Assembly: GCF_013415305.1 (NCBI RefSeq)
Contig: NZ_JACBXU010000001.1
Location: 1,798,001 to 1,862,000 of the forward strand
From: Pantoea sp. WMus005
Lineage (GTDB): Bacteria; Pseudomonadota; Gammaproteobacteria; Enterobacterales; Enterobacteriaceae
Direction of reading: 5' to 3'
DNA length: 64,000 nucleotides
This document shows, piece after piece, positions 1-64,000 of this stretch. The notes below the pieces were generated by a model that did no database searches, was not told the origin of the DNA, and worked only from the letters and a program-made list of their open reading frames with translations. A program made the position numbers and the translations under genes. Within the stretch, counting starts at the first letter, position 1, and the number at the start of each line of letters is the position of its first letter.

Positions 1-461
1 TGGGCAGGATAGAAATCTTTGCGATTCAGCAAACCGACCCGATCCAGCAGCTGTTCCGCCTGGACAATGCAGGCTTTTTTATCACGCTTCAGGACGTAGT
101 GCGGCCCTTCAATGACGTTTTGCAGGACGGTGAGATGCGACCAGAGATTAAAGCTCTGAAACACCATCCCCAGCCGGGAACGCAGCCGCTCAATCTGACG
201 CGGGTTAGCTGCCAGCTGGTGCCCGCGCGCATGACGCTTCATCTCAATGGTTTCACCGCCGACGCTAACCACGCCAGAATCGGGCGTCTCCAGCAAATTA
301 ATACAGCGCAGCAGCGTACTTTTGCCCGAGCCGCTGGCACCGAGAATAGAGATGACATCGCCCTGGTGCGCCTGCAGCGAGATGCCCTTCAGCACCTCCA
401 TCGCGCCAAAGGATTTATGGATGTCGCTGGCCGACAGCGTGACGGGTGGCAGTTCAGACAT
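1..461 (-). CDS. Amino-acid (probably histidine) ABC transporter ATPase, 3' end outside window
   Basis: This is the N-terminal 153 residues of a HisP/GlnQ-type ATPase; the gene runs off the left edge. Walker A (GASGSGKST) lies at residues 41-49 and the Q-loop falls in the stretch MVFQSFNLW. The signature motif and Walker B would be outside the window. The start overlaps the upstream permease gene by 8 bases, and GGAGGAG sits just before the ATG, which supports this start and translational coupling. It is the last visible gene of a leftward binding protein-permease-permease-ATPase operon beside the hut genes. The histidine or urocanate substrate is inferred from that context and from the HutC-like operators upstream of the operon. 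Confidence 0.93.
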   Translation of the reverse strand, partial: MSELPPVTLSASDIHKSFGAMEVLKGISLQAHQGDVISILGASGSGKSTLLRCINLLETPDSGVVSVGGETIEMKRHARGHQLAANPRQIERLRSRLGMVFQSFNLWSHLTVLQNVIEGPHYVLKRDKKACIVQAEQLLDRVGLLNRKDFYPA

Positions 462-1194
462 TTTTTTCTCCTCCGGGGATCGGCTTAGCGGCTGGTAACG
501 GTTTTTTTTCCGGTTTATGAACCGGTGTCAGACGCCGCTCCAGCAGGGCATACAATTGAACAATGATGAAGTTGAGGATCAGGTAGATCGCCGCCGCACA
601 CAGGAACACCTCCATGGTGCGGTAAGTACGCTGGATAATCTGCTGGGCTACCCCGGTGACATCCCACACCGTTACCAGACTGGCCAGCGCGGTCGATTTC
701 ACCAGCAGAATCGCTTCGGTGGAGTACGCAGGCAGCGCATAACGCAGCATCACCGGCGCGATAATGCGCCGCAGCAGCAGGCCACGCGACATACCGCACG
801 CCATCCCCGCTTCCACCTGACCGGGCGGGACCGCCAGCAGTGCGCCACGCAGGATCTCCGCCGTGTAAGCAGCAGTACAGAGCGACAGCGCCAGCACCGC
901 GCAGGTAAAAGGCTCACGCAGAAACGGCCAGAAGACGCTGTGGCGAATCACACCAAACTGTCCCAGACCGTAGTAGATCAGGAACAGCTGGATCATCAGC
1001 GGCGATCCGCGAAACACCAGAATGTAGCCGCGGGCAAATGCACTCAGCAGCCGCCAGCGGCTCATGCGCAGTGCCAGAATGCCCACCGCCAGCACGCCTC
1101 CACAGAGAAAGGCGCTGATAAACAGGCCGAGCGTGACTGGCAGCGCCGCGCTGAGTTTCAGGAAGGTTTCAGTAAGGAACGCAAGATCGATCAT
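454..1194 (-). CDS. Amino-acid ABC transporter permease (HisM-like)
   Basis: Inner-membrane permease of the polar amino-acid uptake family, 246 residues. Several hydrophobic segments are visible, and the cytoplasmic EAA-type loop that contacts the ATPase is recognisable around GMACGMSRGLLLRRIIAP. It follows the other permease gene by 8 bases and overlaps the ATPase gene by 8 bases. The gene order (binding protein, permease, permease, ATPase) is that of hisJQMP. Family assignment is firm. The exact substrate is inferred from location beside hutG and from shared hut-type control sites. Confidence 0.92.
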   Translation of the reverse strand: MIDLAFLTETFLKLSAALPVTLGLFISAFLCGGVLAVGILALRMSRWRLLSAFARGYILVFRGSPLMIQLFLIYYGLGQFGVIRHSVFWPFLREPFTCAVLALSLCTAAYTAEILRGALLAVPPGQVEAGMACGMSRGLLLRRIIAPVMLRYALPAYSTEAILLVKSTALASLVTVWDVTGVAQQIIQRTYRTMEVFLCAAAIYLILNFIIVQLYALLERRLTPVHKPEKKPLPAAKPIPGGEKNV

Positions 1195-1202
1195 AAATGT
1201 CC

Positions 1203-1922
1203 TTAATGCTGTGCAGCGGTGCGGCTTTGCCAGGCGCGGCCCAGACGGGATTCGGCCCGCAAAAAGGCGCGATTCGACAGCAGCGTCAGCAGCAGATAAC
1301 AGGCTCCGCCCACCAGGTAAAAGGAGAAGTAGTCCCGGGTTGAACCGGCCGCAATCTGGCTGGCCCGCATCAGCTCGACAATGCCGGTTACTGACACCAG
1401 CGCCGAATCTTTCAGGCTCATCTGCCAGACGTTTGACAGGCCGGGCAGCGCATAGCGTGCCACCTGCGGCAGCAGAATGCGTTGCCGGATGCGCCAGCGC
1501 GGCATACCAATGGCGACGGCGGCTTCGATCTCCCCTTTCGCCAGTGCCAGCCGTGCGGCACGATAGACTTCCGCCTGGTAAGAGCCAGAGATAAGCCCGA
1601 TCGCCAATGCTCCGATCAGAAACGGCGGCGCTTCGATAAAGCCGTCCGCGCCAAACAGTTGTCCGATCTGCGTGATCAGTCCCGAGCCGCCGAAGTAGAA
1701 CAGGTAGATCACCAGCAGCTCAGGGATGCCACGAAAGATGACCGAGTAGCCTTCCCCCAGCCAGCGTACCGCGCGATGGGAGGATAACTTTGCGGCGGCA
1801 ACGCACGATCCCACCACCGCACCGACCAGCAGTGCGCATAGCGACAGCAGCAACGTGGTCAGCGTGGCACTCAGAATCAACCGTCCCCAGCCGTCCGGGC
1901 CAAAACTCAGCAGGCTTATCAT
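1203..1922 (-). CDS. Amino-acid ABC transporter permease (HisQ-like)
   Basis: Second permease of the same importer, 239 residues, with an N-terminal membrane segment, a conserved FRGIPELL stretch typical of HisQ/HisM permeases, and an EAA loop near AAVAIGMPRWRIRQRILLPQ. It lies 12 bases after the binding-protein gene and 8 bases before the next permease, so the four genes read as one operon. It would form a heterodimeric membrane channel with its partner permease. Specificity is not visible from the sequence itself. Confidence 0.92.
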   Translation of the reverse strand: MISLLSFGPDGWGRLILSATLTTLLLSLCALLVGAVVGSCVAAAKLSSHRAVRWLGEGYSVIFRGIPELLVIYLFYFGGSGLITQIGQLFGADGFIEAPPFLIGALAIGLISGSYQAEVYRAARLALAKGEIEAAVAIGMPRWRIRQRILLPQVARYALPGLSNVWQMSLKDSALVSVTGIVELMRASQIAAGSTRDYFSFYLVGGACYLLLTLLSNRAFLRAESRLGRAWQSRTAAQH

Positions 1923-1934
1923 CAGTTACCTCAC

Positions 1935-2783
1935 TCAGGGTGTGACGTCAGTTTTGAACCACTTCTCGCTCAGCTTTTTCACTGTGCCGTCGGCCAGCGC
2001 GGCTTGGATCGCCTGATCCAGTCGGGCTTTCAGATCGTTGTCTGCCATACGCACGCCCATCGCTTCACCCTCACCCCAGATTGGGCCGCCCAGCTGTGGA
2101 CCGCTGAAACTCAGGTTACGGTTATCCGGCCGCGCCAGCATCGACTGCGCAAAGGTGACGTCGTCAAATACCGCGTCAATCCGCCCCGCCTGCAAATCGA
2201 GGATCGCATCCGCTGAGCTGGTGTATTCGCGGATGTCTGCAACATCTTTGAAATATTTGTCGATGAATGGCGTATAAACCGTGCCGGAGGCGATACCGAT
2301 CGTTTTGCCTTTCAGCGCTGCTTTCAGGGGTGCAATGGCAGGTTCCACGGTTCCGGCGTCGTCGGTGAGTTTGATGATCTTACTGTCAGCGGGCAGCAGT
2401 GACCCTTTTACCGTGATGAAGGTGGCAGGCGTTGAGGCGTAGGGTACGGTGAAATTCACGACTTTCTTGCGGTCGGGCGTAATCACGATCGCATCCATGA
2501 TGACGTCATATTTTCCGGCATTCAGTCCGGCGATCATCCCATCCCAGTTCTGCACCACCAGCTTGCACTGGATCGCCATGCGCTGGCAGAGATCCGCCAT
2601 CAGTTCCGGTTCGAAACCGCCCAGCTTGCCGCCCGGCAGCGTGAGGTTCCAGGGTTCATAACTGCCTTCAGTGGCAATGGTGATTGACTTCCACTCTTTA
2701 GCCTGGGCACTGACGCCACAGAGCAGCAGGCTGGAAACCAGCGTAGTGAGACATAAACGACGAAAAGTCAGAGGGTGTGTCAT
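1935..2783 (-). CDS. Periplasmic amino-acid-binding protein of the hut-linked ABC importer
   Basis: Cluster-3 solute-binding protein of 282 residues. I place the start at 2783, where AGGAGAAC precedes the ATG and a clean signal peptide follows (cleavage expected after VSAQA). A longer reading frame extends upstream to 2963 but would run through two HutC-like operators, so I reject it. The mature part has the usual two-lobe pattern: IATEGSYEPWN near the N-terminus and DAVFDDVTFAQ near the hinge. It is the first gene of the leftward transporter operon. Histidine or urocanate as ligand is inferred from the hut neighbourhood and control region. Confidence 0.9.
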   Translation of the reverse strand: MTHPLTFRRLCLTTLVSSLLLCGVSAQAKEWKSITIATEGSYEPWNLTLPGGKLGGFEPELMADLCQRMAIQCKLVVQNWDGMIAGLNAGKYDVIMDAIVITPDRKKVVNFTVPYASTPATFITVKGSLLPADSKIIKLTDDAGTVEPAIAPLKAALKGKTIGIASGTVYTPFIDKYFKDVADIREYTSSADAILDLQAGRIDAVFDDVTFAQSMLARPDNRNLSFSGPQLGGPIWGEGEAMGVRMADNDLKARLDQAIQAALADGTVKKLSEKWFKTDVTP

Positions 2784-2857
2784 ACGGTTCTCCTGAAGTA
2801 GCGGCCTGGTGATCGCCCTGACGAGATTTAACATAAATTTCACAGGATGATATGTCA

Positions 2858-2867
2858 TGTATATACA
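2858..2867. promoter_or_regulatory. HutC-like operator in the transporter leader
   Basis: TGTATATACA, a perfect 10-base palindrome identical to the cores at the hutI/hutF and hutC promoters. Its centre is 95 bp from the operator at 2952-2963. It lies about 80 bp upstream of the binding-protein start, inside the predicted leader. HutC-family repressors are known to bind TGTA-N2-TACA cores; the function here is inferred. Confidence 0.75.
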
Positions 2868-2951
2868 AGTTAACGCAGCGCAGTTCATTGCCGGCTTTAT
2901 CATTTTGTGAGCCAGACAGAATTTATGATGTGGAGAGTGGCACTGCTTCAC

Positions 2952-2963
2952 TTGTACATACAA
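2952..2963. promoter_or_regulatory. HutC-like operator over the transporter sigma-54 start site
   Basis: TTGTACATACAA has arms TTGTA/TACAA around two central bases. It falls a few bases downstream of the -12 element of the leftward sigma-54-type promoter, so it would cover the transcription start near 2956. Confidence 0.75.
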
Positions 2964-2966
2964 CCT

Positions 2967-2982
2967 AGCAAAGGTTATGCCA
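2967..2982 (-). promoter_or_regulatory. Sigma-54 promoter of the transporter operon
   Basis: On the minus strand this reads TGGCATAACCTTTGCT. It matches the consensus TGGCACG-N4-TTGCW at 10 of 12 fixed positions, with exact spacing. The predicted start is near 2956, giving a leader of about 170 bases. Confidence 0.7.
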
Positions 2983-3043
2983 GCTCTGCAGAGACGGAAG
3001 AAGGGGCGGGAGGATGAGTGCAGGCAGGCAAAACGCCTTTGCC

Positions 3044-3060
3044 TGCACCCAATTGGCGCA
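3044..3060. promoter_or_regulatory. NtrC-like dyad, promoter-proximal site (transporter)
   Basis: TGCACCCAATTGGCGCA differs from the known dyad TGCACC-N5-GGTGCA at one base. Its centre is about 96 bp upstream of the predicted sigma-54 start. It lies between the hutG stop codon and the promoter. Confidence 0.65.
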
Positions 3061-3064
3061 GCGC

Positions 3065-3081
3065 TGCACCGGGGTGGCGCA
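3065..3081. promoter_or_regulatory. NtrC-like dyad, promoter-distal site (transporter)
   Basis: TGCACCGGGGTGGCGCA also differs from TGCACC-N5-GGTGCA at one base. Its centre is 21 bp (two helical turns) from the first site and about 117 bp upstream of the predicted start. It ends 8 bases before the hutG stop codon. Confidence 0.65.
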
Positions 3082-3089
3082 TCGCTGCT

Positions 3090-3881
3090 TTAGTGCGGTT
3101 TAGCCTGCGCCAGCATGGCGTGGATCATTGCCTTCAGTACTTTCTGTAATTGTGCGGCGCGCGCCTGCTGCCAGGCATAGGGCGAGGTTTCATCCATATA
3201 GTTGCGCTGCGCCAGCTCCAGCTGGACCGCCTCAATCTGCTGCTGCGGCTGACCGTAAGCGCGGGTGATGTAGCCACCTTTAAAGCGCCCGTTGATCACC
3301 CAGCTGTAGTCGGTCTGTGCTGCGCACACCGCCTCAATCGCCGCGCTCATGGCAGGCGTACAACTTGCACCGTCGTTGGTGCCGACGTTGATATCGGGCA
3401 GACGCCCCTCAAACAGGCGGGGAATTTCACTGGCGATGGAATGCGCGTCAAACAGCAGCGCATAGCCGTGCTGCGCTTTAAGCCGCGCCAGTTCCTGTTG
3501 AATCTGCTGATGATAAGGCTGCCAGATCTGATCAATGTAGCCCTGACGCTCCGTGGCATCGGGCGTTTTGCCTGGCGCAAAGGTCGGCGTGCCATCGAAC
3601 AGGGTTTCCGGGAACAGGCCGGTGGTGGCAGTCGAATAGAGCGGCTGGTTATCGGGCGGACGATTGAGATCGACCACAAAACGTGAGTAGCGGCCAATTA
3701 ACACGCTGGCCCCGAGATCACGCACAAAATCATACAGCAGCGGAATATGCCAGTCGGTGTCAGGCAGGCCGCGCGCGGCCTCACTCAGTCCGGCTTCCAC
3801 GCCAGGCGTCAACTCCGTACCGGCATGGGGAATGCTGACCAGCAGCGGCAGGCTGCCCTGGGAAAAATAGAAAGGGTTCAT
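3090..3881 (-). CDS. hutG: N-formylglutamate deformylase HutG
   Basis: Last step of the five-step histidine pathway: N-formyl-L-glutamate + water gives glutamate + formate. The 263-residue protein belongs to the N-formylglutamate amidohydrolase family, with the typical start LLVSIPHAG, the segment VVDLNRPP, and LLFDAHSI in the middle. It is not the arginase-type formimidoylglutamase that enteric bacteria also call HutG. The start overlaps the hutI stop by 4 bases (ATGA), preceded by GGAGAAC inside hutI, so hutI and hutG are co-transcribed leftward. NtrC-like sites for the transporter begin a few bases after its stop. Confidence 0.92.
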
Positions 3882-5095
3882 TGCAGTTCTCCACGATAAA
3901 CAACAGTACAGGGCAACTCGCCCCCCAGCCAGTAAACCAGTTCCGCCGGACGGGCCAGCGGCCAGTGCACGAAGTTCGCCACTTTTCCCGCCTCCAGCGA
4001 GCCGTGACTGTCAGACAGCCCCAGCGCTTTTGCCCCCCACAGCGTAACGCCTGCCAGCGCCTCTTCCGGCGTCATGCCAAACAGGGTGCAGCCCATATTG
4101 AGCATCAGGCGCAGCGACAGCGCGGGCGACGTACCGGGATTGGCATCACTGGCCAGCGCCATCGGCACGCCATGTTGCCGGAAGAGTTCCACCGGCGGAC
4201 GCCGGGTCTCGCGTAACAGGTAAAACGCGCCAGGCAGCAGCACCGCCACAGTGCCATGCTCTGCCATCGCTCTGGCATCCTCTTCGGTGGCGTATTCAAG
4301 ATGATCAGCAGAGAGTGCGCCGTAGCGCGCGGCCAGGGCTGCGCCCCCCAGCGCCGAGAGCTGTTCCGCATGCAATTTCACCGGCATGCCCAGCGCCACG
4401 GCCCGGTCGAACACCCGCGCCACCTGCTCAGGGGAAAAGGCCAGATGCTCGCAGAACGCATCCACCGCATCCGCCAGCCCCAGCGCGTTAACCTGCGGCA
4501 GCAGACGGTCGCAGATGATATCGACCCAGCCATCCGGATTGTGCGTAAACTCCGGCGGAAAGGCATGGGCGGCCAGACAGGTGGCACGGACATCGGCGGG
4601 CACGCTCTCGCCCAGCTGGCGAATCGCCCGCAGCATCCGCATTTCGCTCTCTTCGTCCAGACCGTAGCCGGATTTGATCTCAACGGTAGTGACGCCCTCG
4701 GCCAGCAGACGATTGATCCGCCAGCGAGCCGACGCCACCAGCTCCTCTTCGGTGGCCGCGCGGGTGGCGCGCACGGTGGAGAGAATGCCGCCGCCCTGCG
4801 CGGCAATCTCTGCGTAGCTGACGCCATTCAGGCGCTGTTCAAACTCCTGACTGCGATCACCGCCAAACACCAGATGGGTATGACAATCCACCAGTCCCGG
4901 CGTCACGATGCCGCCTGGCAGATGATGATGCTGATCGGCAATGAACGCGGGCATCTCCGCCTGCGGCCCGACCCACACCAGCTTGCCCGCCTGCACCACC
5001 AGCGCGCCCTCAGGTATCAGATGGTACTTTCCGTCACGCATGGTGACCAGGTCGGCCCCCGTCCACACCGTTTCTACGCGCATCTCTTCTGCCAT
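3878..5095 (-). CDS. hutI: Imidazolonepropionase HutI
   Basis: Hydrolyses 4-imidazolone-5-propionate to N-formimidoylglutamate in the cytoplasm. The 405-residue amidohydrolase has the metal-binding pair His72 and His74 in [10 protein letters not shown]. Further ligand regions are KLHAEQLS and the C-terminal [20 protein letters not shown] precedes the ATG at 5095. It is the first gene of the leftward hutI-hutG unit, divergent from hutF, with a single HutC-like palindrome between them. Length is normal for the family. Confidence 0.96.
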
Positions 5096-5116
5096 CGTTG
5101 CCTCATGCCTCCGCCG

Positions 5117-5153
5117 TTTACACTGTGCCTCAAAGTATGTATATGTATATACA
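5117..5153 (+). promoter_or_regulatory. hutF promoter and shared hutI/hutF HutC operator
   Basis: For hutF, TTTACA (5117-5122) and TATATG (5140-5145) are 17 bases apart, a plausible sigma-70 promoter. The palindrome TGTATATACA at 5144-5153 overlaps the -10 edge. On the minus strand TATATA inside the same palindrome can serve as the hutI -10, with TTGATC 17 bases upstream. One HutC dimer could therefore block both directions. No sigma-54 element is seen in this 81-base gap. Confidence 0.6.
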
Positions 5154-5176
5154 ACTACATCCGATGAGGATCAACC

Positions 5177-6532
5177 ATGGCAACGTTTTTTGCCCCGCGC
5201 GCACTGCTGGCGGAGGTCTGGCAGCAGCAGGTACGTATCACGGTCAATCAGGCCGGTTTTATCGACTCCATTACCCCGGACAGCCACGCTGAGGAGGCGA
5301 TAAGGCTCAACGGCGAGGTGATCCCGGCGATCGCCAACCTGCACTCTCACGCCTTTCAGCGCGCCATGGCAGGTCTGGCTGAAGTGGCGGGCGATCCTCA
5401 GGACAGCTTCTGGACCTGGCGGGATCTGATGTACCGCATGGTCCAGCGCCTGACACCTGAGCAGGTGGGCGATATCGCCACCCTGCTCTATATCGAGATG
5501 CTGAAAGGTGGCTACACCCAGGTGGCGGAGTTTCACTATCTGCATCACGACCCCAGCGGCACGCCCTACGGTGATGACGCGATGCTGCAACAGCTGATCG
5601 AAGCGGCGGAGATCGCCGGTATCGGTCAGACCATGCTGCCGGTGCTCTACAGCTACAGCGGTTTCGGCAGTCAGCCCGCGGCGGCCGGTCAGAAACGTTT
5701 TATCCAGCAGACCGATCGCTATCTGCAACAGCAGGCACGGCTGGATGCATGGCAGCAGCAGCGGCCACTGCTGAACCGTGGCCTCTGTTTCCATTCGCTA
5801 CGGGCGGTAAGTGAAAGCCAGATGCACGACGTGCTGGCAGCCAGCGATCCGGCACTGCCGGTGCATATCCATGTGGCTGAACAGCAAAAAGAGGTCAATG
5901 ACTCGCTGGCCTGGAGCGGCGAACGTCCGGTCGCCTGGCTGCTGAACCGCTTTGCGGTGGATGCGCGCTGGTGCCTGATCCACGCCACCCATCTGGATGA
6001 GAGTGAGCTGTCGCGCCTTGCCCGCAGTGGTGCGGTCGCGGGCCTCTGTCCGACCACCGAAGCTAACCTCGGTGACGGCATCTTCCCGGCGGTGGAGTAT
6101 ATCGCACAGGGTGGACGCTGGGGCATTGGCTCTGACAGCCATGTCTCGCTGAGCGCCCAGGAAGAGCTGCGCTGGCTGGAGTATGCGCAGCGGCTGCGCG
6201 ACCAGCGTCGCAACCGGATGACTTTGCCCGGCCAGCCGTCGGTGGGCGACCTGCTCTGGCAACAGGCGGCAGCGGGTGGCGCCCAGGCGTGCGGCATTCA
6301 GCAGGGCGTGCTGGCGGTGGGACAACGTGCTGACTGGCTGGTGCTGCGCGATGAGGCGTGGCTTGGCAGCGTTGAGTCCCACGCCGTGCTGAACCGCTGG
6401 CTGTTTGCCGGACAGCGCGATCAGATTCGCGACGTTTATGTCGCAGGTAAGGCCGTGGTGGAAGATGGCGTGCATCCGCAGCAGACGGCGTGTGCTACGC
6501 GCTTTGCTCAGGCGATGGCGGCGCTGCGATGA
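5177..6532 (+). CDS. hutF: Formimidoylglutamate deiminase HutF
   Basis: Deiminates N-formimidoyl-L-glutamate to N-formylglutamate and ammonia, the step that separates the five-step pathway from the four-step one. The 451-residue amidohydrolase shows the metal pair His56 and His58 in NLHSHAF, then HIHVAEQ, LIHATHLDE and the C-terminal aspartate in GIGSDSHVSLS. GAGGATCAACC precedes the ATG. It overlaps hutD by 4 bases (ATGA). Together with the deformylase HutG it completes the route to glutamate, formate and two ammonia. Confidence 0.95.
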   Translation: MATFFAPRALLAEVWQQQVRITVNQAGFIDSITPDSHAEEAIRLNGEVIPAIANLHSHAFQRAMAGLAEVAGDPQDSFWTWRDLMYRMVQRLTPEQVGDIATLLYIEMLKGGYTQVAEFHYLHHDPSGTPYGDDAMLQQLIEAAEIAGIGQTMLPVLYSYSGFGSQPAAAGQKRFIQQTDRYLQQQARLDAWQQQRPLLNRGLCFHSLRAVSESQMHDVLAASDPALPVHIHVAEQQKEVNDSLAWSGERPVAWLLNRFAVDARWCLIHATHLDESELSRLARSGAVAGLCPTTEANLGDGIFPAVEYIAQGGRWGIGSDSHVSLSAQEELRWLEYAQRLRDQRRNRMTLPGQPSVGDLLWQQAAAGGAQACGIQQGVLAVGQRADWLVLRDEAWLGSVESHAVLNRWLFAGQRDQIRDVYVAGKAVVEDGVHPQQTACATRFAQAMAALR

Positions 6533-7071
6533 TCGCCCGGTTCGCGTACGCAGATCTGGCGGTCAGCCGCTGGCGCAACGGCGGTGGCGAGACCCGCGAA
6601 ATCATCAGCTTCCCGCCCGGCGCGGATCGCTTCAGCTGGCGCGCCAGCATTGCCACCCTGGCGCAGGATGGCCCCTTCTCCGCCTTTCCGGAGATCGATC
6701 GGGTAATTACCCTGCTGCATGGCGATCCGGTGTTATTAACCGCGTCTGATGTGCAGCATCTGTTGACGCCGCAAAAGCCGTGGGCGTTTGCCGGAGAACT
6801 CGCCTTAACGGCGCAGCTGCAGGGCAGCATCAGCGAAGATTTCAATATCATGACGCGACGTGGTGAATGGCAGGCTACGGTAGAGGTGGTTAACACGGCG
6901 GTCAGCGCGCTGCATGGTGTCGCCTGGGTGCTGGGTGGCGCATGGCAGACGGCTGACGGAGAAAAGCTGAGCGCGCAACAGGGCGCGTGGTGGGTCGATG
7001 AAGAGACACAACTCAGCCCGTGTGACACGGATGCCCGGCTGCTGTTTGCCCGACTTAACCGTGTCCTCTGA
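6529..7071 (+). CDS. hutD: HutD family protein
   Basis: A 180-residue HutD-family cupin-like protein; the WRNGGGETREI stretch near the N-terminus is typical. In Pseudomonas, HutD has been proposed to limit hut expression, but its biochemical role is not settled. The start overlaps the hutF stop (ATGA), so it is translationally coupled. The 3' end overlaps the convergent hutC gene by 17 bases. Confidence 0.88.
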   Translation: MIARFAYADLAVSRWRNGGGETREIISFPPGADRFSWRASIATLAQDGPFSAFPEIDRVITLLHGDPVLLTASDVQHLLTPQKPWAFAGELALTAQLQGSISEDFNIMTRRGEWQATVEVVNTAVSALHGVAWVLGGAWQTADGEKLSAQQGAWWVDEETQLSPCDTDARLLFARLNRVL

Positions 7072-7810
7072 AGCGGCCCAGTAGTTTGTAACGTGAGCCG
7101 GGATAGAGCAGCCGCGCATACGTCACGATCTTCGTGTCGCTCCAGGTCTGACGACGAATCAGCAGGCAGGGATCGTGCTCGTCCAGCGACAGATGTTTAC
7201 GCTGACGCGCATCGGGCAGCACCGCTTCAACGATGTGCTCGCCCGCCGTCAGCGGCGCGACCCGCATCAGATAGGTGTACGGCGTCATCTTCTCATAATC
7301 CTGCGTCAGGTAGTCGGGCGCGACCAGCGGGTTGACCAGACGATCCTCCAGCTGCACCGGCAGGTCATTTTCGTAATGCACAATCAGCGAATGGAAGAGC
7401 GTCTGCCCGGTAGTAAGTCCCAGTACCGCAGCCTGCTCGGGATCGGCTTTGTTCTGACCGATGGCGAGAATTTTGCTGCTGTGCTGATGGCCGCGCTGGG
7501 CAATCTCATCGGCAATGTTATGCACCTCCAGCATGGCGGTGTAGCCTTTCATCTCTGCCACGAAGGTTCCGACGCCCTGCATCCGCACCAGGAAGCCCTC
7601 GCTGGTCAGTTCGCGCAACGCCCGGTTAATGGTCATGCGGCTGACGCCCAGTTCATTGACCAGTTCACTTTCTGATGGCACACGCTGATTCGCTTTCCAC
7701 AACCCTTCACGAATCTGGCTGACGATAGCCTGCTTCACCCGCTGATAGATCGGGGCAGGTTCATCGCTCATTGCCGCCGCCAGTTGTGCCAGTGCTGTAT
7801 GCTCGACCAT
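7055..7810 (-). CDS. hutC: Histidine utilisation repressor HutC
   Basis: GntR-family repressor of the HutC subfamily, 251 residues from the start I choose at 7810 (AAGGAACAGCAA before the ATG). The N-terminal winged helix-turn-helix includes VPSESELVNELGVSRMTINRAL, followed by a UTRA ligand-binding domain; urocanate is the known inducer in the family. A longer frame reaches 8029 but would include a HutC-like operator and the intergenic control region, so I reject it. The palindrome at 7862-7873, 53 bp upstream, suggests autorepression. The gene diverges from hutHU and converges on hutFD. Confidence 0.95.
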   Translation of the reverse strand: MVEHTALAQLAAAMSDEPAPIYQRVKQAIVSQIREGLWKANQRVPSESELVNELGVSRMTINRALRELTSEGFLVRMQGVGTFVAEMKGYTAMLEVHNIADEIAQRGHQHSSKILAIGQNKADPEQAAVLGLTTGQTLFHSLIVHYENDLPVQLEDRLVNPLVAPDYLTQDYEKMTPYTYLMRVAPLTAGEHIVEAVLPDARQRKHLSLDEHDPCLLIRRQTWSDTKIVTYARLLYPGSRYKLLGRFRGHG

Positions 7811-7861
7811 TTGCTGTTCCTTATGCTGAAAGTCCCCTAAGTTTACTGTCTCACCACGTGA

Positions 7862-7873
7862 ATGTATATACAT
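7862..7873. promoter_or_regulatory. HutC-like operator at the hutC promoter
   Basis: ATGTATATACAT is a perfect 12-base palindrome with the same TGTATATACA core as the hutI/hutF and transporter-leader sites. It is positioned to repress hutC itself. Confidence 0.7.
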
Positions 7874-7887
7874 CCAGTAGAGCACCC

Positions 7888-7904
7888 GCTGCCCTACTGG
7901 TGCA
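7888..7904. promoter_or_regulatory. NtrC-like site, promoter-distal (hutH)
   Basis: The right half TGGTGCA (7898-7904) is perfect; the left half is poor. Its centre is 22 bp from the second site and about 120 bp upstream of the predicted hutH start. This is the weakest of the four NtrC-like sites. Confidence 0.4.
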
Positions 7905-7909
7905 GTCTG

Positions 7910-7926
7910 CGCATCCTCATGGTGCA
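7910..7926. promoter_or_regulatory. NtrC-like site, promoter-proximal (hutH)
   Basis: CGCATCCTCATGGTGCA has a perfect right half TGGTGCA and four of seven left-half matches. Its centre is about 98 bp upstream of the predicted sigma-54 start, almost the same distance as in the transporter promoter. Confidence 0.55.
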
Positions 7927-7989
7927 GCCTCTGTAATGCTTTCAGGACGTAACCCGCAGCGGGCAGAGATTCGATTTTTGTGATCGGCC

Positions 7990-8005
7990 TGGCACGACGC
8001 TTGCT
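7990..8005 (+). promoter_or_regulatory. Sigma-54 promoter of hutHU
   Basis: TGGCACGACGCTTGCT matches TGGCACG-N4-TTGCW at all fixed positions. GG is at 7991-7992 and GC at 8003-8004, which predicts a start near 8016 and a leader of about 120 bases before hutH. Confidence 0.8.
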
Positions 8006-8017
8006 TTCAATACTTGA

Positions 8018-8040
8018 TTGTATAGACAAGCATAGACAAG
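8018..8040. promoter_or_regulatory. HutC-like operator over the hutH start site
   Basis: TTGTATAGACAAG at 8018-8030 is an imperfect palindrome, followed directly by a repeat of its right part (ATAGACAAG at 8032-8040). It covers roughly +3 to +25 of the sigma-54 transcript. Confidence 0.75.
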
Positions 8041-8114
8041 GGTTAACGCTTATGTTTCACTCGAATTATTCCGCTGGTCAGGGCAAGAAAAGCAGCTTAG
8101 CCACGCCAGCACAC

Positions 8115-8126
8115 TTGTATAGACAG
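8115..8126. promoter_or_regulatory. Second HutC-like operator next to the hutH ribosome-binding site
   Basis: TTGTATAGACAG repeats the first operator's sequence, 97 bp away centre to centre. Its last bases merge with the AGGAG ribosome-binding site (8125-8129) for the hutH ATG at 8136. Confidence 0.7.
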
Positions 8127-8135
8127 GAGTAGACT

Positions 8136-9704
8136 ATGTCAGGTTCGTTTCAGGCTTTGCGCCTGGTGCCAGGCGAGGTGGACCTCGCCACATTACGCGC
8201 TATCTATCAGGGTAACGTCACGCTGAGCCTTGATGAGAGTGCGCATCAGGCGATTGCGGCAGCCCAGCAGACCGTGGATGCGATTGTCGCCTCTGGCAAC
8301 GTGGTGTATGGCATTAATACCGGCTTCGGCAAACTGGCGCAGACGCAAATCCCGGCCAGCCGGCTGGCGGATCTGCAGCGTAATCTGGTGCTGTCACACA
8401 GCGTCGGGCTGGGCGATCTGTTGCCCGACAATGTCACCCGTCTGGTAGTCGCGACCAAAATCATCAGCCTGGCGCGCGGTCACTCTGGCGTACGTATCGA
8501 ACTGGTTGAGGCGCTGCTGGCGCTGTTCAACGCGGGCGTGATGCCCTGCATCCCGGAAAAAGGGTCGGTCGGGGCTTCCGGCGATCTCGCACCGCTGGCG
8601 CACATGTCGCTGATGCTGCTGGGCGAAGGTCAGGTCCGGCTCAATGGCGGGTTAATTCCTGCCACAGAAGGACTGGCAAGCGTCGGCCTGTCGCCGTTTG
8701 TGCCTGGTCCAAAAGAAGGACTGGCGCTGCTTAACGGCACCCAGGTGTCGACTGCGCTGGCGCTGCGCGGCCTGTTTGAAGGTGAAAACCTGTTTGCTGC
8801 CGGTCTGATGGCGGGTGCGCTGTCGCTGGAAGCGATCAAAGGCTCGCTGAAACCGTTCGACGCCCGTATCCACAAGGCGCGGGGTCAGCAGGGCCAGATT
8901 GCGGTCGCCGCCGCCGTCAGCACCCTGATTGAGGGCAGTGAAATTCTGCAGTCGCATACGCATTGCGGCCGTGTACAGGACCCCTACTCCATCCGCTGCG
9001 TGCCGCAGGTGATGGGTGCCTGCCTGGACAATTTCAGCCATGCGGCACGCATTCTGGAAATCGAAGCGAACGCAGCCTCGGATAACCCGCTGGTGTTCAG
9101 TGACAGCGGCGATGTGATCTCCGGCGGCAACTTCCACGCCGAACCGGTGGCCTTTGCCGCTGACATCCTGGCGCTGGCCATTGCCGAAGTCGGGGCCATC
9201 TCCGAGCGGCGTATGGCGTTGCTGCTGGACAGCGGCCTGTCCGGTCTGCCGCCCTTCCTGGTGCGCGACGGCGGCGTGAACTCCGGCTTTATGATCGCCC
9301 AGGTCACCGCCGCTGCGCTGGCCTCTGAGAATAAATCGCTGGCCCATCCGGGCAGCGTGGACAGTCTGCCGACCTCCGCTAACCAGGAGGATCACGTTTC
9401 GATGGCGACCTACGCCGCCCGCCGTCTCGGCAGCATGTGCTTTAACAGCGCTGCCGTGGTCGGTATCGAAGCGATGGCCGCCGCGCAGGGCATTGAATTC
9501 AACCGGCCACTGAGAAGCTCCTCGCTGATTGAGCAGGCCATCGACACCATTCGCGAGCAGGTCGCCTTCCTTGAGGAGGATCGCCTGCTGGCGCCCGATA
9601 TTGAGGCAATGCGTCAGTGGGCAAGTCGCACTGACTGGCCTCAGGCATTGACCGCGCTGCTGCCAAGCATGCGCCCAACTTCAGCTGAATTAAGGAATCT
9701 GTAA
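8136..9704 (+). CDS. hutH: Histidine ammonia-lyase HutH
   Basis: First step of histidine degradation: L-histidine gives urocanate + ammonia. The 522-residue protein has the Ala147-Ser148-Gly149 triad in [14 protein letters not shown], which cyclises to the MIO electrophile in this family. [11 protein letters not shown] at the N-terminus is also typical. AGGAG precedes the ATG. The stop codon overlaps the hutU start by one base (TAATG), so the two are co-translated. Control is predicted from a sigma-54 promoter with NtrC-like sites and two HutC-like operators. Confidence 0.97.
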
Positions 9705-11389
9705 TGAGCGAAACTCTTTCTCAGGCGGTAGCACGTGAGATTCGTGCGCCGCATGGCACCACGCTGCACTGCGCTAACTGGCTGATTGAAGCGGCTTACC
9801 GCATGATTCAGAACAACCTTGATCCCGATGTGGCCGAGCGCCCGGAAGATCTGGTGGTTTACGGCGGCATCGGCAAAGCAGCGCGAAACTGGGCGTGTTT
9901 TGAGCAGATCCTGCGTTCGCTGCGGGCGCTGCAGCCGGATGAAACGTTGCTGATCCAGAGTGGCAAGCCGGTCGGCATCTTCCGCACCCACGCGGATGCA
10001 CCGCGCGTCCTGCTGGCGAACTCCAACCTGGTGCCGCACTGGGCGACCTGGGATCACTTCCATGAGCTGGATAAAGCAGGCCTGATGATGTACGGCCAGA
10101 TGACCGCCGGTTCCTGGATCTACATCGGCGCGCAGGGCATCGTGCAGGGCACCTACGAAACCTTCGTCGAAGCGGGACGTCAGCACTATAACAACGACCT
10201 CAGCGGACGCTGGATCCTCACCGCCGGGCTGGGCGGCATGGGCGGCGCGCAACCACTGGCGGGCGTCCTGGCCGGAGCCTGTGTGCTGGCGATTGAGTGC
10301 CAGGAGTCACGCATCGATTTCCGTCTGCGTACCCGCTACGTCGACTATAAAGCCACTACGCTGGACGAAGCGCTGGCCATCATCAGTGAAGCCACCGCAG
10401 CGAAAAAAGCGATTTCAGTCGGCCTGCTGGGCAATGCTGCTGAGATCCTGCCGGAACTGGTGAAGCGCGCTCAGGCGGGCGGGCCGAAGCCGGACATCGT
10501 GACCGATCAGACCTCTGCGCACGATCCGATTAATGGCTATCTGCCGATTGGCTGGGATCTGGCGCGCTGGCAACAGGAGCGCATTTCACAGCCGAAAGCG
10601 GTTGAGAAAGCCGCGCGCGCCTCTATGGCAATTCACGTCCAGGCGATGCTCGACTTCTGTCATATGGGCATCCCGACGGTGGATTATGGCAACAACATCC
10701 GCCAGGTGGCGCTGGATGAGGGTGTCAGCAACGCCTTCGATTTCCCTGGCTTTGTACCCGCCTATATCCGCCCGCTGTTTTGTGAAGGCAAAGGCCCGTT
10801 CCGCTGGGTGGCGCTGTCTGGTGACCCGGAGGATATCTACAAGACCGACGCAAAACTCAAAGAGCTGTTCCCGCACCACAAAACGTTGCATCGCTGGCTG
10901 GATATGGCGCAGGAGCGCATCGCCTTCCAGGGCCTGCCGGCACGTATCTGCTGGCTGGGACTGGGTGAGCGGCATCTTGCCGGTCTGGCATTCAACGAAA
11001 TGGTGCGCAACGGCGAGCTGAAAGCGCCGGTGGTAATTGGCCGCGACCATCTCGACTGCGGTTCAGTCGCCTCACCAAACCGTGAGACCGAAGCGATGAA
11101 AGATGGCTCTGATGCCGTCTCTGACTGGCCGCTGCTTAACGCGCTGCTGAATACTGCAGGCGGCGCGACCTGGGTCAGCCTGCATCATGGCGGCGGTGTT
11201 GGCATGGGCTTCTCGCAGCACGCTGGTGTGGTGATTGTTGCCGACGGCAGCAAAGAGGCCGATGCGCGCCTGAGCCGCGTGCTATGGAACGATCCGGCTA
11301 CAGGTGTGATGCGTCACGCCGATGCAGGTTATGAGCTGGCGCAGAGTTGCGCGGCAGATCATGGCCTGAACCTCCCGATGCAGAAGTAG
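9704..11389 (+). CDS. hutU: Urocanate hydratase HutU
   Basis: Converts urocanate to 4-imidazolone-5-propionate using a tightly bound NAD+. The 561-residue length is normal. The NAD-binding region is visible as [10 protein letters not shown]. Cys416 in [11 protein letters not shown] is the probable counterpart of the reactive cysteine of Pseudomonas urocanase. The start overlaps the hutH stop by one base, and a strong terminator follows 10 bases after the stop, so hutHU is a two-gene unit. Confidence 0.97.
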
Positions 11390-11399
11390 TTATTTGAAC

Positions 11400-11430
11400 G
11401 GGGCAAGCTAAGGCTTGCCCCATTTTGTTT
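11400..11430 (+). terminator. Rho-independent terminator after hutU
   Basis: GGGGCAAGC pairs with GCTTGCCCC around a TAAG loop (9-bp stem) and is followed by ATTTTGTTT. Confidence 0.9.
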
Positions 11431-11589
11431 GCATGTTTATAGCCTGATACCCTTTCCTGAAATCACTTCCTTATTACTTATTCCTTTTTGATTTAGCCTA
11501 TAGCCATATTTAGTCCCGACAGCGATAGACGCCGCGCCACCTGATCACTAAAGTGAAATCTTCTCATTCTGTAAGGAGCACGACGCTGC

Positions 11590-12747
11590 ATGACTCTCTC
11601 CCCTGCCCTGCTTGAAGATGCCCTGCGCTGGCGCCGTGAATTTCATCGCCAGCCTGAATTGGGTTACCAGGAACAGCAAACCAGCCAGTTTATCGCGGAA
11701 GAGTTAGCGCGGGCGGGATTGCAGGTTTTTCGTGGTCTCGCGGGCACCGGGCTCATTGGCACGCTGGAAAACGGTCCCGGCCCGGTTATCGGGCTGCGTG
11801 CGGATATGGATGCGCTGCCGATCACGGAAAAGGGTGACGTCGAGTGGCGCTCTTCGACGCCTGGCGTGATGCACGCCTGCGGACACGACGGTCACAGCGC
11901 CATTCTGTTGGCCGCCGCCCGACAACTGGCCGCCACGCGTCAGTTCAGCGGCACGGTGCATTTTATCTTTCAGCCTGCCGAAGAGAATCTGGGCGGTGCG
12001 CGCAAAATGGTGGAAGAGGGACTGTTTCAGCGCTTCCCGATGGATGCGATCTACGCCATGCACAACTGGCCGGGTCTGCCGCTGGGCTCGCTGGCGGTTA
12101 ACCCCGGTGCGATGATGGCGTCGCTGGATTCGTTTGAAATTACGCTGCATGGCAAAAGCTGCCATGCAGCAATGCCGGAAAGTGGTGCGGATCCGATGGT
12201 GGTGGCGGCCGAGCTGATTCTGGCGCTACAGACCATTCCATCACGTCGCCTCTCTCCACTGGCTTCAGCAGTGGTCAGTGTGACCCAGATCCACGGTGGC
12301 GAAGCAATCAACGTCATCCCGGAACAGATTGTGCTGCGCGGCACAGTCCGCTGTCTGCAGACCTGCGTGCGCGAAAAAGTGCGAGGGCTGATTGATGAGT
12401 TTGTAGCGACCCTGCCGCGTCCGTTTGGCGTCAGCGGTGAGATTGACTGGCTGCCGGGCTATCCGGTCACCGCCAACCATGCGGCACCGGCTGAACAGGT
12501 ACGCGACGTGGCACTGGCGACGCTGGGAGCAGACCGGGTTCACTGGCAGGTCAATCCGTCGATGGCGTCAGAAGATTTTGCCTGCATGATGGAAGCCTGC
12601 CCCGGCGCTTACTTCTGGCTGGGCGCGGACGGCGAGACGCCATCCGCGCCACTACATAACGCCCGCTATGATTTCAACGACGCGCTGCTGCCGATTGGCA
12701 TTCGTTTCTGGCAGAACCTGGTTGAACAGACGCTGCCATTATCCTGA
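11590..12747 (+). CDS. M20D-family amidohydrolase (hippurate hydrolase-like)
   Basis: A 385-residue metallopeptidase-fold amidohydrolase related to hippurate hydrolases and N-acyl-amino-acid or IAA-conjugate hydrolases. The metal site is visible as MHACGHDGHSA, the catalytic glutamate region as QPAEENLGGA, and the dimerisation domain lies between. AAGGAG is 11 bases before the ATG, slightly long. It stands alone, convergent on ybiB with a one-base gap. Removal of N-acyl groups from amino acids would fit its position beside hut, but the substrate is not visible. Confidence 0.88.
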   Translation: MTLSPALLEDALRWRREFHRQPELGYQEQQTSQFIAEELARAGLQVFRGLAGTGLIGTLENGPGPVIGLRADMDALPITEKGDVEWRSSTPGVMHACGHDGHSAILLAAARQLAATRQFSGTVHFIFQPAEENLGGARKMVEEGLFQRFPMDAIYAMHNWPGLPLGSLAVNPGAMMASLDSFEITLHGKSCHAAMPESGADPMVVAAELILALQTIPSRRLSPLASAVVSVTQIHGGEAINVIPEQIVLRGTVRCLQTCVREKVRGLIDEFVATLPRPFGVSGEIDWLPGYPVTANHAAPAEQVRDVALATLGADRVHWQVNPSMASEDFACMMEACPGAYFWLGADGETPSAPLHNARYDFNDALLPIGIRFWQNLVEQTLPLS

Positions 12748-12748
12748 C

Positions 12749-13720
12749 TCAATAACCGGCGGTGAGGATCTGCTGCTCTGCCGCAGCCAGCGAGTCGCAC
12801 TGGCCGCTGGCGCGCAGGCAGCAGGCGAGCTGCAGTCGCAGTGACGCAGGTACCGGGCGCTGCCGATTCAGCACCTCCTCAATCCAGCGCGCAGTCACCT
12901 CTGCCGACTTATCTGCCGGCAGTTCAATCGCCACTTCAGGCTGACGCTCCACCCACACTTCCGCTTCCGTGCCTGCACCCTGAATCATACTGATCGCCGG
13001 GCAGCGCTGCGGATTTGCATAGACTTCCCCTTCGGTGCCATTGAGCAGTATGGCTGGCGCATCAATGTCACTGAAAAATTTTGCTACGCGCGGCACATAC
13101 TCCGGATGCGACACGCTCGACAGCCGCAGCGCCGCTCGCTCTGCAAATGGGGTCGCCAGTTTCGCCAGCGTATGCGCGCTGTTACGCACGCCCATCCGCC
13201 AGCGCAGCGACAGCTGTTTCGCCATTGGTGGGCAGAGGTGATCGATAGTGATAAAGGCCAGCTCGCCCTGATCGAGTTTCGCCTGCGCCGCCTCAGCAGT
13301 AGTGACAGGGGTAATGCCCAGCGCGGCAAACACCGTTTCACTGGTGATGCGCGTCGCGTCGTCGCTGACGCCATGCACCAGCACCGGGAAGCCGAGTTTC
13401 ACCAGCAGTAACGCCAGCAGCGGCGTCAGATTGCCCTGGCGACGCGCGCCGTTGTAGCTGGGGATCACCACCGGCATCGGCCGGTTTTCTGGCGCACGCA
13501 GTTGCATCATCTGCGCCTGCATCGCCTGATAAAAGCCGCGCATCTCCGCTTCACCTTCGCCTTTGATACGCAGCGCAATCAGGATGCCACCCAGCTCCAG
13601 GTCCGGCACCTCGCCCGCCAGCATTGCGCCATAAAGCGCCACTGCGGTATCAAAATCGATGTCACGAGCATGATTTTTACCGCGACCAATCTCTTTAATG
13701 ATTTTATTCAGTTCCATCAC
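12749..13720 (-). CDS. ybiB: YbiB, TrpD-like nucleic-acid-binding protein
   Basis: A 323-residue member of the anthranilate phosphoribosyltransferase fold. E. coli YbiB (TrpD2) is known to bind DNA and RNA rather than act as an enzyme. The conserved start ELNKIIKEIGRGKNHARDI matches that family. It follows dinG on the same strand with a 23-base gap, as in E. coli, so it may share the SOS-controlled dinG transcript. Confidence 0.9.
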   Translation of the reverse strand: MMELNKIIKEIGRGKNHARDIDFDTAVALYGAMLAGEVPDLELGGILIALRIKGEGEAEMRGFYQAMQAQMMQLRAPENRPMPVVIPSYNGARRQGNLTPLLALLLVKLGFPVLVHGVSDDATRITSETVFAALGITPVTTAEAAQAKLDQGELAFITIDHLCPPMAKQLSLRWRMGVRNSAHTLAKLATPFAERAALRLSSVSHPEYVPRVAKFFSDIDAPAILLNGTEGEVYANPQRCPAISMIQGAGTEAEVWVERQPEVAIELPADKSAEVTARWIEEVLNRQRPVPASLRLQLACCLRASGQCDSLAAAEQQILTAGY

Positions 13721-13743
13721 TCGCTTCCGGTTAAGTGCGCGGC

Positions 13744-15912
13744 TCAGCGCCGCGTGGGACGTCGTTTACGCACCGTGTTTTTGGGCACCACAGTGGCCGG
13801 TATCGCTTCCGGCTCTGGCGTTTCCGGCTGTTCAATCGGGAAGATCGGCAGCGCTGCTAATAACCGGCTGCCGTAAGATTTGCTCAGCAGACGGCGATCA
13901 TAAATCACGATTTCGCCATAACATTGATGGCTGCGAATCAGGCGTCCGACCTGTTGAATCAGGGTAAATGAGGCGCTGGGTAAGCTCTGCACCTCAAACG
14001 GATAACGCTTCAGGCTTTTCAGCCACTCGCCTTCGGTCAAAATTACCGGACTGTCTACCGGGGGAAAAGCGATTTTATGAATATGCACCTGACTCAGCAA
14101 ATCGCCTTTCAGATCCAGTCCCTCGGCAAAGGACTGCAGGCCAATCAGAACACTGGTTTCCCCTTTAGTGACGCGCTGACGGTGCAGGTCCACCAGGCGG
14201 CTGCGCGGCTGATCGCCCTGCACCAGCATCGAAAGCCGCAGGTCTGGCAGACAGGCGACAAACTGCTGCATCGCCCGGTTGCTGGCAAACAGTACCAGCA
14301 CGCCTTTGTGCTTTTTCTCCGCCATCTGCTGACGGAAGAAACCGGCCATCTCGGCGATGTGCTCCGCTTCGTGGGTCATCAGCGGCTCAAAGCGCATTTG
14401 CGGGATCACCAGCTTGCCCTGCTCCACATGGTTAAACGGCGAGTCGAGCGCCACAAACCGGTCGCCCGCTTTCTCGCTGAGTCCCGACATCTCCTGCAGG
14501 CGATTGAAGCTATTGAGCGATCGCAGCGTAGCGGAGGTGACCACCACATGCGGAATTTTACGCCACAGCATCTTCTCCAGCTGATCGCTGACACGGATCC
14601 CGGCACAGTGAAACAGCAGGTGCGCCTGACCTTCGCGCAGCTCACGGGTGATCCACTTGGACACCGGCGCGCCAGAGGCTTTTTCCATTGCCGCCAGCCG
14701 CCACAGCTTGCTGACCGATTCGAACCAGCCAAACTGGCGATTAAGCTGCAGCAGATTGCGATGCAGACGCACCAGATCGACTTTGCCGGTCTGCTCGCTG
14801 AGCGCATTAATCAGGCCTTCGCTCAGGCCGCGCAGTGCATCGCTGAGTTTGAACAGCCGGGCGCAGAGATCCAGCAATTCCTGCGGCAGCGTGCCCAGCA
14901 CAAAGCGGAATTCGCCCGGCTGGTTATGTGGCGGCAGCAGCGGATTCAGCGCCTGCGCGGTAATGTTCAGCAGCTCGCGCAGCTCATCGCAGTGCGCCTT
15001 AAGCCGTTCGGGATTCGCCAACGGTGGTGGCGATTTTGGCCGCATTTGCGTCATGATGCTCTCAACCAGCTTAATAAACAGGTCGAGCTGCAGGCTGCTC
15101 CAGCCCGGCGTAATATCGGCGCTCATCTCCAGCGCATCGCGGGCCACTTCGGGCAGGTGATGCCCTTCATCCAGCACCAGCATCAGGTTTTTGGCCGGTG
15201 GCAGCACCGACTCATTCTCCATCGCCGCCATCACCAGCGCATGGTTCGCCACCACCACATCCACCTGCTCGATCTCGCGTCGTGCCACAAAGAACGGGCA
15301 TTCACGATACCAGTGGCAGTGCGCACCCAGGCAGCTTGCCTTATCGGTAGAGAGGCGCTGCCACAGGCTGTCGCTGACGTTCTCTTCGCTGTGATCGCGC
15401 AGGCCATCCCACTGATAGCGGTCCAGGGATTTTTGTAAGCGCCCACACTGCGTTTGTTCCTCTTTGGTGCTGCTGACCGCATCATCGTCCAGATAGAGCA
15501 GCAGATCGCCCTGCTGATCGGCGTCGGCTGCCATCGCCGCCAGATTGCGCGGACAGACATAGCGCCCGCGGCCAAAGGCAGCAGTAAAGGTGAGGTCGGG
15601 GATGATTTTCTTCAGCAGCGGCAGATCTTTGGTGAAAATTTGATCCTGCAGCGCCACGTTAGCGGTGCTGATCACCAGCTGCTTTTCCTGGGCGCGGCTG
15701 GCCGCGATGCCCGGAATCAGATAAGAGAGAGTTTTACCCACGCCGGTCGGCGCTTCGACCGCCAGGTGGCGTGAATCGTCGCCCGCCAGGCATTTTGCCA
15801 CTTCAGCAATCATCTGGCGCTGCGGTGCACGCGGGATGAAATCAGGCACCTGCTCCTGAAGCGCTTTATACCATTGCGCTATCTGGCTTTTTACTGCGGC
15901 TGTCAGGGCCAT
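13744..15912 (-). CDS. dinG: ATP-dependent DNA helicase DinG
   Basis: An XPD-like 5'-3' DNA helicase that removes R-loops and other structures ahead of replication. I start it at 15912 (MALTAAVKSQ), matching E. coli; an upstream in-frame codon at 15927 adds five residues. The Walker A motif (EAPTGVGKT) ends at residue 61. The four Fe-S cysteines are Cys120, Cys194, Cys199 and Cys205, the same positions as in E. coli. The DEGHH box follows. At 722 residues it is slightly longer than the E. coli protein. A LexA box lies just upstream. Confidence 0.96.
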   Translation of the reverse strand: MALTAAVKSQIAQWYKALQEQVPDFIPRAPQRQMIAEVAKCLAGDDSRHLAVEAPTGVGKTLSYLIPGIAASRAQEKQLVISTANVALQDQIFTKDLPLLKKIIPDLTFTAAFGRGRYVCPRNLAAMAADADQQGDLLLYLDDDAVSSTKEEQTQCGRLQKSLDRYQWDGLRDHSEENVSDSLWQRLSTDKASCLGAHCHWYRECPFFVARREIEQVDVVVANHALVMAAMENESVLPPAKNLMLVLDEGHHLPEVARDALEMSADITPGWSSLQLDLFIKLVESIMTQMRPKSPPPLANPERLKAHCDELRELLNITAQALNPLLPPHNQPGEFRFVLGTLPQELLDLCARLFKLSDALRGLSEGLINALSEQTGKVDLVRLHRNLLQLNRQFGWFESVSKLWRLAAMEKASGAPVSKWITRELREGQAHLLFHCAGIRVSDQLEKMLWRKIPHVVVTSATLRSLNSFNRLQEMSGLSEKAGDRFVALDSPFNHVEQGKLVIPQMRFEPLMTHEAEHIAEMAGFFRQQMAEKKHKGVLVLFASNRAMQQFVACLPDLRLSMLVQGDQPRSRLVDLHRQRVTKGETSVLIGLQSFAEGLDLKGDLLSQVHIHKIAFPPVDSPVILTEGEWLKSLKRYPFEVQSLPSASFTLIQQVGRLIRSHQCYGEIVIYDRRLLSKSYGSRLLAALPIFPIEQPETPEPEAIPATVVPKNTVRKRRPTRR

Positions 15913-15939
15913 GATTTGCTTTACCACACCGAAAATATG

Positions 15940-15959
15940 GCCTGTATTTTTACACAGTA
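15940..15959. promoter_or_regulatory. LexA (SOS) box upstream of dinG
   Basis: CTG-N10-CAG at 15942-15957 with an AT-rich centre (TATTTTTACA) matches the LexA consensus. It is about 30 bases upstream of the dinG start, as expected for this known SOS gene. Confidence 0.82.
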
Positions 15960-16035
15960 TCCCGGCGGCGTCAGCTTTCGCGCCGAATTTTTCGAACGCT
16001 GTCGTAAATTTCAGCGGTTGCCTGGCGGCAGCGCT

Positions 16036-16554
16036 CTACGCCAGGACTTTGTACATAAAGGTGGTGGCATCCAGCACGCCTGCCGTGGATTCCGCATAAA
16101 ACGGGATCGACCCCGCCACCTGCCAGCCCAGAGAACGGTAAAGCTCGCTGGCAACATCGCCGCTGCGCGTATCCAGCACCAGCAGGGTTTTGCCCTGCGC
16201 ACGCGCGCGCTGCTCAGCATGCTGCATCAGCTCACGGGCGATCCCCTGACGGCGCGCCTGCGGATGCACCAGCAATTTACTGATTTCCGCCCGGTGGCGA
16301 CCATTGGGCATGGCGCTGCAACTCATCATGACCGTCGCCACGATACGTCCATGCTGACGCGCGACGATTAACTCGCTGTCGCCGTCTGTGATGCTGGCGA
16401 TCCGCTGCTGCCAGAATCGCGTCATCACCTGAATCTCCTGAGCATCAATAAACCCGACGCTGGCCCCGTCTTCCACACAGCCCTGTAAAACATCGGTCAG
16501 TTCGGCCAGATACCGTTGCGCCTGCGTACCGCTAAGGTTTGCGTATTCGATCAT
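16036..16554 (-). CDS. GNAT family N-acetyltransferase
   Basis: A 172-residue GNAT protein. The acetyl-CoA-binding pattern is visible as KLLVHPQARRQGIARELM, followed by LVLDTRSGDVASELYRSLGW, a typical C-terminal GNAT segment. It overlaps the upstream XRE-cupin gene by 4 bases (ATGA), so the two form an operon. The substrate is unknown. Regulator-plus-acetyltransferase pairs of this kind are common in enterobacteria. Confidence 0.9.
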   Translation of the reverse strand: MIEYANLSGTQAQRYLAELTDVLQGCVEDGASVGFIDAQEIQVMTRFWQQRIASITDGDSELIVARQHGRIVATVMMSCSAMPNGRHRAEISKLLVHPQARRQGIARELMQHAEQRARAQGKTLLVLDTRSGDVASELYRSLGWQVAGSIPFYAESTAGVLDATTFMYKVLA

Positions 16555-17114
16555 GGTTTCGCCACCACCAATAAATAGCGCGCGCCGTCGGTCAGGTGCG
16601 CCTCAAAAGCCGATTTTCCAGTCAGATGAAAACGTAAGCAGTCGCCTGGCTGCAATGTCCACTCCTGAGACCCCATCGTAATGGTGAGTCCCCCGTCACG
16701 CAGCCAGATATGCTGCTCCAGCCCCTGGATGGGGGGCGCATCGTAATCGATACGCGCACCAGGACGTAACCTGCCCTCGACCAGTTCGCATCTAAAATGA
16801 AGTGCGGGTGGTGAAATATTCCGGCGAATAAATCCGCTGGCCTTATCCTGCCATACCGGCTGCTGCTCCTGTGTGACCAGCAGACTGGACTCTTCCTCCA
16901 CTTCACTGAGCAGGCGCGACATGGTTAATCCGTAGGCCGCACACAGACGATTAAGCAGTGCAGCAGTAGGACTGGTCTCGCTTCGCTCAATGCGCGATAA
17001 TGACGCGCGACTGATACCCGTGGCGACAGAAAGTTCATCCAGCGACCAGCCACGTTGCAGGCGTAATTCTGCCAGCCTCACCGCCAGTCGTTGCTCAGTA
17101 TTCAGCTCCGACAT
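16551..17114 (-). CDS. XRE-family regulator with C-terminal cupin domain
   Basis: A 187-residue transcription factor. The N-terminal helix-turn-helix covers roughly residues 11-65 (SLDELSVATGISRASLSRIE), and a small cupin fold with a double-stranded beta-barrel pattern (LQPGDCLRFH) occupies the C-terminus. It is translationally coupled to the GNAT gene. AT-rich dyads directly upstream suggest autoregulation. The effector is unknown. Confidence 0.9.
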   Translation of the reverse strand: MSELNTEQRLAVRLAELRLQRGWSLDELSVATGISRASLSRIERSETSPTAALLNRLCAAYGLTMSRLLSEVEEESSLLVTQEQQPVWQDKASGFIRRNISPPALHFRCELVEGRLRPGARIDYDAPPIQGLEQHIWLRDGGLTITMGSQEWTLQPGDCLRFHLTGKSAFEAHLTDGARYLLVVAKP

Positions 17115-17125
17115 TGTAATTTCTC

Positions 17126-17140
17126 ATATTTGGGAAATAT
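17126..17140. promoter_or_regulatory. Possible operator of the XRE-cupin regulator
   Basis: ATATTT-GGG-AAATAT is a perfect 6-bp dyad 12 bases upstream of the regulator's start. Wider arms TTTCTCA and TGAGAAA flank it. The link to the XRE protein is inferred from position only. Confidence 0.4.
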
Positions 17141-17180
17141 TCTCTTAAATGAGATATAGCTGAGAAAGGACGTATCAGTC

Positions 17181-17213
17181 AAGTTGTACATTGAGAAATG
17201 TATTGTACAACTT
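17181..17213. promoter_or_regulatory. MlrA-box-like dyad upstream of mlrA
   Basis: AAGTTGTACA and TGTACAACTT form a perfect 10-bp inverted repeat with a 13-base spacer. It contains TTGTAC-N15-GTACAA. The MlrA box described at the E. coli csgD promoter has the same TTGTACA/TGTACAA arms with a 12-base spacer. It lies about 50 bp upstream of the mlrA start, so autoregulation is likely. Confidence 0.7.
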
Positions 17214-17263
17214 AGTCTGCTTCGTTATGGTAATTGCACTCAGACAAATCGAAAGAGGAATTT

Positions 17264-17998
17264 ATGACCTTATACAGTATCGGTGATGTCGCCGAGCGCT
17301 GTGGCATAAACCCAGTCACCCTGCGCGCCTGGCAGCGTCGTTATGGCTTACTGAAGCCGCAACGTACCGAAGGCGGACATCGTCAGTTTGATGAAGAAGA
17401 TGTTCATCGTATTGAAGAGATTATGCGCTGGATTGAAAGCGGCGTGCCGGTCGGTAAAGTTAAAGCATTGCTGGAGGGTGGCGATGTTGATGCTCATGAC
17501 GGCTGGACCACACTGCAGGATGAGCTGATCAGCGTACTGCGTCACGTCAGGCCCGCTAAACTTCGTAACAAAATTGCCGCGATTGGTCGCGAACATCCGA
17601 TTGATGCATTGATCGACCACGTTTTCATGCCGGTACGCCAGAAGCTGAGTCTGGATCAGAACACTGCTCGCACGATGTGCAGTCTGCTTGATGGCCTGCT
17701 GATCGACTATGTGGCTTTTTGCCTGACCGGCAGCCGCAAAAAATCGGGAAAAGATGCGCTGATTATTGGCTGGGGCATCGACGATCGCACCCGCATCTGG
17801 CTGGAGGGCTGGCGTCTGTCGCAGCATGGCTGGCGGATTGATGTGCTGGCTGAACCGCTGGATTTACCGCGTCCTGAACTCTTTCCGGGCATGAACATGT
17901 TTGTCTTTACCGGCAAAAAACTGACCCGTCGCCAGCAGGAGCAGCTGTCACACTGGCAGGAACAGGGCTATGCCGTACGGTTACACGAACCCACCTGA
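17264..17998 (+). CDS. mlrA: MerR-family biofilm regulator MlrA
   Basis: A 244-residue regulator close in length and sequence to E. coli MlrA, which activates csgD and curli/biofilm genes. The N-terminal MerR helix-turn-helix contains the almost invariant [20 protein letters not shown]; a long C-terminal domain resembles the B12-binding fold of CarH-type regulators without an obvious cofactor motif. AAGAGGAA precedes the ATG at 17264; an upstream in-frame codon lacks this. The next genes (yohO, yehWXY, osmF) are the same as in E. coli. Confidence 0.93.
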
Positions 17999-18085
17999 TA
18001 ACAAAAACGCACGCCGGGCACTTTGCCTTCTGCCTTGCGCGCGCTATTATCCCCGCCTCACTGTTAACGAGCTCAGGTTTTAACC

Positions 18086-18193
18086 ATGAATGTCAAAAAA
18101 GCCTTTTTCGCCACGCTGTTTTTTATCATGGCGGCCGGCGGCACCAGCGGTCTGATGCTGGTCGGATACTCTCTCATCGTTCACTCACGCTAA
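18086..18193 (+). CDS. yohO: Small membrane protein YohO
   Basis: A 35-residue open frame encoding a short basic start (MNVKK) and one long hydrophobic segment rich in Gly/Ala with GLMLVGY near the end. E. coli YohO is also 35 residues, has the same layout (GGVMLAGY) and lies at the same place between mlrA and yehW. The stop codon at 18191-18193 lies inside the 3' end of the convergent yehW gene (20-base overlap). Its function is unknown. Confidence 0.82.
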
Positions 18194-18905
18194 ACCCGCG
18201 CTGAAGGCGCTCAAAGAGGCGATCACTCACTATCGCCAGCAGCGCCACCATTAGTGCCCCCTGAATAACATAAGCTGTATTAAAGCCGCTTAAGCCGATA
18301 ATCACCGGCGAGCCCAGACTTTTTGCCCCGACCGTTGAGGCGATGGCCGCCGTGCCGATGTTGATAACCACCGAGGTGCGTATCCCGGCGATAATCACCG
18401 GCGCAGCCAGCGCCAGCTCAATCTGCCATAACCGTTGCCAGTTGCTCATACCGACCCCGATGGCGATCTCCCGGCTGCTGGCCGGTACGCTATCAATGCC
18501 CGCCAGCGTACCCTGTAATATCGGCAGCAACCCGTAAAGTAGCAGCGCCACCACCGCAGGCCAGGCACCAAAACCCATTACCGGCACCGCAATTGCCAGC
18601 ACCGCGACCGGCGGAATCGTCTGACCCGCCGCCACAAGCGTTTCGATTAGCGGCCGGAACGCACGGCCTGCCCGCCGCGTCACCAGCACGCCACTGCCGA
18701 TGCCAATGACGATCGCCAGCAGGCTGGCGGTGATCACCAGAAACAGATGCGCCAGCGTCAGCTGCCAGAAGCTCTCCTGCTGATAGAGTGGCCGCGCCAG
18801 GTCCGGAAACCAGCGGTGAAACAGCGGCCCGCTATAGGGCATCAGCGTCAGCAGCGCGCCATAGAACAGCACCAGCCACAGCAGCGGATCCTTTAGCCTG
18901 CGCAT
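18174..18905 (-). CDS. yehW: Osmolyte ABC transporter permease YehW
   Basis: A 243-residue inner-membrane permease of the ProW/OpuC type, with several hydrophobic segments and the loop [20 protein letters not shown] that contacts the ATPase. It overlaps the yehX stop by 13 bases and is the last gene of the leftward osmF-yehY-yehX-yehW operon. The E. coli and Salmonella (OsmU) systems import glycine betaine and related osmolytes with low affinity. Confidence 0.93.
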
Positions 18906-19840
18906 GTTGACGCCTCGCGCAGTTGCAGCAGGTCGCCAAAGTGAAGTACACCCAGTGGCTGCTGTTGATCGTCCATGACCGGCAATTTATCGGTGCGCCG
19001 CGCGATAAACTGCGACAGAGCGTCGCGTAGCGTCAGGCCGGCGGCGATCGGTTCGCCCGCCAGCCACTCCCCGCGCCGCACGGCATGACCGACCAGCGCC
19101 AGCGATAACAGCCGCACGCCCATTTCACTGCGACCAAAGAAGTCGCGCACAAAGTCGTTTTTCGGCTGGGTCAGCAGCTCCACCGGCCTGCCCTGCTGAA
19201 CAATCTCACCGTTATCCATCAGTACGATGCGGTCCGCCAGCGTCAGCGCTTCGTCGATGTCATGGGTCACCAGCACGATGGTGCGGCCCGACAGGCGATG
19301 AATACGCAGCATCTCCTGCTGCAGCACCCCGCGTGTCACCGGATCGAGCGCACCGAATGGCTCATCCATCAGCAACACCTCCGGGTCCGCCGCCAGCGCC
19401 CGTGCTACGCCAACCCGCTGCTGCTGCCCGCCAGAGAGCTGATGGGGATAACGACTCAATAGATGCTCGTCAAGATTGAGCAGCGCCAGCAGTGCGGCAA
19501 TGCGCTCATTGACCTGTGCCCTGGGCCAGCCGAGCAGCACAGGTACCGTGGCGATATTCTTCCGCACCGTCCAGTGCGGGAACAGGCCAATCGACTGGAT
19601 GGCATAACCCATGCGCCGCCGCAGCGTGCGGGCATCAAGCTGGCGAATCGACTCGCCGGCAAAACGGATTTCCCCGCTATCAAACTCCACCAGCCGGTTA
19701 ATCATCTTCAGGGTGGTCGATTTGCCGGAACCGGAGGTACCGAGCAGCACGCAAAACTCCCCTTTTGCCACCTGCAAAGAGAGATTTCTTACTGCGGCTT
19801 TGCCGTTAAAGGCGCGGGAAACACCATCAAATTCAATCAT
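18893..19840 (-). CDS. yehX: Osmolyte ABC transporter ATPase YehX
   Basis: A 315-residue ATPase. Walker A (GTSGSGKST) is at residues 34-42, the signature is [10 protein letters not shown], and Walker B is [14 protein letters not shown]-terminal CBS-like regulatory region follows ([22 protein letters not shown]), as in OpuA/ProV-type ATPases that sense ionic strength. It overlaps yehY by 8 bases and yehW by 13. Confidence 0.94.
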
Positions 19841-21008
19841 CTTTTCTCTCCAGCAGTGAGATCAACAGGCGGAACAGCGCATCGATGACGACCGCCAGGG
19901 CAATCACCGGGATCACCCCCAGCAACACCAAATCAAGCGCACTGCTTAACAGCCCCTGGAAAATAATCGCACCAAAACCGCCCGCGCCAATCAGCGCCGC
20001 CACCACCGCCATGCCCAGCGTCTGTACCACGACGACCCGCAGGCCCGCCAGCCAGACCGGCAGCGCCAGCGGCACATCCACCGCAATAAACTGCTGCCAG
20101 CCGCTCATGCCCGTGCCGCGCGCACTTTCGCGCACTTCCTGTGGAACCTGTTGTAAGCCCACCACCACGCCACGCACCAGCGGTAACAGGGCGTAAAGCA
20201 CCAGCGCGATCAGCGCCGGCGCCATCCCAATGCCGCTGATACCCCAGTTACCGAGCCACGGAAAATGCTGAGCCAGACCGGCCAGTGGCGCAATCAGCAG
20301 ACCAAACAGCGCGACCGACGGCACCGTCTGAATCACATTCAGTACGCCAAACACCCCGCCCTGCCAGCCAGGCCGCCGGAACAGCGTGACACCCAGCGGC
20401 AGCGCAATGATCAGCGCAGGCAGCACCGTGCCGGCGAGCAGCGTGAGATGACGGCTCAAGGCCGCATCAAACACCGCGTGGCGGTTGGCATACTCTTTCA
20501 GCAGGGAGAGATCGCTGAGCTGGCCGCTGAACAGCAGCCACAGTGGCAGCAGCCAGACCTGCAGATTGAGCAGCAGTTGTGCCAGCCGATGGGAAGTCAG
20601 TTGCCGCACCTGATCGGTGATCAACAGCAGGATCAGCGCGCCGCTGCACCACAGACCACTGGCAAAGCTGGTGCGCGCCAGACGGCTGCCCTGCTGGCTG
20701 AGCAAAGTGGCCTGATGACCACTGAGCCAGACAATCGCGGCCAGCATCAGTTCGGCGGCCAGCAATGCCACAATCAGCGTGCTGCGTCCAGGCGAACGCC
20801 ACAGCAGCAGCCACAGCGTTGCCAGCGGCAGCAACAGCAGCCCGAAACGGCTGATTTGCCAGCTCATCAGCGGTTCGCCCGCCACCAGCCGGTTCGGGGC
20901 GAAGTTAAGAAAGGGTAATGCCACCAGCGCCAGACTCAGCAGCGTCAGCAGCAGCAATGCCACTGGCTGATCAACCGGACGGCGTATCGCTTCCCGCGAT
21001 ATCTGCAT
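19833..21008 (-). CDS. yehY: Osmolyte ABC transporter permease YehY
   Basis: A 391-residue permease with an N-terminal extension of several extra membrane segments before the core permease domain, the same layout as E. coli YehY. The ATPase-contact loop reads [19 protein letters not shown]. It lies 3 bases after osmF and overlaps yehX by 8 bases. Confidence 0.93.
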
Positions 21009-21011
21009 CGT

Positions 21012-21923
21012 TTACAGCAGCTTTTTCTGCTGCAGCCACTCGGTGGCTACACTGCTGGCATCCTGACCGTCGACTGCGATTTTTGCGTTGAGCTGTTGCA
21101 GCGTCTTCTCATCAAGCGCGCTGAACACCGGCTTCAGCCAGTCGGCAATCTGCGGATAAGCCTTCAGCACAGATTCGCGGATCACCGGCGTCGGTGCATA
21201 AATCGGCTGAACGCCTTTGGGATCGCTGAGCGTCTGCAGACCCAATGCCGCCACCGGACCGTCGGTGCCGTAAGCCATCGCCGCGTTTACGCCGGAGGTC
21301 TGCTGTGCCGCCGCGCTAATGGTGACAGCGGTATCGCCGCCCGCCAGCGACAGTAGCTGATCCTGCTTAAGATCGAAGCCATACGCTTTTTCAAAGGCCG
21401 GTAAAGCATCACTGCGTTCAATAAATTCCGCTGAGGCCGCCAGTTTGAAGGTGCCGCCTTTTTTCAGAAAGGCGCTGAGATCGGCCAGCGAAGTGAGCTG
21501 GTTTTTCTCCGCCAGGTCCTTACGCACGGCGATAGTCCAGGTGTTGTTGGCCGGCGCCGGTGTCAGCCAGACCAGATGGTTTTTCTCCGCATCCAGTTTC
21601 TTCACTTTTTCGTAGCCTGCGGAAGCATTTTTCCAGGCGCTGTCTTTCTCATCGTTGAAGAAAAATGCGCCGTTACCGGTGTATTCCGGGTAGATATCAA
21701 GTTCACCCGCCGTGATGGCACCGCGCACCACCTGCGTCGTGCCAAGCTGGATTTTATTGACGGTTTTTACCCCATGCTTTTCCAGCACCTGAAGGATTAC
21801 GTTGCCCAGCAGTGATCCTTCAGTATCAATTTTTGAGCCGACCCGTACCGGATCGGCCGCCTGTGCCATCCCCATGCTGAGCAGCAACGCGCTGACTCCC
21901 ATCCAACCCCGAATTCTGACCAT
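21012..21923 (-). CDS. osmF: Osmolyte-binding periplasmic protein OsmF (YehZ)
   Basis: A 303-residue binding protein of the OpuAC family. The signal peptide ends near GMAQA; DIYPEYTGNGAFFF and WLTPAPANNTW are typical of choline/betaine-binding relatives. AAGGAAAAGG precedes the ATG. It is the first gene of the operon. In E. coli the operon is RpoS-dependent, and a matching -10 element is seen upstream here. Confidence 0.94.
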   Translation of the reverse strand: MVRIRGWMGVSALLLSMGMAQAADPVRVGSKIDTEGSLLGNVILQVLEKHGVKTVNKIQLGTTQVVRGAITAGELDIYPEYTGNGAFFFNDEKDSAWKNASAGYEKVKKLDAEKNHLVWLTPAPANNTWTIAVRKDLAEKNQLTSLADLSAFLKKGGTFKLAASAEFIERSDALPAFEKAYGFDLKQDQLLSLAGGDTAVTISAAAQQTSGVNAAMAYGTDGPVAALGLQTLSDPKGVQPIYAPTPVIRESVLKAYPQIADWLKPVFSALDEKTLQQLNAKIAVDGQDASSVATEWLQQKKLL

Positions 21924-22046
21924 GGCCTTTTCCTTATTGCATCTCGTTAGTGCGTGATGTGTTCGTGTTCGTGTGGTGTCGTTCAGGCTGCTCTCCTGCC
22001 CCTGAGAGAGGCGGGAAGAACAGGCAGCGGAAATAATCTGCCTTAA

Positions 22047-22054
22047 AAGCGTAG
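22047..22054 (-). promoter_or_regulatory. Possible sigma-S -10 element for osmF operon
   Basis: On the minus strand CTACGCTT, followed by TTAA, resembles the sigma-S extended -10 (CTAYRCTTAA). It lies about 125 bases upstream of the osmF start. The rest of 21924-22206 is AT-rich towards the divergent MFS gene and shows no other clear signal. Confidence 0.4.
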
Positions 22055-22206
22055 CCTGGCGCGGCGGCGATGCAGCTGACTTTATCGCAAATTGATAACG
22101 ATTTGAGATGAGAAAATTATTATCTATAACTGAAATGAATTTACGTCTGGGCGTCTAAACGGCTATCCTCGAAAACCTGTTTTTATCATAAAAGACGTAC
22201 AACATC

Positions 22207-23682
22207 ATGTCTGACCTGACCTCTTCCGCCCATGTAGCAACAGCAGGAAGTTCGCCCGCCGGCGAAACGCAGTGGATTCGCAGTGCAGCGGATGTTTCCC
22301 GATTGGTGAACAGCGGCGACAGTGCCCGAAATAATGCCCGCATCGTGGTGGCGATTGCGCTGGGCGGCGTGTTCCTTGACGCTTACGACCTGGGTGCCCT
22401 GGCGTTTGGCATCAAAGACATCACGCGCGAGTTTACTCTCACCCCAGCCGGCACCGGCATGGTCGCCTCGGCCATTACCTTCGGGGCGATTATTGGCGCG
22501 CTGATTGGCGGCTACCTCACCGACAAAATTGGCCGTTATCGGGTTTTTATGGCCGATATGTTCTTTTTCGTGGTGGCGGCTATCGCCTGTGCGTTTGCGC
22601 CGAATGAGTATGTGCTTGCTGGCGCGCGCTTTGTGATGGGACTGGGTGTCGGGATTGATCTGCCGGTGGCGATGGCCTTTCTGGCAGAGTTTTCAAAGCT
22701 GCGCGGCAAGGGGAATAAAGCGGCCAGCGTGGCGATGTGGTGTCCGACCTGGTACGCGGCGATCAGCATCTCTTATCTGCTGGTGCTGCTGCTCTATGCA
22801 GTGTTGCCCGAAAGTCACACCGACTGGCTATGGCGGCTGATTCTCGGATTTGGTGCCGTTCCGGCGATTGTCATCATCGCTATCCGCAGCCGTTACATGA
22901 GTGAATCCCCGGTGTGGGCAGCCAATCAGGGGGATCTGAAAGGCGCCGCGGCGATTTTGCGCAGTGCGTGGAATATCAATGCGCAGGTGGCTCCCGATGC
23001 CGGGCTGACCGCTGCCACGCCGGTGCGCAAGGCGAGCTGGCGAAACTATGGTGCGCTGCTGCAGGGTGTCTATCGCCGCCGTACGCTGCTGGCGACCATT
23101 ACCGCTATCGCCTCGTCGTTTGCCTATAACGCGGTGGCATTTGGTCTGCCGGTGATTATCTCCAGCTTCTTTGCCCAGTCGATGCTGACCACTATTCTGG
23201 TGTCGCTGGCGCTGAATCTGCTGTTCGCCTTTGTTGGCGGGATTCTGGCGGTGCGGCTGGTGCCACGTCTGGGGGCGTGGAAGATGTCGGTAGCGGGTTA
23301 TGGCTGTCAGTGTGTGGCCCTGCTCGGGCTGGCGCTGACTGGTCGCCCGGAAGGTGGTCAGGAAGCCGCGCTGGCGATCGGTATGCTGGCGCTGTTCCTG
23401 TTTGGTCAGGGATTTGGGCCGGGTTCGCACACCATGACGTTTGCTTCATTAAGCTACCCGACTTCGCTGCGCGGCGTCGGCGTGGGCTTTAACCAGACGT
23501 TGATGCGCGGCAGTTCGACCGTTTCGCTGTTCCTGTTCCCGGTACTGGTCGCGGCGCTGGGCACCGGCGTGTTCTGGGTCATCTTCCTGGCTCCGCTGGC
23601 CGGACTGCTGGCGCTGCTGGCGATTCGCTGGGAACCATCGGGTTATGATGTAGATGCAGAGGATTTTGAGCTGCCGCGTTAA
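22207..23682 (+). CDS. MFS metabolite transporter (metabolite:H+ symporter type)
   Basis: A 491-residue major facilitator with about 12 hydrophobic segments. The A-like motif GGYLTDKIGRYRVF follows the second segment, and FLDAYDLGALAFGIKD in the first segment is characteristic of the metabolite:H+ symporter branch. A polar N-terminal tail of about 45 residues precedes the membrane domain. The Shine-Dalgarno sequence is weak. It is divergent from osmF and convergent on idi. The substrate is not visible. Confidence 0.88.
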   Translation: MSDLTSSAHVATAGSSPAGETQWIRSAADVSRLVNSGDSARNNARIVVAIALGGVFLDAYDLGALAFGIKDITREFTLTPAGTGMVASAITFGAIIGALIGGYLTDKIGRYRVFMADMFFFVVAAIACAFAPNEYVLAGARFVMGLGVGIDLPVAMAFLAEFSKLRGKGNKAASVAMWCPTWYAAISISYLLVLLLYAVLPESHTDWLWRLILGFGAVPAIVIIAIRSRYMSESPVWAANQGDLKGAAAILRSAWNINAQVAPDAGLTAATPVRKASWRNYGALLQGVYRRRTLLATITAIASSFAYNAVAFGLPVIISSFFAQSMLTTILVSLALNLLFAFVGGILAVRLVPRLGAWKMSVAGYGCQCVALLGLALTGRPEGGQEAALAIGMLALFLFGQGFGPGSHTMTFASLSYPTSLRGVGVGFNQTLMRGSSTVSLFLFPVLVAALGTGVFWVIFLAPLAGLLALLAIRWEPSGYDVDAEDFELPR

Positions 23683-23697
23683 ACAGTGGTCAGGGCG

Positions 23698-23717
23698 CTG
23701 AGCCCGCGCAGGCTCAG
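23698..23717. repeat. Hairpin after the MFS gene
   Basis: CTGAGCC and GGCTCAG form a 7-bp stem around CGCGCA, the first of three hairpins in the gap between the MFS gene and idi. Confidence 0.55.
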
Positions 23718-23769
23718 AGAACAAATGTCCTTCGCAAAGACGCAAAAGACGCCCTCTAAGGCAATGCTC

Positions 23770-23795
23770 AGCGCGGGCCAGCCATGGCCCGCGCT
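23770..23795. repeat. Strong GC-rich hairpin in the MFS-idi gap
   Basis: AGCGCGGGCCA and TGGCCCGCGCT form a perfect 11-bp stem around GCCA. No U-run follows on either strand, so it is not a standard terminator. It may be a REP-like unit or part of a structured 3' region. Confidence 0.6.
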
Positions 23796-23843
23796 GCTTA
23801 GCTTTGGACGCTGGATCCCATCGCGTTGAATTCAAACCATCTG

Positions 23844-23867
23844 ACCGCACCTTAATGCGGTTTTTTT
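23844..23867 (+). terminator. Terminator of the MFS gene
   Basis: ACCGCA-CCTTAA-TGCGGT followed by a run of T. The T-run ends over the idi stop codon. Confidence 0.8.
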
Positions 23868-24408
23868 ATGCCGTAACGGCCGGGAAAGGAAACTGCTCCA
23901 GATAATCCGGGATGCGCGGGAACGTGTGCAAAAACCAGGGCGTGAACTGTTGTGGTTGCTGCTGCATCTGCTCCTCAATCAGCGCCATCGGGCGATAATC
24001 AAAGGCGTCTGCTTCCTGCGGATTCAGCTGCGGCAGCGTGTCGCAGACAGCGAAGAAGACGTGGCCATATTCATGCTCGGTCAGGCCATTACTCAGCTTC
24101 AGGTTATAGCTCAGCTCAAATACCGGCGTCAGCGTCACTACCATCCCCATCTCTTCACGCAGACGGCGTTCGGCGGCGTCGCGGGTCGACTCATGCGGAT
24201 AAGGATGACCACAGCAGGTATTACTCCACAAGCCACCACAGTGATATTTATCACTGGCACGCCGCTGCAGTAACAGCTCCTGCCGGGAATTGAAGACGTA
24301 GACCGTCACCGCGCGGTGCAGTAATCCTTTTTCATGCACTTCCAGCTTTTCCATTTTGCCGGTGGGACGATCGAGGTGGTCAACGAGGATAACTTCAATA
24401 GCAGACAT
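23866..24408 (-). CDS. idi: Isopentenyl-diphosphate delta-isomerase, type I
   Basis: Interconverts isopentenyl and dimethylallyl diphosphate for isoprenoid synthesis. The 180-residue Nudix-like protein keeps the catalytic cysteine in NTCCGHP (Cys66, matching E. coli Cys67) and the catalytic glutamate in EHEYGHVF (Glu113, matching Glu116). The Nudix-like segment is AAERRLREEMGM. It stands alone between an MFS gene and a chemoreceptor. No carotenoid genes are present in this window. Confidence 0.94.
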   Translation of the reverse strand: MSAIEVILVDHLDRPTGKMEKLEVHEKGLLHRAVTVYVFNSRQELLLQRRASDKYHCGGLWSNTCCGHPYPHESTRDAAERRLREEMGMVVTLTPVFELSYNLKLSNGLTEHEYGHVFFAVCDTLPQLNPQEADAFDYRPMALIEEQMQQQPQQFTPWFLHTFPRIPDYLEQFPFPAVTA

Positions 24409-24520
24409 GGCGTTTCCTTGAGATTATTCCCAACTATTCTGGCACAGAATACGCAGTTTGGGCGGATCATCGAGGATTTTTTACCCGTGTCGGGTGGAGA
24501 TAAGCGGATGAAGCAGAGAG

Positions 24521-24547
24521 AAAATCAGGCCAGCAATGCTGGCCTGA
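24521..24547 (-). terminator. Terminator of the chemoreceptor gene
   Basis: On the minus strand TCAGGCCAGC-ATT-GCTGGCCTGA (10-bp stem) is followed by TTTTCTCTC. It begins 7 bases after the stop codon. Confidence 0.88.
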
Positions 24548-24554
24548 AGGAGGA

Positions 24555-26450
24555 TTACAGCCGGAAGCTCTGAACCACCTGCTCAAGCTGGGTGCTCTGC
24601 GATTCCATCGCCTGTGCGGCGGCAGAAACCTGCTCCACCAGCACGGCGTTCTGCTGTGTAGTGCCATCCAGCTGGGTAATCGCCACGTTAACCTGTTCAA
24701 TACCCAGGCTCTGCTCGCGGCTGGCTGACATGATTTCACTCATCAGAGTCGTCACACTGCTCACGCCCTTCATCAGCTCATCCATCGTCTGACCCGCCTG
24801 CTCAACCAGCGCACTGCCGGTATCGATATTCGCCACAGACTCTTCGATTAACTTCTTAATCTCTCGCGCCGAGTTGGCTGAACGCTGTGCCAGGTTGCGC
24901 ACTTCCGATGCCACCACCGCAAAACCGCGACCCTGTTCACCGGCACGCGCGGCTTCTACTGCCGCGTTAAGCGCCAGAATATTGGTCTGGAATGCGATGC
25001 TATCGATCACGCTGATGATATCGACCACTTTACGTGACGAGTGATGAATCTCACCCATGGTGGTGACGACCTGACGGACCACTTCTGTGCCGCGTGCGGC
25101 CACCTGTGAGGCATCGGCCGCCAGCTGGTTAGCGTGCGTCGCGTTGTCGGCATTCTGACGTACGGTGCCGGTCAGCTGCTCCATTGACGCAGCCGTTTCC
25201 ACAATCGAACTGGCCTGATCTTCAGTACGGGAAGAGAGATTGGCGTTACCGCTGGCGATTTCGCGCGATGCGGCGGTGATCGCCAGCGCGCTGTCACCCA
25301 CCTGCTGGAGCAGGCCCTGCAGATAGCTGATGAACTGGTTAAAGCTCTGTGCAACGGCGTTGAATTCCGGGCTGTTGCTGGCTGGCAGACGCTGGGTCAG
25401 ATCGGCACCACCGGTCGACAGTGCTTCAATGTTGCTGTTCAGCACGTTAAGACGTTTCATCATGGCGCGAACAAAGCCCAGTGACACCAGCAGCAGGATC
25501 ACCGCGAGTGGGATCTGCACCAGGCCCAGACGGGTCAGCATGTTGTGCGACTGCGCTTTCAGCAGGCTGGTTGGCAGGCTGCTGGCGAGATACCACGGGC
25601 TGCCAGGAATGGCCTGCAGGAACAGCGTCTGCTCGCCTTCACTGCTGTCGTAGGTGGTTTCCAGCGGCTGATTGCCCACACCGTTCAGCAGCGTTTTCAG
25701 CGGCGCGGCCATCGGCATCTGCACATCAGCCAGGTTTTCCAGCTTCGGAGCGGCATTCACCAGCGCGCCATTGCCCACGACTTTACCGTCGGCTTCGACG
25801 ATCAGCACGTTGCCCTGAATGGTTTCACCCATCTGCTTCGCCAGCTGGTTAAAGAACCCCAGGGTCACGTCGATGGTGGCGACACCCCAGGCCGTGCCGT
25901 TTTTGTAAATGGCCATAGCACAGTTGGTGCGCGGCTGTGGGCTGGCGGCATCCTGATAGGCTTTTGCCCAGGCACACTGCCCTTTCGGCGCGGCCATGCC
26001 ATCTTTGTACCAGGGTTGCTCCCAGTATTTGTCAGCTGCGTCAGAGTTCCAGTAGGTGTTCACCTGCAGTTCGTTGCTGGCATTACGGGCAAAGAAGCTG
26101 CTGTCTTTCTCTTTGGCCGGATCACGACGGTTAGGCAGTGGCCAGATACCGCCACCAAACACGTTGCTGTCCTGATACTGGTTTACCAGTGTCGGTAACA
26201 GGGTGTCGATAGTGGCGCTGTCCATGACGGAGGCCGCTTCGGTAATCGCACGCTGCTGAGCCTGCACGCGGTTCATCTGTTCAACGATACCGGAGGCCAG
26301 TGAATTGACCTGATAGCGAACCAGACGGCTTTCGCTGTCGACGAGCTGTGGTGCGACAAACTGATTAATCACCCAAACTGTAACGAGTAAAAGCGCAACA
26401 AAGAACGCAATCATTGTTGCGGTAAAGCGGGATTGTGTTGTTTTGAACAT
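24555..26450 (-). CDS. Methyl-accepting chemotaxis protein
   Basis: A 631-residue chemoreceptor. A membrane segment near residues 10-32 precedes a periplasmic sensor of about 280 residues with dCache-like features ([31 protein letters not shown]), then a second membrane segment, HAMP, and the cytoplasmic signalling hairpin. The conserved tip reads [20 protein letters not shown]. The C-terminus (VVQSFRL) lacks a CheR-binding NWETF-type pentapeptide. AGGGGAACAAAG precedes the ATG, and a sigma-28 promoter lies just upstream. The ligand is unknown. Confidence 0.95.
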
Positions 26451-26493
26451 CTTTGTTCCCCTGAACCTGGTGCGGCGCGATTGCCTGATCGGG

Positions 26494-26520
26494 TTAACGG
26501 CTCGCTTAAAGGGAACTTGA
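26494..26520 (-). promoter_or_regulatory. Sigma-28 (FliA) promoter of the chemoreceptor gene
   Basis: On the minus strand TCAAGTTC-N11-GCCGTTAA matches the flagellar consensus TAAAGTTT-N11-GCCGATAA at 6/8 and 7/8 positions with exact spacing. The predicted leader is about 36 bases. Confidence 0.82.
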
Positions 26521-26592
26521 GATGGGCGGGATCACATATTTAAGAAATGTTTGATTTTTGTAAAAATTTAATTTCACTGCGGGACTATCACG

Positions 26593-26612
26593 TCCCCGGC
26601 AGGCACCGGGGA
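26593..26612. repeat. Hairpin after the SUFU-domain gene
   Basis: TCCCCGG-CAGGCA-CCGGGGA, a 7-bp stem 28 bases beyond the stop codon of the SUFU gene. There is no immediate U-run, so termination by it is uncertain. Confidence 0.4.
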
Positions 26613-26640
26613 ACAGGTGAAAAGGCGCGTCAATTCTGGG

Positions 26641-27750
26641 CTACTCTGCTGAATCAACGACCTGCTGACGGGGACGAAAAACGTGATCGTTGCCATCCCC
26701 TGTTAACAATTCCCGTAACTTCTGGCCGCCATGCTCATCGGCCTGCGCGAACTGCCGCTCCGCTTCGGTGATCGGCGTGGTCCAGAGTAATGTCGGGCGA
26801 TCGCCATCGCGTTTTGGCAGTGTGAACTGCGCCTTTTCGGTTGCCAGCTCATTGGCCAGCAGGAAACTGTCAAAGCCGACCGGTGCCACTTCTGATGCCA
26901 GCGTATGGCCCTCACCCAGCCAGGTCAGGCGTGCCCACGGCAGATGCACGAACTCTGCCAGCGCACTGGCCATCTGCACCGCGTTGCCTTCCGTCATGAT
27001 TTCACCGTCAACCGCCATACCCAGTTCAATGCGGCGATACTGCGGTGCCAGCTCATCAAACAGATAATCGACCTGCGGCATGGGCCGGATACTCATACCG
27101 AGCGTCAGGAAAACCCAGACGCCCTGATGCCAGTGCTGGGAGATCGCCATCGGCGGCCAGCTACCCTGATCAATGGCGTAATATTTCACCGACTCACCGA
27201 AGCGCGCCTGATAGCAGGCCATCAGATCCTGCTGCACGTTGTCCCACTCGCTGCCGTCGTGCCATTCACGCCAGAACTGACGCTGATGCTCCGCACGGGC
27301 ATAGTAGTCATTGGTCGATGCCGACCCTAATGGGGCCGTCAGCCGGTTCTTTTTAATGCAGCCCGCAGAGAAGCTCACCTGCTTTTCCTGATAGAGGCTC
27401 CAGCCGGGTATCACCGCCAGCAGCTGGCCGTAGTACCACAGCGCCGCCCCATCATCAGAAGGCTCCCACAGAATCTGCAGACCCGCCGGATCCAGCGCAG
27501 GTTCCGCCTCCAGATTACGGCAATATTCGGCGCTGAGTAGCGGCGCTATGCCCTGCTCCATCGCCTCGCGATCTTCCTGCGCCGGTGCAGGCAGCAGGTT
27601 TCTTAGCCAGCAGCCGCGCACCGCATACTGACTGCGGAACAGGTCGGTTGGCCAGATGTAAAAATAGGCAGTGCGCTCATCCTGTTCGACAATCGCGGTC
27701 AGGGTGCGCTGCTGATTGTGGACTTCAGCAATCAGGGATTTGTACGTCAT
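26641..27750 (-). CDS. Suppressor-of-fused (SUFU) domain protein
   Basis: A 369-residue protein from the start at 27750, with GAGG five bases before the ATG; a longer upstream frame lacks support. The C-terminal 190 residues match the SUFU pattern: VWVFLTLGMS, RRIELGMAV, LGEGHTL, VGFDSFLLAN and LWTTPITEAERQFA. The N-terminal half is not recognisable to me. SUFU is known from Hedgehog signalling in animals; bacterial members occur widely and some may be immunity-type proteins, but this one's role is unknown. No toxin gene is evident next to it. Confidence 0.75.
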   Translation of the reverse strand: MTYKSLIAEVHNQQRTLTAIVEQDERTAYFYIWPTDLFRSQYAVRGCWLRNLLPAPAQEDREAMEQGIAPLLSAEYCRNLEAEPALDPAGLQILWEPSDDGAALWYYGQLLAVIPGWSLYQEKQVSFSAGCIKKNRLTAPLGSASTNDYYARAEHQRQFWREWHDGSEWDNVQQDLMACYQARFGESVKYYAIDQGSWPPMAISQHWHQGVWVFLTLGMSIRPMPQVDYLFDELAPQYRRIELGMAVDGEIMTEGNAVQMASALAEFVHLPWARLTWLGEGHTLASEVAPVGFDSFLLANELATEKAQFTLPKRDGDRPTLLWTTPITEAERQFAQADEHGGQKLRELLTGDGNDHVFRPRQQVVDSAE

Positions 27751-28061
27751 AGTGCCTCGACAAAGCCTGGAGGAATCCATTTTCCCCGAGAATAGAGCAG
27801 GATCCTGGCTGTGGCGATCTGAGACAAGGGTAATAGTCTCAAAGTGTGGCGGCTGGAGGTAAGGTGAGGGTTTTGGATGAGATATTGTGCTGCGAAGTGT
27901 ATCCATTGTCCGTCTTAGAGACGGCGAGGAACCCCATCAGCACGGATAGATAGCCGAATCCGAAAATCAGAGCTGGCAAACAAAGCCATCGCTTTAATCC
28001 TCCCGAACGAATGTGATGTAAGCTCAAAGCAATAAAAAATCAGCGGTAAGGAAGCAACGCC
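27751..28061. other. Gap between SUFU and arginase-like genes
   Basis: No confident gene. A leftward 62-codon frame at 27839-28027 begins with TTG and encodes one hydrophobic stretch (WLCLPALIFGFGYLSVLMG), but it has no clear start. A short hairpin CCGTCT-TAG-AGACGG is at 27910-27924. AAGGAAG before 28062 is the ribosome-binding site of the next gene. Confidence 0.4.
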
Positions 28062-28880
28062 ATGTCAGCAATAAAAACAGCCTACACCGTATTTCAGGGG
28101 AGAGCCGGCGATCCTAATGATCTTGCCCTACCTGGTGCCAGAGCAATTGGAGATTATCTCGCCTGTAAGACAGGTATCAATCCCGTGATAGTCGGAAATC
28201 CAGAAGCAGCCCTGAATGAGAAATGGCGTAAGGAGCTTGACGCTGCAATGTTAAATCTCGAGGCTGTTAAGGCACGATTTGAAGAGGTGCTTGCATCCGG
28301 AGCGGTGTCTGTAGCGGCTATCAGTCGCTGCGTGGTCTCACTGGCTACGTTGCCTGTCGTTGCAAAGTACCACCCTGATTGTTGCATAGTCTGGTTCGAT
28401 GCTCATGCTGACCTGAATACGCCGGAGACATCAGAAACGGGTTACCTGGGAGGGCTCGCATTGGCAGGAGCCACGGGATTATGGGATTCAGGACTGGGTA
28501 ATAGAGTGCGTATCGATCAGATTGTGCTTGTCGGGCAGCGAGATCTGGATCCGTTCGAAACAGCGCTGATAAGAGAACACTGCATCCCTCACACTACAGC
28601 AGGCCCTAATCTCTCCGGGCGTCTTAAAGCGGCGATTGCCGGGCGTAAGGTTTACGTTCATCTTGACTGTGACGTTCTTGAACCTGGGATTGTACCCACT
28701 GATTATAAAGTCGGGGGCGGTCTGACTCTTGAAGATTTACACGCCTGCAGTGAAATAATCGCCGCACATCGTTTCATCGGTATTGAAATTGCGGAATTCC
28801 AGAATGCCTGGGAGCGTGATGGTATGCCCGTTTCCCCTTCCGCTCTGCTTGAAACGCTTTCGCCATTAATAAATCGCTGA
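28062..28880 (+). CDS. Arginase-fold (ureohydrolase family) protein with altered metal site
   Basis: A 272-residue member of the arginase/agmatinase/formimidoylglutamase superfamily. Four of the six usual Mn ligands are visible as DAHAD (Asp113, His115, Asp117) and in LDCDVLEP (Asp202, Asp204). The normal first-ligand motif GGDH(S) is replaced by ISRC (Cys90), and the usual DxDxxDP ends in EP. The C-terminal conserved glutamate region IEIAEFQNAW is present in place of the more usual DVVEFNP. It may bind one metal, use Cys as a ligand, or act on an unusual substrate. AAGGAAG precedes the ATG. It stands alone. Confidence 0.8.
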   Translation: MSAIKTAYTVFQGRAGDPNDLALPGARAIGDYLACKTGINPVIVGNPEAALNEKWRKELDAAMLNLEAVKARFEEVLASGAVSVAAISRCVVSLATLPVVAKYHPDCCIVWFDAHADLNTPETSETGYLGGLALAGATGLWDSGLGNRVRIDQIVLVGQRDLDPFETALIREHCIPHTTAGPNLSGRLKAAIAGRKVYVHLDCDVLEPGIVPTDYKVGGGLTLEDLHACSEIIAAHRFIGIEIAEFQNAWERDGMPVSPSALLETLSPLINR

Positions 28881-29318
28881 TGTCTGGCTGAATGAGTTTG
28901 CAACGTTGTGTGCCAGGATGACTGCGCTGCATGGGTTCTGTTAATAAGGCTTCCGGGGGAGAAATTGAGATCTTAAAATATGCTCACCCTTAACCTGTGC
29001 CTTTGTGTTAGTTCAGGTAGTTATTTAACCTCTGCCATAAAACCCCCTGCCCGCACCTTATAATAATGTGATAAGCGTCTCATAATCATTCGTGATCGCC
29101 GTCAACTAATAGCAACTTTTAATAGTCAGTCTCATGGGCACTGTAAATAACTTTAATAATCAGCCTGATGTTTATCGGCAATTACCAACTTCAGTCATTG
29201 TTCAGAAGGGGGAAGTTGTGAGGATAATGTAAACGCCTCATCACTCTTAAACCCGGATTTTCAGGTAAAAATAACGCCTGTTCCTGCCGGAACTTTATTC
29301 ACCTTACAGGTGAACAAT
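28881..29318. promoter_or_regulatory. Control region upstream of the sugar-binding-protein gene
   Basis: There is no gene in this 438-base, AT-rich stretch. TGTGA-N6-TCTCA at 29067-29082 is a good CRP-like site (9 of 10). AATAGCAACTTTTA at 29108-29121 is the reverse complement of a 14-mer found at 33387-33400 in front of the transporter and dehydrogenase genes, which suggests a common regulator. AGGTGA at 29308 is the ribosome-binding site for the ATG at 29319. Confidence 0.5.
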
Positions 29319-30245
29319 ATGAAAGCGTTAATATTACCGGCTATTACCCTGGTTTCTCTGATGATATTTTCCGTACAGGCGAAACAGATGAAAGTTGGCG
29401 TTGCCCTGGCTAACTTTGATCTCAACTTTATTTCCATCCTCCGCAGTCAGATGGCGTCAGAACTCCAGAAAGAGGATCTCGGTGGACAGTTTGTGGATGC
29501 CAAAGGTGATGTGGCACTACAGGCCCAGCAGGTTGATGATTTTATCAATCAGGGTGTGGATGCCATTATTCTGAATCCCGTTGATACGCAGGGTGTTCAG
29601 CCCATGATGAAAGCCGCCAGCAACGCCGGCATCCCCCTCATTTTTGTGAACAGGAAACCGGAAGTAAAGCTTTCTCCCGGTATGGCGTATGTAGGCTCTG
29701 ATTCCGCGCTGGGTGGTGAGATGGAAATGGAAGCGCTGGCGAAAAAGATGAATTACAAAGGTAATGTCGCCATTTTGATGGGTGCCTTGTCTAATGAGGA
29801 GGCACATGAACGTACGCGGGCCACTGAGACAGTCATTGCCAAATACAAAGAGATGAAAGTTGTAGAAAAACAGACGGCAAAATGGCAGCGTAATGAAGCA
29901 GTTGACGTCGTTTCAGGCTGGCTGCTAAACGGCACCCCCGTCAACGCTATCGCCGCAAACAATGATGAGATGGCAATAGGTGCGATTATGGCGCTTAATC
30001 AGTCGGGTAATAAGGATATTTTAGTCGCCGGCATTGACGGCACACCCGATGGCGTGAAGTTTGTGCAGTCTGGTCGTATGACGCTGACGATTTTTCAGGA
30101 CGCCCGTGGTCAGGCAACAGGGGCTGTAAAAGTGACCCGTGCGCTACTTGATAAGAAAAAGGTAGAGACCTATAACTGGATCCCTTACAAAATAATCACC
30201 TCAGAAAATTACCAACAGTTTCAGAGCGCCGGCCCGTCCCGGTAA
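29319..30245 (+). CDS. Periplasmic sugar-binding protein (ribose/inositol type), orphan
   Basis: A 308-residue Peripla_BP_4-type binding protein. I choose ATG 29319, with AGGTGA five bases upstream, over GTG 29310. The signal peptide ends near FSVQA. VDAIILNPVDTQGVQPMM and VAGIDGTPDGVKFV are typical of RbsB/IbpA relatives. No permease or ATPase gene lies nearby, so it either serves a transporter encoded elsewhere or acts in sensing. It is followed by an AraC-type regulator on the same strand and belongs to a cluster with an inositol-type dehydrogenase. Confidence 0.87.
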   Translation: MKALILPAITLVSLMIFSVQAKQMKVGVALANFDLNFISILRSQMASELQKEDLGGQFVDAKGDVALQAQQVDDFINQGVDAIILNPVDTQGVQPMMKAASNAGIPLIFVNRKPEVKLSPGMAYVGSDSALGGEMEMEALAKKMNYKGNVAILMGALSNEEAHERTRATETVIAKYKEMKVVEKQTAKWQRNEAVDVVSGWLLNGTPVNAIAANNDEMAIGAIMALNQSGNKDILVAGIDGTPDGVKFVQSGRMTLTIFQDARGQATGAVKVTRALLDKKKVETYNWIPYKIITSENYQQFQSAGPSR

Positions 30246-30290
30246 TCTTCCGGCCCACTGCAGCATGGGCCGGTACCGTTCCCGACTGGC

Positions 30291-31181
30291 ATGTTAAAAG
30301 CGAGGCTGATTATGCTAACCCATTGCACGGACGATACCCGGAAGTATCCCGACTTTGCTGAGTTTTCATCACCAAAATTATTATTTGTCTGTAGGACAGA
30401 AGGCGAAGAATCCGCCATACCCCGCGTAATGCACAAGCATGATGATCGTATTGAAATCATGTTTATTGCCCGTGGCAGCGGAGACTACGTTATCGACGGT
30501 AAAAATTATCTGGCTCAGGAAGGGGATATCCTGATTTTTAACTCGGGTGTGGTACACGATGAACGCCCTCACATCAGCGGTGATTCACTGATTTACAGCT
30601 GCGGACTCAGCAATCTGGATATTCATGGGCTACCGCCTGATCATCTGCAGCCGCGTGAATATGGCGCCCTGGTTAAAAGTGGCCCACACTGCACCTCTGT
30701 ACATGGACTTTTTGAAACACTTTGCGCTCAGTGTTTTGGCAAGAATAAGCATTATGGTGTTGTGGCGCATCATGTACTGAATGCCCTGTTGATCATTGTC
30801 CGCAATCTTTGTGAACAGCAGCAGGCGCGACTGGATGAGAGAACGCTCTCACTGGGTGAGCAGATAAAAGAGTTTATTGATGAAAATTATAACTCACCTA
30901 TTACTCTTGAAGACATCACGCAGAAACTCCGTATTAACCGATTCTATCTGATCCACGTATTTAAAGAGTTTTCAGGCTATCCCCCTAAACAGTACATTAT
31001 TCGCAGGCGTGTTGGCGAGGCACAGTCGCTACTTCTCAATACCGATATGGGTGTGACAGAAATCGCGACAAAAGTGGGTTACGACAGCGTCAATAATTTT
31101 CATCGCGTATTTAAAATGATCGTTGGCATACCGCCGACGCAATATAAAGTCCGCTGGATGGAGGGGATGAAAGCAACATAA
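30291..31181 (+). CDS. AraC-family regulator of the sugar cluster
   Basis: A 296-residue regulator. A cupin sensor domain occupies the N-terminal half (IARGSGDYVIDGKNYLAQEG), and a double helix-turn-helix the C-terminus (ITLEDITQKLRINRFYLIHV, then VTEIATKVGYDSVNNFHRVF). ATG codons occur at 30291 and 30312; neither has a strong Shine-Dalgarno sequence, so the first residues are uncertain. Position suggests it controls the binding protein, iolG-like and transporter genes. The repeated TAAAAGTTGCTATT motif is a candidate target. Confidence 0.9.
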   Translation: MLKARLIMLTHCTDDTRKYPDFAEFSSPKLLFVCRTEGEESAIPRVMHKHDDRIEIMFIARGSGDYVIDGKNYLAQEGDILIFNSGVVHDERPHISGDSLIYSCGLSNLDIHGLPPDHLQPREYGALVKSGPHCTSVHGLFETLCAQCFGKNKHYGVVAHHVLNALLIIVRNLCEQQQARLDERTLSLGEQIKEFIDENYNSPITLEDITQKLRINRFYLIHVFKEFSGYPPKQYIIRRRVGEAQSLLLNTDMGVTEIATKVGYDSVNNFHRVFKMIVGIPPTQYKVRWMEGMKAT

Positions 31182-31219
31182 ATGATGCACACTGACCAGA
31201 CGGCCAGTGTGCCGTCATT
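31181..31219. terminator. Hairpin between convergent araC-type and epimerase genes
   Basis: GCACACTG pairs with CAGTGTGC (31187-31194 with 31205-31212), and AATGA/TCATT pair outside. It fills the whole gap between the two convergent stop codons and may serve both directions, but the U-runs are weak. Confidence 0.5.
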
Positions 31220-32178
31220 CAGATGGCAGGCAGAACGTAATCAGACCGCTCAACCATAGCAGTACGCCTGAGCAGTTCAACGGATTTGATGACACCTTCC
31301 ATACGTGAAAGATTCATGTCTTCATGCTCAATGCTTAATGTCAGCCCTGGGTCGGCAAAATGCGCCAGTGCATAACAGAACTGATTCCACCATGACTCAG
31401 GCTGACCATATCCCAGGGTAACATAAGACCAGCTGCGTTCGCGGCTCATGGTCATCGGGCGGTTATCCAGCGCGGTTGCGGTCGCCCGATTAATGCTGTC
31501 AATAAAGGTATCTTTGGCATGAACGTGGTAAATCATGCTGCCTGCTGAACGAATGAACGCAAGCGGGTCGCCGCCCATCCAGATGATATGGCTGGGATCG
31601 AAATTGAGGCCCACTACATCCCCGGTAATATCATGAAGCTGCCTGAAGGTGGGCAGGTTATACGCCAGCTGCTGCCCATGTAGCTCAATACAGATCCGGA
31701 CGCCGCTGTCACGCGCGACCTGTGCCAGGCTGCGCCAGTAGGACTCAGCCACTTCCCATTGATGTGCCAGAATCAGCTGCGTTTCTGGCGGCCAGGCGGT
31801 CACAATCCAGTTGGGAAAGCTGTCACCGGGTGCGCCGGGCAGACCGGACATGGTTATGACATTTTCCACTCCCATCAATGCGGCAAGCTCAATCGTTTTA
31901 TGAAGGCATGCAGAATGCATCCTGCCGGTTTCAGCGGGGTGCAGTGGATTGCCGTTTGCGTTGAGAGCCGAAAGAGTGAGACCGTTATCACTCAGTCTGC
32001 TTTGTAAATCACGCCGTGATGCCGGATTACTCAGCAGTTTATCCAGATCGAGATGGGGAGCTGTTGACCAGTTCCCGGTAGCAAACTCCAGAGAGTCGAG
32101 CTTCAAATCAGCAGCCGTTTTGATAACGTCTTCAACGGAAAGATGACTGAGACTGTCAGACACTAATCCAAGTTTCAT
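31219..32178 (-). CDS. TIM-barrel sugar (phosphate) isomerase/epimerase
   Basis: A 319-residue xylose-isomerase-like TIM barrel. The divalent-metal ligands of the family are visible in order: CIELHG (Glu), NFDPSH (Asp/His), YHVHAKD (His) and SIEHED (Glu). It lies 11 bases after the iolG-like gene on the same strand. Relatives act as IolE/IolI-type enzymes or as 3-ketosugar epimerases, so a step after the dehydrogenase is likely; the exact reaction is not visible. Confidence 0.85.
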   Translation of the reverse strand: MKLGLVSDSLSHLSVEDVIKTAADLKLDSLEFATGNWSTAPHLDLDKLLSNPASRRDLQSRLSDNGLTLSALNANGNPLHPAETGRMHSACLHKTIELAALMGVENVITMSGLPGAPGDSFPNWIVTAWPPETQLILAHQWEVAESYWRSLAQVARDSGVRICIELHGQQLAYNLPTFRQLHDITGDVVGLNFDPSHIIWMGGDPLAFIRSAGSMIYHVHAKDTFIDSINRATATALDNRPMTMSRERSWSYVTLGYGQPESWWNQFCYALAHFADPGLTLSIEHEDMNLSRMEGVIKSVELLRRTAMVERSDYVLPAI

Positions 32179-32189
32179 GTTCTGTCCTC

Positions 32190-33185
32190 TTATAGCGAGA
32201 CCGTAACAACTTTGTGAGTTTTAAAGGATTCGACCGCGGCTTCAGCAAGTAACAGGGCTTTAAGACCATCATCAGCGGTGGTCGGCACCGGCCGTCCTTC
32301 TTTGATTGCAGCAACAAAGGCTTTCCACTGCTCGCGAAAAGCCTCCTGATAACGTTCCAGGAAAAAATGCAGCGGCTTCTGCGCCTGCGCGCCATATTCT
32401 TCAGTGACTTTAACCAGCGTTGTGGTCGGGACATTCCCTACATACAAACACCCTTTCTGACCGTGCGCTTCAATACGCTGGTCATATCCGTAACCGGAAC
32501 GCCGGCTGTTATTGATTACGGCAATCTTTCCGGAGGCGGTCTGAAGCGTAATCACCGCGGTGTCCACATCCCCGGCAGCCTTGACCGTGGGGCTGACAAG
32601 CGCCGCAGCGGTAACAGAGACAGACACTGGCTCCTCACCCAGCTGAAAACGCGCCATATCGAAATCATGAATGGTCATGTCACGAAACATCCCTCCCGAA
32701 ACCAGCAGGTAGTCATCCGGCAGCGGAGAGGGATCGCGGGAGTTGATTTGAAGATGCTCAAGCTCCCCGATCTCACCCGCTCTGAGCGCCCGGTTCAGGT
32801 GGGCATGGTTGGGATCAAAACGGCGATTAAAGCCGATCATAAATGGCACTCTTCGCTCATTTACTTCGGCGACGCAGGCCCTGACGCGTTCAATATTCAG
32901 ATCGATCGGTTTTTCACAAAAAATAGCCTTGCCAGCACGGGCGGCCTGTAATGAAAAATCAGCATGGGTATCGGTAGATGTGGCAACCAGCACAATATCC
33001 ACTTCCGGATGCGCTATGGCCTCTTCTGTGCTGAGTACGCGCGCTGCGAATCGCTCAGCCAGACTTTCTGCGGCTGCCGGGAAGAGATCAGATACCGAAA
33101 ACAGAACAGTATCCGGATGATCATAAATATGACGGGCGTGGACTTGTGCAATTCTTCCTGCACCTAATAACGCAACTTTTAACAT
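32190..33185 (-). CDS. Gfo/Idh/MocA dehydrogenase, inositol 2-dehydrogenase-like
   Basis: A 331-residue NAD(P)-dependent oxidoreductase starting at 33185 (AGAGGTCAGCT before the ATG); a longer frame upstream is rejected. The Rossmann motif GAGRIA is at residues 8-13, the EKP motif with the catalytic lysine at 91-93, and the active-site segment HDFD at 173-176. GFNRRFDP is typical of IolG proteins. It would oxidise myo-inositol or a related polyol at C2. The remaining iol genes (iolB, C, D, E) are absent from the window, so the pathway must be completed elsewhere or be different. Confidence 0.86.
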   Translation of the reverse strand: MLKVALLGAGRIAQVHARHIYDHPDTVLFSVSDLFPAAAESLAERFAARVLSTEEAIAHPEVDIVLVATSTDTHADFSLQAARAGKAIFCEKPIDLNIERVRACVAEVNERRVPFMIGFNRRFDPNHAHLNRALRAGEIGELEHLQINSRDPSPLPDDYLLVSGGMFRDMTIHDFDMARFQLGEEPVSVSVTAAALVSPTVKAAGDVDTAVITLQTASGKIAVINNSRRSGYGYDQRIEAHGQKGCLYVGNVPTTTLVKVTEEYGAQAQKPLHFFLERYQEAFREQWKAFVAAIKEGRPVPTTADDGLKALLLAEAAVESFKTHKVVTVSL

Positions 33186-33814
33186 AGCTGACCTCTGATA
33201 GATGGTTTCCCCGAAAATGGGTCTGGAATAACAGCAATATTCAGACGTGCGCATTGCCCGCACCAAATAGCGTCTTTACTGCAAAAGCATAGGAAATGAA
33301 CTTAAACAAAAAGAACGTATTTTTCAAAAATATTAGAAACCGAAATTTTATTTTTGTGACGTGGATGCTAAATATATAATTAGTGCTAAAAGTTGCTATT
33401 GATATCTTTATGAAATGATTAATTTTTACAGGATTTAGCCTGTTTTACAGGGCAATTAATTGCCCTCAGCACCGGCTGAGGGTGCATAAGTATGAACAGA
33501 TAAAATTTCCCCAGGCACAACGGGAAAGGACACAGGTTCAAAAAATAAAAAAATAATTCATAAATTACAAATATTTAAAATAAATTCTCGCCAGATAAAG
33601 CTTCAAGCACTGACGCTGTAAACGTGAAGAACTTCACAGGACGGTGACATTTACCGACATATCGCAACTTATGGCATTGGAATATTAATTTCATTGTCGG
33701 TTAATAAAGAAGTTATTAATTCAGTGCTAAAAGAAGCACCCACGGCTTTTCGTTTACTGCGCCCCGGCGCGTTTCTGTTATGTGAAATAATTAAACCTAC
33801 CAGGACGATGATTT
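33186..33814. promoter_or_regulatory. Long divergent control region between iolG-like and MFS genes
   Basis: There is no gene in this 629-base, very AT-rich stretch. The 14-mer TAAAAGTTGCTATT at 33387-33400 also occurs inverted at 29108-29121. AGTGCTAAAAG at 33723-33733 overlaps a hairpin GTGCT-AAAAGA-AGCAC and shares 11 bases with the first site (AGTGCTAAAAG at 33382). Perfect palindrome AGGGCAATTAATTGCCCT is at 33449-33466, directly followed by an 8-bp hairpin (33463-33482). GTGAAG-AA-CTTCAC is at 33624-33637. Confidence 0.55.
33449..33466. repeat. 18-base perfect palindrome
   Basis: AGGGCAATTAATTGCCCT is fully self-complementary, the form of a LacI/GalR- or GntR-type operator. It sits in the divergent region 264 bases upstream of iolG-like and 349 bases upstream of the MFS gene. 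Confidence 0.6.
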
Positions 33815-35251
33815 ATGAGTGAAGACAAGCTGACAAGAAAGACGGGTTCGGAAAACGTCTCCTCAAAAGGCCCGAACATGCAGCGCATAACCATTGTCTC
33901 CACCATTGGTGGACTCTGTTTTGGCTATGATACCGGCGTCATTTCAGGCGCATTACTGTTTATGAATGATGACCTGAACCTTTCTCCTTCAGCTGAGGGG
34001 TTTATTACCTCCTCACTATTATTTGGCGCAGCGTTTGGCTCCCTGCTGGGCGGAATGCTATCTGACAGACAGGGACGACGTAAAAACTTACTGTGGGTCG
34101 CGATATTTTTTGTCTTTGGTGCCCTTGCGACTTCTTTTGCGTGGGATGTGAATTCGATGCTTGTGGCGCGCTTCATTCTGGGGCTTGCGGTCGGTTGTGC
34201 CTCGGTTACGGTCCCCATATACATCGCTGAAATGGCGCCCGCGAACCAGCGGGAAAAACTGGTAACGGTTAATGAATTGATGATCGTCACCGGGCAGTTT
34301 CTCGCCTATTCCGTCAATGCCGGTATCGTGAATGCGTATCCGGAACTGAGCCACAGCTGGCGTATTATGCTGGCTATACCGGCTATACCCGGCATCATCC
34401 TGTGGATAGGGATGATGATGATGCCTGAATCCCCACGCTTTTTCCTGCAGCGCGGTCAGGAGGATGAAGCCAGAAACGTATTAAACAGCATTCGCGAGCC
34501 CCAGGTTGTCGAGAAGGAGATCAAAGACATCCGCACTATTATTGCGATGGACTCACATCCGGTTAGCCTGCGTAAAGAACTCAGTAAAAAGTGGGTATTA
34601 AAACTCATTCTTATCGGTCTGATGATTGTGCTTGCCACACGCGTGACGGGGGTAAATACCATCATGTACTACGCACCGACGGTCTTAAAGTCAACGGGAC
34701 TTGGTGATGCCGCAGCCGTCACAGCCGCCGTAGCCAACGGTCTGATTTCCATTCTGGCTACGGTGCTTGGCATGATGATTATCGGTAAACTCCCCCGCCG
34801 TAAAATGTTTCTCACCGGTCAGACAGGTGTCACGCTGGTGCTGGTATTAATAGGGCTTTCTTTCAAAATATTTTTCCACAGTGAGACAATCAACGGGGTG
34901 GACGTACTGAAGGGCAACTTTGCGGGTGCCAGCTATATTATTCTCGCCCTTATGTCGCTGTTCCTCATCTTTATGCAGGGCTGGATAGCCCCCGTCTTCT
35001 GGCTCATGCTCTCTGAGATATATCCACTGCGGATTCGCGGCCTTGGTATGGGCATAGCGGTATTCGGGCTTTTTGGTTTTGATTTCGTTATTCAGTCACT
35101 TTTCCCAATCATGCTCCATGCCTGGGGAGGCGGAGCCACATTTGGCATATTTGCGCTTACCAACCTGGTGATGCTGATTTTGCTGTTCAGGTTCCTTCCT
35201 GAAACGCGCGGGCTTACGCTTGAAGAAATAGAGAAAAAATTCAGGCAGTAA
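33815..35251 (+). CDS. MFS sugar porter (IolT-like inositol transporter)
   Basis: A 478-residue sugar porter with 12 predicted membrane segments. The family motifs are present: GGLCFGYDTGVISGAL, the motif DRQGRR after segment 2, PIYIAEMAPANQRE after segment 4, PESPRFF after segment 6, and PETRGLTLEEIE at the C-terminus. It is closest in pattern to IolT-type myo-inositol:H+ symporters. It is divergent from the iolG-like gene and followed 47 bases later by an orphan PTS IIA gene. Confidence 0.9.
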   Translation: MSEDKLTRKTGSENVSSKGPNMQRITIVSTIGGLCFGYDTGVISGALLFMNDDLNLSPSAEGFITSSLLFGAAFGSLLGGMLSDRQGRRKNLLWVAIFFVFGALATSFAWDVNSMLVARFILGLAVGCASVTVPIYIAEMAPANQREKLVTVNELMIVTGQFLAYSVNAGIVNAYPELSHSWRIMLAIPAIPGIILWIGMMMMPESPRFFLQRGQEDEARNVLNSIREPQVVEKEIKDIRTIIAMDSHPVSLRKELSKKWVLKLILIGLMIVLATRVTGVNTIMYYAPTVLKSTGLGDAAAVTAAVANGLISILATVLGMMIIGKLPRRKMFLTGQTGVTLVLVLIGLSFKIFFHSETINGVDVLKGNFAGASYIILALMSLFLIFMQGWIAPVFWLMLSEIYPLRIRGLGMGIAVFGLFGFDFVIQSLFPIMLHAWGGGATFGIFALTNLVMLILLFRFLPETRGLTLEEIEKKFRQ

Positions 35252-35298
35252 ACAGGACCCGTTAATTCTGTCATTGACGTTAAATCAGGAGAAAAGTG

Positions 35299-35727
35299 AT
35301 GAAGATAACAGCTGAAAACGTGACGCTCGGTTGCCGGGCGAAAAACCGCGATGATGTACTGCGACAGGCCGCATTTGAACTGGCAGCCCGTGGCTGTGTA
35401 GATATAGGTTTCAGCAAGGCGTTACTGGACCGCGAAAAAGAGCTTTCGACCTGGATTGGTTCGGGGCTGGCCATGCCACACATTAACCGGCGTGATGCCA
35501 GGCGGGTTAATCGCAGTGCATTCCATTTTTTTCAGTTTCCTGAAGGAGTGTCATGGGACAAAAGCCATGTCGCTTTTCTTGTGGTGGTGGTGGCGGCGAA
35601 AGACGATGAGCATATTGACATGCTTTCAGGTCTTGCCGATCTGCTGGCAGATGAACGGAAAGTAACGAGGCTGTCTCTGGAAACGAATAAAGACGCGTTT
35701 CTGAATATACTGACCGATCAGGAATAA
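35299..35727 (+). CDS. Orphan PTS IIA domain protein (fructose/mannitol type)
   Basis: A 142-residue single-domain EIIA of the PTS_EIIA_2 family. The phosphorylatable histidine is His61 in GSGLAMPH. No IIB or IIC gene is nearby. AGGAG is 7 bases before ATG 35299; a GTG at 35296 is also possible. It follows the MFS sugar porter by 47 bases and is probably co-transcribed, so it may report PTS status to this non-PTS uptake cluster. That role is inference. Confidence 0.85.
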   Translation: MKITAENVTLGCRAKNRDDVLRQAAFELAARGCVDIGFSKALLDREKELSTWIGSGLAMPHINRRDARRVNRSAFHFFQFPEGVSWDKSHVAFLVVVVAAKDDEHIDMLSGLADLLADERKVTRLSLETNKDAFLNILTDQE

Positions 35728-36057
35728 AGCGCTTCTCATCAGGAAACAATCAACCGTCTTTTATCTGTAATCATTTAGAGCGCGGTAAGAACACATATAA
35801 CCGCCATGAGTGAAAGGCAGACACACCAGGGTACATAAAGGTTCATGTTTGCTATGGAATTATATGAAAAACTGGAGAGTGGTTTCTGCATCTCATTCAG
35901 TCTCTGCCCTGCCAGGCCACTCATCACTGACGTTATAATAATGTGGCACAGCAGAACGCGCGGGCTCGTCAGACAGTTGAAGAGCTCAAACAATAGGCCA
36001 GAAATATCCACGATTCCAGGGGCAGTCCCGATAGTCTGCTGCCCCTGGGACCGAAAA
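35728..36057. other. Gap between PTS IIA and SDR genes
   Basis: No confident gene. A leftward 98-codon frame (35775-36071) ends in a hydrophobic stretch but has no recognisable family and no start signal. CCAGGGGCAG (36016-36025) pairs with CTGCCCCTGG (36039-36048), a 10-bp hairpin just beyond the SDR stop codon, without a U-run. This is the left border of the AT-richer SDR/TetR pair. Confidence 0.4.
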
Positions 36058-36939
36058 TTACGCGTCAGCACCGCCTAAAACGGTGTCTAGTTGCATTTCT
36101 TTCAACACACGGTCTTGAATGGGTTGTTTAGCTGCGTTAATTTCATCAACCCCCCAAACTAAGCCAACCGGCGTACGTGTCGGGCGTTTGCCTTGTGGCA
36201 TATCCGCGAGCGCTAAATAGGCGTCTACGACCATTTGTGGATCAGGTGCTTGATCACTCTGCATAAATTTACCGAATTCTTCGAACATAGCAGCAGGAAT
36301 ATGTGCTAAATCACCGTAGCTATCCAGTATGTCTGTGCGTGACGGTTGTTGTCCTGATGCACTTAAACCGGTGGGGAATGGGCCAGGTTGTACGATAGCA
36401 ATATCGATGCCGAAGGGTGCCACTTCGTAGCGTAACCCCTGAAGATAGCCTTCCAGAGCGTGTTTAGTCGCGGCATAGGTAGAAAAATATGGCGCTGAAA
36501 TTTGGCCAACCATGGATGAGGTGTTGATGATCAGGCCTGATCTGGCTTCACGCATAGCAGGCAAAACTGCCTGAATGGTCCGCATAGCACCGTAATAGTT
36601 AGTTTCCATCTGCTCGTGAGCCTGGGCAATGCTAAATGCTTCTGTAATGCCAAGGTACATTACACCGGCATTATTTAGCAAAACATCAATTTTGCCCGCT
36701 TTTTCAAGTACGCTTGCAATGGCTGTTTTGACCGATTCGTCATGGGTAACATCCATATCGACGACATGGATGGAATCACTATAGGCTTCCAGTTCAGCCT
36801 TAACGGTAGCGTTCTTGCCTGTCGGGCCGCGCATTGTGGCGAACACCTGATAGCCTTTATCTGCAAAATCCTTTACTGCTTTTTGACCAAATCCACTGCT
36901 GCTTCCTGTGACCACTATGCTTTTCTTTGCTTCGCTCAT
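36058..36939 (-). CDS. SDR-family oxidoreductase
   Basis: A 293-residue short-chain dehydrogenase/reductase. The cofactor motif TGSSSGFG is near residues 10-17, NNAG follows, and the catalytic set reads NTSSM with YAATKHALEG (Tyr-x-x-x-Lys). The arginine in ATMRG after beta-2 suggests NADP preference. GGAAGGAAACGAAAG precedes the ATG at 36939. It is divergent from a TetR regulator with a strong promoter and several dyads between. Base composition and codon use are more AT-rich than the surrounding core genes, which suggests transfer. The substrate is unknown. Confidence 0.9.
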   Translation of the reverse strand: MSEAKKSIVVTGSSSGFGQKAVKDFADKGYQVFATMRGPTGKNATVKAELEAYSDSIHVVDMDVTHDESVKTAIASVLEKAGKIDVLLNNAGVMYLGITEAFSIAQAHEQMETNYYGAMRTIQAVLPAMREARSGLIINTSSMVGQISAPYFSTYAATKHALEGYLQGLRYEVAPFGIDIAIVQPGPFPTGLSASGQQPSRTDILDSYGDLAHIPAAMFEEFGKFMQSDQAPDPQMVVDAYLALADMPQGKRPTRTPVGLVWGVDEINAAKQPIQDRVLKEMQLDTVLGGADA

Positions 36940-36957
36940 CTTTCGTTTCCTTCCAGA

Positions 36958-37030
36958 TTGAAAATTAAATACCGGCTGGTACAATAAAAGGCAATGTATG
37001 ACATGTCAAATTAAAATACCAGGCAGTATA
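36958..37030. promoter_or_regulatory. Divergent SDR/tetR promoters and operators
   Basis: Leftward: TTGACA (37004-37009) and TATTGT (36981-36986) are 17 bases apart. Rightward: TTGAAA (36958-36963) and TACAAT (36980-36985) are 16 bases apart. The palindrome TGACATGTCA (36999-37008) overlaps the leftward -35. Two similar boxes, TACCGGCTGGTA (36970-36981) and TACCAGGCAGTA (37017-37028), flank it. All are good candidates for the TetR-family operator. Confidence 0.65.
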
Positions 37031-37032
37031 AA

Positions 37033-37641
37033 ATGAATTTACATCCCACTAAGCCTTCAAGAGGGCGGCCTAAGACTCTTGATCGTGACCATGTTTTAGA
37101 TGTAGCAATGGATTCTTACTGGAAAGAGGATATAGGCAGCTTATCCCTTAATGAAATTTGCAGGAGATCAGGTGTATCGAAGCCTGGCCTTTATCGTGAA
37201 TTTTCGAACGAAGATGGCTTAATGAAAGCTGTTCTTATCAGGTACCAGGAACAAGTGCTACGTCCTGTGCAAGAGATGTTAAAGAGTGACTCTCCGTTTC
37301 AGGAAGTCCTTGAGAACCTCGTGTCATTTGCCACGTCAGTGAGTTGTAACCATGAGTCCCCGATGGGGTGTCTTTTTGTAAAAATGCGTGAGGCTCGGAT
37401 GCAATTAGGCGAAGCAACCCGCGCACAAGTCGATTTCCTTGAGGAGCAAGGCTTATCCACTTTCAAAGAATGGGTGAAGCGCTCAAAAGCCAACGGAGAA
37501 TTTTCTGCCGATATGTCTCCAGAGTTTGCAGCGACATATATCGACGCGCAGTTAATTAATGCTTCGTCACTGCTAGCTCATGGAGAAGATCCGCAAACTG
37601 CGAAGAAGATATTATTAGTCGCTTTTTCTATGCTGAGATGA
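37033..37641 (+). CDS. TetR-family transcriptional regulator
   Basis: A 202-residue TetR-type repressor. The N-terminal helix-turn-helix reads LSLNEICRRSGVSKPGLYREF, where the usual tyrosine-phenylalanine pair of the family is kept. The C-terminal ligand domain is not assignable. It diverges from the SDR gene, which it probably represses. One operator-like box (37017-37028) covers the weak ribosome-binding region, which suggests autoregulation. It shares the low GC content of the SDR gene, and a decayed IS6-type transposase begins about 10 bases after its stop. Confidence 0.9.
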   Translation: MNLHPTKPSRGRPKTLDRDHVLDVAMDSYWKEDIGSLSLNEICRRSGVSKPGLYREFSNEDGLMKAVLIRYQEQVLRPVQEMLKSDSPFQEVLENLVSFATSVSCNHESPMGCLFVKMREARMQLGEATRAQVDFLEEQGLSTFKEWVKRSKANGEFSADMSPEFAATYIDAQLINASSLLAHGEDPQTAKKILLVAFSMLR

Positions 37642-37650
37642 TTTATCGCT

Positions 37651-37863
37651 GGGTTCAGCGTGAGTCCCTTTGATTTTTACTTTTACCGGCGTCGTAACAA
37701 CAAAGCGGCCTATCGTTTTCCCGGGAAGATTTTAAATAACGTGAAAGGCTGGCAAATCCCCCGCCTCATCAACACCGATAAAGCCCCGACATAAGGCAGT
37801 GCGCCCGGCCAGCTCAAACGCGAAGGCCGGTGTCGGCGTAACGCTGAACACCGACTGATTACG
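37651..37863 (+). pseudogene. IS6/IS26-family transposase fragment (decayed)
   Basis: Reading in frame from 37651 gives DFYFYRRRNNKAAYRF, then GWQIPRLINTDKAPT, a TAA stop at 37792-37794 where the family has tyrosine, then QLKREGRC and AEHR. These match, in order, the catalytic region of IS26-type transposases (DFYLSPRRN, KKWQIPRFINTDKAPAYG, LKREGRCP, EHRQIKY). The DDE aspartate in NTDKAP is kept, but both ends of the gene and the terminal repeats are missing. The fragment is a remnant of the element that may have brought in the SDR/TetR pair. Confidence 0.82.
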
Positions 37864-37874
37864 CATTTTTGGCT

Positions 37875-37898
37875 GTCCGCTTCTGGCCCGAAGCGGAC
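37875..37898. repeat. Hairpin beyond the transposase remnant
   Basis: GTCCGCTTC-TGGCCC-GAAGCGGAC, a perfect 9-bp stem. No U-run follows. The rest of 37899-38040 holds only a short palindrome GCCTTTAAAGGC (38021-38032) next to the MpaB-like stop codon. Confidence 0.5.
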
Positions 37899-38040
37899 GT
37901 CAGCATCGACACTGATGGCCTGTCGTGGCTAAGTCCAATACGTTAACGGGCTGAGCAAAAGTACCTACCCAGACCCTGATATAACTCATTGCTGTAAAAA
38001 ATCCCTTTATTCGCTCACTTGCCTTTAAAGGCTGAGTATC

Positions 38041-38916
38041 TCAACCCGGATCCCTTCCCATTCTCACCATTGCCCGATACCAGGCACCGCGCTGAATCGA
38101 CCATCTCAACCCGACCGCAATCGCATTAATCTTCTGGTCAATGATCGCCTGCTCAAAGCGGCCGGTTTCACGGCCAGACATTGCCTGCGCCCAGGCTGGC
38201 ATCAGCCCGAAGCCTGACTTAAGCATGATTTTCATCACCGGTTTCGCCTGCCAGCTGGGTGCAGGGGCATTCATCAGCAGTCGCGTCACTTCGGCGGTAC
38301 GCTCATCAAAGCGCAGCTCTGAACGCATCTGTTGCAGATAATCCGCCACATCAACGACGCTTTTCGGCACCTTCTCCGCGCCCAGCGCTTCGGCAATCTG
38401 CGCCGCTTCCTGATAGTACTGATCCTGTTCGGCGCGGCTAAGCTGCGGATTTTTGTAGCGCAGATGGGCGGCCAGAAAACGGCTGGTCTCCGCCACATGC
38501 ACCCAGGTCAGCAGATGCGGATCGCTGGCAGCATAGGGTTTTCCCGCGCTGTCGACGCCGCTGACTTTGAGGTGAATGCGTTTTACGCGCTCGATCAGCG
38601 TCTGTGCATCCTGCAAATTACCGTAGGTCGTCACGGCGATAAACTGACTGGTGCGACGCAGACGGCCCATCATATCTTCGCGGAAATTGGAGTGATCCCA
38701 GACGCCCGCCAGCGCCGCCGGATGCAGCATCTGCAACAGCAGCGCGCTGATCCCGCCGCACATCATAGCGGTGAAATCACCGTGGACGCGCCAGATCACG
38801 CTATCGGGGCCAAACAGACCGGGATCGCCAGGCGGTTGAGAAAGGTCAAATTCATTCATCGACAGGCCATTAAGGCGGAAGACCTGCTGCTGAATGCGGT
38901 CACGCAGATTAATCAT
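38041..38916 (-). CDS. Oxygenase MpaB family (DUF2236) protein
   Basis: A 291-residue protein of the MpaB/latex-clearing-protein-related family. The segments VIWRVHGDFTAMMCGGISAL, MLHPAALAGVWDHSNF and HLLTWVHVAETSRF carry the conserved histidine and arginine residues that bind heme b in characterised relatives. The family includes fungal and rubber-cleaving oxygenases; the substrate here is unknown. The ribosome-binding site is weak. It is the last accessory gene before bglX. Confidence 0.85.
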   Translation of the reverse strand: MINLRDRIQQQVFRLNGLSMNEFDLSQPPGDPGLFGPDSVIWRVHGDFTAMMCGGISALLLQMLHPAALAGVWDHSNFREDMMGRLRRTSQFIAVTTYGNLQDAQTLIERVKRIHLKVSGVDSAGKPYAASDPHLLTWVHVAETSRFLAAHLRYKNPQLSRAEQDQYYQEAAQIAEALGAEKVPKSVVDVADYLQQMRSELRFDERTAEVTRLLMNAPAPSWQAKPVMKIMLKSGFGLMPAWAQAMSGRETGRFEQAIIDQKINAIAVGLRWSIQRGAWYRAMVRMGRDPG

Positions 38917-38936
38917 AGCGGCTCTGATAGTGGATA

Positions 38937-38980
38937 TGATGCGGCGCGCGGTAGCAGGACGCTCACGACGCGCCGCATCA
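38937..38980. repeat. 12-bp inverted repeat between mpaB-like gene and bglX
   Basis: TGATGCGGCGCG (38937-38948) and CGCGCCGCATCA (38969-38980) pair perfectly around a 20-base loop. A second small hairpin CCCTG-CATT-CAGGG lies at 38986-38999, before the bglX stop. Neither has a U-run in the bglX direction. Confidence 0.65.
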
Positions 38981-39012
38981 CCTTCCCCTGCATTCAGGGA
39001 AAAGGCTGACGG

Positions 39013-41310
39013 TTATTGATAGTTGAACTGCGCATCCTGAGTACGCACGGAATCGAGTCCAATCATCACGTTGAATTTGCCGGGCTCCGCAACATGCTGC
39101 ATCTGCTGGTTCCAGAATTTCAGCGCATCGACGTCGATCTTAAAGGTCACGGTTTGCGACTCACCCGCTTTCAGCATGATGCGTTTGAAACCACGCAGCT
39201 CCTGCACCGGACGGCTGATGGACGCGACCGGATCGTTCAGGTACATCTGCACCACCGTCGCGCCATCGCGCTTACCGCTGTTGGTCACCGTGACACTGGC
39301 TTCAATGCTGCCGTCGCGTGGCATGGCTGGCGACGACATTTTGACCGGCGACACGGTGAAAGTCGTGTAGCTCAGGCCGTAACCAAACGGATAGAGCGGA
39401 CCATTAGCTGCATCGTAGTAGTGCGACGTGTACTTGTTCGGCTTAGCAAAGTTGTAAGGACGACCGGTTGGCAGATGGTTGTAGTAGATCGGAATCTGAC
39501 CCACTGAACGCGGGAAGGAGACCGGCAATTTGCCCGACGGGTTGTAGTCGCCGAACAGCACATCGGCGATGGCGTTGCCGCCTTCAGTGCCGCTGAACCA
39601 GGTTTCCAGCATCGCATCAGCCATGCGATCTTCATTCACCACCGACAGCGGGCGTCCGTTCATCAGTACAATCACCAGCGGCTTACCGGTGGCTTTGAGC
39701 GCGGCTAACAGCTTCTGCTGGCTCGGCGGGATCACCAGATCGCTGCGGCTGGAGGCTTCGTGCGCCATACCCTGCGCTTCACCCACGGCGGCGACCACCA
39801 CATCGGCCTGCTTCGCTTTAGCGACCGCGTCATCAATCATCTGTTGCGGTGAACGCGTATCAACAGAAACAGCCTGCTCATAGAGGTTCAGGAAGTCCTG
39901 AATCCCTTTGTTGTCGGTGACGTTCGCGCCCTTCTCATACAGCAGCGTCGCTTTGCCTTCTGTGGCATTGCGCATGCCCTGCAGCAGCGAAACGGATTGC
40001 TTCGCCACGCCCGCCGCAGACCAGCTGCCCATAATGTCGCGCTGGCTGTCTGCCAGCGGACCAATCAGGGCAATGGTGCCCGATTTTTTCAGCGGCAGTG
40101 TTTCCAGACGGTTTTTCAGCAACACGATGCTTTTACGCGCGACGTCGCGCGCTTCAGTCCGATGCAGACGGCTTTCCGCATTGGTATCCTGCGGGTCACT
40201 CTCTTTCGGACCTAAATGGCTGTAGGGATCGTTAAACAGGCCCATGTCATATTTGACGTTAAGCACATGCCGTGCCGCATCATCAATTTCAGCCATGGTA
40301 ACGTCGCCGCTCTTCACCAGCGCAGGCAGATACTTGCTGTAATATTCGTCGCTCATGCTCATATCGACGCCCGACTTCAGAGCGATGCGCACCGCTTCCT
40401 GCGGATCGCTGGCGACGCCATGTTTGATCAGCTCTTTAATCGCACCGTGATCGCTGATGGTGATGCCTTTGAATTTCCACTTATCACGCAGCAGATCTTT
40501 CAGCAGCCAGCTGTCTGCCGTGGCCGGTACGCCATTGATGGAGTTGAGCGCCACCATCACGCCGCCGCTGCCCGCATCCAGTGAGGCTTTGTAGGGCGGC
40601 AGATAGTCCTGGAACATACGCTGCGGACTCATGTCCACGGTGTTGTAATCGCGTCCCCCTTCCACTGCGCCATAGAGTGCGAAATGCTTCACGCTGGTCA
40701 TTACGCTGTAGCGATCGGCCGCGCTTTTTCCCTGCATCGACTGCACCATGCTGCGACCCATTTCGCTGGTGAGATACGTATCCTCACCGAAACCTTCGGA
40801 ACCACGACCCCAGCGCGGTTCGCGGCTGACATCCACCATCGGTGCCCATGTCATATTCAGCCCATCGTCGGCCGCTTCATAGGCGGAGACGCGCCCCACC
40901 TCTTTCACCGCATCCAGATCCCAGCTCGACGCCAGGGCTAAAGGAATCGGGAAAATGGTGCGCTGACCATGAATAACGTCGTAGGCGAAAAACAGCGGGA
41001 TCTTCAGGCGGCTGAGCTGCATCGCCTGATCCTGCATCGCGCGGATATCCTGACGGGTCACAGTATTAAAGATCGCGCCAACCTGACTCTTCTGAATCAT
41101 GTCGCGAATCACTTCTTTCGGATTATCAGGTCCGACGCTGATTAAACGCAGCTGGCCGATTTTCTCGTCCAGCGTCATTTTTTTAAGCAGTTGGTTAACG
41201 AAGGCATCCCGCGCCTGTTCGGTCATCGGGTGGTTACCTTGCACTGTCTCAGCTAAAGCGGGTTGCATCGCGAGGGAGACAGCGAGACTAACAGAGCAAA
41301 TCCATTTCAT
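39013..41310 (-). CDS. bglX: Periplasmic beta-glucosidase BglX
   Basis: A 765-residue GH3 enzyme, the same length as E. coli BglX when started at 41310 (MKWICSVSLA). A signal peptide covers residues 1-20. The catalytic nucleophile is Asp287 in GITISDHGA. The two-domain GH3 core is followed by a C-terminal fibronectin III-like domain (SVTVTNSGKRDGATVVQMYL). The longer upstream frame overlaps the bglX/dld gap and is rejected. bglX and dld are divergent neighbours, as in E. coli. Confidence 0.96.
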   Translation of the reverse strand: MKWICSVSLAVSLAMQPALAETVQGNHPMTEQARDAFVNQLLKKMTLDEKIGQLRLISVGPDNPKEVIRDMIQKSQVGAIFNTVTRQDIRAMQDQAMQLSRLKIPLFFAYDVIHGQRTIFPIPLALASSWDLDAVKEVGRVSAYEAADDGLNMTWAPMVDVSREPRWGRGSEGFGEDTYLTSEMGRSMVQSMQGKSAADRYSVMTSVKHFALYGAVEGGRDYNTVDMSPQRMFQDYLPPYKASLDAGSGGVMVALNSINGVPATADSWLLKDLLRDKWKFKGITISDHGAIKELIKHGVASDPQEAVRIALKSGVDMSMSDEYYSKYLPALVKSGDVTMAEIDDAARHVLNVKYDMGLFNDPYSHLGPKESDPQDTNAESRLHRTEARDVARKSIVLLKNRLETLPLKKSGTIALIGPLADSQRDIMGSWSAAGVAKQSVSLLQGMRNATEGKATLLYEKGANVTDNKGIQDFLNLYEQAVSVDTRSPQQMIDDAVAKAKQADVVVAAVGEAQGMAHEASSRSDLVIPPSQQKLLAALKATGKPLVIVLMNGRPLSVVNEDRMADAMLETWFSGTEGGNAIADVLFGDYNPSGKLPVSFPRSVGQIPIYYNHLPTGRPYNFAKPNKYTSHYYDAANGPLYPFGYGLSYTTFTVSPVKMSSPAMPRDGSIEASVTVTNSGKRDGATVVQMYLNDPVASISRPVQELRGFKRIMLKAGESQTVTFKIDVDALKFWNQQMQHVAEPGKFNVMIGLDSVRTQDAQFNYQ

Positions 41311-41465
41311 CAGGTTGGGTTCTCTTAAGTAACTGCGCAATATCGAATTAACAGGCGGCAGTGTGCCACAAGATGAGAATAGCAGGTAGCGGTCAGGGTC
41401 ACACTGCGTTGTGGTCAGTTGACGTGCTACAGTTAGGACGCACTGATAAGACAAGGGAATTGCTC

Positions 41466-43169
41466 ATGACACAAACCTCTGCCCTGCTTTCTGACCTGCG
41501 CCGCCTGGTCGGCCCCTCTCATCTGCTGACAGAACCTGAACAGACCGCCCGCTATCGCAAAGGCTTTCGCTCCGGCGAAGGTGACGCGCTGGCCGTGGCG
41601 TTTCCTGGTACGCTGCTGGAGCTCTGGCGGGTACTGCAAACGCTGGTGAATGCGGATGTCATCATCCTGATGCAGGCGGCCAATACCGGCCTGACCGAAG
41701 GGTCAACGCCGCATGGCGACGATTACGATCGCCCGCTGGTGATCGTCAGTACCCTGCGACTCGATAAGCTTCAGCTGATTGACAGTGGCCAGCAGGTGCT
41801 GGCGTTCCCCGGCAGTACACTCTATCAGCTGGAAAAAGCGCTCAAGCCGCTGGGGCGCGAGCCTCACTCGGTGATTGGCTCCTCCTGTATTGGTGCCTCG
41901 GTGCTGGGCGGGATCTGCAATAATTCCGGCGGATCACTGATCAAGCGCGGCCCGGCCTACAGCGAAATGGCCCTGTTTGCTCAGATTGATGCACAGGGAA
42001 GACTGAAGCTGGTTAACCATCTGGGTATCGATCTGGGGACCTCACCAGAAGAGATTCTGGGGCGACTGGATGACGATCGCTGGCAGCCTAAAGATGTGCA
42101 GCACGATGGCCGTCATGCTTCCGATCATGAATATGCAGACCGGGTGCGTGAAGTTGATGCCGATACGCCAGCGCGTTACAACGCTGATGCGCGTCGCCTG
42201 TTCGAAGCATCCGGCTGTGCCGGGAAACTGGCGGTCTTCGCGGTGCGACTTGATACCTTCCCCACCGAACCGCAGCAGCAGGTGTTTTACATCGGCACTA
42301 ACGAACCCGCTGTGCTCAACGATATCCGCCGTCACATGCTGGCGCATTTTACTCATTTGCCGGTGGCGGGCGAATATATGCACCGCGACATCTATGACAT
42401 TGCGGAAGTCTATGGCAAAGACACCTTCCTGATGATCGACAAGCTGGGCACCGATAAGATGCCGCTGTTTTTCACGCTGAAGGGGCGGATTGATGCCTGG
42501 CTGAACAAGCTCTCCTTCGTTAAACCGCACTTCAGCGATCGCCTGCTGCAGCGCCTGAGTAAACTGTTTCCGGCGCATCTGCCCAAACGCATGAAGCAGT
42601 ATCGCGATAAATATGAACATCATCTGATGCTGAAGATGTCGGGCGACGGCGTGGCAGAAGCGCGTCAGTTCCTGCGTGACTACTTCCGCGAAGGCGGCGG
42701 CGAGTTCTTTGAGTGTGAAGGCAAAGAAGGTGCGCACGCCTTTCTGCATCGCTTCGCGGCGGCAGGTGCGGCCGTGCGCTACCACGCGGTGCATGCCGAT
42801 GAGGTCGATGATATTCTGGCGCTGGATATCGCCCTGCGCCGCAACGATGCGGACTGGTTTGAAACCCTGCCCGATGAGATTCGCGCATCTTTAAGCCATC
42901 GCCTCTACTATGGTCACTTCTTCTGTCATGTCTTCCATCAGGATTACATCGTCAGAAAAGGGGTCGATGTGCACGCGCTGAAAGCGCAGATGCTGGAGAT
43001 CCTTCAGGCGCGCGGCGCGGAATATCCCGCTGAACATAACGTTGGGCATCTCTATCAGGCGAAACCGCAACTGGCGGCGTTCTATCGCCGGCTCGATCCG
43101 ACTAACAGCTTCAATCCCGGCATTGGCAAAACCAGCAAGCAAAAAGGCTGGGCGGTGAAACAGGTTTAA
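41466..43169 (+). CDS. dld: Quinone-dependent D-lactate dehydrogenase Dld
   Basis: A 567-residue peripheral membrane FAD enzyme that oxidises D-lactate to pyruvate. The FAD-binding segment SVIGSSCIGASVLGGICNNS and the C-terminal HNVGHLYQAKP and DPTNSFNPGIGKTSKQK match E. coli Dld. I start at 41466, where AAGGGAATT precedes the ATG; the frame is open further upstream without a signal. A strong terminator follows. Confidence 0.96.
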   Translation: MTQTSALLSDLRRLVGPSHLLTEPEQTARYRKGFRSGEGDALAVAFPGTLLELWRVLQTLVNADVIILMQAANTGLTEGSTPHGDDYDRPLVIVSTLRLDKLQLIDSGQQVLAFPGSTLYQLEKALKPLGREPHSVIGSSCIGASVLGGICNNSGGSLIKRGPAYSEMALFAQIDAQGRLKLVNHLGIDLGTSPEEILGRLDDDRWQPKDVQHDGRHASDHEYADRVREVDADTPARYNADARRLFEASGCAGKLAVFAVRLDTFPTEPQQQVFYIGTNEPAVLNDIRRHMLAHFTHLPVAGEYMHRDIYDIAEVYGKDTFLMIDKLGTDKMPLFFTLKGRIDAWLNKLSFVKPHFSDRLLQRLSKLFPAHLPKRMKQYRDKYEHHLMLKMSGDGVAEARQFLRDYFREGGGEFFECEGKEGAHAFLHRFAAAGAAVRYHAVHADEVDDILALDIALRRNDADWFETLPDEIRASLSHRLYYGHFFCHVFHQDYIVRKGVDVHALKAQMLEILQARGAEYPAEHNVGHLYQAKPQLAAFYRRLDPTNSFNPGIGKTSKQKGWAVKQV

Positions 43170-43178
43170 TGGCGTTAC

Positions 43179-43220
43179 CGGTCAGCCTGCCTGTCTGAGC
43201 AGGCTGACCGTCATATTTTT
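43179..43220 (+). terminator. Terminator of dld
   Basis: CGGTCAGCCTGC and GCAGGCTGACCG form a 12-bp stem around CTGTCTGA, followed by TCATATTTTT. Confidence 0.92.
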
Positions 43221-43329
43221 GATTGATCTGTTCGTTCCCGGCTGCGGCCCATTTTATTACTAACATCTTTTCAAAAAATTAATTCCCCTTCCCAGATTGC
43301 ACCTTATTAATTCCCCCGTTGTTGGGTTA

Positions 43330-43345
43330 TGCGCAACGTCTCACA
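43330..43345. promoter_or_regulatory. CRP-like site upstream of chiP
   Basis: TGCGC-N6-TCACA has a perfect right half and three of five bases in the left half. It is about 118 bases upstream of the chitoporin start. Confidence 0.4.
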
Positions 43346-43364
43346 AATCGTCACACTGCCATTT

Positions 43365-43387
43365 GATAATTCGCGCCACGAAAAATA
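43365..43387. promoter_or_regulatory. NagC-like operator upstream of chiP
   Basis: ATTCG and CGAAA half-sites in an AT-rich dyad (centre 43376) resemble NagC operators. E. coli chiP is NagC-repressed, which makes the site plausible, but the match is loose. Confidence 0.4.
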
Positions 43388-43447
43388 AATTATCGCCACA
43401 AAAACAATATCTTTATTAAATTGGATCTCATTCAGGGAGGATGAGTG

Positions 43448-44845
43448 ATGGGGAAAATTAATTACGCGCTTGCGTTACTGGAATTAGCCATTTTGACCAT
43501 TGCGTTATCAGCAGTCAGTCCCTCGCCGGCTTATGCCAGTGGGTTTATTGACGACGCATCGCTTAAAGGGAATGTTTTTTACTGGCAGCGTCAGCGCGAT
43601 CGCAGAAACACCGAGCCCGCCAGTGAATATCAGGGGCAATATCGGGCTAATTTACATCACACCTCGCTCAACAGTAATCTCGACTTTCAGTCAGGCTATG
43701 CCGGGGAGTGGATTGGTCTGGACCTCGCCATTTTTGGTGCAGCCGAACTCTCTGACAGCGGCCCCGCTGCTCCCAATGAAATTGGCTTCAGTAAGGCACG
43801 TACCCGCTGGGATGAAAAGTGGAATGGCGACAGCGGCGGCGCATCAATTTATAAAGCCGCGCTAAAATTAAAATATAACGATTACTGGTTACGCGCCGGA
43901 TATATTCAGCCAACCGGCCAGACCATTATTGCGCCGCACTGGAGTTTCTTACCCGGTACCTATCGCGGCGCCGAAGTGGGTGCGATGTATGATTTTCAGG
44001 AGGCGGGCGCATTATCCCTCTCCTGGATGTGGAGCGATAAATATAAAGCGCCCTGGTATCGTGATTTATATGATTTCCGGCAGGCTGATGGCAAAACGCA
44101 TATCAGCTACCTGCATTCATTCGGCATGAAATATGACTTCAAAAATAATCTGGTGCTGGAAGGTGCATTTGGCCAGGCGGCAAATTATATGGATCAATAT
44201 TTTGCCAAAGCCTCATGGTCGGCCACACCTTACGGCAATGCACTCTCCACCAGCTATCAGTTTTATGGTGCGCATGACAACGTTTCAGGTGGTGCCGCTA
44301 ATCCCCGTGATGTCTACGATGGGCTGGCCTGGTTACAGGCGATCACGGTCGGCTATAACGTCGGCCCGGTAGATTTGCGCCTTGAAGGCAGCTGGGTTAA
44401 GGCGGAGGGTAATCAGGGCTTCTTTCTGCAGCGCATGACGCCCGGATACGCCAGCTCCAATGGACGACTGGATATCTGGTGGGATGCCCGTTCCGACTGG
44501 AATGCCAATGGCGAAAAAGCGGTTTTTGCCGGTGCGATGCTCGACTTAACGCCGTGGCAGCTGGCGGGATGGAAAGTGGGCGCATCGTACGTCTGGGGCT
44601 GGGACGCCAGACCCGCCACCCTGCCCACCGTTGACCAGAGTCAGCGGCTGAAAGAGTCTGCCTGGAACCTTGATCTGATCTATCAAATCCAGCAGGGCCG
44701 CGCCAAAGATACTCTGTTCAAACTGCACTATACCCGCTACGACAATCACAGCGATCTGCCCAGTTACAGTGGCGGTTACGGCAACATTTTCCAGGACGAG
44801 AAGGACATCAAATTTATGGTTATCGTGCCATTTACCCTGTTCTGA
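43448..44845 (+). CDS. chiP: Chitoporin ChiP (OprD-like outer-membrane channel)
   Basis: A 465-residue outer-membrane porin for chito-oligosaccharides, close in length to E. coli ChiP. A signal peptide ends near PAYA; the mature start [11 protein letters not shown] is typical of the OprD/ChiP family; alternating beta-strand patterns follow, and the protein ends in phenylalanine (VPFTLF) as outer-membrane proteins do. AGGGAGG is 7 bases before ATG 43448; GTG 43445 is also possible. It is followed 48 bases later by the chitobiase gene, so uptake and cleavage are probably co-expressed. Confidence 0.93.
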
Positions 44846-44893
44846 CGCTCTGCGAACGCCCGGATACTTTTTCACCAGCAAGGATGAATCAAC

Positions 44894-47545
44894 ATGTTTA
44901 AGTTAAGCCTTATCGCGCTCACTCTGCTGGGCGTTGCAGCCGCAGCCCACGCCAGCTCCTCAGAGCAGCAGGTCGTGAATCAAATCAGCCAGTTCGGCGT
45001 CACGTATCAGGTGAATGATAATCAGGCGGCCCTGAATGGGATCGACTGCGCCACGCTGGGTGCTGACTATGCTGCCTGCAATCGTGCCACCATCACCCTG
45101 ACCAACAACGGCCCGGCACTGACCGACAAGCACTGGGCGATCTACATGAGTAATGTCCACCAGACGCTAAGGGTCGAAAACGACCAGTTTAAAATGACGC
45201 ATCTGGTTGGCGATTTAACCCGGCTGGAGCCGACACAGAAGTTCACCGGAATTGGCGCAGGCGAATCTGTGCAGATTCCCATCATTAACGAATACTGGCA
45301 GTTGTTTATTACCGATGTGATGCCGCGCTGGTATGTCACGGCCGGGCAGGCAACCCCAAAAATTATTGCCAGCACCGACCACGAAGATCTCACTCAGTTT
45401 GTGTTGCCGCTGGGTGATCACTGGCGTCGCAGTGCCGATGACCATAATGTTCTGATGCAGCCCGCCAGCCGGTTCGATAAAAATAGCGATGTTGCCACCC
45501 TGTCCGCCTCTGCGCTGCGGGGTCAAATCACACCCACACCGCTTGAGGTAAAACTCCGCCCGCACGATGCCGACCTCAGCCATGGCATCAGGCTGACGCT
45601 GACCGGACTGAGCCGTGAAACCGGTGAAGCAGTAAAACAGCATCTGAACCAGCTTGGCCTGAAAGAAGCGCCTGATGGGTTTGCCATCACGACGCAGATC
45701 GCACCGGGGCACTTCAGCGGCAAGACCGCGAAATCGGGCGCTTACGATCTGGATATCACGCCTCGTCGCGCCATCGTAGTGGGCTACGATGCCGCCGGGG
45801 CGTTTTATGGTCTGATGTCGATTCTTTCGCTGGTACCCGGTGAAGACACGCCGCGTATCGCCTCGCTGGAAGCCCATGATGCGCCGCGCTTCGCCTACCG
45901 CGGTGCGTTTCTTGACGTTGCCCGTAACTTTCACAGTAAACAGGCGGTGATGCGACTGCTTGATCAGATGGCAGCCTGGAAGATGAACCGCTTCCACTTT
46001 CACCTCACTGACGATGAAGGCTGGCGGATTGAGATTCCCGGCTTACCGGAACTCACTGATATCGGGGCCAAACGCTGTCATGACCTGACCGAACAGCACT
46101 GTCTGCTGCCGCAGCTCGGTTCTGGTCCGTTCAGTGATAACAACGGCAGCGGGTATTTCAGTCGCGCCGATTACGTTGAGATTGTGAAATATGCGCAGGC
46201 CCGGCACATCCAGGTGATCCCGGAAATTGATATGCCAGCGCATGCCCGTGCGGCCGTCATCGCCATGGAAGCACGCTATCAGCGGCTGATGAAGGAGGGA
46301 GAGTCTGAACAGGCCAGCGCGTATCGCCTGATTGATCCTACCGATGATTCCAATACCACCTCCGTACAACTCTATGACCGCACCAGCTATCTCAATCCCT
46401 GCATTGCGGGTTCGCAGCGTTTTGTCGACAAAGTGATCGGTGAGATTCAGGCGATGCACCAGGAAGCAGGACAGCCGCTCAGCGTCTGGCATTTTGGCGG
46501 CGACGAAGCGAAGAATATTCGGCTGGGCGCAGGCTACTCAGACAAAAACAGCCCCAAACCGGGAACCGGTCTGCGCGACTGGCGTAAAGAAGATCTGCCG
46601 TGGGCAAAATCGCAGGTTTGTCAGGCGCTGGTGAAAAGCGGCAAAGTCGAAGATCTGGCGCACCTGCCCAGCTATTTCGCCCTGTCCGTGAGTGAGATAG
46701 TTAACCGGCACGGCATTGGCAAAATGCAGGCGTGGCAGGATGGCCTGAAAGATGCCAAAGATGCGACGGCCTTCGCTACCCGGCGTGTTGCGGTCAACTT
46801 CTGGGACACGCTCTACTGGGGCGGTTATGACAGTGCCAGTGACTGGTCACAGAAAGGTTATGACGTCGTGATATCCAGCCCTGATTACCTCTATCTGGAC
46901 TTCCCGTATGAAGTTAACCCGCTGGAACGTGGCTATTACTGGGGCACACGCTTTAACGACGAGCGCAAAATCTTTGGCTTCGCACCGGACAACCTGCCGC
47001 AGAATGCGGAAACGTCGGTGGATCGCGACGGCAACTTTTTCAGCGCCAAATCAGAGAAGCCGTGGAGCGGTGCTTATGGCATTTCAGCCCAGCTATGGAG
47101 TGAAACTGTGCGCACTGACGCTCAGATGGAGCACATGATCTATCCGCGCCTGTTTGCGGTCGCCGAACGAAGCTGGCATCGCGCCAGCTGGGAGCGGGAT
47201 TATCAGGCCGGGCAGGAATATGCAGGCGGCAAGACGCATCTGGTGGATCAGCAGGCACGACTGAATGACTGGCAGCGATTTGCCAATCTGCTGGGACAAC
47301 GGGAACTGGCGAAACTGGATAAGGAGGGTATCGATTATCGCCTGCCTGTGCCGGGAGCAAAAATCGTGGATGGCATCCTGTCAATGAACGTGGCCTTGCC
47401 TGGCGTGATGCTGGAGTACAGTCTGGATAAGGGCGCTAACTGGCAGCGCTATGACGTCACCAGACCGCCTCAGGTCAGCGGTGCTGTAGCAATCCGCTCG
47501 GTCAGCCGTGACGGCCAGCGCACCAGCCGCGTTGAAACGTTGTAG
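44894..47545 (+). CDS. Chitobiase (beta-N-acetylhexosaminidase, GH20)
   Basis: Cleaves chitobiose to N-acetylglucosamine, in the periplasm or outer membrane. The 883-residue protein matches Serratia chitobiase in length and layout: signal peptide to AAHA, N-terminal carbohydrate-binding domain, GH20b domain, TIM-barrel catalytic domain (residues about 335-780) and a C-terminal Ig-like domain. The catalytic pair is Asp537-Glu538 in HFGGDEAKN. AAGGATG precedes the start. In Serratia the operon is chiP-chiQ-ctb; here chiQ is absent and the gap is only 48 bases. Confidence 0.94.
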   Translation: MFKLSLIALTLLGVAAAAHASSSEQQVVNQISQFGVTYQVNDNQAALNGIDCATLGADYAACNRATITLTNNGPALTDKHWAIYMSNVHQTLRVENDQFKMTHLVGDLTRLEPTQKFTGIGAGESVQIPIINEYWQLFITDVMPRWYVTAGQATPKIIASTDHEDLTQFVLPLGDHWRRSADDHNVLMQPASRFDKNSDVATLSASALRGQITPTPLEVKLRPHDADLSHGIRLTLTGLSRETGEAVKQHLNQLGLKEAPDGFAITTQIAPGHFSGKTAKSGAYDLDITPRRAIVVGYDAAGAFYGLMSILSLVPGEDTPRIASLEAHDAPRFAYRGAFLDVARNFHSKQAVMRLLDQMAAWKMNRFHFHLTDDEGWRIEIPGLPELTDIGAKRCHDLTEQHCLLPQLGSGPFSDNNGSGYFSRADYVEIVKYAQARHIQVIPEIDMPAHARAAVIAMEARYQRLMKEGESEQASAYRLIDPTDDSNTTSVQLYDRTSYLNPCIAGSQRFVDKVIGEIQAMHQEAGQPLSVWHFGGDEAKNIRLGAGYSDKNSPKPGTGLRDWRKEDLPWAKSQVCQALVKSGKVEDLAHLPSYFALSVSEIVNRHGIGKMQAWQDGLKDAKDATAFATRRVAVNFWDTLYWGGYDSASDWSQKGYDVVISSPDYLYLDFPYEVNPLERGYYWGTRFNDERKIFGFAPDNLPQNAETSVDRDGNFFSAKSEKPWSGAYGISAQLWSETVRTDAQMEHMIYPRLFAVAERSWHRASWERDYQAGQEYAGGKTHLVDQQARLNDWQRFANLLGQRELAKLDKEGIDYRLPVPGAKIVDGILSMNVALPGVMLEYSLDKGANWQRYDVTRPPQVSGAVAIRSVSRDGQRTSRVETL

Positions 47546-47590
47546 CAAGCGGACGTGAGAGAACAGGCTAAGAAGCCAGTGTTTTGAACA

Positions 47591-47620
47591 TAAAAAAGGC
47601 CGACAGACGTCGGCCCTTTC
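47591..47620. terminator. Bidirectional terminator between chitobiase and channel genes
   Basis: GGCCGAC-AGAC-GTCGGCC (7-bp stem). On the minus strand it is followed by TTTTTT, which suits the convergent channel gene; on the plus strand by CTTTC. Confidence 0.82.
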
Positions 47621-47637
47621 ACATCTAAACGGGTCTC

Positions 47638-50082
47638 TTAAACCAGCTTCTCTTCTTGTACCGGCTCTACACCTGCCATCTGCTGACGGCGCTCGATAAT
47701 CATGGTTTGCGGTGTGGAGAGCAGGATGCCCTCTTTACGCAGACGCGTCAGAATATCGAACAGCAGGTCGCTCTTCGCGCCTGAGATCTGACGCTGACCC
47801 GCTACGTTACCGGTGACGCTCAGAATAATGCCCTGCTGGGTCAGATCTTTAAACGAAACAGACGGCTCCGGCGTTTCCAGAATGCGTTCGTTTTCGTTGT
47901 AGACCTCAAGCAGAATATCGCGCACTTTTACCGGATCGATATCGAGCGGGAAGGTCAGCGTAATGGTGACAACGCCCTGCGCATTCCCCATTGTCGCATT
48001 GCGCACATTCTGCGAGATGAACTGTGAGTTCGGCACGATCACCGTGGATTTATCGCCCAGTTGAATTTCTGTAGCACGCACATTAATCCGGCGAATATCC
48101 CCTTCGATGCCGCTGATGCTCACCAGATCACCGACTTTGACTGGCCGCTCGGTCAACAGAATCAAACCGGAGATAAAGTTCTTAACAATCTCCTGTAAGC
48201 CAAAACCGATACCGACCGACAGCGCACTCACGATCCAGGCCAGCTTGTTCCACTGCAGTCCCATAATCGACAGCGTCAGCAGGATAATCAGCACATAGCC
48301 GATGTTGCTGAACAGCGTCACCAGCGACACCCGCATTCCCACATCCATGGTGGTTTTTGGCAGGAAATCGGTGTCGAGCCAGCGGCGCACCGAGCGCAGC
48401 ACATAGATACCGACAATCAGGCAGATGATCGCATTCACCATGTGCGCTGGCACGATGTTCAGGGACTCAAGGCCTTTACCGCCCCAGAACTCAATGACTT
48501 TTTGCAGCAGCTCAATTGGGGTTGAGGAGGCAAAGGTGCCGTTCATCAGCGCCAGTGCCACAACCAGTACCAGGAAGGTTTTCCCGATGGCCGTCAGCAG
48601 CGTAGCGGTTTGCTGCAGGTGACGCTCATTAATGTTGAGCGAACTCTGAATACGGCGACCGGTGGCGTTACTGGTTGAGAAAAGACTTTCACAACCATCT
48701 TTGAGCAGATGACTGAGGAAGTAGAACGAGCCAAACAACAGGCCGCACCAGATCACCTCATAACTCAGGAAGCGCGCCAGCGTAACGTAACCGATCAGCA
48801 GCGACACAAGAATAGCAAGCGCGGTCAGCGTCAGGCCCATCTGGATCAGCCCGACCAGCGTCGAGCGGGCTTCCGGTGGCGTACCCGCCTGAGTCAGGCG
48901 ACGACGCACGCGGTTGGTGCGCATGCTGATGGCCAGCGCGGTACAGCCAATCAGCAGCGCTGTCAGTCCGTTGGCAAAAATGGTGGTATTCAGGCTGGTG
49001 CCAACGCTGTAGTTAAACGCCTCGACCGTCTGGAAGATAAACACCAGCACCGCGGTAATCGGCGGAAACGGCTTAAGTGCCATCGCCACTTCATTGGAGA
49101 TCGTCGGTAAGCGCCAGCTTGGCCGCCGGGTCGAGAGGAACGCGCGTCCCAGTCCGGCAATCAGGCCACAAAAGACGCTGAGCTGAACCAGATTATCAAT
49201 AAAGTCCTGAACGTTTTCAGAGACCTCATTACGGCGGGTCAGGGCCAGAGAAATAAAATTAAAGGCCAGTACCACCGCCACCAGCGTAGTGATCGCTATC
49301 GCTGCCGCCAGGAAACTGCGACGCAGCTTTCCTTCCGGCAGTTTATTAATGCTGACCCAGGCCAGAAACTCCTCGCTATAGCGACGACCCACCGTCATCA
49401 CCAGCAATGCCGCCAGCAGCCAGAAAACACTGCCTGCGCGCCAGCCCGGCTCCCATGAGAGTGCCGCGGTGTCCTGCAACTCCTGCAGAAATTCACTAAT
49501 TTTCTCGCCATCCAGATCCTGGCTGTTGAGCAGCGGTGACCAGAAGCGTGTCCCAAGGATGCTGCCGGAGTTCAGCGCCAGCTGGCTTTTCAGCTGATCA
49601 CGACGAAGGTTAACAATCTGCGACGACAGCGTTAAGGCGCCATTTTTAATCCCTTCGGCCTGTTTGATCTGGTCGTCGAGTTTGCTTTTCTGGCTCTCAA
49701 GCGCGTTACGCTTGCGCGTTACTTCCGGGGTTTCTTTCACTCCGCTGTCGGCTTTCGGGGCCGGGCCAAGTACACCCAGTTGTGCATCGACCTGCTGGCG
49801 ATCGGGTACCAGCGCCTGACCCAGCGTATCGGCATTGCCAGAGAGTTCCAGCGCCATTTCATTCAGCTGTGTCAGCTTGTTTTCGCCCGCATCGACGGAG
49901 ACCTGACTTTTGATTTTATCGAGGATCTTCTGCATTTTCGGCAGTTCCACCGTAGCATTCAGCTTCGGTGGTGCATCCTGTTCCTGAGCAGGCGTGGCCG
50001 TATTATCCGCGGCCAGTGCCAGCGTCGGGGCAAACGCCACCAGCGCCAGCATAAACAATGCATAAAAGGATCGTATAAACAT
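47638..50082 (-). CDS. Mechanosensitive ion channel with DUF3772 domain
   Basis: An 814-residue MscS-superfamily channel starting at 50082 (MFIRSFYALF). A signal peptide ends near ALAAD. A periplasmic DUF3772-type coiled region follows (residues about 40-210), then roughly ten membrane segments. The conserved pore/beta-domain stretch is GIGFGLQEIVKNFISGLILL with VKVGDLVSISGIEGDIRRI after it. Such proteins release solutes on osmotic downshock. The Shine-Dalgarno sequence is weak. It is not one of the E. coli paralogues I can name with confidence. Confidence 0.88.
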   Translation of the reverse strand: MFIRSFYALFMLALVAFAPTLALAADNTATPAQEQDAPPKLNATVELPKMQKILDKIKSQVSVDAGENKLTQLNEMALELSGNADTLGQALVPDRQQVDAQLGVLGPAPKADSGVKETPEVTRKRNALESQKSKLDDQIKQAEGIKNGALTLSSQIVNLRRDQLKSQLALNSGSILGTRFWSPLLNSQDLDGEKISEFLQELQDTAALSWEPGWRAGSVFWLLAALLVMTVGRRYSEEFLAWVSINKLPEGKLRRSFLAAAIAITTLVAVVLAFNFISLALTRRNEVSENVQDFIDNLVQLSVFCGLIAGLGRAFLSTRRPSWRLPTISNEVAMALKPFPPITAVLVFIFQTVEAFNYSVGTSLNTTIFANGLTALLIGCTALAISMRTNRVRRRLTQAGTPPEARSTLVGLIQMGLTLTALAILVSLLIGYVTLARFLSYEVIWCGLLFGSFYFLSHLLKDGCESLFSTSNATGRRIQSSLNINERHLQQTATLLTAIGKTFLVLVVALALMNGTFASSTPIELLQKVIEFWGGKGLESLNIVPAHMVNAIICLIVGIYVLRSVRRWLDTDFLPKTTMDVGMRVSLVTLFSNIGYVLIILLTLSIMGLQWNKLAWIVSALSVGIGFGLQEIVKNFISGLILLTERPVKVGDLVSISGIEGDIRRINVRATEIQLGDKSTVIVPNSQFISQNVRNATMGNAQGVVTITLTFPLDIDPVKVRDILLEVYNENERILETPEPSVSFKDLTQQGIILSVTGNVAGQRQISGAKSDLLFDILTRLRKEGILLSTPQTMIIERRQQMAGVEPVQEEKLV

Positions 50083-50202
50083 ATGAGTAAGATTCCGGCA
50101 GCTTAAATCAGGCGATCTTCCCTCGCCAGTCGTGCGTAGTGTAGGGCTTTGCAAGAGAGGGCAATATAGGAATAACGGGCATTTTCCGGGCTGATTCCGG
50201 GC

Positions 50203-50238
50203 GGTAAGAGGCATTAAGATGCTTTTATACCTCTTACC
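50203..50238. repeat. 9-bp inverted repeat upstream of the channel gene
   Basis: GGTAAGAGG (50203-50211) and CCTCTTACC (50230-50238) pair perfectly around an 18-base, AT-rich loop. It lies between the pbpG stop and the channel start. It has no U-run in the pbpG direction, so it could be an operator rather than a terminator. Confidence 0.5.
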
Positions 50239-50308
50239 TTATCTTCCCGAAGTCCTGCTCAGCCAGCAGGTAACGCCAGCGCACGCAGCCCGCGACACTG
50301 GCTAATGT

Positions 50309-51256
50309 CTACTCGACGTCGGCACTGCCGGCACCATTACTGGCGACCTGACCCGACTTCTGTTTCTTATAAGCCAGCGCGGCGGCAGGCACCGGAGCCG
50401 CTTTGCCGGTCTCAATCCAGCTGCGCAGACGGTTGGCGTCGGCGAAGTGAGTATATTTGCCAAACGCATCCAGAACGACCAGCGCCACCGGACGATTGTT
50501 AATCATGGTGCGCATTACCAGGCAGTGGCCAGCCTCATCGGTGTAACCGGTTTTGGTCAGCTGGATGTGCCAGTCATTTTTATAGACCAGATGGTTAGTG
50601 TTGCGGAACGGCAGCGCATAGCTCGGATGGGCAAAAACCGCCGTCTCTTCTTTCGTGGTGCTGAGCGCGCCAAGTATCGGATATTCCCGCGTCTCTTTAA
50701 GCAACTTAATCAGGTCCTGCGCGCTGGAGACGTTCTGTGTCGACAGGCCGGTTGGCTCGACATAGCGGGTCTGTTTCATACCCAGAGAACGTGCTTTGGC
50801 GTTCATCGCCCGGATAAACGCGTTGTACCCCCCCGGATAGGCGTGAGCCAGGCTGGCGGCAGCGCGGTTTTCTGAGGACATCAGCGCCAGCAGCATCATA
50901 TTACGGCGGCTGATCTGGCTATTGAGCTTCACGCGCGAGAAAACGCCACGCATTTCCGGCGTCTGGCTGACATCGACGTTGATCATTTCGTTCATCGGCT
51001 GATGCGCATCCAGCACCACCATCGCGGTCATCAGCTTAGTGATTGACGCAATCGGTCTGACCCGATCCGGGTGGCTGGAGAAGAGCACCTTATTGGTCGT
51101 GAGATCGACAATCATCGCACTGCCAGACGCGATCTGCGGCTGAGCAATCGGCGCAAGTTGCGACAGTGACGTGGTCGCCTGCGCCGGAAGTGAAACAATC
51201 TGCCCTGAAACGAGCAGCGCCAGCGAAAGCAGGGTGGAACGAATTTTTGCAGGCAT
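50309..51256 (-). CDS. pbpG: D-alanyl-D-alanine endopeptidase PbpG (PBP7)
   Basis: A 315-residue periplasmic serine peptidase that cuts peptidoglycan cross-links. The signal peptide ends near PAQA. The active-site motifs are SITK (Ser71, Lys74), SEN (128-130) and KTG in QLTKTGYTD. Its length matches E. coli PBP7. It is followed in synteny by yohC and yohD, as in E. coli, but is separated from dld by the chiP, chitobiase and channel genes. Confidence 0.95.
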
Positions 51257-51397
51257 CGTAGAAAAAACCCGGTTATGAAGGTGTACTGTGTCAGACCGAC
51301 ACAGGCCGCCCGCTTCAGTGACGTCGGAGCGCGGGCTGGCAGCGGTATCATACCCGTAAGGTTAAGAGATTTCCTGGTGAGATTGTTTCCGGGCGTA

Positions 51398-51427
51398 AAA
51401 AGAGAACTGCCGCCAGAGCGGCGGCAG
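51398..51427 (-). terminator. Terminator of yohC
   Basis: On the minus strand CTGCCGCC-GCTCT-GGCGGCAG (8-bp stem) is followed by TTCTCTTTTTA. Confidence 0.85.
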
Positions 51428-51434
51428 CGGTCAA

Positions 51435-52022
51435 TCAAAACAGATGCGGTCCATATCCCCACAGCACCACGGTGAGTGCCAGTAACACTTCAAATACCAG
51501 CACGCCGATGGCAAGCGTAGAACCGGAAAAGCGCAGGCTCTCTTCACGGTCAATATTCAGAAACAGGGGAATGCCAATATAAAGCAAATAGCCGGTATAG
51601 AGCAGCGCCAGCGCGCCTGCCAGCACGCAGAGCCAGACCAGTGGATAAAGCGCTACCAGCCCGCTGAGAAACAGCGGCGTGGCCACATAGCCTGCAAATA
51701 CCGTACAGCGCTGTACGCCGGGACGCTGCGGATAATCACGTGCCATCCAGTGAATGACGCGTCCCATCACTGCGACGCCACCCAGAATAATCATATAGAA
51801 CAGAATGCCCAGCCCGATCCCGGTCGCCAGGTTAAGTTGCACATATTGCCCCTCGCCCAGATTCCAGCCCAGCTGGGTTGTACCGATAAATGCGCAGATC
51901 ACCGGGATCGCCGCCATCAGCAGAACATGGTGCGTGTAATGGTGCGAGACGCTCTCATTCTCTTGCTTGATATGGCGCATTTCCTGATTCGGATGCGCCA
52001 GAAGTCCCCAGACATGGTTCAT
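51435..52022 (-). CDS. yohC: Inner-membrane protein YohC (Yip1 family)
   Basis: A 195-residue membrane protein, the same length as E. coli YohC and very similar to it (HHYTHHVLLMAAIPVICAFI, VFAGYVATPLFLSGLVALYP). About five membrane segments are visible. The function is unknown; Yip1 relatives are membrane-organising proteins. It has its own terminator and diverges from yohD. Confidence 0.94.
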   Translation of the reverse strand: MNHVWGLLAHPNQEMRHIKQENESVSHHYTHHVLLMAAIPVICAFIGTTQLGWNLGEGQYVQLNLATGIGLGILFYMIILGGVAVMGRVIHWMARDYPQRPGVQRCTVFAGYVATPLFLSGLVALYPLVWLCVLAGALALLYTGYLLYIGIPLFLNIDREESLRFSGSTLAIGVLVFEVLLALTVVLWGYGPHLF

Positions 52023-52223
52023 AAAGTCACTCCTCTGATGCGATGGGCCGCCCGGTGCTGCATACGTCTTTGGGGCAGCGTCTCTTCAAGTATAAGCGGC
52101 AGTAAAATTTTCGTGGTGACCGGACAAAAAAACAGCATAAATAAACAGACGTGATGCGCGGGCGGAAGCGAAGCCAAATCGCGTATAGACTTGGGGAACC
52201 ATCACCGAACAGGGAGAGTCATT

Positions 52224-52805
52224 TTGCATCTGGATATTAACGCATTAATTACGCAGTACGGTTATCTTGCACTTTTTATTGGCTGTATTGCCGAGGGGGA
52301 GACATTTACGTTACTGGGCGGCGTTGCCGCGCATGAGGGGCTGCTGCATTACGTCGGCGTTGTGCTGGCTGCGATGGGCGGCGGTATTGTCGGCGATCAG
52401 CTGCTCTACTGGGTCGGCCGCCGCTGGGGCACGCGTATCCTGCGCCGCTTTAAAAAGCATCAGGATAAAGTGGTGAAAGCGAACCGCCTGATTAAACGCC
52501 GTCCCAGCCTGTTTGTAATCGGCGTGCGCTTTATGTATGGCTTTAGGCTGATTGGTCCAATCATTATTGGTTCCAGCCGCCTCAACCCAATGAAGTTTTT
52601 TATTCTTAACGTCATTGGCGCGGCTATCTGGTCGGTGATTTTTGTGACACTGGGCTATTTCGCGGGCGGCATCATCGCACCGTGGTTGCACAAGCTTGAC
52701 CAGCATCTGAAGCACCTTCTGTGGCTGTTCGGCGCGGTAGTTTTCGCCTTTGTGCTGCGCTGGGTGATCCGCCGCTGGCACAACCGACGTGCCGATCAGC
52801 AATAA
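52224..52805 (+). CDS. yohD: DedA-family membrane protein YohD, TTG start
   Basis: A 193-residue DedA-family protein close to E. coli YohD (192 residues). The best start is TTG at 52224: AGGGAGAG lies about 6 bases upstream, and the protein then begins LHLDINALITQYGY, aligning with E. coli MDLNTLISQYGY. No in-frame ATG lies near. The DedA core (AEGETFTLLGGVAAHEG, RFMYGFRLIGPIIIG) is intact. DedA proteins are membrane lipid or drug transport proteins; this one's substrate is unknown. Confidence 0.9.
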   Translation: MHLDINALITQYGYLALFIGCIAEGETFTLLGGVAAHEGLLHYVGVVLAAMGGGIVGDQLLYWVGRRWGTRILRRFKKHQDKVVKANRLIKRRPSLFVIGVRFMYGFRLIGPIIIGSSRLNPMKFFILNVIGAAIWSVIFVTLGYFAGGIIAPWLHKLDQHLKHLLWLFGAVVFAFVLRWVIRRWHNRRADQQ

Positions 52806-53007
52806 ATGAACAGCGGATTCGTCCGTTGACGCACAGGTCGCCAGGCGCTGATCAGAGCCCGGCGACTCTGCTGCCGATTCGGTGCGTCTCACGCCCCCTC
52901 CTCCCCTTTCCTTTCTCATTAAACCTCGCGTTAACCATCTGTGCCCAAACGAAGCCGCATCGAATAGCTCAGCTATAGTTAGCATGGACACTGACAGGGA
53001 GATGAGG

Positions 53008-54822
53008 ATGAGTAAGGTAAAACGTAAGATTGAAGATCACGGCGTCATCGGTGATTTGCGTACCTGTGCGCTGATCGCCAATGACGGCACCATTGATTAT
53101 CTCTGCTGGCCCGAACTCGACAGCCCGTCGGTTTTTGCCGCGCTGCTCGACAGCGATGAAGCCGGACTTTTCTCCCTGGCCCCTGACTGGCCCAATGCGC
53201 GACGTCAGCAGCTCTACCTGCCCGATACCAACATCCTGCAGACGCGCTGGCTGGATGATGAAGGCGTGGCGGAAATCACCGACTACATGCCGATTTGTGA
53301 TGATACAGACAAACAGCCGCGCCTGATCCGGCGGGTCAAAATGGTCCGCGGCAGCGCGACCTTCCAGATGCGTTGCTCACCCCGCCACGACTATGCCCGC
53401 GCGCAGACCCGTGCCGAAGTGAATAAAGGTTGTATCGATTTTCATGCTGAGGGCCAGCCATCACTGCGCCTCGCCGCCTCCGTGGTCATGACGCTGGAAG
53501 AGGAGAGCGCAACCGCCCACTTCACCTTACAGCCCGGCGAACATGCGCAGTTTGAATTTGGCAGCGTGGATGATGCGCATATCGAAGCGCTGGCCACTGA
53601 ACACTGCTTTGAAGAGACGGTGAACTACTGGCGACGCTGGAGCGCCCACAGTACTTATCAGGGACGCTGGCGCGAGATGGTGCAGCGTTCGGCGCTGGTC
53701 CTGAAGCTGCTGACCTCGCATCAGCACGGCTCCATTGCGGCGGCGGCAACCTTTGGCCTGCCTGAAGAGCTGGGCGGCGAGCGCAACTGGGACTATCGCG
53801 CCTCCTGGATACGCGACGCCTCCTTCAGCATGTATGCTCTGATGCGGCTTGGTTACATCGATGAAGCCAAACACTTTACCCACTGGGTGGGTCGCTGCGT
53901 TGAAAACAGCCATCACGAAGAGATGCGTCTGCAGGTAATGTACCGGCTGGACAGCGGCACTGAGCTGCATGAAATGGAGCTGCTGAATCTCTCCGGCTAC
54001 GCTGACTCCCGCCCGGTACGTATCGGCAATGGCGCCTGGGAGCAGACGCAGCTCGATATCTATGGCGAGCTGATGGATGCGGTCTATCTGGCCAATAAAT
54101 ATGGCGAGGCCATCTCCCAGCGCGGCTGGGAACATGTGGTCAAAATGATCGACTGGCTGAGTGAAAACTGGGATCAGCCCGATGCGGGTATCTGGGAGAT
54201 GCGCGGCGAACCGGAGCATTTTCTGCATTCGCGTCTGATGTGCTGGGTGGCGATGGATCGCGCGCTGCGTCTTGGCATGAAGCGATCTCTGCCAATGCCT
54301 TATGAGCGCTGGGATCGGGCGCGCCGCGAGATCCGCGAAGATATCTGGGCTAACTTCTGGAACAGCGAGCGCGGCCACTTCTCTGCAACACGGCATGGCG
54401 AACATCTCGACGCCTCCATGCTGCTGATGCCGCTGGTGCGCTTCGTCGGCGCCACCGACCCGGACTGGATTGCCACGCTGGATGCGATTAAAACCAACCT
54501 CGTCAGCGACGGTATGGTGCGGCGCTACAATACACATGAAACACCCGCCGATGGCCTGAAAGGATCGGAAGGCTCTTTTGGCGCCTGCTCCTTCTGGTAT
54601 GTCGAGTGTCTGGCACGCGCAGGCCGGATTCAGGAAGCGCATTTTGAATTTGAGAAGCTGCTGAGCTACGCCAATCCGCTGGGTCTCTATGCCGAGGAGT
54701 TCGACAGCCACGGCCATGCGTTGGGCAATACGCCGCAGGCGCTGACGCATCTGGCGTTGATCAGTGCCGCCTTTTTCCTGAATCGTAAACTCAGCGGCGA
54801 ACAGACGCAGTGGCAGCCTTAG
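53008..54822 (+). CDS. Glycoside hydrolase family 15 protein (glucoamylase/trehalase-like)
   Basis: A 604-residue cytoplasmic GH15-type protein. The N-terminal beta-sandwich domain starts IEDHGVIGDLRTCALIANDG. The (alpha/alpha)6 barrel contains RNWDYRASWIRDASF, the probable catalytic acid in GIWEMRGEPEHF, and the second glutamate region LYAEEFD. Bacterial relatives include trehalases and glucoamylases. I use ATG 53008, with AGGGA 8 bases upstream; an ATG at 53002 is also in frame. It stands alone between yohD and the L,D-transpeptidase. Confidence 0.9.
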   Translation: MSKVKRKIEDHGVIGDLRTCALIANDGTIDYLCWPELDSPSVFAALLDSDEAGLFSLAPDWPNARRQQLYLPDTNILQTRWLDDEGVAEITDYMPICDDTDKQPRLIRRVKMVRGSATFQMRCSPRHDYARAQTRAEVNKGCIDFHAEGQPSLRLAASVVMTLEEESATAHFTLQPGEHAQFEFGSVDDAHIEALATEHCFEETVNYWRRWSAHSTYQGRWREMVQRSALVLKLLTSHQHGSIAAAATFGLPEELGGERNWDYRASWIRDASFSMYALMRLGYIDEAKHFTHWVGRCVENSHHEEMRLQVMYRLDSGTELHEMELLNLSGYADSRPVRIGNGAWEQTQLDIYGELMDAVYLANKYGEAISQRGWEHVVKMIDWLSENWDQPDAGIWEMRGEPEHFLHSRLMCWVAMDRALRLGMKRSLPMPYERWDRARREIREDIWANFWNSERGHFSATRHGEHLDASMLLMPLVRFVGATDPDWIATLDAIKTNLVSDGMVRRYNTHETPADGLKGSEGSFGACSFWYVECLARAGRIQEAHFEFEKLLSYANPLGLYAEEFDSHGHALGNTPQALTHLALISAAFFLNRKLSGEQTQWQP

Positions 54823-55036
54823 TCAGTGGCAACCCCGGAAAGCCCCATTTTTACGCTCCTGCTTTCCTGAAATGCGATAACATCCGCGGTGAATTTACGT
54901 AAAGTATTGCAGGCAGGTTAAAATCCCGATTCACAACGTCAGTTTAATGAACATATAATGCGCAGCAGGTCACATTGGCCAGCATGAATTCGACACACTG
55001 AACAGCCTGAAATATGGCGATAAAGAATTGTAAAAT

Positions 55037-56158
55037 ATGAAAATAATTCGCGCTTTCGCTTCAATCGCACTGGCTCTGGCGGCCTTCAGCCAGTCAGCCT
55101 TTGCTGTGGTTTACCCGTTACCGCCGGCTAACAGCCGTCTGATCGGGGAAAATATCGAAATTACTGTTCCTGAAGACAGCAAACTGCCGCTGGAAGCTTT
55201 TGCGGCGCAGTACCAGATGGGCCTCAGCAATATGCTGGAAGCCAATCCGGGCGTTGACGTTTATCTGCCTAAGGCTGGCAGCAAAATGATCATCCCACAG
55301 CAGCTGATCCTCCCTGACGCACCGCGTGAAGGCATTGTGATTAACAGCGCGGAGATGCGTCTTTACTACTACCCGAAAGGCAGCAAAACCGTCGTGGTTC
55401 TGCCGATTGGTATCGGTGAGCTGGGTAAAGATACCCCGATCAGCTGGACGACTGCGGTAGAACGTAAAAAAGATGGCCCCACCTGGACGCCAACCAAAGG
55501 CATGCATGCGGATTACGCGGCACGCGGTGAAACGCTGCCAGCGGTGTTCCCGGCGGGCCCGGATAACCCGATGGGCCTCTACGCGCTCTACATTGGTCGT
55601 CTCTATGCGATTCACGGCACCAACGCCAACTTCGGTATCGGCCTGCGCGTGAGTCATGGCTGTGTGCGCCTGCGTGCTGACGATATCAAATGGCTGTATC
55701 AGAACGTGCCGGTTGGTACGCGCGTACAGTTCGTTGATCAGCCCGTGAAAGCGACCGTGGAGCCAGACGGTTCACGTTATGTAGAAGTGCATAACCCACT
55801 GTCCACCACCGAAGAGCAGTTCAACTCACGTGAGCTGGTGCCGATTACACTGACTCAGGCCGTGAGCAAAATTGTGGTTGATGCCAGCGTGAATCAGGAT
55901 CAGGTTAACGCCGCGATTCAGAACCGTACTGGTATGCCCGTAAAAGTGAACGGTGTGGAGAATAACATCCAGACCGCGCCTGTTCCGGTGCCGGAAAACT
56001 CACAGGCTGCGCCTCAGGAAGAGCCAATGACGCCGATCACGCCACAGGGTGCAAGCAGTGATGCCACGCAGCCCCAGCAGCCGGCCACTGAGCCAGCCGC
56101 ACCCGCAGCGCCGGTAACGCCCGCAGCGCCTGCAGCAGCGGCGAACACCAGCTCGTAA
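55037..56158 (+). CDS. L,D-transpeptidase (YkuD family) with proline/alanine-rich tail
   Basis: A 373-residue periplasmic enzyme of the ErfK/YbiS/YnhG group that attaches Braun lipoprotein to peptidoglycan or forms 3-3 cross-links. The signal peptide ends near SAFA. A short LysM-like region (residues about 40-95) precedes the YkuD domain, whose active site is HGTN and SHGCVRL (Cys209). The last 60 residues are a low-complexity Pro/Ala/Gln tail ([17 protein letters not shown]), which probably spans or anchors in the wall. Which of the Ldt paralogues it represents is not clear. Confidence 0.92.
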
Positions 56159-56178
56159 CTGTCGCCCTGCCCTCTGAA

Positions 56179-56206
56179 GCCAGCGCCTGTCGCTGGCTTT
56201 TTTATT
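56179..56206 (+). terminator. Terminator of the L,D-transpeptidase gene
   Basis: GCCAGCG-CCTGT-CGCTGGC (7-bp stem) followed by TTTTTTATT. Confidence 0.92.
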
Positions 56207-56345
56207 GCCTAGATTAAGGCAAATTAGCGAACATTTCCGCCATCCTTCCCCGCATGACGATCATTAATCTGTCATATAAAGCGCGTATCACACTGCGTTA
56301 ACCCGATGCAAATCAGCATCCGGCATCAGCAACATGAGGTACACC

Positions 56346-57947
56346 ATGAGCGAAAACAGTCTCTCCTCCTCATCAGCCCAGGGACGCCCCGATTTCAACG
56401 GCAAAGGCAGTCGCTTCAGTAAGCCGCTGTTTTTCATTCTCCTGGCCGCCGGTCTGGCCTTCGCCGGCCTCAACCTGGTCAATGACGTTGAACAGACCAA
56501 TACTCCGGTCACCAGCTATCTGCCGTTCTTTCTGCTGGGACTGGCGCTGCTTATTGCGCTCGGCTTTGAGTTCGTCAATGGTTTCCACGATACCGCCAAT
56601 GCGGTCGCCACGGTGATCTACACCCATTCGCTGACGCCCGGCGTCGCGGTGGTCTGGTCCGGTTTCTGTAACTTTATGGGTGTGCTGCTCTCCAGCGGCG
56701 TGGTCGCATTTGGCATTATCTCACTGCTGCCGGTCGAGCTGATCCTGCAGGCCAGCAGCGGCAACGGCTTCGCCATGGTCTATGCGTTGCTTTTCTCCGC
56801 CATTATCTGGAATCTCGGCACCTGGTATTTTGGCCTGCCGTCGTCGTCGTCACATACTCTGATTGGTTCAATTATCGGCGTCGGGGTGGCTAACGCCATG
56901 CTGCATGGGCGCAGCGGACTGAGCGGCGTAGACTGGGATCAGGCACTGAAGGTGGGCTATGCCCTTCTACTGTCACCGGTGGTCGGTTTTGTCTGCGCCG
57001 GGCTGCTGCTGTGGGTAATGAAGATTTTTATCCGCAATCGCCAGCTTTATCAGGCACCGAAGAGTGACCAGCCGCCACCGGTCTGGATTCGAGGCCTGCT
57101 GATCCTGACCTGTACCGGCGTCTCATTTGCGCACGGCTCTAACGACGGGCAGAAAGGCATGGGGCTGATTATGCTGATCCTGGTCGGCACCATGCCGATC
57201 GCCTACGCCCTGAATCGATCGCTGCCTGCCGATCAGATCCCACGCGTGGCCGCGCTGACCGAAGTCACCGCACATCAGCTGCTGCAACTGCAACCGGCAA
57301 CGGCGCATCCTCCGGCGGCTCGCGACGTGCTGACCGGCTTTGTCGGCAGCAACAACATGAACGCCGATGTGTTACCAGCGCTGGCGAGGACGCTCACCGA
57401 GGTGGGCGATCAGATTCGCCGTTACGGCTCCATGGATAATATTCCTGCTCAGGCGGTGACCAACACCCGCAACCAGATGTATCTGGCTTCAGAGTCGATC
57501 AAGCATCTTCAGAATGCAAAGGTCACCCTGCCGCAGGAGACCGAACGCAACCTGAAAGCAGTGAAAACAGAACTCGACAGCGCCACCCGCTTTATTCCGA
57601 TGTGGGTGAAAGTGGTGGTGGCGATTGCGCTGGGACTTGGCACGATGGTGGGCTGGCGCAGGATTGTGGTGACGGTGGGAGAACGGATCGGCAAAACCCA
57701 TCTGAGCTATGCGCAGGGTGCCAGCGCCGAACTGGTGGCAATGATGACCATTGGCGCGGCCGATGGCTTTGGCCTGCCGGTGTCGACCACCCATGTGCTG
57801 TCGTCCGGCGTAGCGGGCACGATGGCGGCCAACCGATCCGGCCTGCAGTTTTCGACCCTGCGTAATCTGGCTGTCGCCTGGATATTAACGCTGCCAGTCT
57901 CTATTCTGCTTTCCGCCCTGCTCTACTGGCTGTTTACCCATTTCTGA
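56346..57947 (+). CDS. Inorganic phosphate transporter (Pit family)
   Basis: A 533-residue Pit-type phosphate symporter. The duplicated family signature is visible as GFEFVNGFHDTANAVATVIY in the first half and GAADGFGLPVSTTHVLSSGV in the second. A polar N-terminal segment of about 30 residues precedes the first membrane span, and a hydrophilic loop of about 100 residues (340-430) separates the halves. GAGG lies 7 bases before ATG 56346. It is longer than E. coli PitA (499) and is best described as a Pit homologue. Confidence 0.9.
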   Translation: MSENSLSSSSAQGRPDFNGKGSRFSKPLFFILLAAGLAFAGLNLVNDVEQTNTPVTSYLPFFLLGLALLIALGFEFVNGFHDTANAVATVIYTHSLTPGVAVVWSGFCNFMGVLLSSGVVAFGIISLLPVELILQASSGNGFAMVYALLFSAIIWNLGTWYFGLPSSSSHTLIGSIIGVGVANAMLHGRSGLSGVDWDQALKVGYALLLSPVVGFVCAGLLLWVMKIFIRNRQLYQAPKSDQPPPVWIRGLLILTCTGVSFAHGSNDGQKGMGLIMLILVGTMPIAYALNRSLPADQIPRVAALTEVTAHQLLQLQPATAHPPAARDVLTGFVGSNNMNADVLPALARTLTEVGDQIRRYGSMDNIPAQAVTNTRNQMYLASESIKHLQNAKVTLPQETERNLKAVKTELDSATRFIPMWVKVVVAIALGLGTMVGWRRIVVTVGERIGKTHLSYAQGASAELVAMMTIGAADGFGLPVSTTHVLSSGVAGTMAANRSGLQFSTLRNLAVAWILTLPVSILLSALLYWLFTHF

Positions 57948-57951
57948 TACT

Positions 57952-57985
57952 CAGCGGCTCACCCTCTCTCAGGGGTGAGCCGCTG
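57952..57985. terminator. 13-bp hairpin between convergent pit and MFS genes
   Basis: CAGCGGCTCACCC (57952-57964) pairs with GGGTGAGCCGCTG (57973-57985) around 8 bases. It begins 4 bases after the pit stop and includes the last codons and stop of the convergent MFS gene. No U-run follows on either strand. Confidence 0.55.
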
Positions 57986-59155
57986 CTGCCCATAGAGTCG
58001 CAGCGTGATCAGCAGCGCGCCCAGCACCATTATCGCGGCAGCCAGATAGACTGACTGCATCCCCCAGTGTCCGATAAACAGCCCCGCCACCGGGCCGGTT
58101 AAGCCCAGCCCCAGATCGAGAAAGGCGGAATAGGTACCCAGCGCCGAGCCCTGATCCTGACGCTCAACCCTTTTTACTGCCTCAACACCCAGCGCCGGAA
58201 AGACCAGCGAAAAGCCGCTGCCGGTCAGGAATGCGCCCACGCCCACTAGCCAGGCGCTGTCCGCCTGCCATATAATCAGCAGTCCCAGGCACTCCAGCAG
58301 GAAAGAGAAGAGTGATACGCGCAATCCGCCAAAGCGGGTAATGAAGCGACCAAACCCCAGCCGCACCAGCACAAACCCCAGGCTGAACAGCGTCAGCGCA
58401 TAGGCTGCGCCCTGCCAGTCACGGCTGGCAAAATAGAGAGTGATAAAGGTCGCGATAACGCCAAAGCCGATCGTGCCGAAGCCCAGCGCCAGGCCATAGA
58501 GCCAGACGCGGGAGAAGACGCGGTGAAACGGAATGCGCTCACCCACGCTGACCGTCACCGCCGGTTTGCGGCTGGCCATCAGATAGCCAGCCACGCCCAT
58601 CAGCGCAATCAGCCCGGCAAATCCGCTGATGCCAAATTCACTGTTGAGCAGCACGCCCAGCGGCGCACCGACGGCCATCGCCAGATAGGTGGCGACACCG
58701 TTCCAGGAGATCACGCGCGCGGTCTGCAACGGCCCGACGATATTCATACCCCACAGCGTGGAGCCGGTGCTGCTGAAGCTCTCACCGACCCCAAGAAACA
58801 GCCGCCCGATAGCCAGCAGCGCCAGACTCAGCCAGGGCCAGCTGCTCAACAATGCAGCCACGATAGTCAGCACCCCGCTCATGCCGCAGCAGAGCAGTCC
58901 CAGCATCACCACCCGTTTTGGCCCAAAGCGATCGGCAAGACGGCCCGACTGCGGACGACTGAGCAGTGTCGCAAAATATTGAATGCTGATAATCAGCCCG
59001 GCGATGAAGGAGCTGAAGCCAAGATGATTTTTGACGAAGCCCGGCAGTACGGCCAGCGGCAGGCCGACGGAGAGATAGCAGAAGAAAGTGAAGATGACAA
59101 CTGAGAGGATTCGTTTGTTGAGCTGGCTGTTGCTCAATACAGCGGTGTCAGACAT
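57959..59155 (-). CDS. MFS transporter, YfcJ/YhhS-type
   Basis: A 398-residue major facilitator with about 12 membrane segments. The motif RPQSGRLADRFGPKR follows segment 2, and the N-terminal pattern VIFTFFCYLSVGLPLAVLPGFV is typical of the YfcJ/YhhS family of putative exporters. I use ATG 59155; the ribosome-binding site is weak. Its 3' end forms one arm of the hairpin shared with pit. The substrate is unknown. Confidence 0.88.
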   Translation of the reverse strand: MSDTAVLSNSQLNKRILSVVIFTFFCYLSVGLPLAVLPGFVKNHLGFSSFIAGLIISIQYFATLLSRPQSGRLADRFGPKRVVMLGLLCCGMSGVLTIVAALLSSWPWLSLALLAIGRLFLGVGESFSSTGSTLWGMNIVGPLQTARVISWNGVATYLAMAVGAPLGVLLNSEFGISGFAGLIALMGVAGYLMASRKPAVTVSVGERIPFHRVFSRVWLYGLALGFGTIGFGVIATFITLYFASRDWQGAAYALTLFSLGFVLVRLGFGRFITRFGGLRVSLFSFLLECLGLLIIWQADSAWLVGVGAFLTGSGFSLVFPALGVEAVKRVERQDQGSALGTYSAFLDLGLGLTGPVAGLFIGHWGMQSVYLAAAIMVLGALLITLRLYGQQRLTPERG

Positions 59156-59225
59156 AGCACGCAAAGAGTATGAGAAATTTTGCCCACTATACCGTCAGGT
59201 CGCTAAGGGGTCGCCTGATTTTTTA

Positions 59226-60176
59226 TCACAAACCATGAACCATCGCGTGACGATCAATCGCCTGCGCGATGTCACCCGAGTTTTTTAACGCACGGATTTC
59301 ACTGAATAAGCCCTCGGCTTCGCCATAAGCTTTGCGCAGATAACCCAGCCACTGTTTGATACGCGCCACATGATAGAGGCCAGTATCACCCTGCTTTTCC
59401 AGCCGGCTGTATTTCTGCAATAACCGCACCACATCCGGCCAGGCCATTGGCGGTTCGTTATATTTCACGACCCGGCTCAGGTTGGGGATGTTCAGTGCGC
59501 CACGGCCAATCATCACCGCATCGCAGCCGGTGACCGCCATACAGTTTTGCGCACTTTGCCAGTCCCATATCTCGCCGTTAGCAATCACCGGAATGCGCAG
59601 ACGCTGACGAATCTCGCCAATCGCCTGCCAGTTAATCGCCTCTGCACGATAGCCCTCTTCTTTGGTTCGTCCATGCACCGTCAGTTCGCTGGCACCCGCC
59701 TGCTGAACCGCATCGGCAATCTCCAGACTGCGGGCGCTGGAATCCCAGCCGAGTCGCACTTTCACCGTCACCGGCAAATCCGCAGGCACGGCTTCACGCA
59801 TCGCTTTCGCGCCGCGATAAATCAGTTCGGGATCTTTAAGAAGCGTTGCGCCGCCTCCGCTGCCGTTGACCAGCTTAGAAGGACAACCACAGTTGAGATC
59901 AACACCCCAGGAGCCCAGTTCCACCGCGCGTGCGGCGTTCTCAGCTAACCATTCGGGGTGCTGCCCCAGCAGCTGCATACGCACCCGCGTGCCTGAAGGC
60001 GTGCGACTGGCGTTATGCAGTTCGGGGCAGAGACGGTAGAAGGATTTTACCGGTAGCAGTTGATCGACCACGCGCAAAAACTCAGTGATGCAGAGATCGT
60101 AGTCGTTCACTTCCGATAACAGCTGGCGTACCAGTGAATCCAGCACGCCCTCCATCGGTGCCAGTAAAACCCTCAT
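59226..60176 (-). CDS. dusC: tRNA-dihydrouridine(16) synthase DusC
   Basis: A 316-residue FMN enzyme that reduces U16 in tRNAs. The protein begins [20 protein letters not shown], and the catalytic cysteine is Cys98 in DLNCGCPS, the same position as in E. coli DusC. The start lies 2 bases after the rhlE stop, without a separate promoter, so it is coupled to rhlE. In E. coli dusC is unlinked to rhlE. Confidence 0.95.
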
Positions 60177-60178
60177 AC

Positions 60179-61555
60179 TCAGACGTTTCCGGTGCGCTTC
60201 GCTGCTGCCGGACGACGCGGACGGGCTGCAGGCCTATCGCCCTGCGGTGCGGCCTGGCTCTGACGACGCGCCTGAGGACGCTTTTCGCCGGATGAAGAAG
60301 CGCGCGATGCGCCCGCACCCTGACCGCCCTGGCTGCGACCACGGCCGCCGCCACCACCTGCACCGCCGCGAGACTGCTGCTGACGACCGTTGATGATCGG
60401 CTCCGCTTTGATGCTCGGATCGGGTTCATAACCCTCAACGGCCAGACGCGGGATTTCACGCTTCAGCAGACGCTCGATATCACGCAGCAGTTTATGCTCA
60501 TCGACGCAGACCAGCGACAGTGCGACACCGGTCGCCGCTGCACGACCGGTACGGCCAATACGGTGAACATAATCTTCGGCGACGTTAGGCAGCTCGTAGT
60601 TCACGACATGTGGCAGCTCTTCGATATCCAGGCCACGGGCCGCGATATCGGTCGCAACCAGCACGCGAATGCCGCCTGACTTAAAGTCGGCCAGCGCACG
60701 GGTACGTGCACCCTGGCTCTTGTTGCCATGAATGGCTGCGGCGCTGATGCCATCTTTGCCCAGTTGCTCGGCAAGGTGGTTCGCGCCGTGTTTGGTACGG
60801 GTGAAAACCAGCACCTGCTGCCAGTTACCTTCGCCAATCAGCTGCGACAACAGTTCACGCTTGCGCTTCTTATCAACGAAAGCCACCTGCTGCGCGACCT
60901 GCTCGGAGGCGGTGTTGCGGCGAGCCACTTCAATCATTTCCGGGTTGGTCAGCAGTTTTTCAGCCAGACCTTTGATCTCATCAGAGAAGGTGGCAGAGAA
61001 CAGCAGATTCTGACGTTTCGCCGGCAGGCGCGCCAGTACGCGACGGATGTCATGGATAAAGCCCATATCCAGCATACGGTCCGCTTCATCCAGCACCAGA
61101 ATTTCGACCTGTGACAGGTCAACGGCATTCTGTTGCGCCAGATCCAGCAGGCGGCCAGGTGTTGCGACCAGGATATCAACGCCGCCACGCAGCTTGACCA
61201 TCTGTGGATTGATGCTGACACCACCAAACACCACCATCGAACGCAGCGAGAGGTATTTGCTGTAGTCGCTGACGTTTTCGCCGACCTGCGCCGCGAGTTC
61301 ACGGGTTGGGGTCAGGATCAGGGCGCGCACCGGACGACGACCGCGAATTGGCGTGGCAGTGGCAGAGAGTTTCTGTAGCAGCGGTAAAGTAAAGCCGGCC
61401 GTTTTGCCGGTGCCGGTCTGGGCACTCGCCAGCAGATCGCGGCCTGCCAGCACAACAGGAATCGCCTGGCGCTGGATAGGTGTAGGTTCGCTGTAGCCTT
61501 GTTCGGCAACAGCGCGCAAAATATCGGCACTCAGGCCGAGAGAGTCAAAAGACAT
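60179..61555 (-). CDS. rhlE: ATP-dependent RNA helicase RhlE
   Basis: A 458-residue DEAD-box helicase involved in ribosome maturation. The Q motif is [10 protein letters not shown], motif I AQTGTGKT (residues 45-52), motif [11 protein letters not shown], motif III SAT, and motif [11 protein letters not shown]. The C-terminal 70 residues are a basic Gly/Arg/Gln-rich tail ([16 protein letters not shown]) typical of RhlE. It is followed immediately by dusC. Confidence 0.96.
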
Positions 61556-61740
61556 TAAGTGTTTTACTCCGGTCCGCTCTGGCCGTGAATCACGGTGTAG
61601 TTTTCAGAGGGATAGTGACGCCAGTTGGGGCTGACGCGTGAAAAGGGCACAAACTACGATGCGTAAGCGGGCGAGTGTATCAGCTTTAAAGGCAGTGTGC
61701 GAGATAGCTCACATTTCGTGACACAACTTAACCGCCTGAA

Positions 61741-61769
61741 AACAGGAAGGCCACCTTCCGGTGGCCTTC
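61741..61769 (-). terminator. Terminator of ybhQ
   Basis: On the minus strand GAAGGCCACC-GGAA-GGTGGCCTTC (10-bp stem) is followed by CTGTTTTC. The rest of 61556-61740 holds the rhlE promoter region without a signal I can name. Confidence 0.85.
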
Positions 61770-61772
61770 AAC

Positions 61773-62165
61773 TTAACTACGTTTGTTTTCGATTCGCCGC
61801 GGTGGCTCTTTTACCAGCAGCGAGACCAGCGCCGGACCCAGCAACATCACTACGCCGAGACACGCCAGCAGCAGGTTGTTGTGGTAAATCCGTGACACCA
61901 GGAACAGTGTCATCATGGCGGCGCCAAAGTAGTAAGTGGTGGTCGCTTCTTCAAGATAATCGCCGAGAGTGCGTAAACGGGGAATGCGCTGTGTTACCAG
62001 CATGGCAACAAAAACCAGTGCATACATCGCCACCAGCGTGCTGCAGACATCAACCAGAGCTTTGTGCTTCCAGCCCCAGATCAACGCAGCGATCACCAGC
62101 AGATGCATAGCGATATGCATTAACGTCTGACCCGTGATGATTTGAATACGATTAGACCATTTCAT
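61773..62165 (-). CDS. ybhQ: Inner-membrane protein YbhQ
   Basis: A 130-residue membrane protein with four hydrophobic segments, similar to E. coli YbhQ (MKW start, LEEATTTYYFGAA, NNLLLACLGVVMLLGPALVSLL). The function is unknown. It diverges from ybhP, as in E. coli. Confidence 0.9.
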   Translation of the reverse strand: MKWSNRIQIITGQTLMHIAMHLLVIAALIWGWKHKALVDVCSTLVAMYALVFVAMLVTQRIPRLRTLGDYLEEATTTYYFGAAMMTLFLVSRIYHNNLLLACLGVVMLLGPALVSLLVKEPPRRIENKRS

Positions 62166-62344
62166 TCAGTTCTCCTGGCAGACCCAACAGGTCGCCCAAG
62201 TGCTACCGGCACAAGCCGGAAACGATTTCCTCAATGTAAAACAATTTTCGGATAACGCCCTAATTATTGCCCTCTTTCACCACCCGTTTGTGACAAAGAC
62301 TACACTTTGATTCTATTGATGATGAAAAGGAGTGCGTCGCGAGT

Positions 62345-63106
62345 ATGCCACAAAACAAGCAAGGATTTTCAATAAAAGTCCTGACGATCAATACACACAA
62401 GGGTTTCGCCCCTTTTAATCGCCGCTTCATCCTGCCCGAATTACGCGACGCTGTTCGCGCAACAGAGGCGGATGTGGTCTTTTTACAGGAGGTGATGGGC
62501 ACGCATGCCATCCACTCCCTTAACCATGAGGAGTGGCCCGAGTCTCCTCATTATGAGTTTCTGGCCGACACCATATGGAACGATTTCGCCTATGGGCGCA
62601 ATGCGGTCTATCCGGAGGGACATCACGGCAATGCGGTGCTGTCGCGCTTTCCAATCGCCGAACATGAAAACCGGGATATCTCGGTGGCGGGCAGTGAAAA
62701 CCGCGGGATGCTGCATTGCCAGATCGCCCTGCCTGAGCCGCACGGCACGCTGCATGTCATCTGTGTGCATCTGGGGTTGAAAGAGGCGCATCGTCACGCG
62801 CAGATGAAGAAAATCTGTGAAATGGTCAATTCGCTACCGCCCGACGCGCCGGTCGTGGTGGCGGGCGATTTCAACGACTGGCAGGGACGCGCCAACCCCA
62901 TCCTGAAACAGGGCGCAGGCCTGAAAGAGGTATTCAGCATGAAGAGCGGACGCCCGGCGCGCACTTTCCCGGCGCGTTTCCCGATCCTGCGACTCGATCG
63001 CATCTACGTGCGTAACGCCACCGTGAGTCATCCCTGGGCGCTGCCGCGTAAACCCTGGTCCCATCTTTCCGACCATGCACCGCTGGCCGTGGAGATTCAC
63101 CTATGA
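62345..63106 (+). CDS. ybhP: Endonuclease/exonuclease/phosphatase-family protein YbhP
   Basis: A 253-residue protein, the same length as E. coli YbhP. Family motifs are LQEVMGTH (metal-binding Glu), VVAGDFNDW and the C-terminal [11 protein letters not shown]. It may act as a lipid- or phospho-ester hydrolase; the substrate is unknown. AGGAG lies about 12 bases before the ATG. The stop overlaps the clsB start by 4 bases (ATGA), so the two are co-translated. Confidence 0.94.
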
Positions 63107-64000
63107 ATTTTAGCTGGCAGGAAGGCAACCGGCTGCTGTTGCTGGAAAATGGTGAGGCGTTTTTCCCGCGCGTCTTTGGCGCTATCCAGCGGGCAGAACG
63201 CACGGTATTAATCGAAACCTTTATTCTGTTTGAAGATGACGTCGGCAACGCCCTGCACCGTGAGCTTCTGGCGGCAGCCCAGCGCGGCGTACGGGTCGAA
63301 ATCATGGTCGATGGCTATGGATCGGCCGAACTCTCTGACAAGTTTGTCAACAGCCTGACCAGCGCAGGCGTGCGCTTCATCTATTATGATCCGCGTCCGC
63401 TGGTGATGGGGATGCGCACCAACGTGTTCCGCCGTCTGCATCGAAAAACTGTGGTGGTGGATGATGTGGTCGCCTTTGTTGGCGGCATCAACTTTTCGGC
63501 TGAGCACAATACCGACTACGGCCCGGAGGCGAAACAGGATTACGCGGTGCAGGTCAAAGGCCCAGTCGTCGCAGATATTGCCCGCTATCTGCAAGAGGCG
63601 ATTGGCAGCGAACAGCATACCCGCCGCTGGTGGGGATCGCGTTCTCATCGTCCGGCGGTGAACGCTAAACCTGGTGATGCCCAGGTGCTCTATGTCTATC
63701 GCGATAACGACGAGCATCGCGACGACATTGAAGTGCATTACCTTGAGATGCTGCGCGAGGCAAAGCGGGATGTGATCATTGCCAACGCCTACTTCTTTCC
63801 TGGCTACCGGCTGCTGCGTGAGATGCGTAATGCCGCACAGCGTGGCGTCCGGGTGCGCTTGATCGTTCAGGGCGAGCCGGATATGCCAATAGTGAAAGTG
63901 GGCGCGGAGTTGCTCTACAACTATCTGGTCGATGGTGGCGTCGAAGTTTACGAATATATCCGTCGTCCGCTGCATGGCAAGATCGCCGTAAAAGACGATC
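63103..64000 (+). CDS. clsB: Cardiolipin synthase B ClsB, 3' end outside window
   Basis: The first 299 residues of a phospholipase-D-superfamily cardiolipin synthase. The first HKD motif is HRKTVVVDD near residue 111, followed by [14 protein letters not shown]. The second begins at the right edge ([10 protein letters not shown]). The start overlaps the ybhP stop (ATGA). The order ybhQ-ybhP-clsB is that of E. coli. The frame stays open to the end of the window. Confidence 0.94.

Follow-up and report, generated by a model that had tools for sequence, protein, structure and literature searches.

Recurring sigma-54, NtrC-type and HutC-type elements in front of a hut-linked transporter operon and hutHU of Pantoea

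Here we describe two promoters located in a 64,000-nucleotide stretch of the Pantoea sp. WMus005 genome (the window, by which the whole stretch is meant), one in front of an ABC transporter operon and the other in front of hutHU. Their anatomy is a firm observation, and so are its conservation and the fact that it recurs at these genes in different genera of Enterobacterales. Taking all analyses together, we consider it highly probable that the transporter operon and hutHU are driven by two sigma-54 promoters subject to the same double gate, which would require NtrC-phosphate acting with sigma-54 and, at the same time, relief of HutC repression by urocanate.

The hut genes of the window are hutG, hutI, hutF, a Ves/HutD-like gene, hutC, hutH and hutU, with the ABC transporter placed leftward of hutG; both hutC and the HutF/HutG deformylase pathway are thereby present within the cluster. 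The product of hutC (7055..7810, minus strand), the GntR-family histidine utilisation repressor, scores over the cut-off of TIGR02018, and hutH, which contains Ala-Ser-Gly (8136..9704, plus strand), is followed by hutU (9704-11389). The transporter genes lie on the minus strand and encode a substrate-binding protein of the HisJ/LAO/octopine-binding family (1935..2783), a HisQ/ArtQ-like permease (1203..1922), an ArtM/HisM-like permease (454..1194) and a HisP-like ATPase (3..461), which runs past the window edge and is followed outside the window by hutH2.

Read on the minus strand, the transporter promoter consists of a distal dyad, a proximal dyad, a sigma-54 element, operator 1, operator 2 and the start codon at 2783. 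The distal NtrC-type dyad (3065..3081, TGCACC-GGGGT-GGCGCA), lying 8 bp past the hutG stop codon, and the proximal one (3044..3060, TGCACC-CAATT-GGCGCA), centred about 97 bp upstream of the predicted start site, are 21 bp apart and their half-sites are aligned in relatives. Each differs from TGCACC-N5-GGTGCA by one mismatch, exactly as the sequence-only reading had it, and the sigma-54-like element which that reading had placed on the minus strand (2967..2982, TGGCATAACCTTTGCT) proved to be an exact match to the -24/-12 pattern TGGCAY-N5-TTGCW. HutC-type operator 1 (2952..2963, minus-strand reading TTGTATGTACAA) overlaps the predicted transcription start, operator 2 (2857..2868, minus-strand reading TTGTATATACAT) is located in the leader, and each is one mismatch away from TTGTATATACAA and matches the TGTA-N2-TACA core (TGTATGTACA, TGTATATACA). 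A block GGCTCACAAA was also noticed between the two operators (2904-2913, minus strand), of which GCTCACA is found in 23 of 25 Pantoea orthologs. An upstream in-frame extension of the binding-protein reading frame (342 aa) was discarded as a chance feature, since the open frame varies among orthologs.

On the plus strand, the elements in front of hutH run in the same order: dyads, sigma-54 element, operator 1, operator 2. The sigma-54 element (7990..8005, TGGCACGACGCTTGCT) is again exact. The earlier claim that hutH and the transporter share one architecture stands for the order, the sigma-54 element, the dyad spacing and the operators, but the hutH dyads are weak: the proximal one (7910..7926, CGCATCCTCATGGTGCA) has two mismatches, and the distal position (7888..7904) keeps an intact right half-site GGTGCA next to a poor left half, with four mismatches in all. 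Operator 1 (8018..8029, TTGTATAGACAA) and operator 2 (8115..8126, TTGTATAGACAGGAG), the latter adjoining and overlapping the ribosome-binding site, are one base off the TGTA-N2-TACA core (TGTATAGACA). Further HutC-type operators were located next to hutC (7862..7873, ATGTATATACAT), where one possibly serves hutC autoregulation, and in the hutI-hutF intergenic region (5143..5154).

Some other features of these regions may be recorded here. The hutH leader holds a block CTTATGNTTCACTC at 8049-8062; its form [AG]TGNTTCACT occurs in 34/34 Pantoea regions, in 33 of which it would translate to MxHS. A small open reading frame (MxHS...) in this leader was rejected, as the start is kept among relatives and the frame beyond it is not. 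Directly 5' of the hutH sigma-54 element there is TGTGATC (7979-7985), which to us resembles half a CRP site; GTGATC is present in 24/34 regions, and the motif is absent at the transporter. RNA structure in the two leaders was also set aside: on gappy alignments, RNAalifold gave -2.8 and -1.3 kcal/mol, compared with 0 in 20 column shuffles per leader, values too weak to use.

Conservation was followed in 36 Pantoea genomes, this one included; they are related, so the counts describe conservation and are not independent trials. An ortholog of the binding protein (80-100% identity) is present in 25 of them, and in 25/25 the exact sigma-54 element precedes the gene by 96-204 bp. Operator 1 was found in 24 and operator 2 in all 25 of these orthologs, both together in 24. 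At one transporter (L054) a single operator, operator 2, immediately adjoins the sigma-54 element, which looks like a deletion of everything between the two operators and makes this a natural one-operator promoter. In front of hutH, the exact sigma-54 element is retained in 29 of 34 Pantoea regions, the remaining 5 having no intact element, and the start codon follows operator 2 at a distance of about 21 bp in 33/34 (up to 3 mismatches allowed). The pair of dyads was compared with 300 dinucleotide shuffles per promoter, using a pair spacing of 20-23 bp that was taken from the finding itself. In Pantoea, 24/25 transporter promoters and 27/29 hutH promoters with sigma-54 gave p<0.05, being related promoters rather than independent tests. 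The failures were one transporter (L052, p 0.09, no pair) and two hutH promoters above p 0.05 (L036 and L072); in L036-L039 and L043 the best hutH dyad site has 4 mismatches.

The transporter promoter is kept even where it is not linked to hut. In three genomes (G007, G027 and G029) the 11 kb flanking the transporter on its hut side yielded no hutG, hutI, hutF, hutC or hutH, the hut cluster being on another contig in G007 and G029 and about 860 kb away in G027, and the unlinked transporter keeps its sigma-54 element and both operators. In the same three genomes and in G009, the hutH sigma-54 element is split in the alignment by 11 extra bases and the dyad region is lost; G010 also has no sigma-54 element at hutH. 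The motif ATA-N9-TAT, which we take to be the NAC core, is found upstream of hutH in four of these five regions (G007, G027, G029 and G009; absent from G010) and in 0/29 regions with sigma-54, this window included; its chance occurrence is estimated at about 7% of 300-bp stretches. Loss of sigma-54 at hutH together with ATA-N9-TAT was probably one evolutionary event, an observation made post hoc. These features, a broken sigma-54 element, a lost dyad region and an ATA-N9-TAT absent elsewhere, mark the hutH upstream regions of L062, L063, L064 and L068.

Beyond the genus sample, the GTDB collection was scanned for a sigma-54 element followed, after 0-14 nt, by TTGTATRKACA, and many of the records belong to the same Pantoea species as that sample. 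The 119 matches in 105 stretches are divided into 33 before the transporter, 47 before hutH and 39 others, four of which (L145, L148, L155 and L200) are truncated at the edge of their locus, their upstream genes marking them as hutH or transporter cases. Genera with hutH or transporter matches include Pantoea, Erwinia, Mixta, Winslowiella, Izhakiella, Mangrovibacter, Biostraticola, Brenneria and Prodigiosinella. Twelve matches in records outside Enterobacterales by name look random, and L195, filed as Pseudomonas, resembles the Pantoea locus L159. A dyad pair at p<0.05 accompanied 28/33 transporter, 35/46 hutH and 16/39 other promoters. In an even sample of the GTDB order, 4 of 394 genomes matched, all of them Pantoea. 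Within the GTDB family, a hutH homolog is present in 55 of 149 genomes, and 30 loci were read, the window's own among them: an exact sigma-54 element occurs within 420 bp in 8/27 close homologs (at least 72% identity) and in 0/3 distant ones, where hutU precedes hutH and the operon promoter is out of reach. Loss of the element at 5/34 Pantoea hutH genes and its presence at only 8/27 in the family indicate that sigma-54 control is not essential to hut.

These comparisons also decide how far the two promoters share one geometry, which the sequence-only reading had called nearly identical. That description holds for the distance from the NtrC-type sites to the sigma-54 element and, in most relatives, for the distance from this element to operator 1, which starts 3 nt after it in 25/33 transporter and 2 nt after it in 41/47 hutH matches (0-14 nt being allowed). 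In the present genome the latter gap is not alike, as it measures 3 nt at the transporter versus 12 nt at hutH; the 12-nt form, holding a repeated TAGACAAG, occurs in 6 of 34 Pantoea hutH regions (this genome included), against 2 nt in 23 and 5 regions without the element. Nor is the agreement of 95 and 97 bp between the operators a conserved property. The spacing is 94-97 bp in 26/33 transporters and 69-120 bp at hutH in the named records, so that the match is a coincidence, and the same variation rules out helical phasing or looping as its basis.

It may be asked whether the two promoters are copies produced by duplication or gene conversion, in which case the recurrence would represent one event. 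The five inner bases of the sigma-54 element are in fact slightly more alike within genomes (2.1 versus 2.5 mismatches in shuffled pairs, p 0.014) and identical in 5/19 genomes; this p value, however, ignores kinship. Against copying, when the two promoters within each genome are compared, the 45-bp spacers that separate the NtrC sites from the sigma-54 element show no similarity (19 genomes, median p 0.41, 2/19 below 0.05), and the operator 1 cores are promoter-specific (TATGTA versus TATAGA) in almost every region read. We thus regard copying as unlikely. Since the spacers are no more alike than shuffled sequence, a recent duplication is unsupported and the recurrence may be called independent in this sense, as had been proposed; an ancient common origin is still compatible with the data. 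On sequence grounds, we read the transporter and hutH promoters as separate promoters apparently held to one design.

The gate which we propose would work as follows. Under nitrogen limitation, NtrC-phosphate would bind the dyad pair of each promoter, whose centres lie 70-94 bp upstream of the -24/-12 element, and would activate sigma-54 RNA polymerase, as suggested by the motif, its spacing and the presence of ntrC (810 bits, over the cut-off) and rpoN. Without urocanate, HutC, whose gene is likewise present, would occupy operator 1 and block promoter melting or escape, the position of this operator over the predicted start being suited to such a block and not to one of closed-complex binding; HutC on operator 2 would provide a second block. 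By analogy with Pseudomonas HutC, urocanate would release the repressor. Joint induction of uptake and the first catabolic step would therefore be confined to conditions of nitrogen shortage in which histidine is being broken down.

The dyads might instead be occupied by another enhancer-binding protein than NtrC. Below its cut-off, the ntrC model also matches four further proteins encoded in the genome, over 240-382 positions, and the hutH dyads are weak. The transporter dyads, on the other hand, are one mismatch each from the NtrC consensus, and one-mismatch dyads were obtained by the same scan at E. coli hisJ and nac; none was obtained at E. coli argT, so the scan is not fully sensitive. 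Moreover, NtrC is reported to activate PhutU in Pseudomonas (PMC8871633). We find a different activator improbable, and NtrC remains our preferred candidate. As for NAC, a nac ortholog (71-75% identity) is present in 34/36 Pantoea genomes, in two pieces in G017, with only a distant match in G014. NAC was rejected as the present activator of hutH here, the core site ATA-N9-TAT being absent; the enteric NAC route would be available, as nac is encoded, but it does not appear to be what the hutH upstream region points to.

Another possibility is that the transporter is expressed mainly by read-through from hutIG, its own promoter being minor or a relic. The hutG gene ends very close to the distal dyad, as given above, and on the minus strand no T-run comes after the inverted repeat at 3018-3048, both of which would fit read-through. 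Exact retention of the element in all the orthologs, including the three genomes with the transporter unlinked from hut, makes this explanation very improbable, and we retain an active sigma-54 promoter as the likelier source of the transporter mRNA.

Genome-wide counts bear on chance. A search of the 4.49-Mb genome with TGGCAY-N5-TTGCW gave 26 exact matches, two of which are the transporter and hutH sites; the reversed pattern gave 2. NtrC-type dyads with up to two mismatches number 283 versus 82 in the control; the only perfect one among the matches listed (C40:12667-12683) is situated 1.1 kb upstream of ntrC. HutC-type 12-mers with up to two mismatches are not enriched in the whole genome (53 versus 71 in the control), and the HutC-type motif alone proves nothing, even if four of the five one-mismatch matches listed are in the hut cluster. 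Of the exact sigma-54 matches elsewhere in the genome, 0/24 had a HutC-type operator (up to two mismatches) nearby and 4 had an upstream dyad (up to two mismatches). Scoring against shuffled or control sequence thus bore out the dyad pair, the sigma-54 element and the dyads genome-wide, but not the HutC-type sites taken alone. That a chance resemblance of degenerate motifs explains the recurrence, as the frequency of isolated HutC-type sites might suggest, is hardly credible in view of the 26 versus 2 exact sigma-54 sites, the element kept exactly in all 25 transporter orthologs, the dyad pairs surpassing shuffles, the clustering of sigma-54-plus-operator matches before the transporter and hutH in named genomes and the conservation across species, and in this respect the original judgement was sound.

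Among the remaining matches of the GTDB scan, the combination of sigma-54 element and HutC-type operator precedes a HisC-like transaminase in L131 and L175 (assigned by HMM) and in L150 (by likeness), and an FMN alpha-hydroxy-acid dehydrogenase in L188, with a HutC paralog (60% identity) adjacent in L131 and L188. A second, transamination-type locus for histidine or imidazole catabolism is possible in these four cases. The combination also precedes NMT1/SsuA-like binding proteins of two kinds: the first in L122, L126, L147, L153, L159, L161, L171, L174, L189, L190, L199 and L205, the second in L114, L116, L160, L176 and L201 (Serratia, Brenneria and related records), with HutF and/or HutD upstream; the grouping rests on HMM for L122 and L116 and on sequence likeness for the rest. 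In some Erwinia and Pantoea records (L117, L145 and L167) a HutC paralog (61-63% identity) is divergent from the transporter promoter.

The products of the transporter operon bear on what is taken up. The closest PDB entries to the binding protein are the octopine- and nopaline-binding proteins, then the HisJ and LAO proteins, and its score with NCBIfam TIGR01096 (218 bits) is under the cut-off of 256. In HisJ, Arg77 and Asp161 hold the alpha-amino acid. Residues R105 and D207 of the Pantoea protein align with the alpha-amino-acid contacts in HisJ and ArgT, and the kept Arg and Asp suggest that the substrate may be an amino acid, for example histidine, and not urocanate. The operon ends with HutH2, a 505-aa histidase paralog 41% identical to HutH (L055:4154-5671, outside the window, downstream of 3-461), and its gene order is kept in 13/13 other Pantoea loci and in 5/7 loci of other genera. 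In this genome and in 20/20 homologs, one of which (L265) is only 44% identical, HutH2 has lost the MIO-forming Ala-Ser-Gly through a deletion (GSVGY---L), while ASGDL is intact in HutH at the 30 family loci and in the 7 class-level matches read. In a class sample of 321 genomes no HutH2-type protein was found beyond this genome; the 7 other matches at E 1e-100 are 40-42% identical and contain ASGDL. The dN/dS of HutH2, 0.05-0.15 in 10 pairs, shows purifying selection. We tentatively suggest, at somewhat short of an even chance, an uptake-plus-sensor operon in which HutH2 would act as a histidine-binding protein or as a partner of HutH in mixed tetramers, adjusting flux or the urocanate signal that reaches HutC, or would perform MIO-independent chemistry.

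According to the textbook view, hut is controlled by NAC with sigma-70 in enteric bacteria and by sigma-54 in pseudomonads; Klebsiella hut in particular depends on NAC, sigma-70, CRP and HutC. Pantoea, a member of the same bacterial order, resembles Klebsiella in having presumably HutC-repressed hut genes and a nac ortholog, but differs in carrying sigma-54/NtrC elements at hutH, with the NAC core in 0/29 sigma-54 regions. The closer likeness in these elements is to Pseudomonas PhutU, a promoter served by NtrC/CbrB, sigma-54 and HutC. There HutC binds TGTA-N2-TACA over the PhutU sigma-54 site, from which urocanate releases it (PMC12977541), and NtrC occupies a pair of palindromes further upstream (PMC8871633); CbrAB is said to be confined to the Pseudomonas family (PMC8871633). 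Pantoea shares with PhutU a sigma-54 hut promoter with two upstream NtrC palindromes (PMC12977541; PMC8871633), a HutC operator with the TGTA-N2-TACA core over the sigma-54/start region and the HutF/HutG pathway (PMC12977541; PMC5343134). Unlike there, hutH precedes hutU, two separate sigma-54 promoters serve the transporter and hutHU, and each promoter has two operators roughly 70-120 bp apart. Salmonella hutH is reported to have risen in a sigma-54 array, although a sigma-54 binding site was not found there (PMC3844500). In the related transporter argT-hisJQMP of E. coli and Salmonella, argT is listed as a sigma-54/NtrC operon (PMC3844500); argT and hisJ each have a sigma-54-like element, and hisJ has an NtrC-type dyad as well. 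Unlike the Pantoea operon, this transporter has no HutC operator and, in the stretch read, no hutH paralog, and its binding proteins are only 28-33% identical to that of Pantoea. A literature search, with subscription journals mostly outside it, gave no description of sigma-54 control of hut in Pantoea or Erwinia, or of an MIO-less HutH.

HutC targets can be searched for by the combination of a sigma-54 element and a HutC-type operator located at the start site. Presented results describe an enteric group which, despite carrying nac, has the sigma-54 form of hut control at two promoters, and in which a few genomes have lost sigma-54 at hutH only. Kept at the unlinked transporter and lost at some hutH genes, the sigma-54 element offers a natural series for how a regulon switches its sigma factor.
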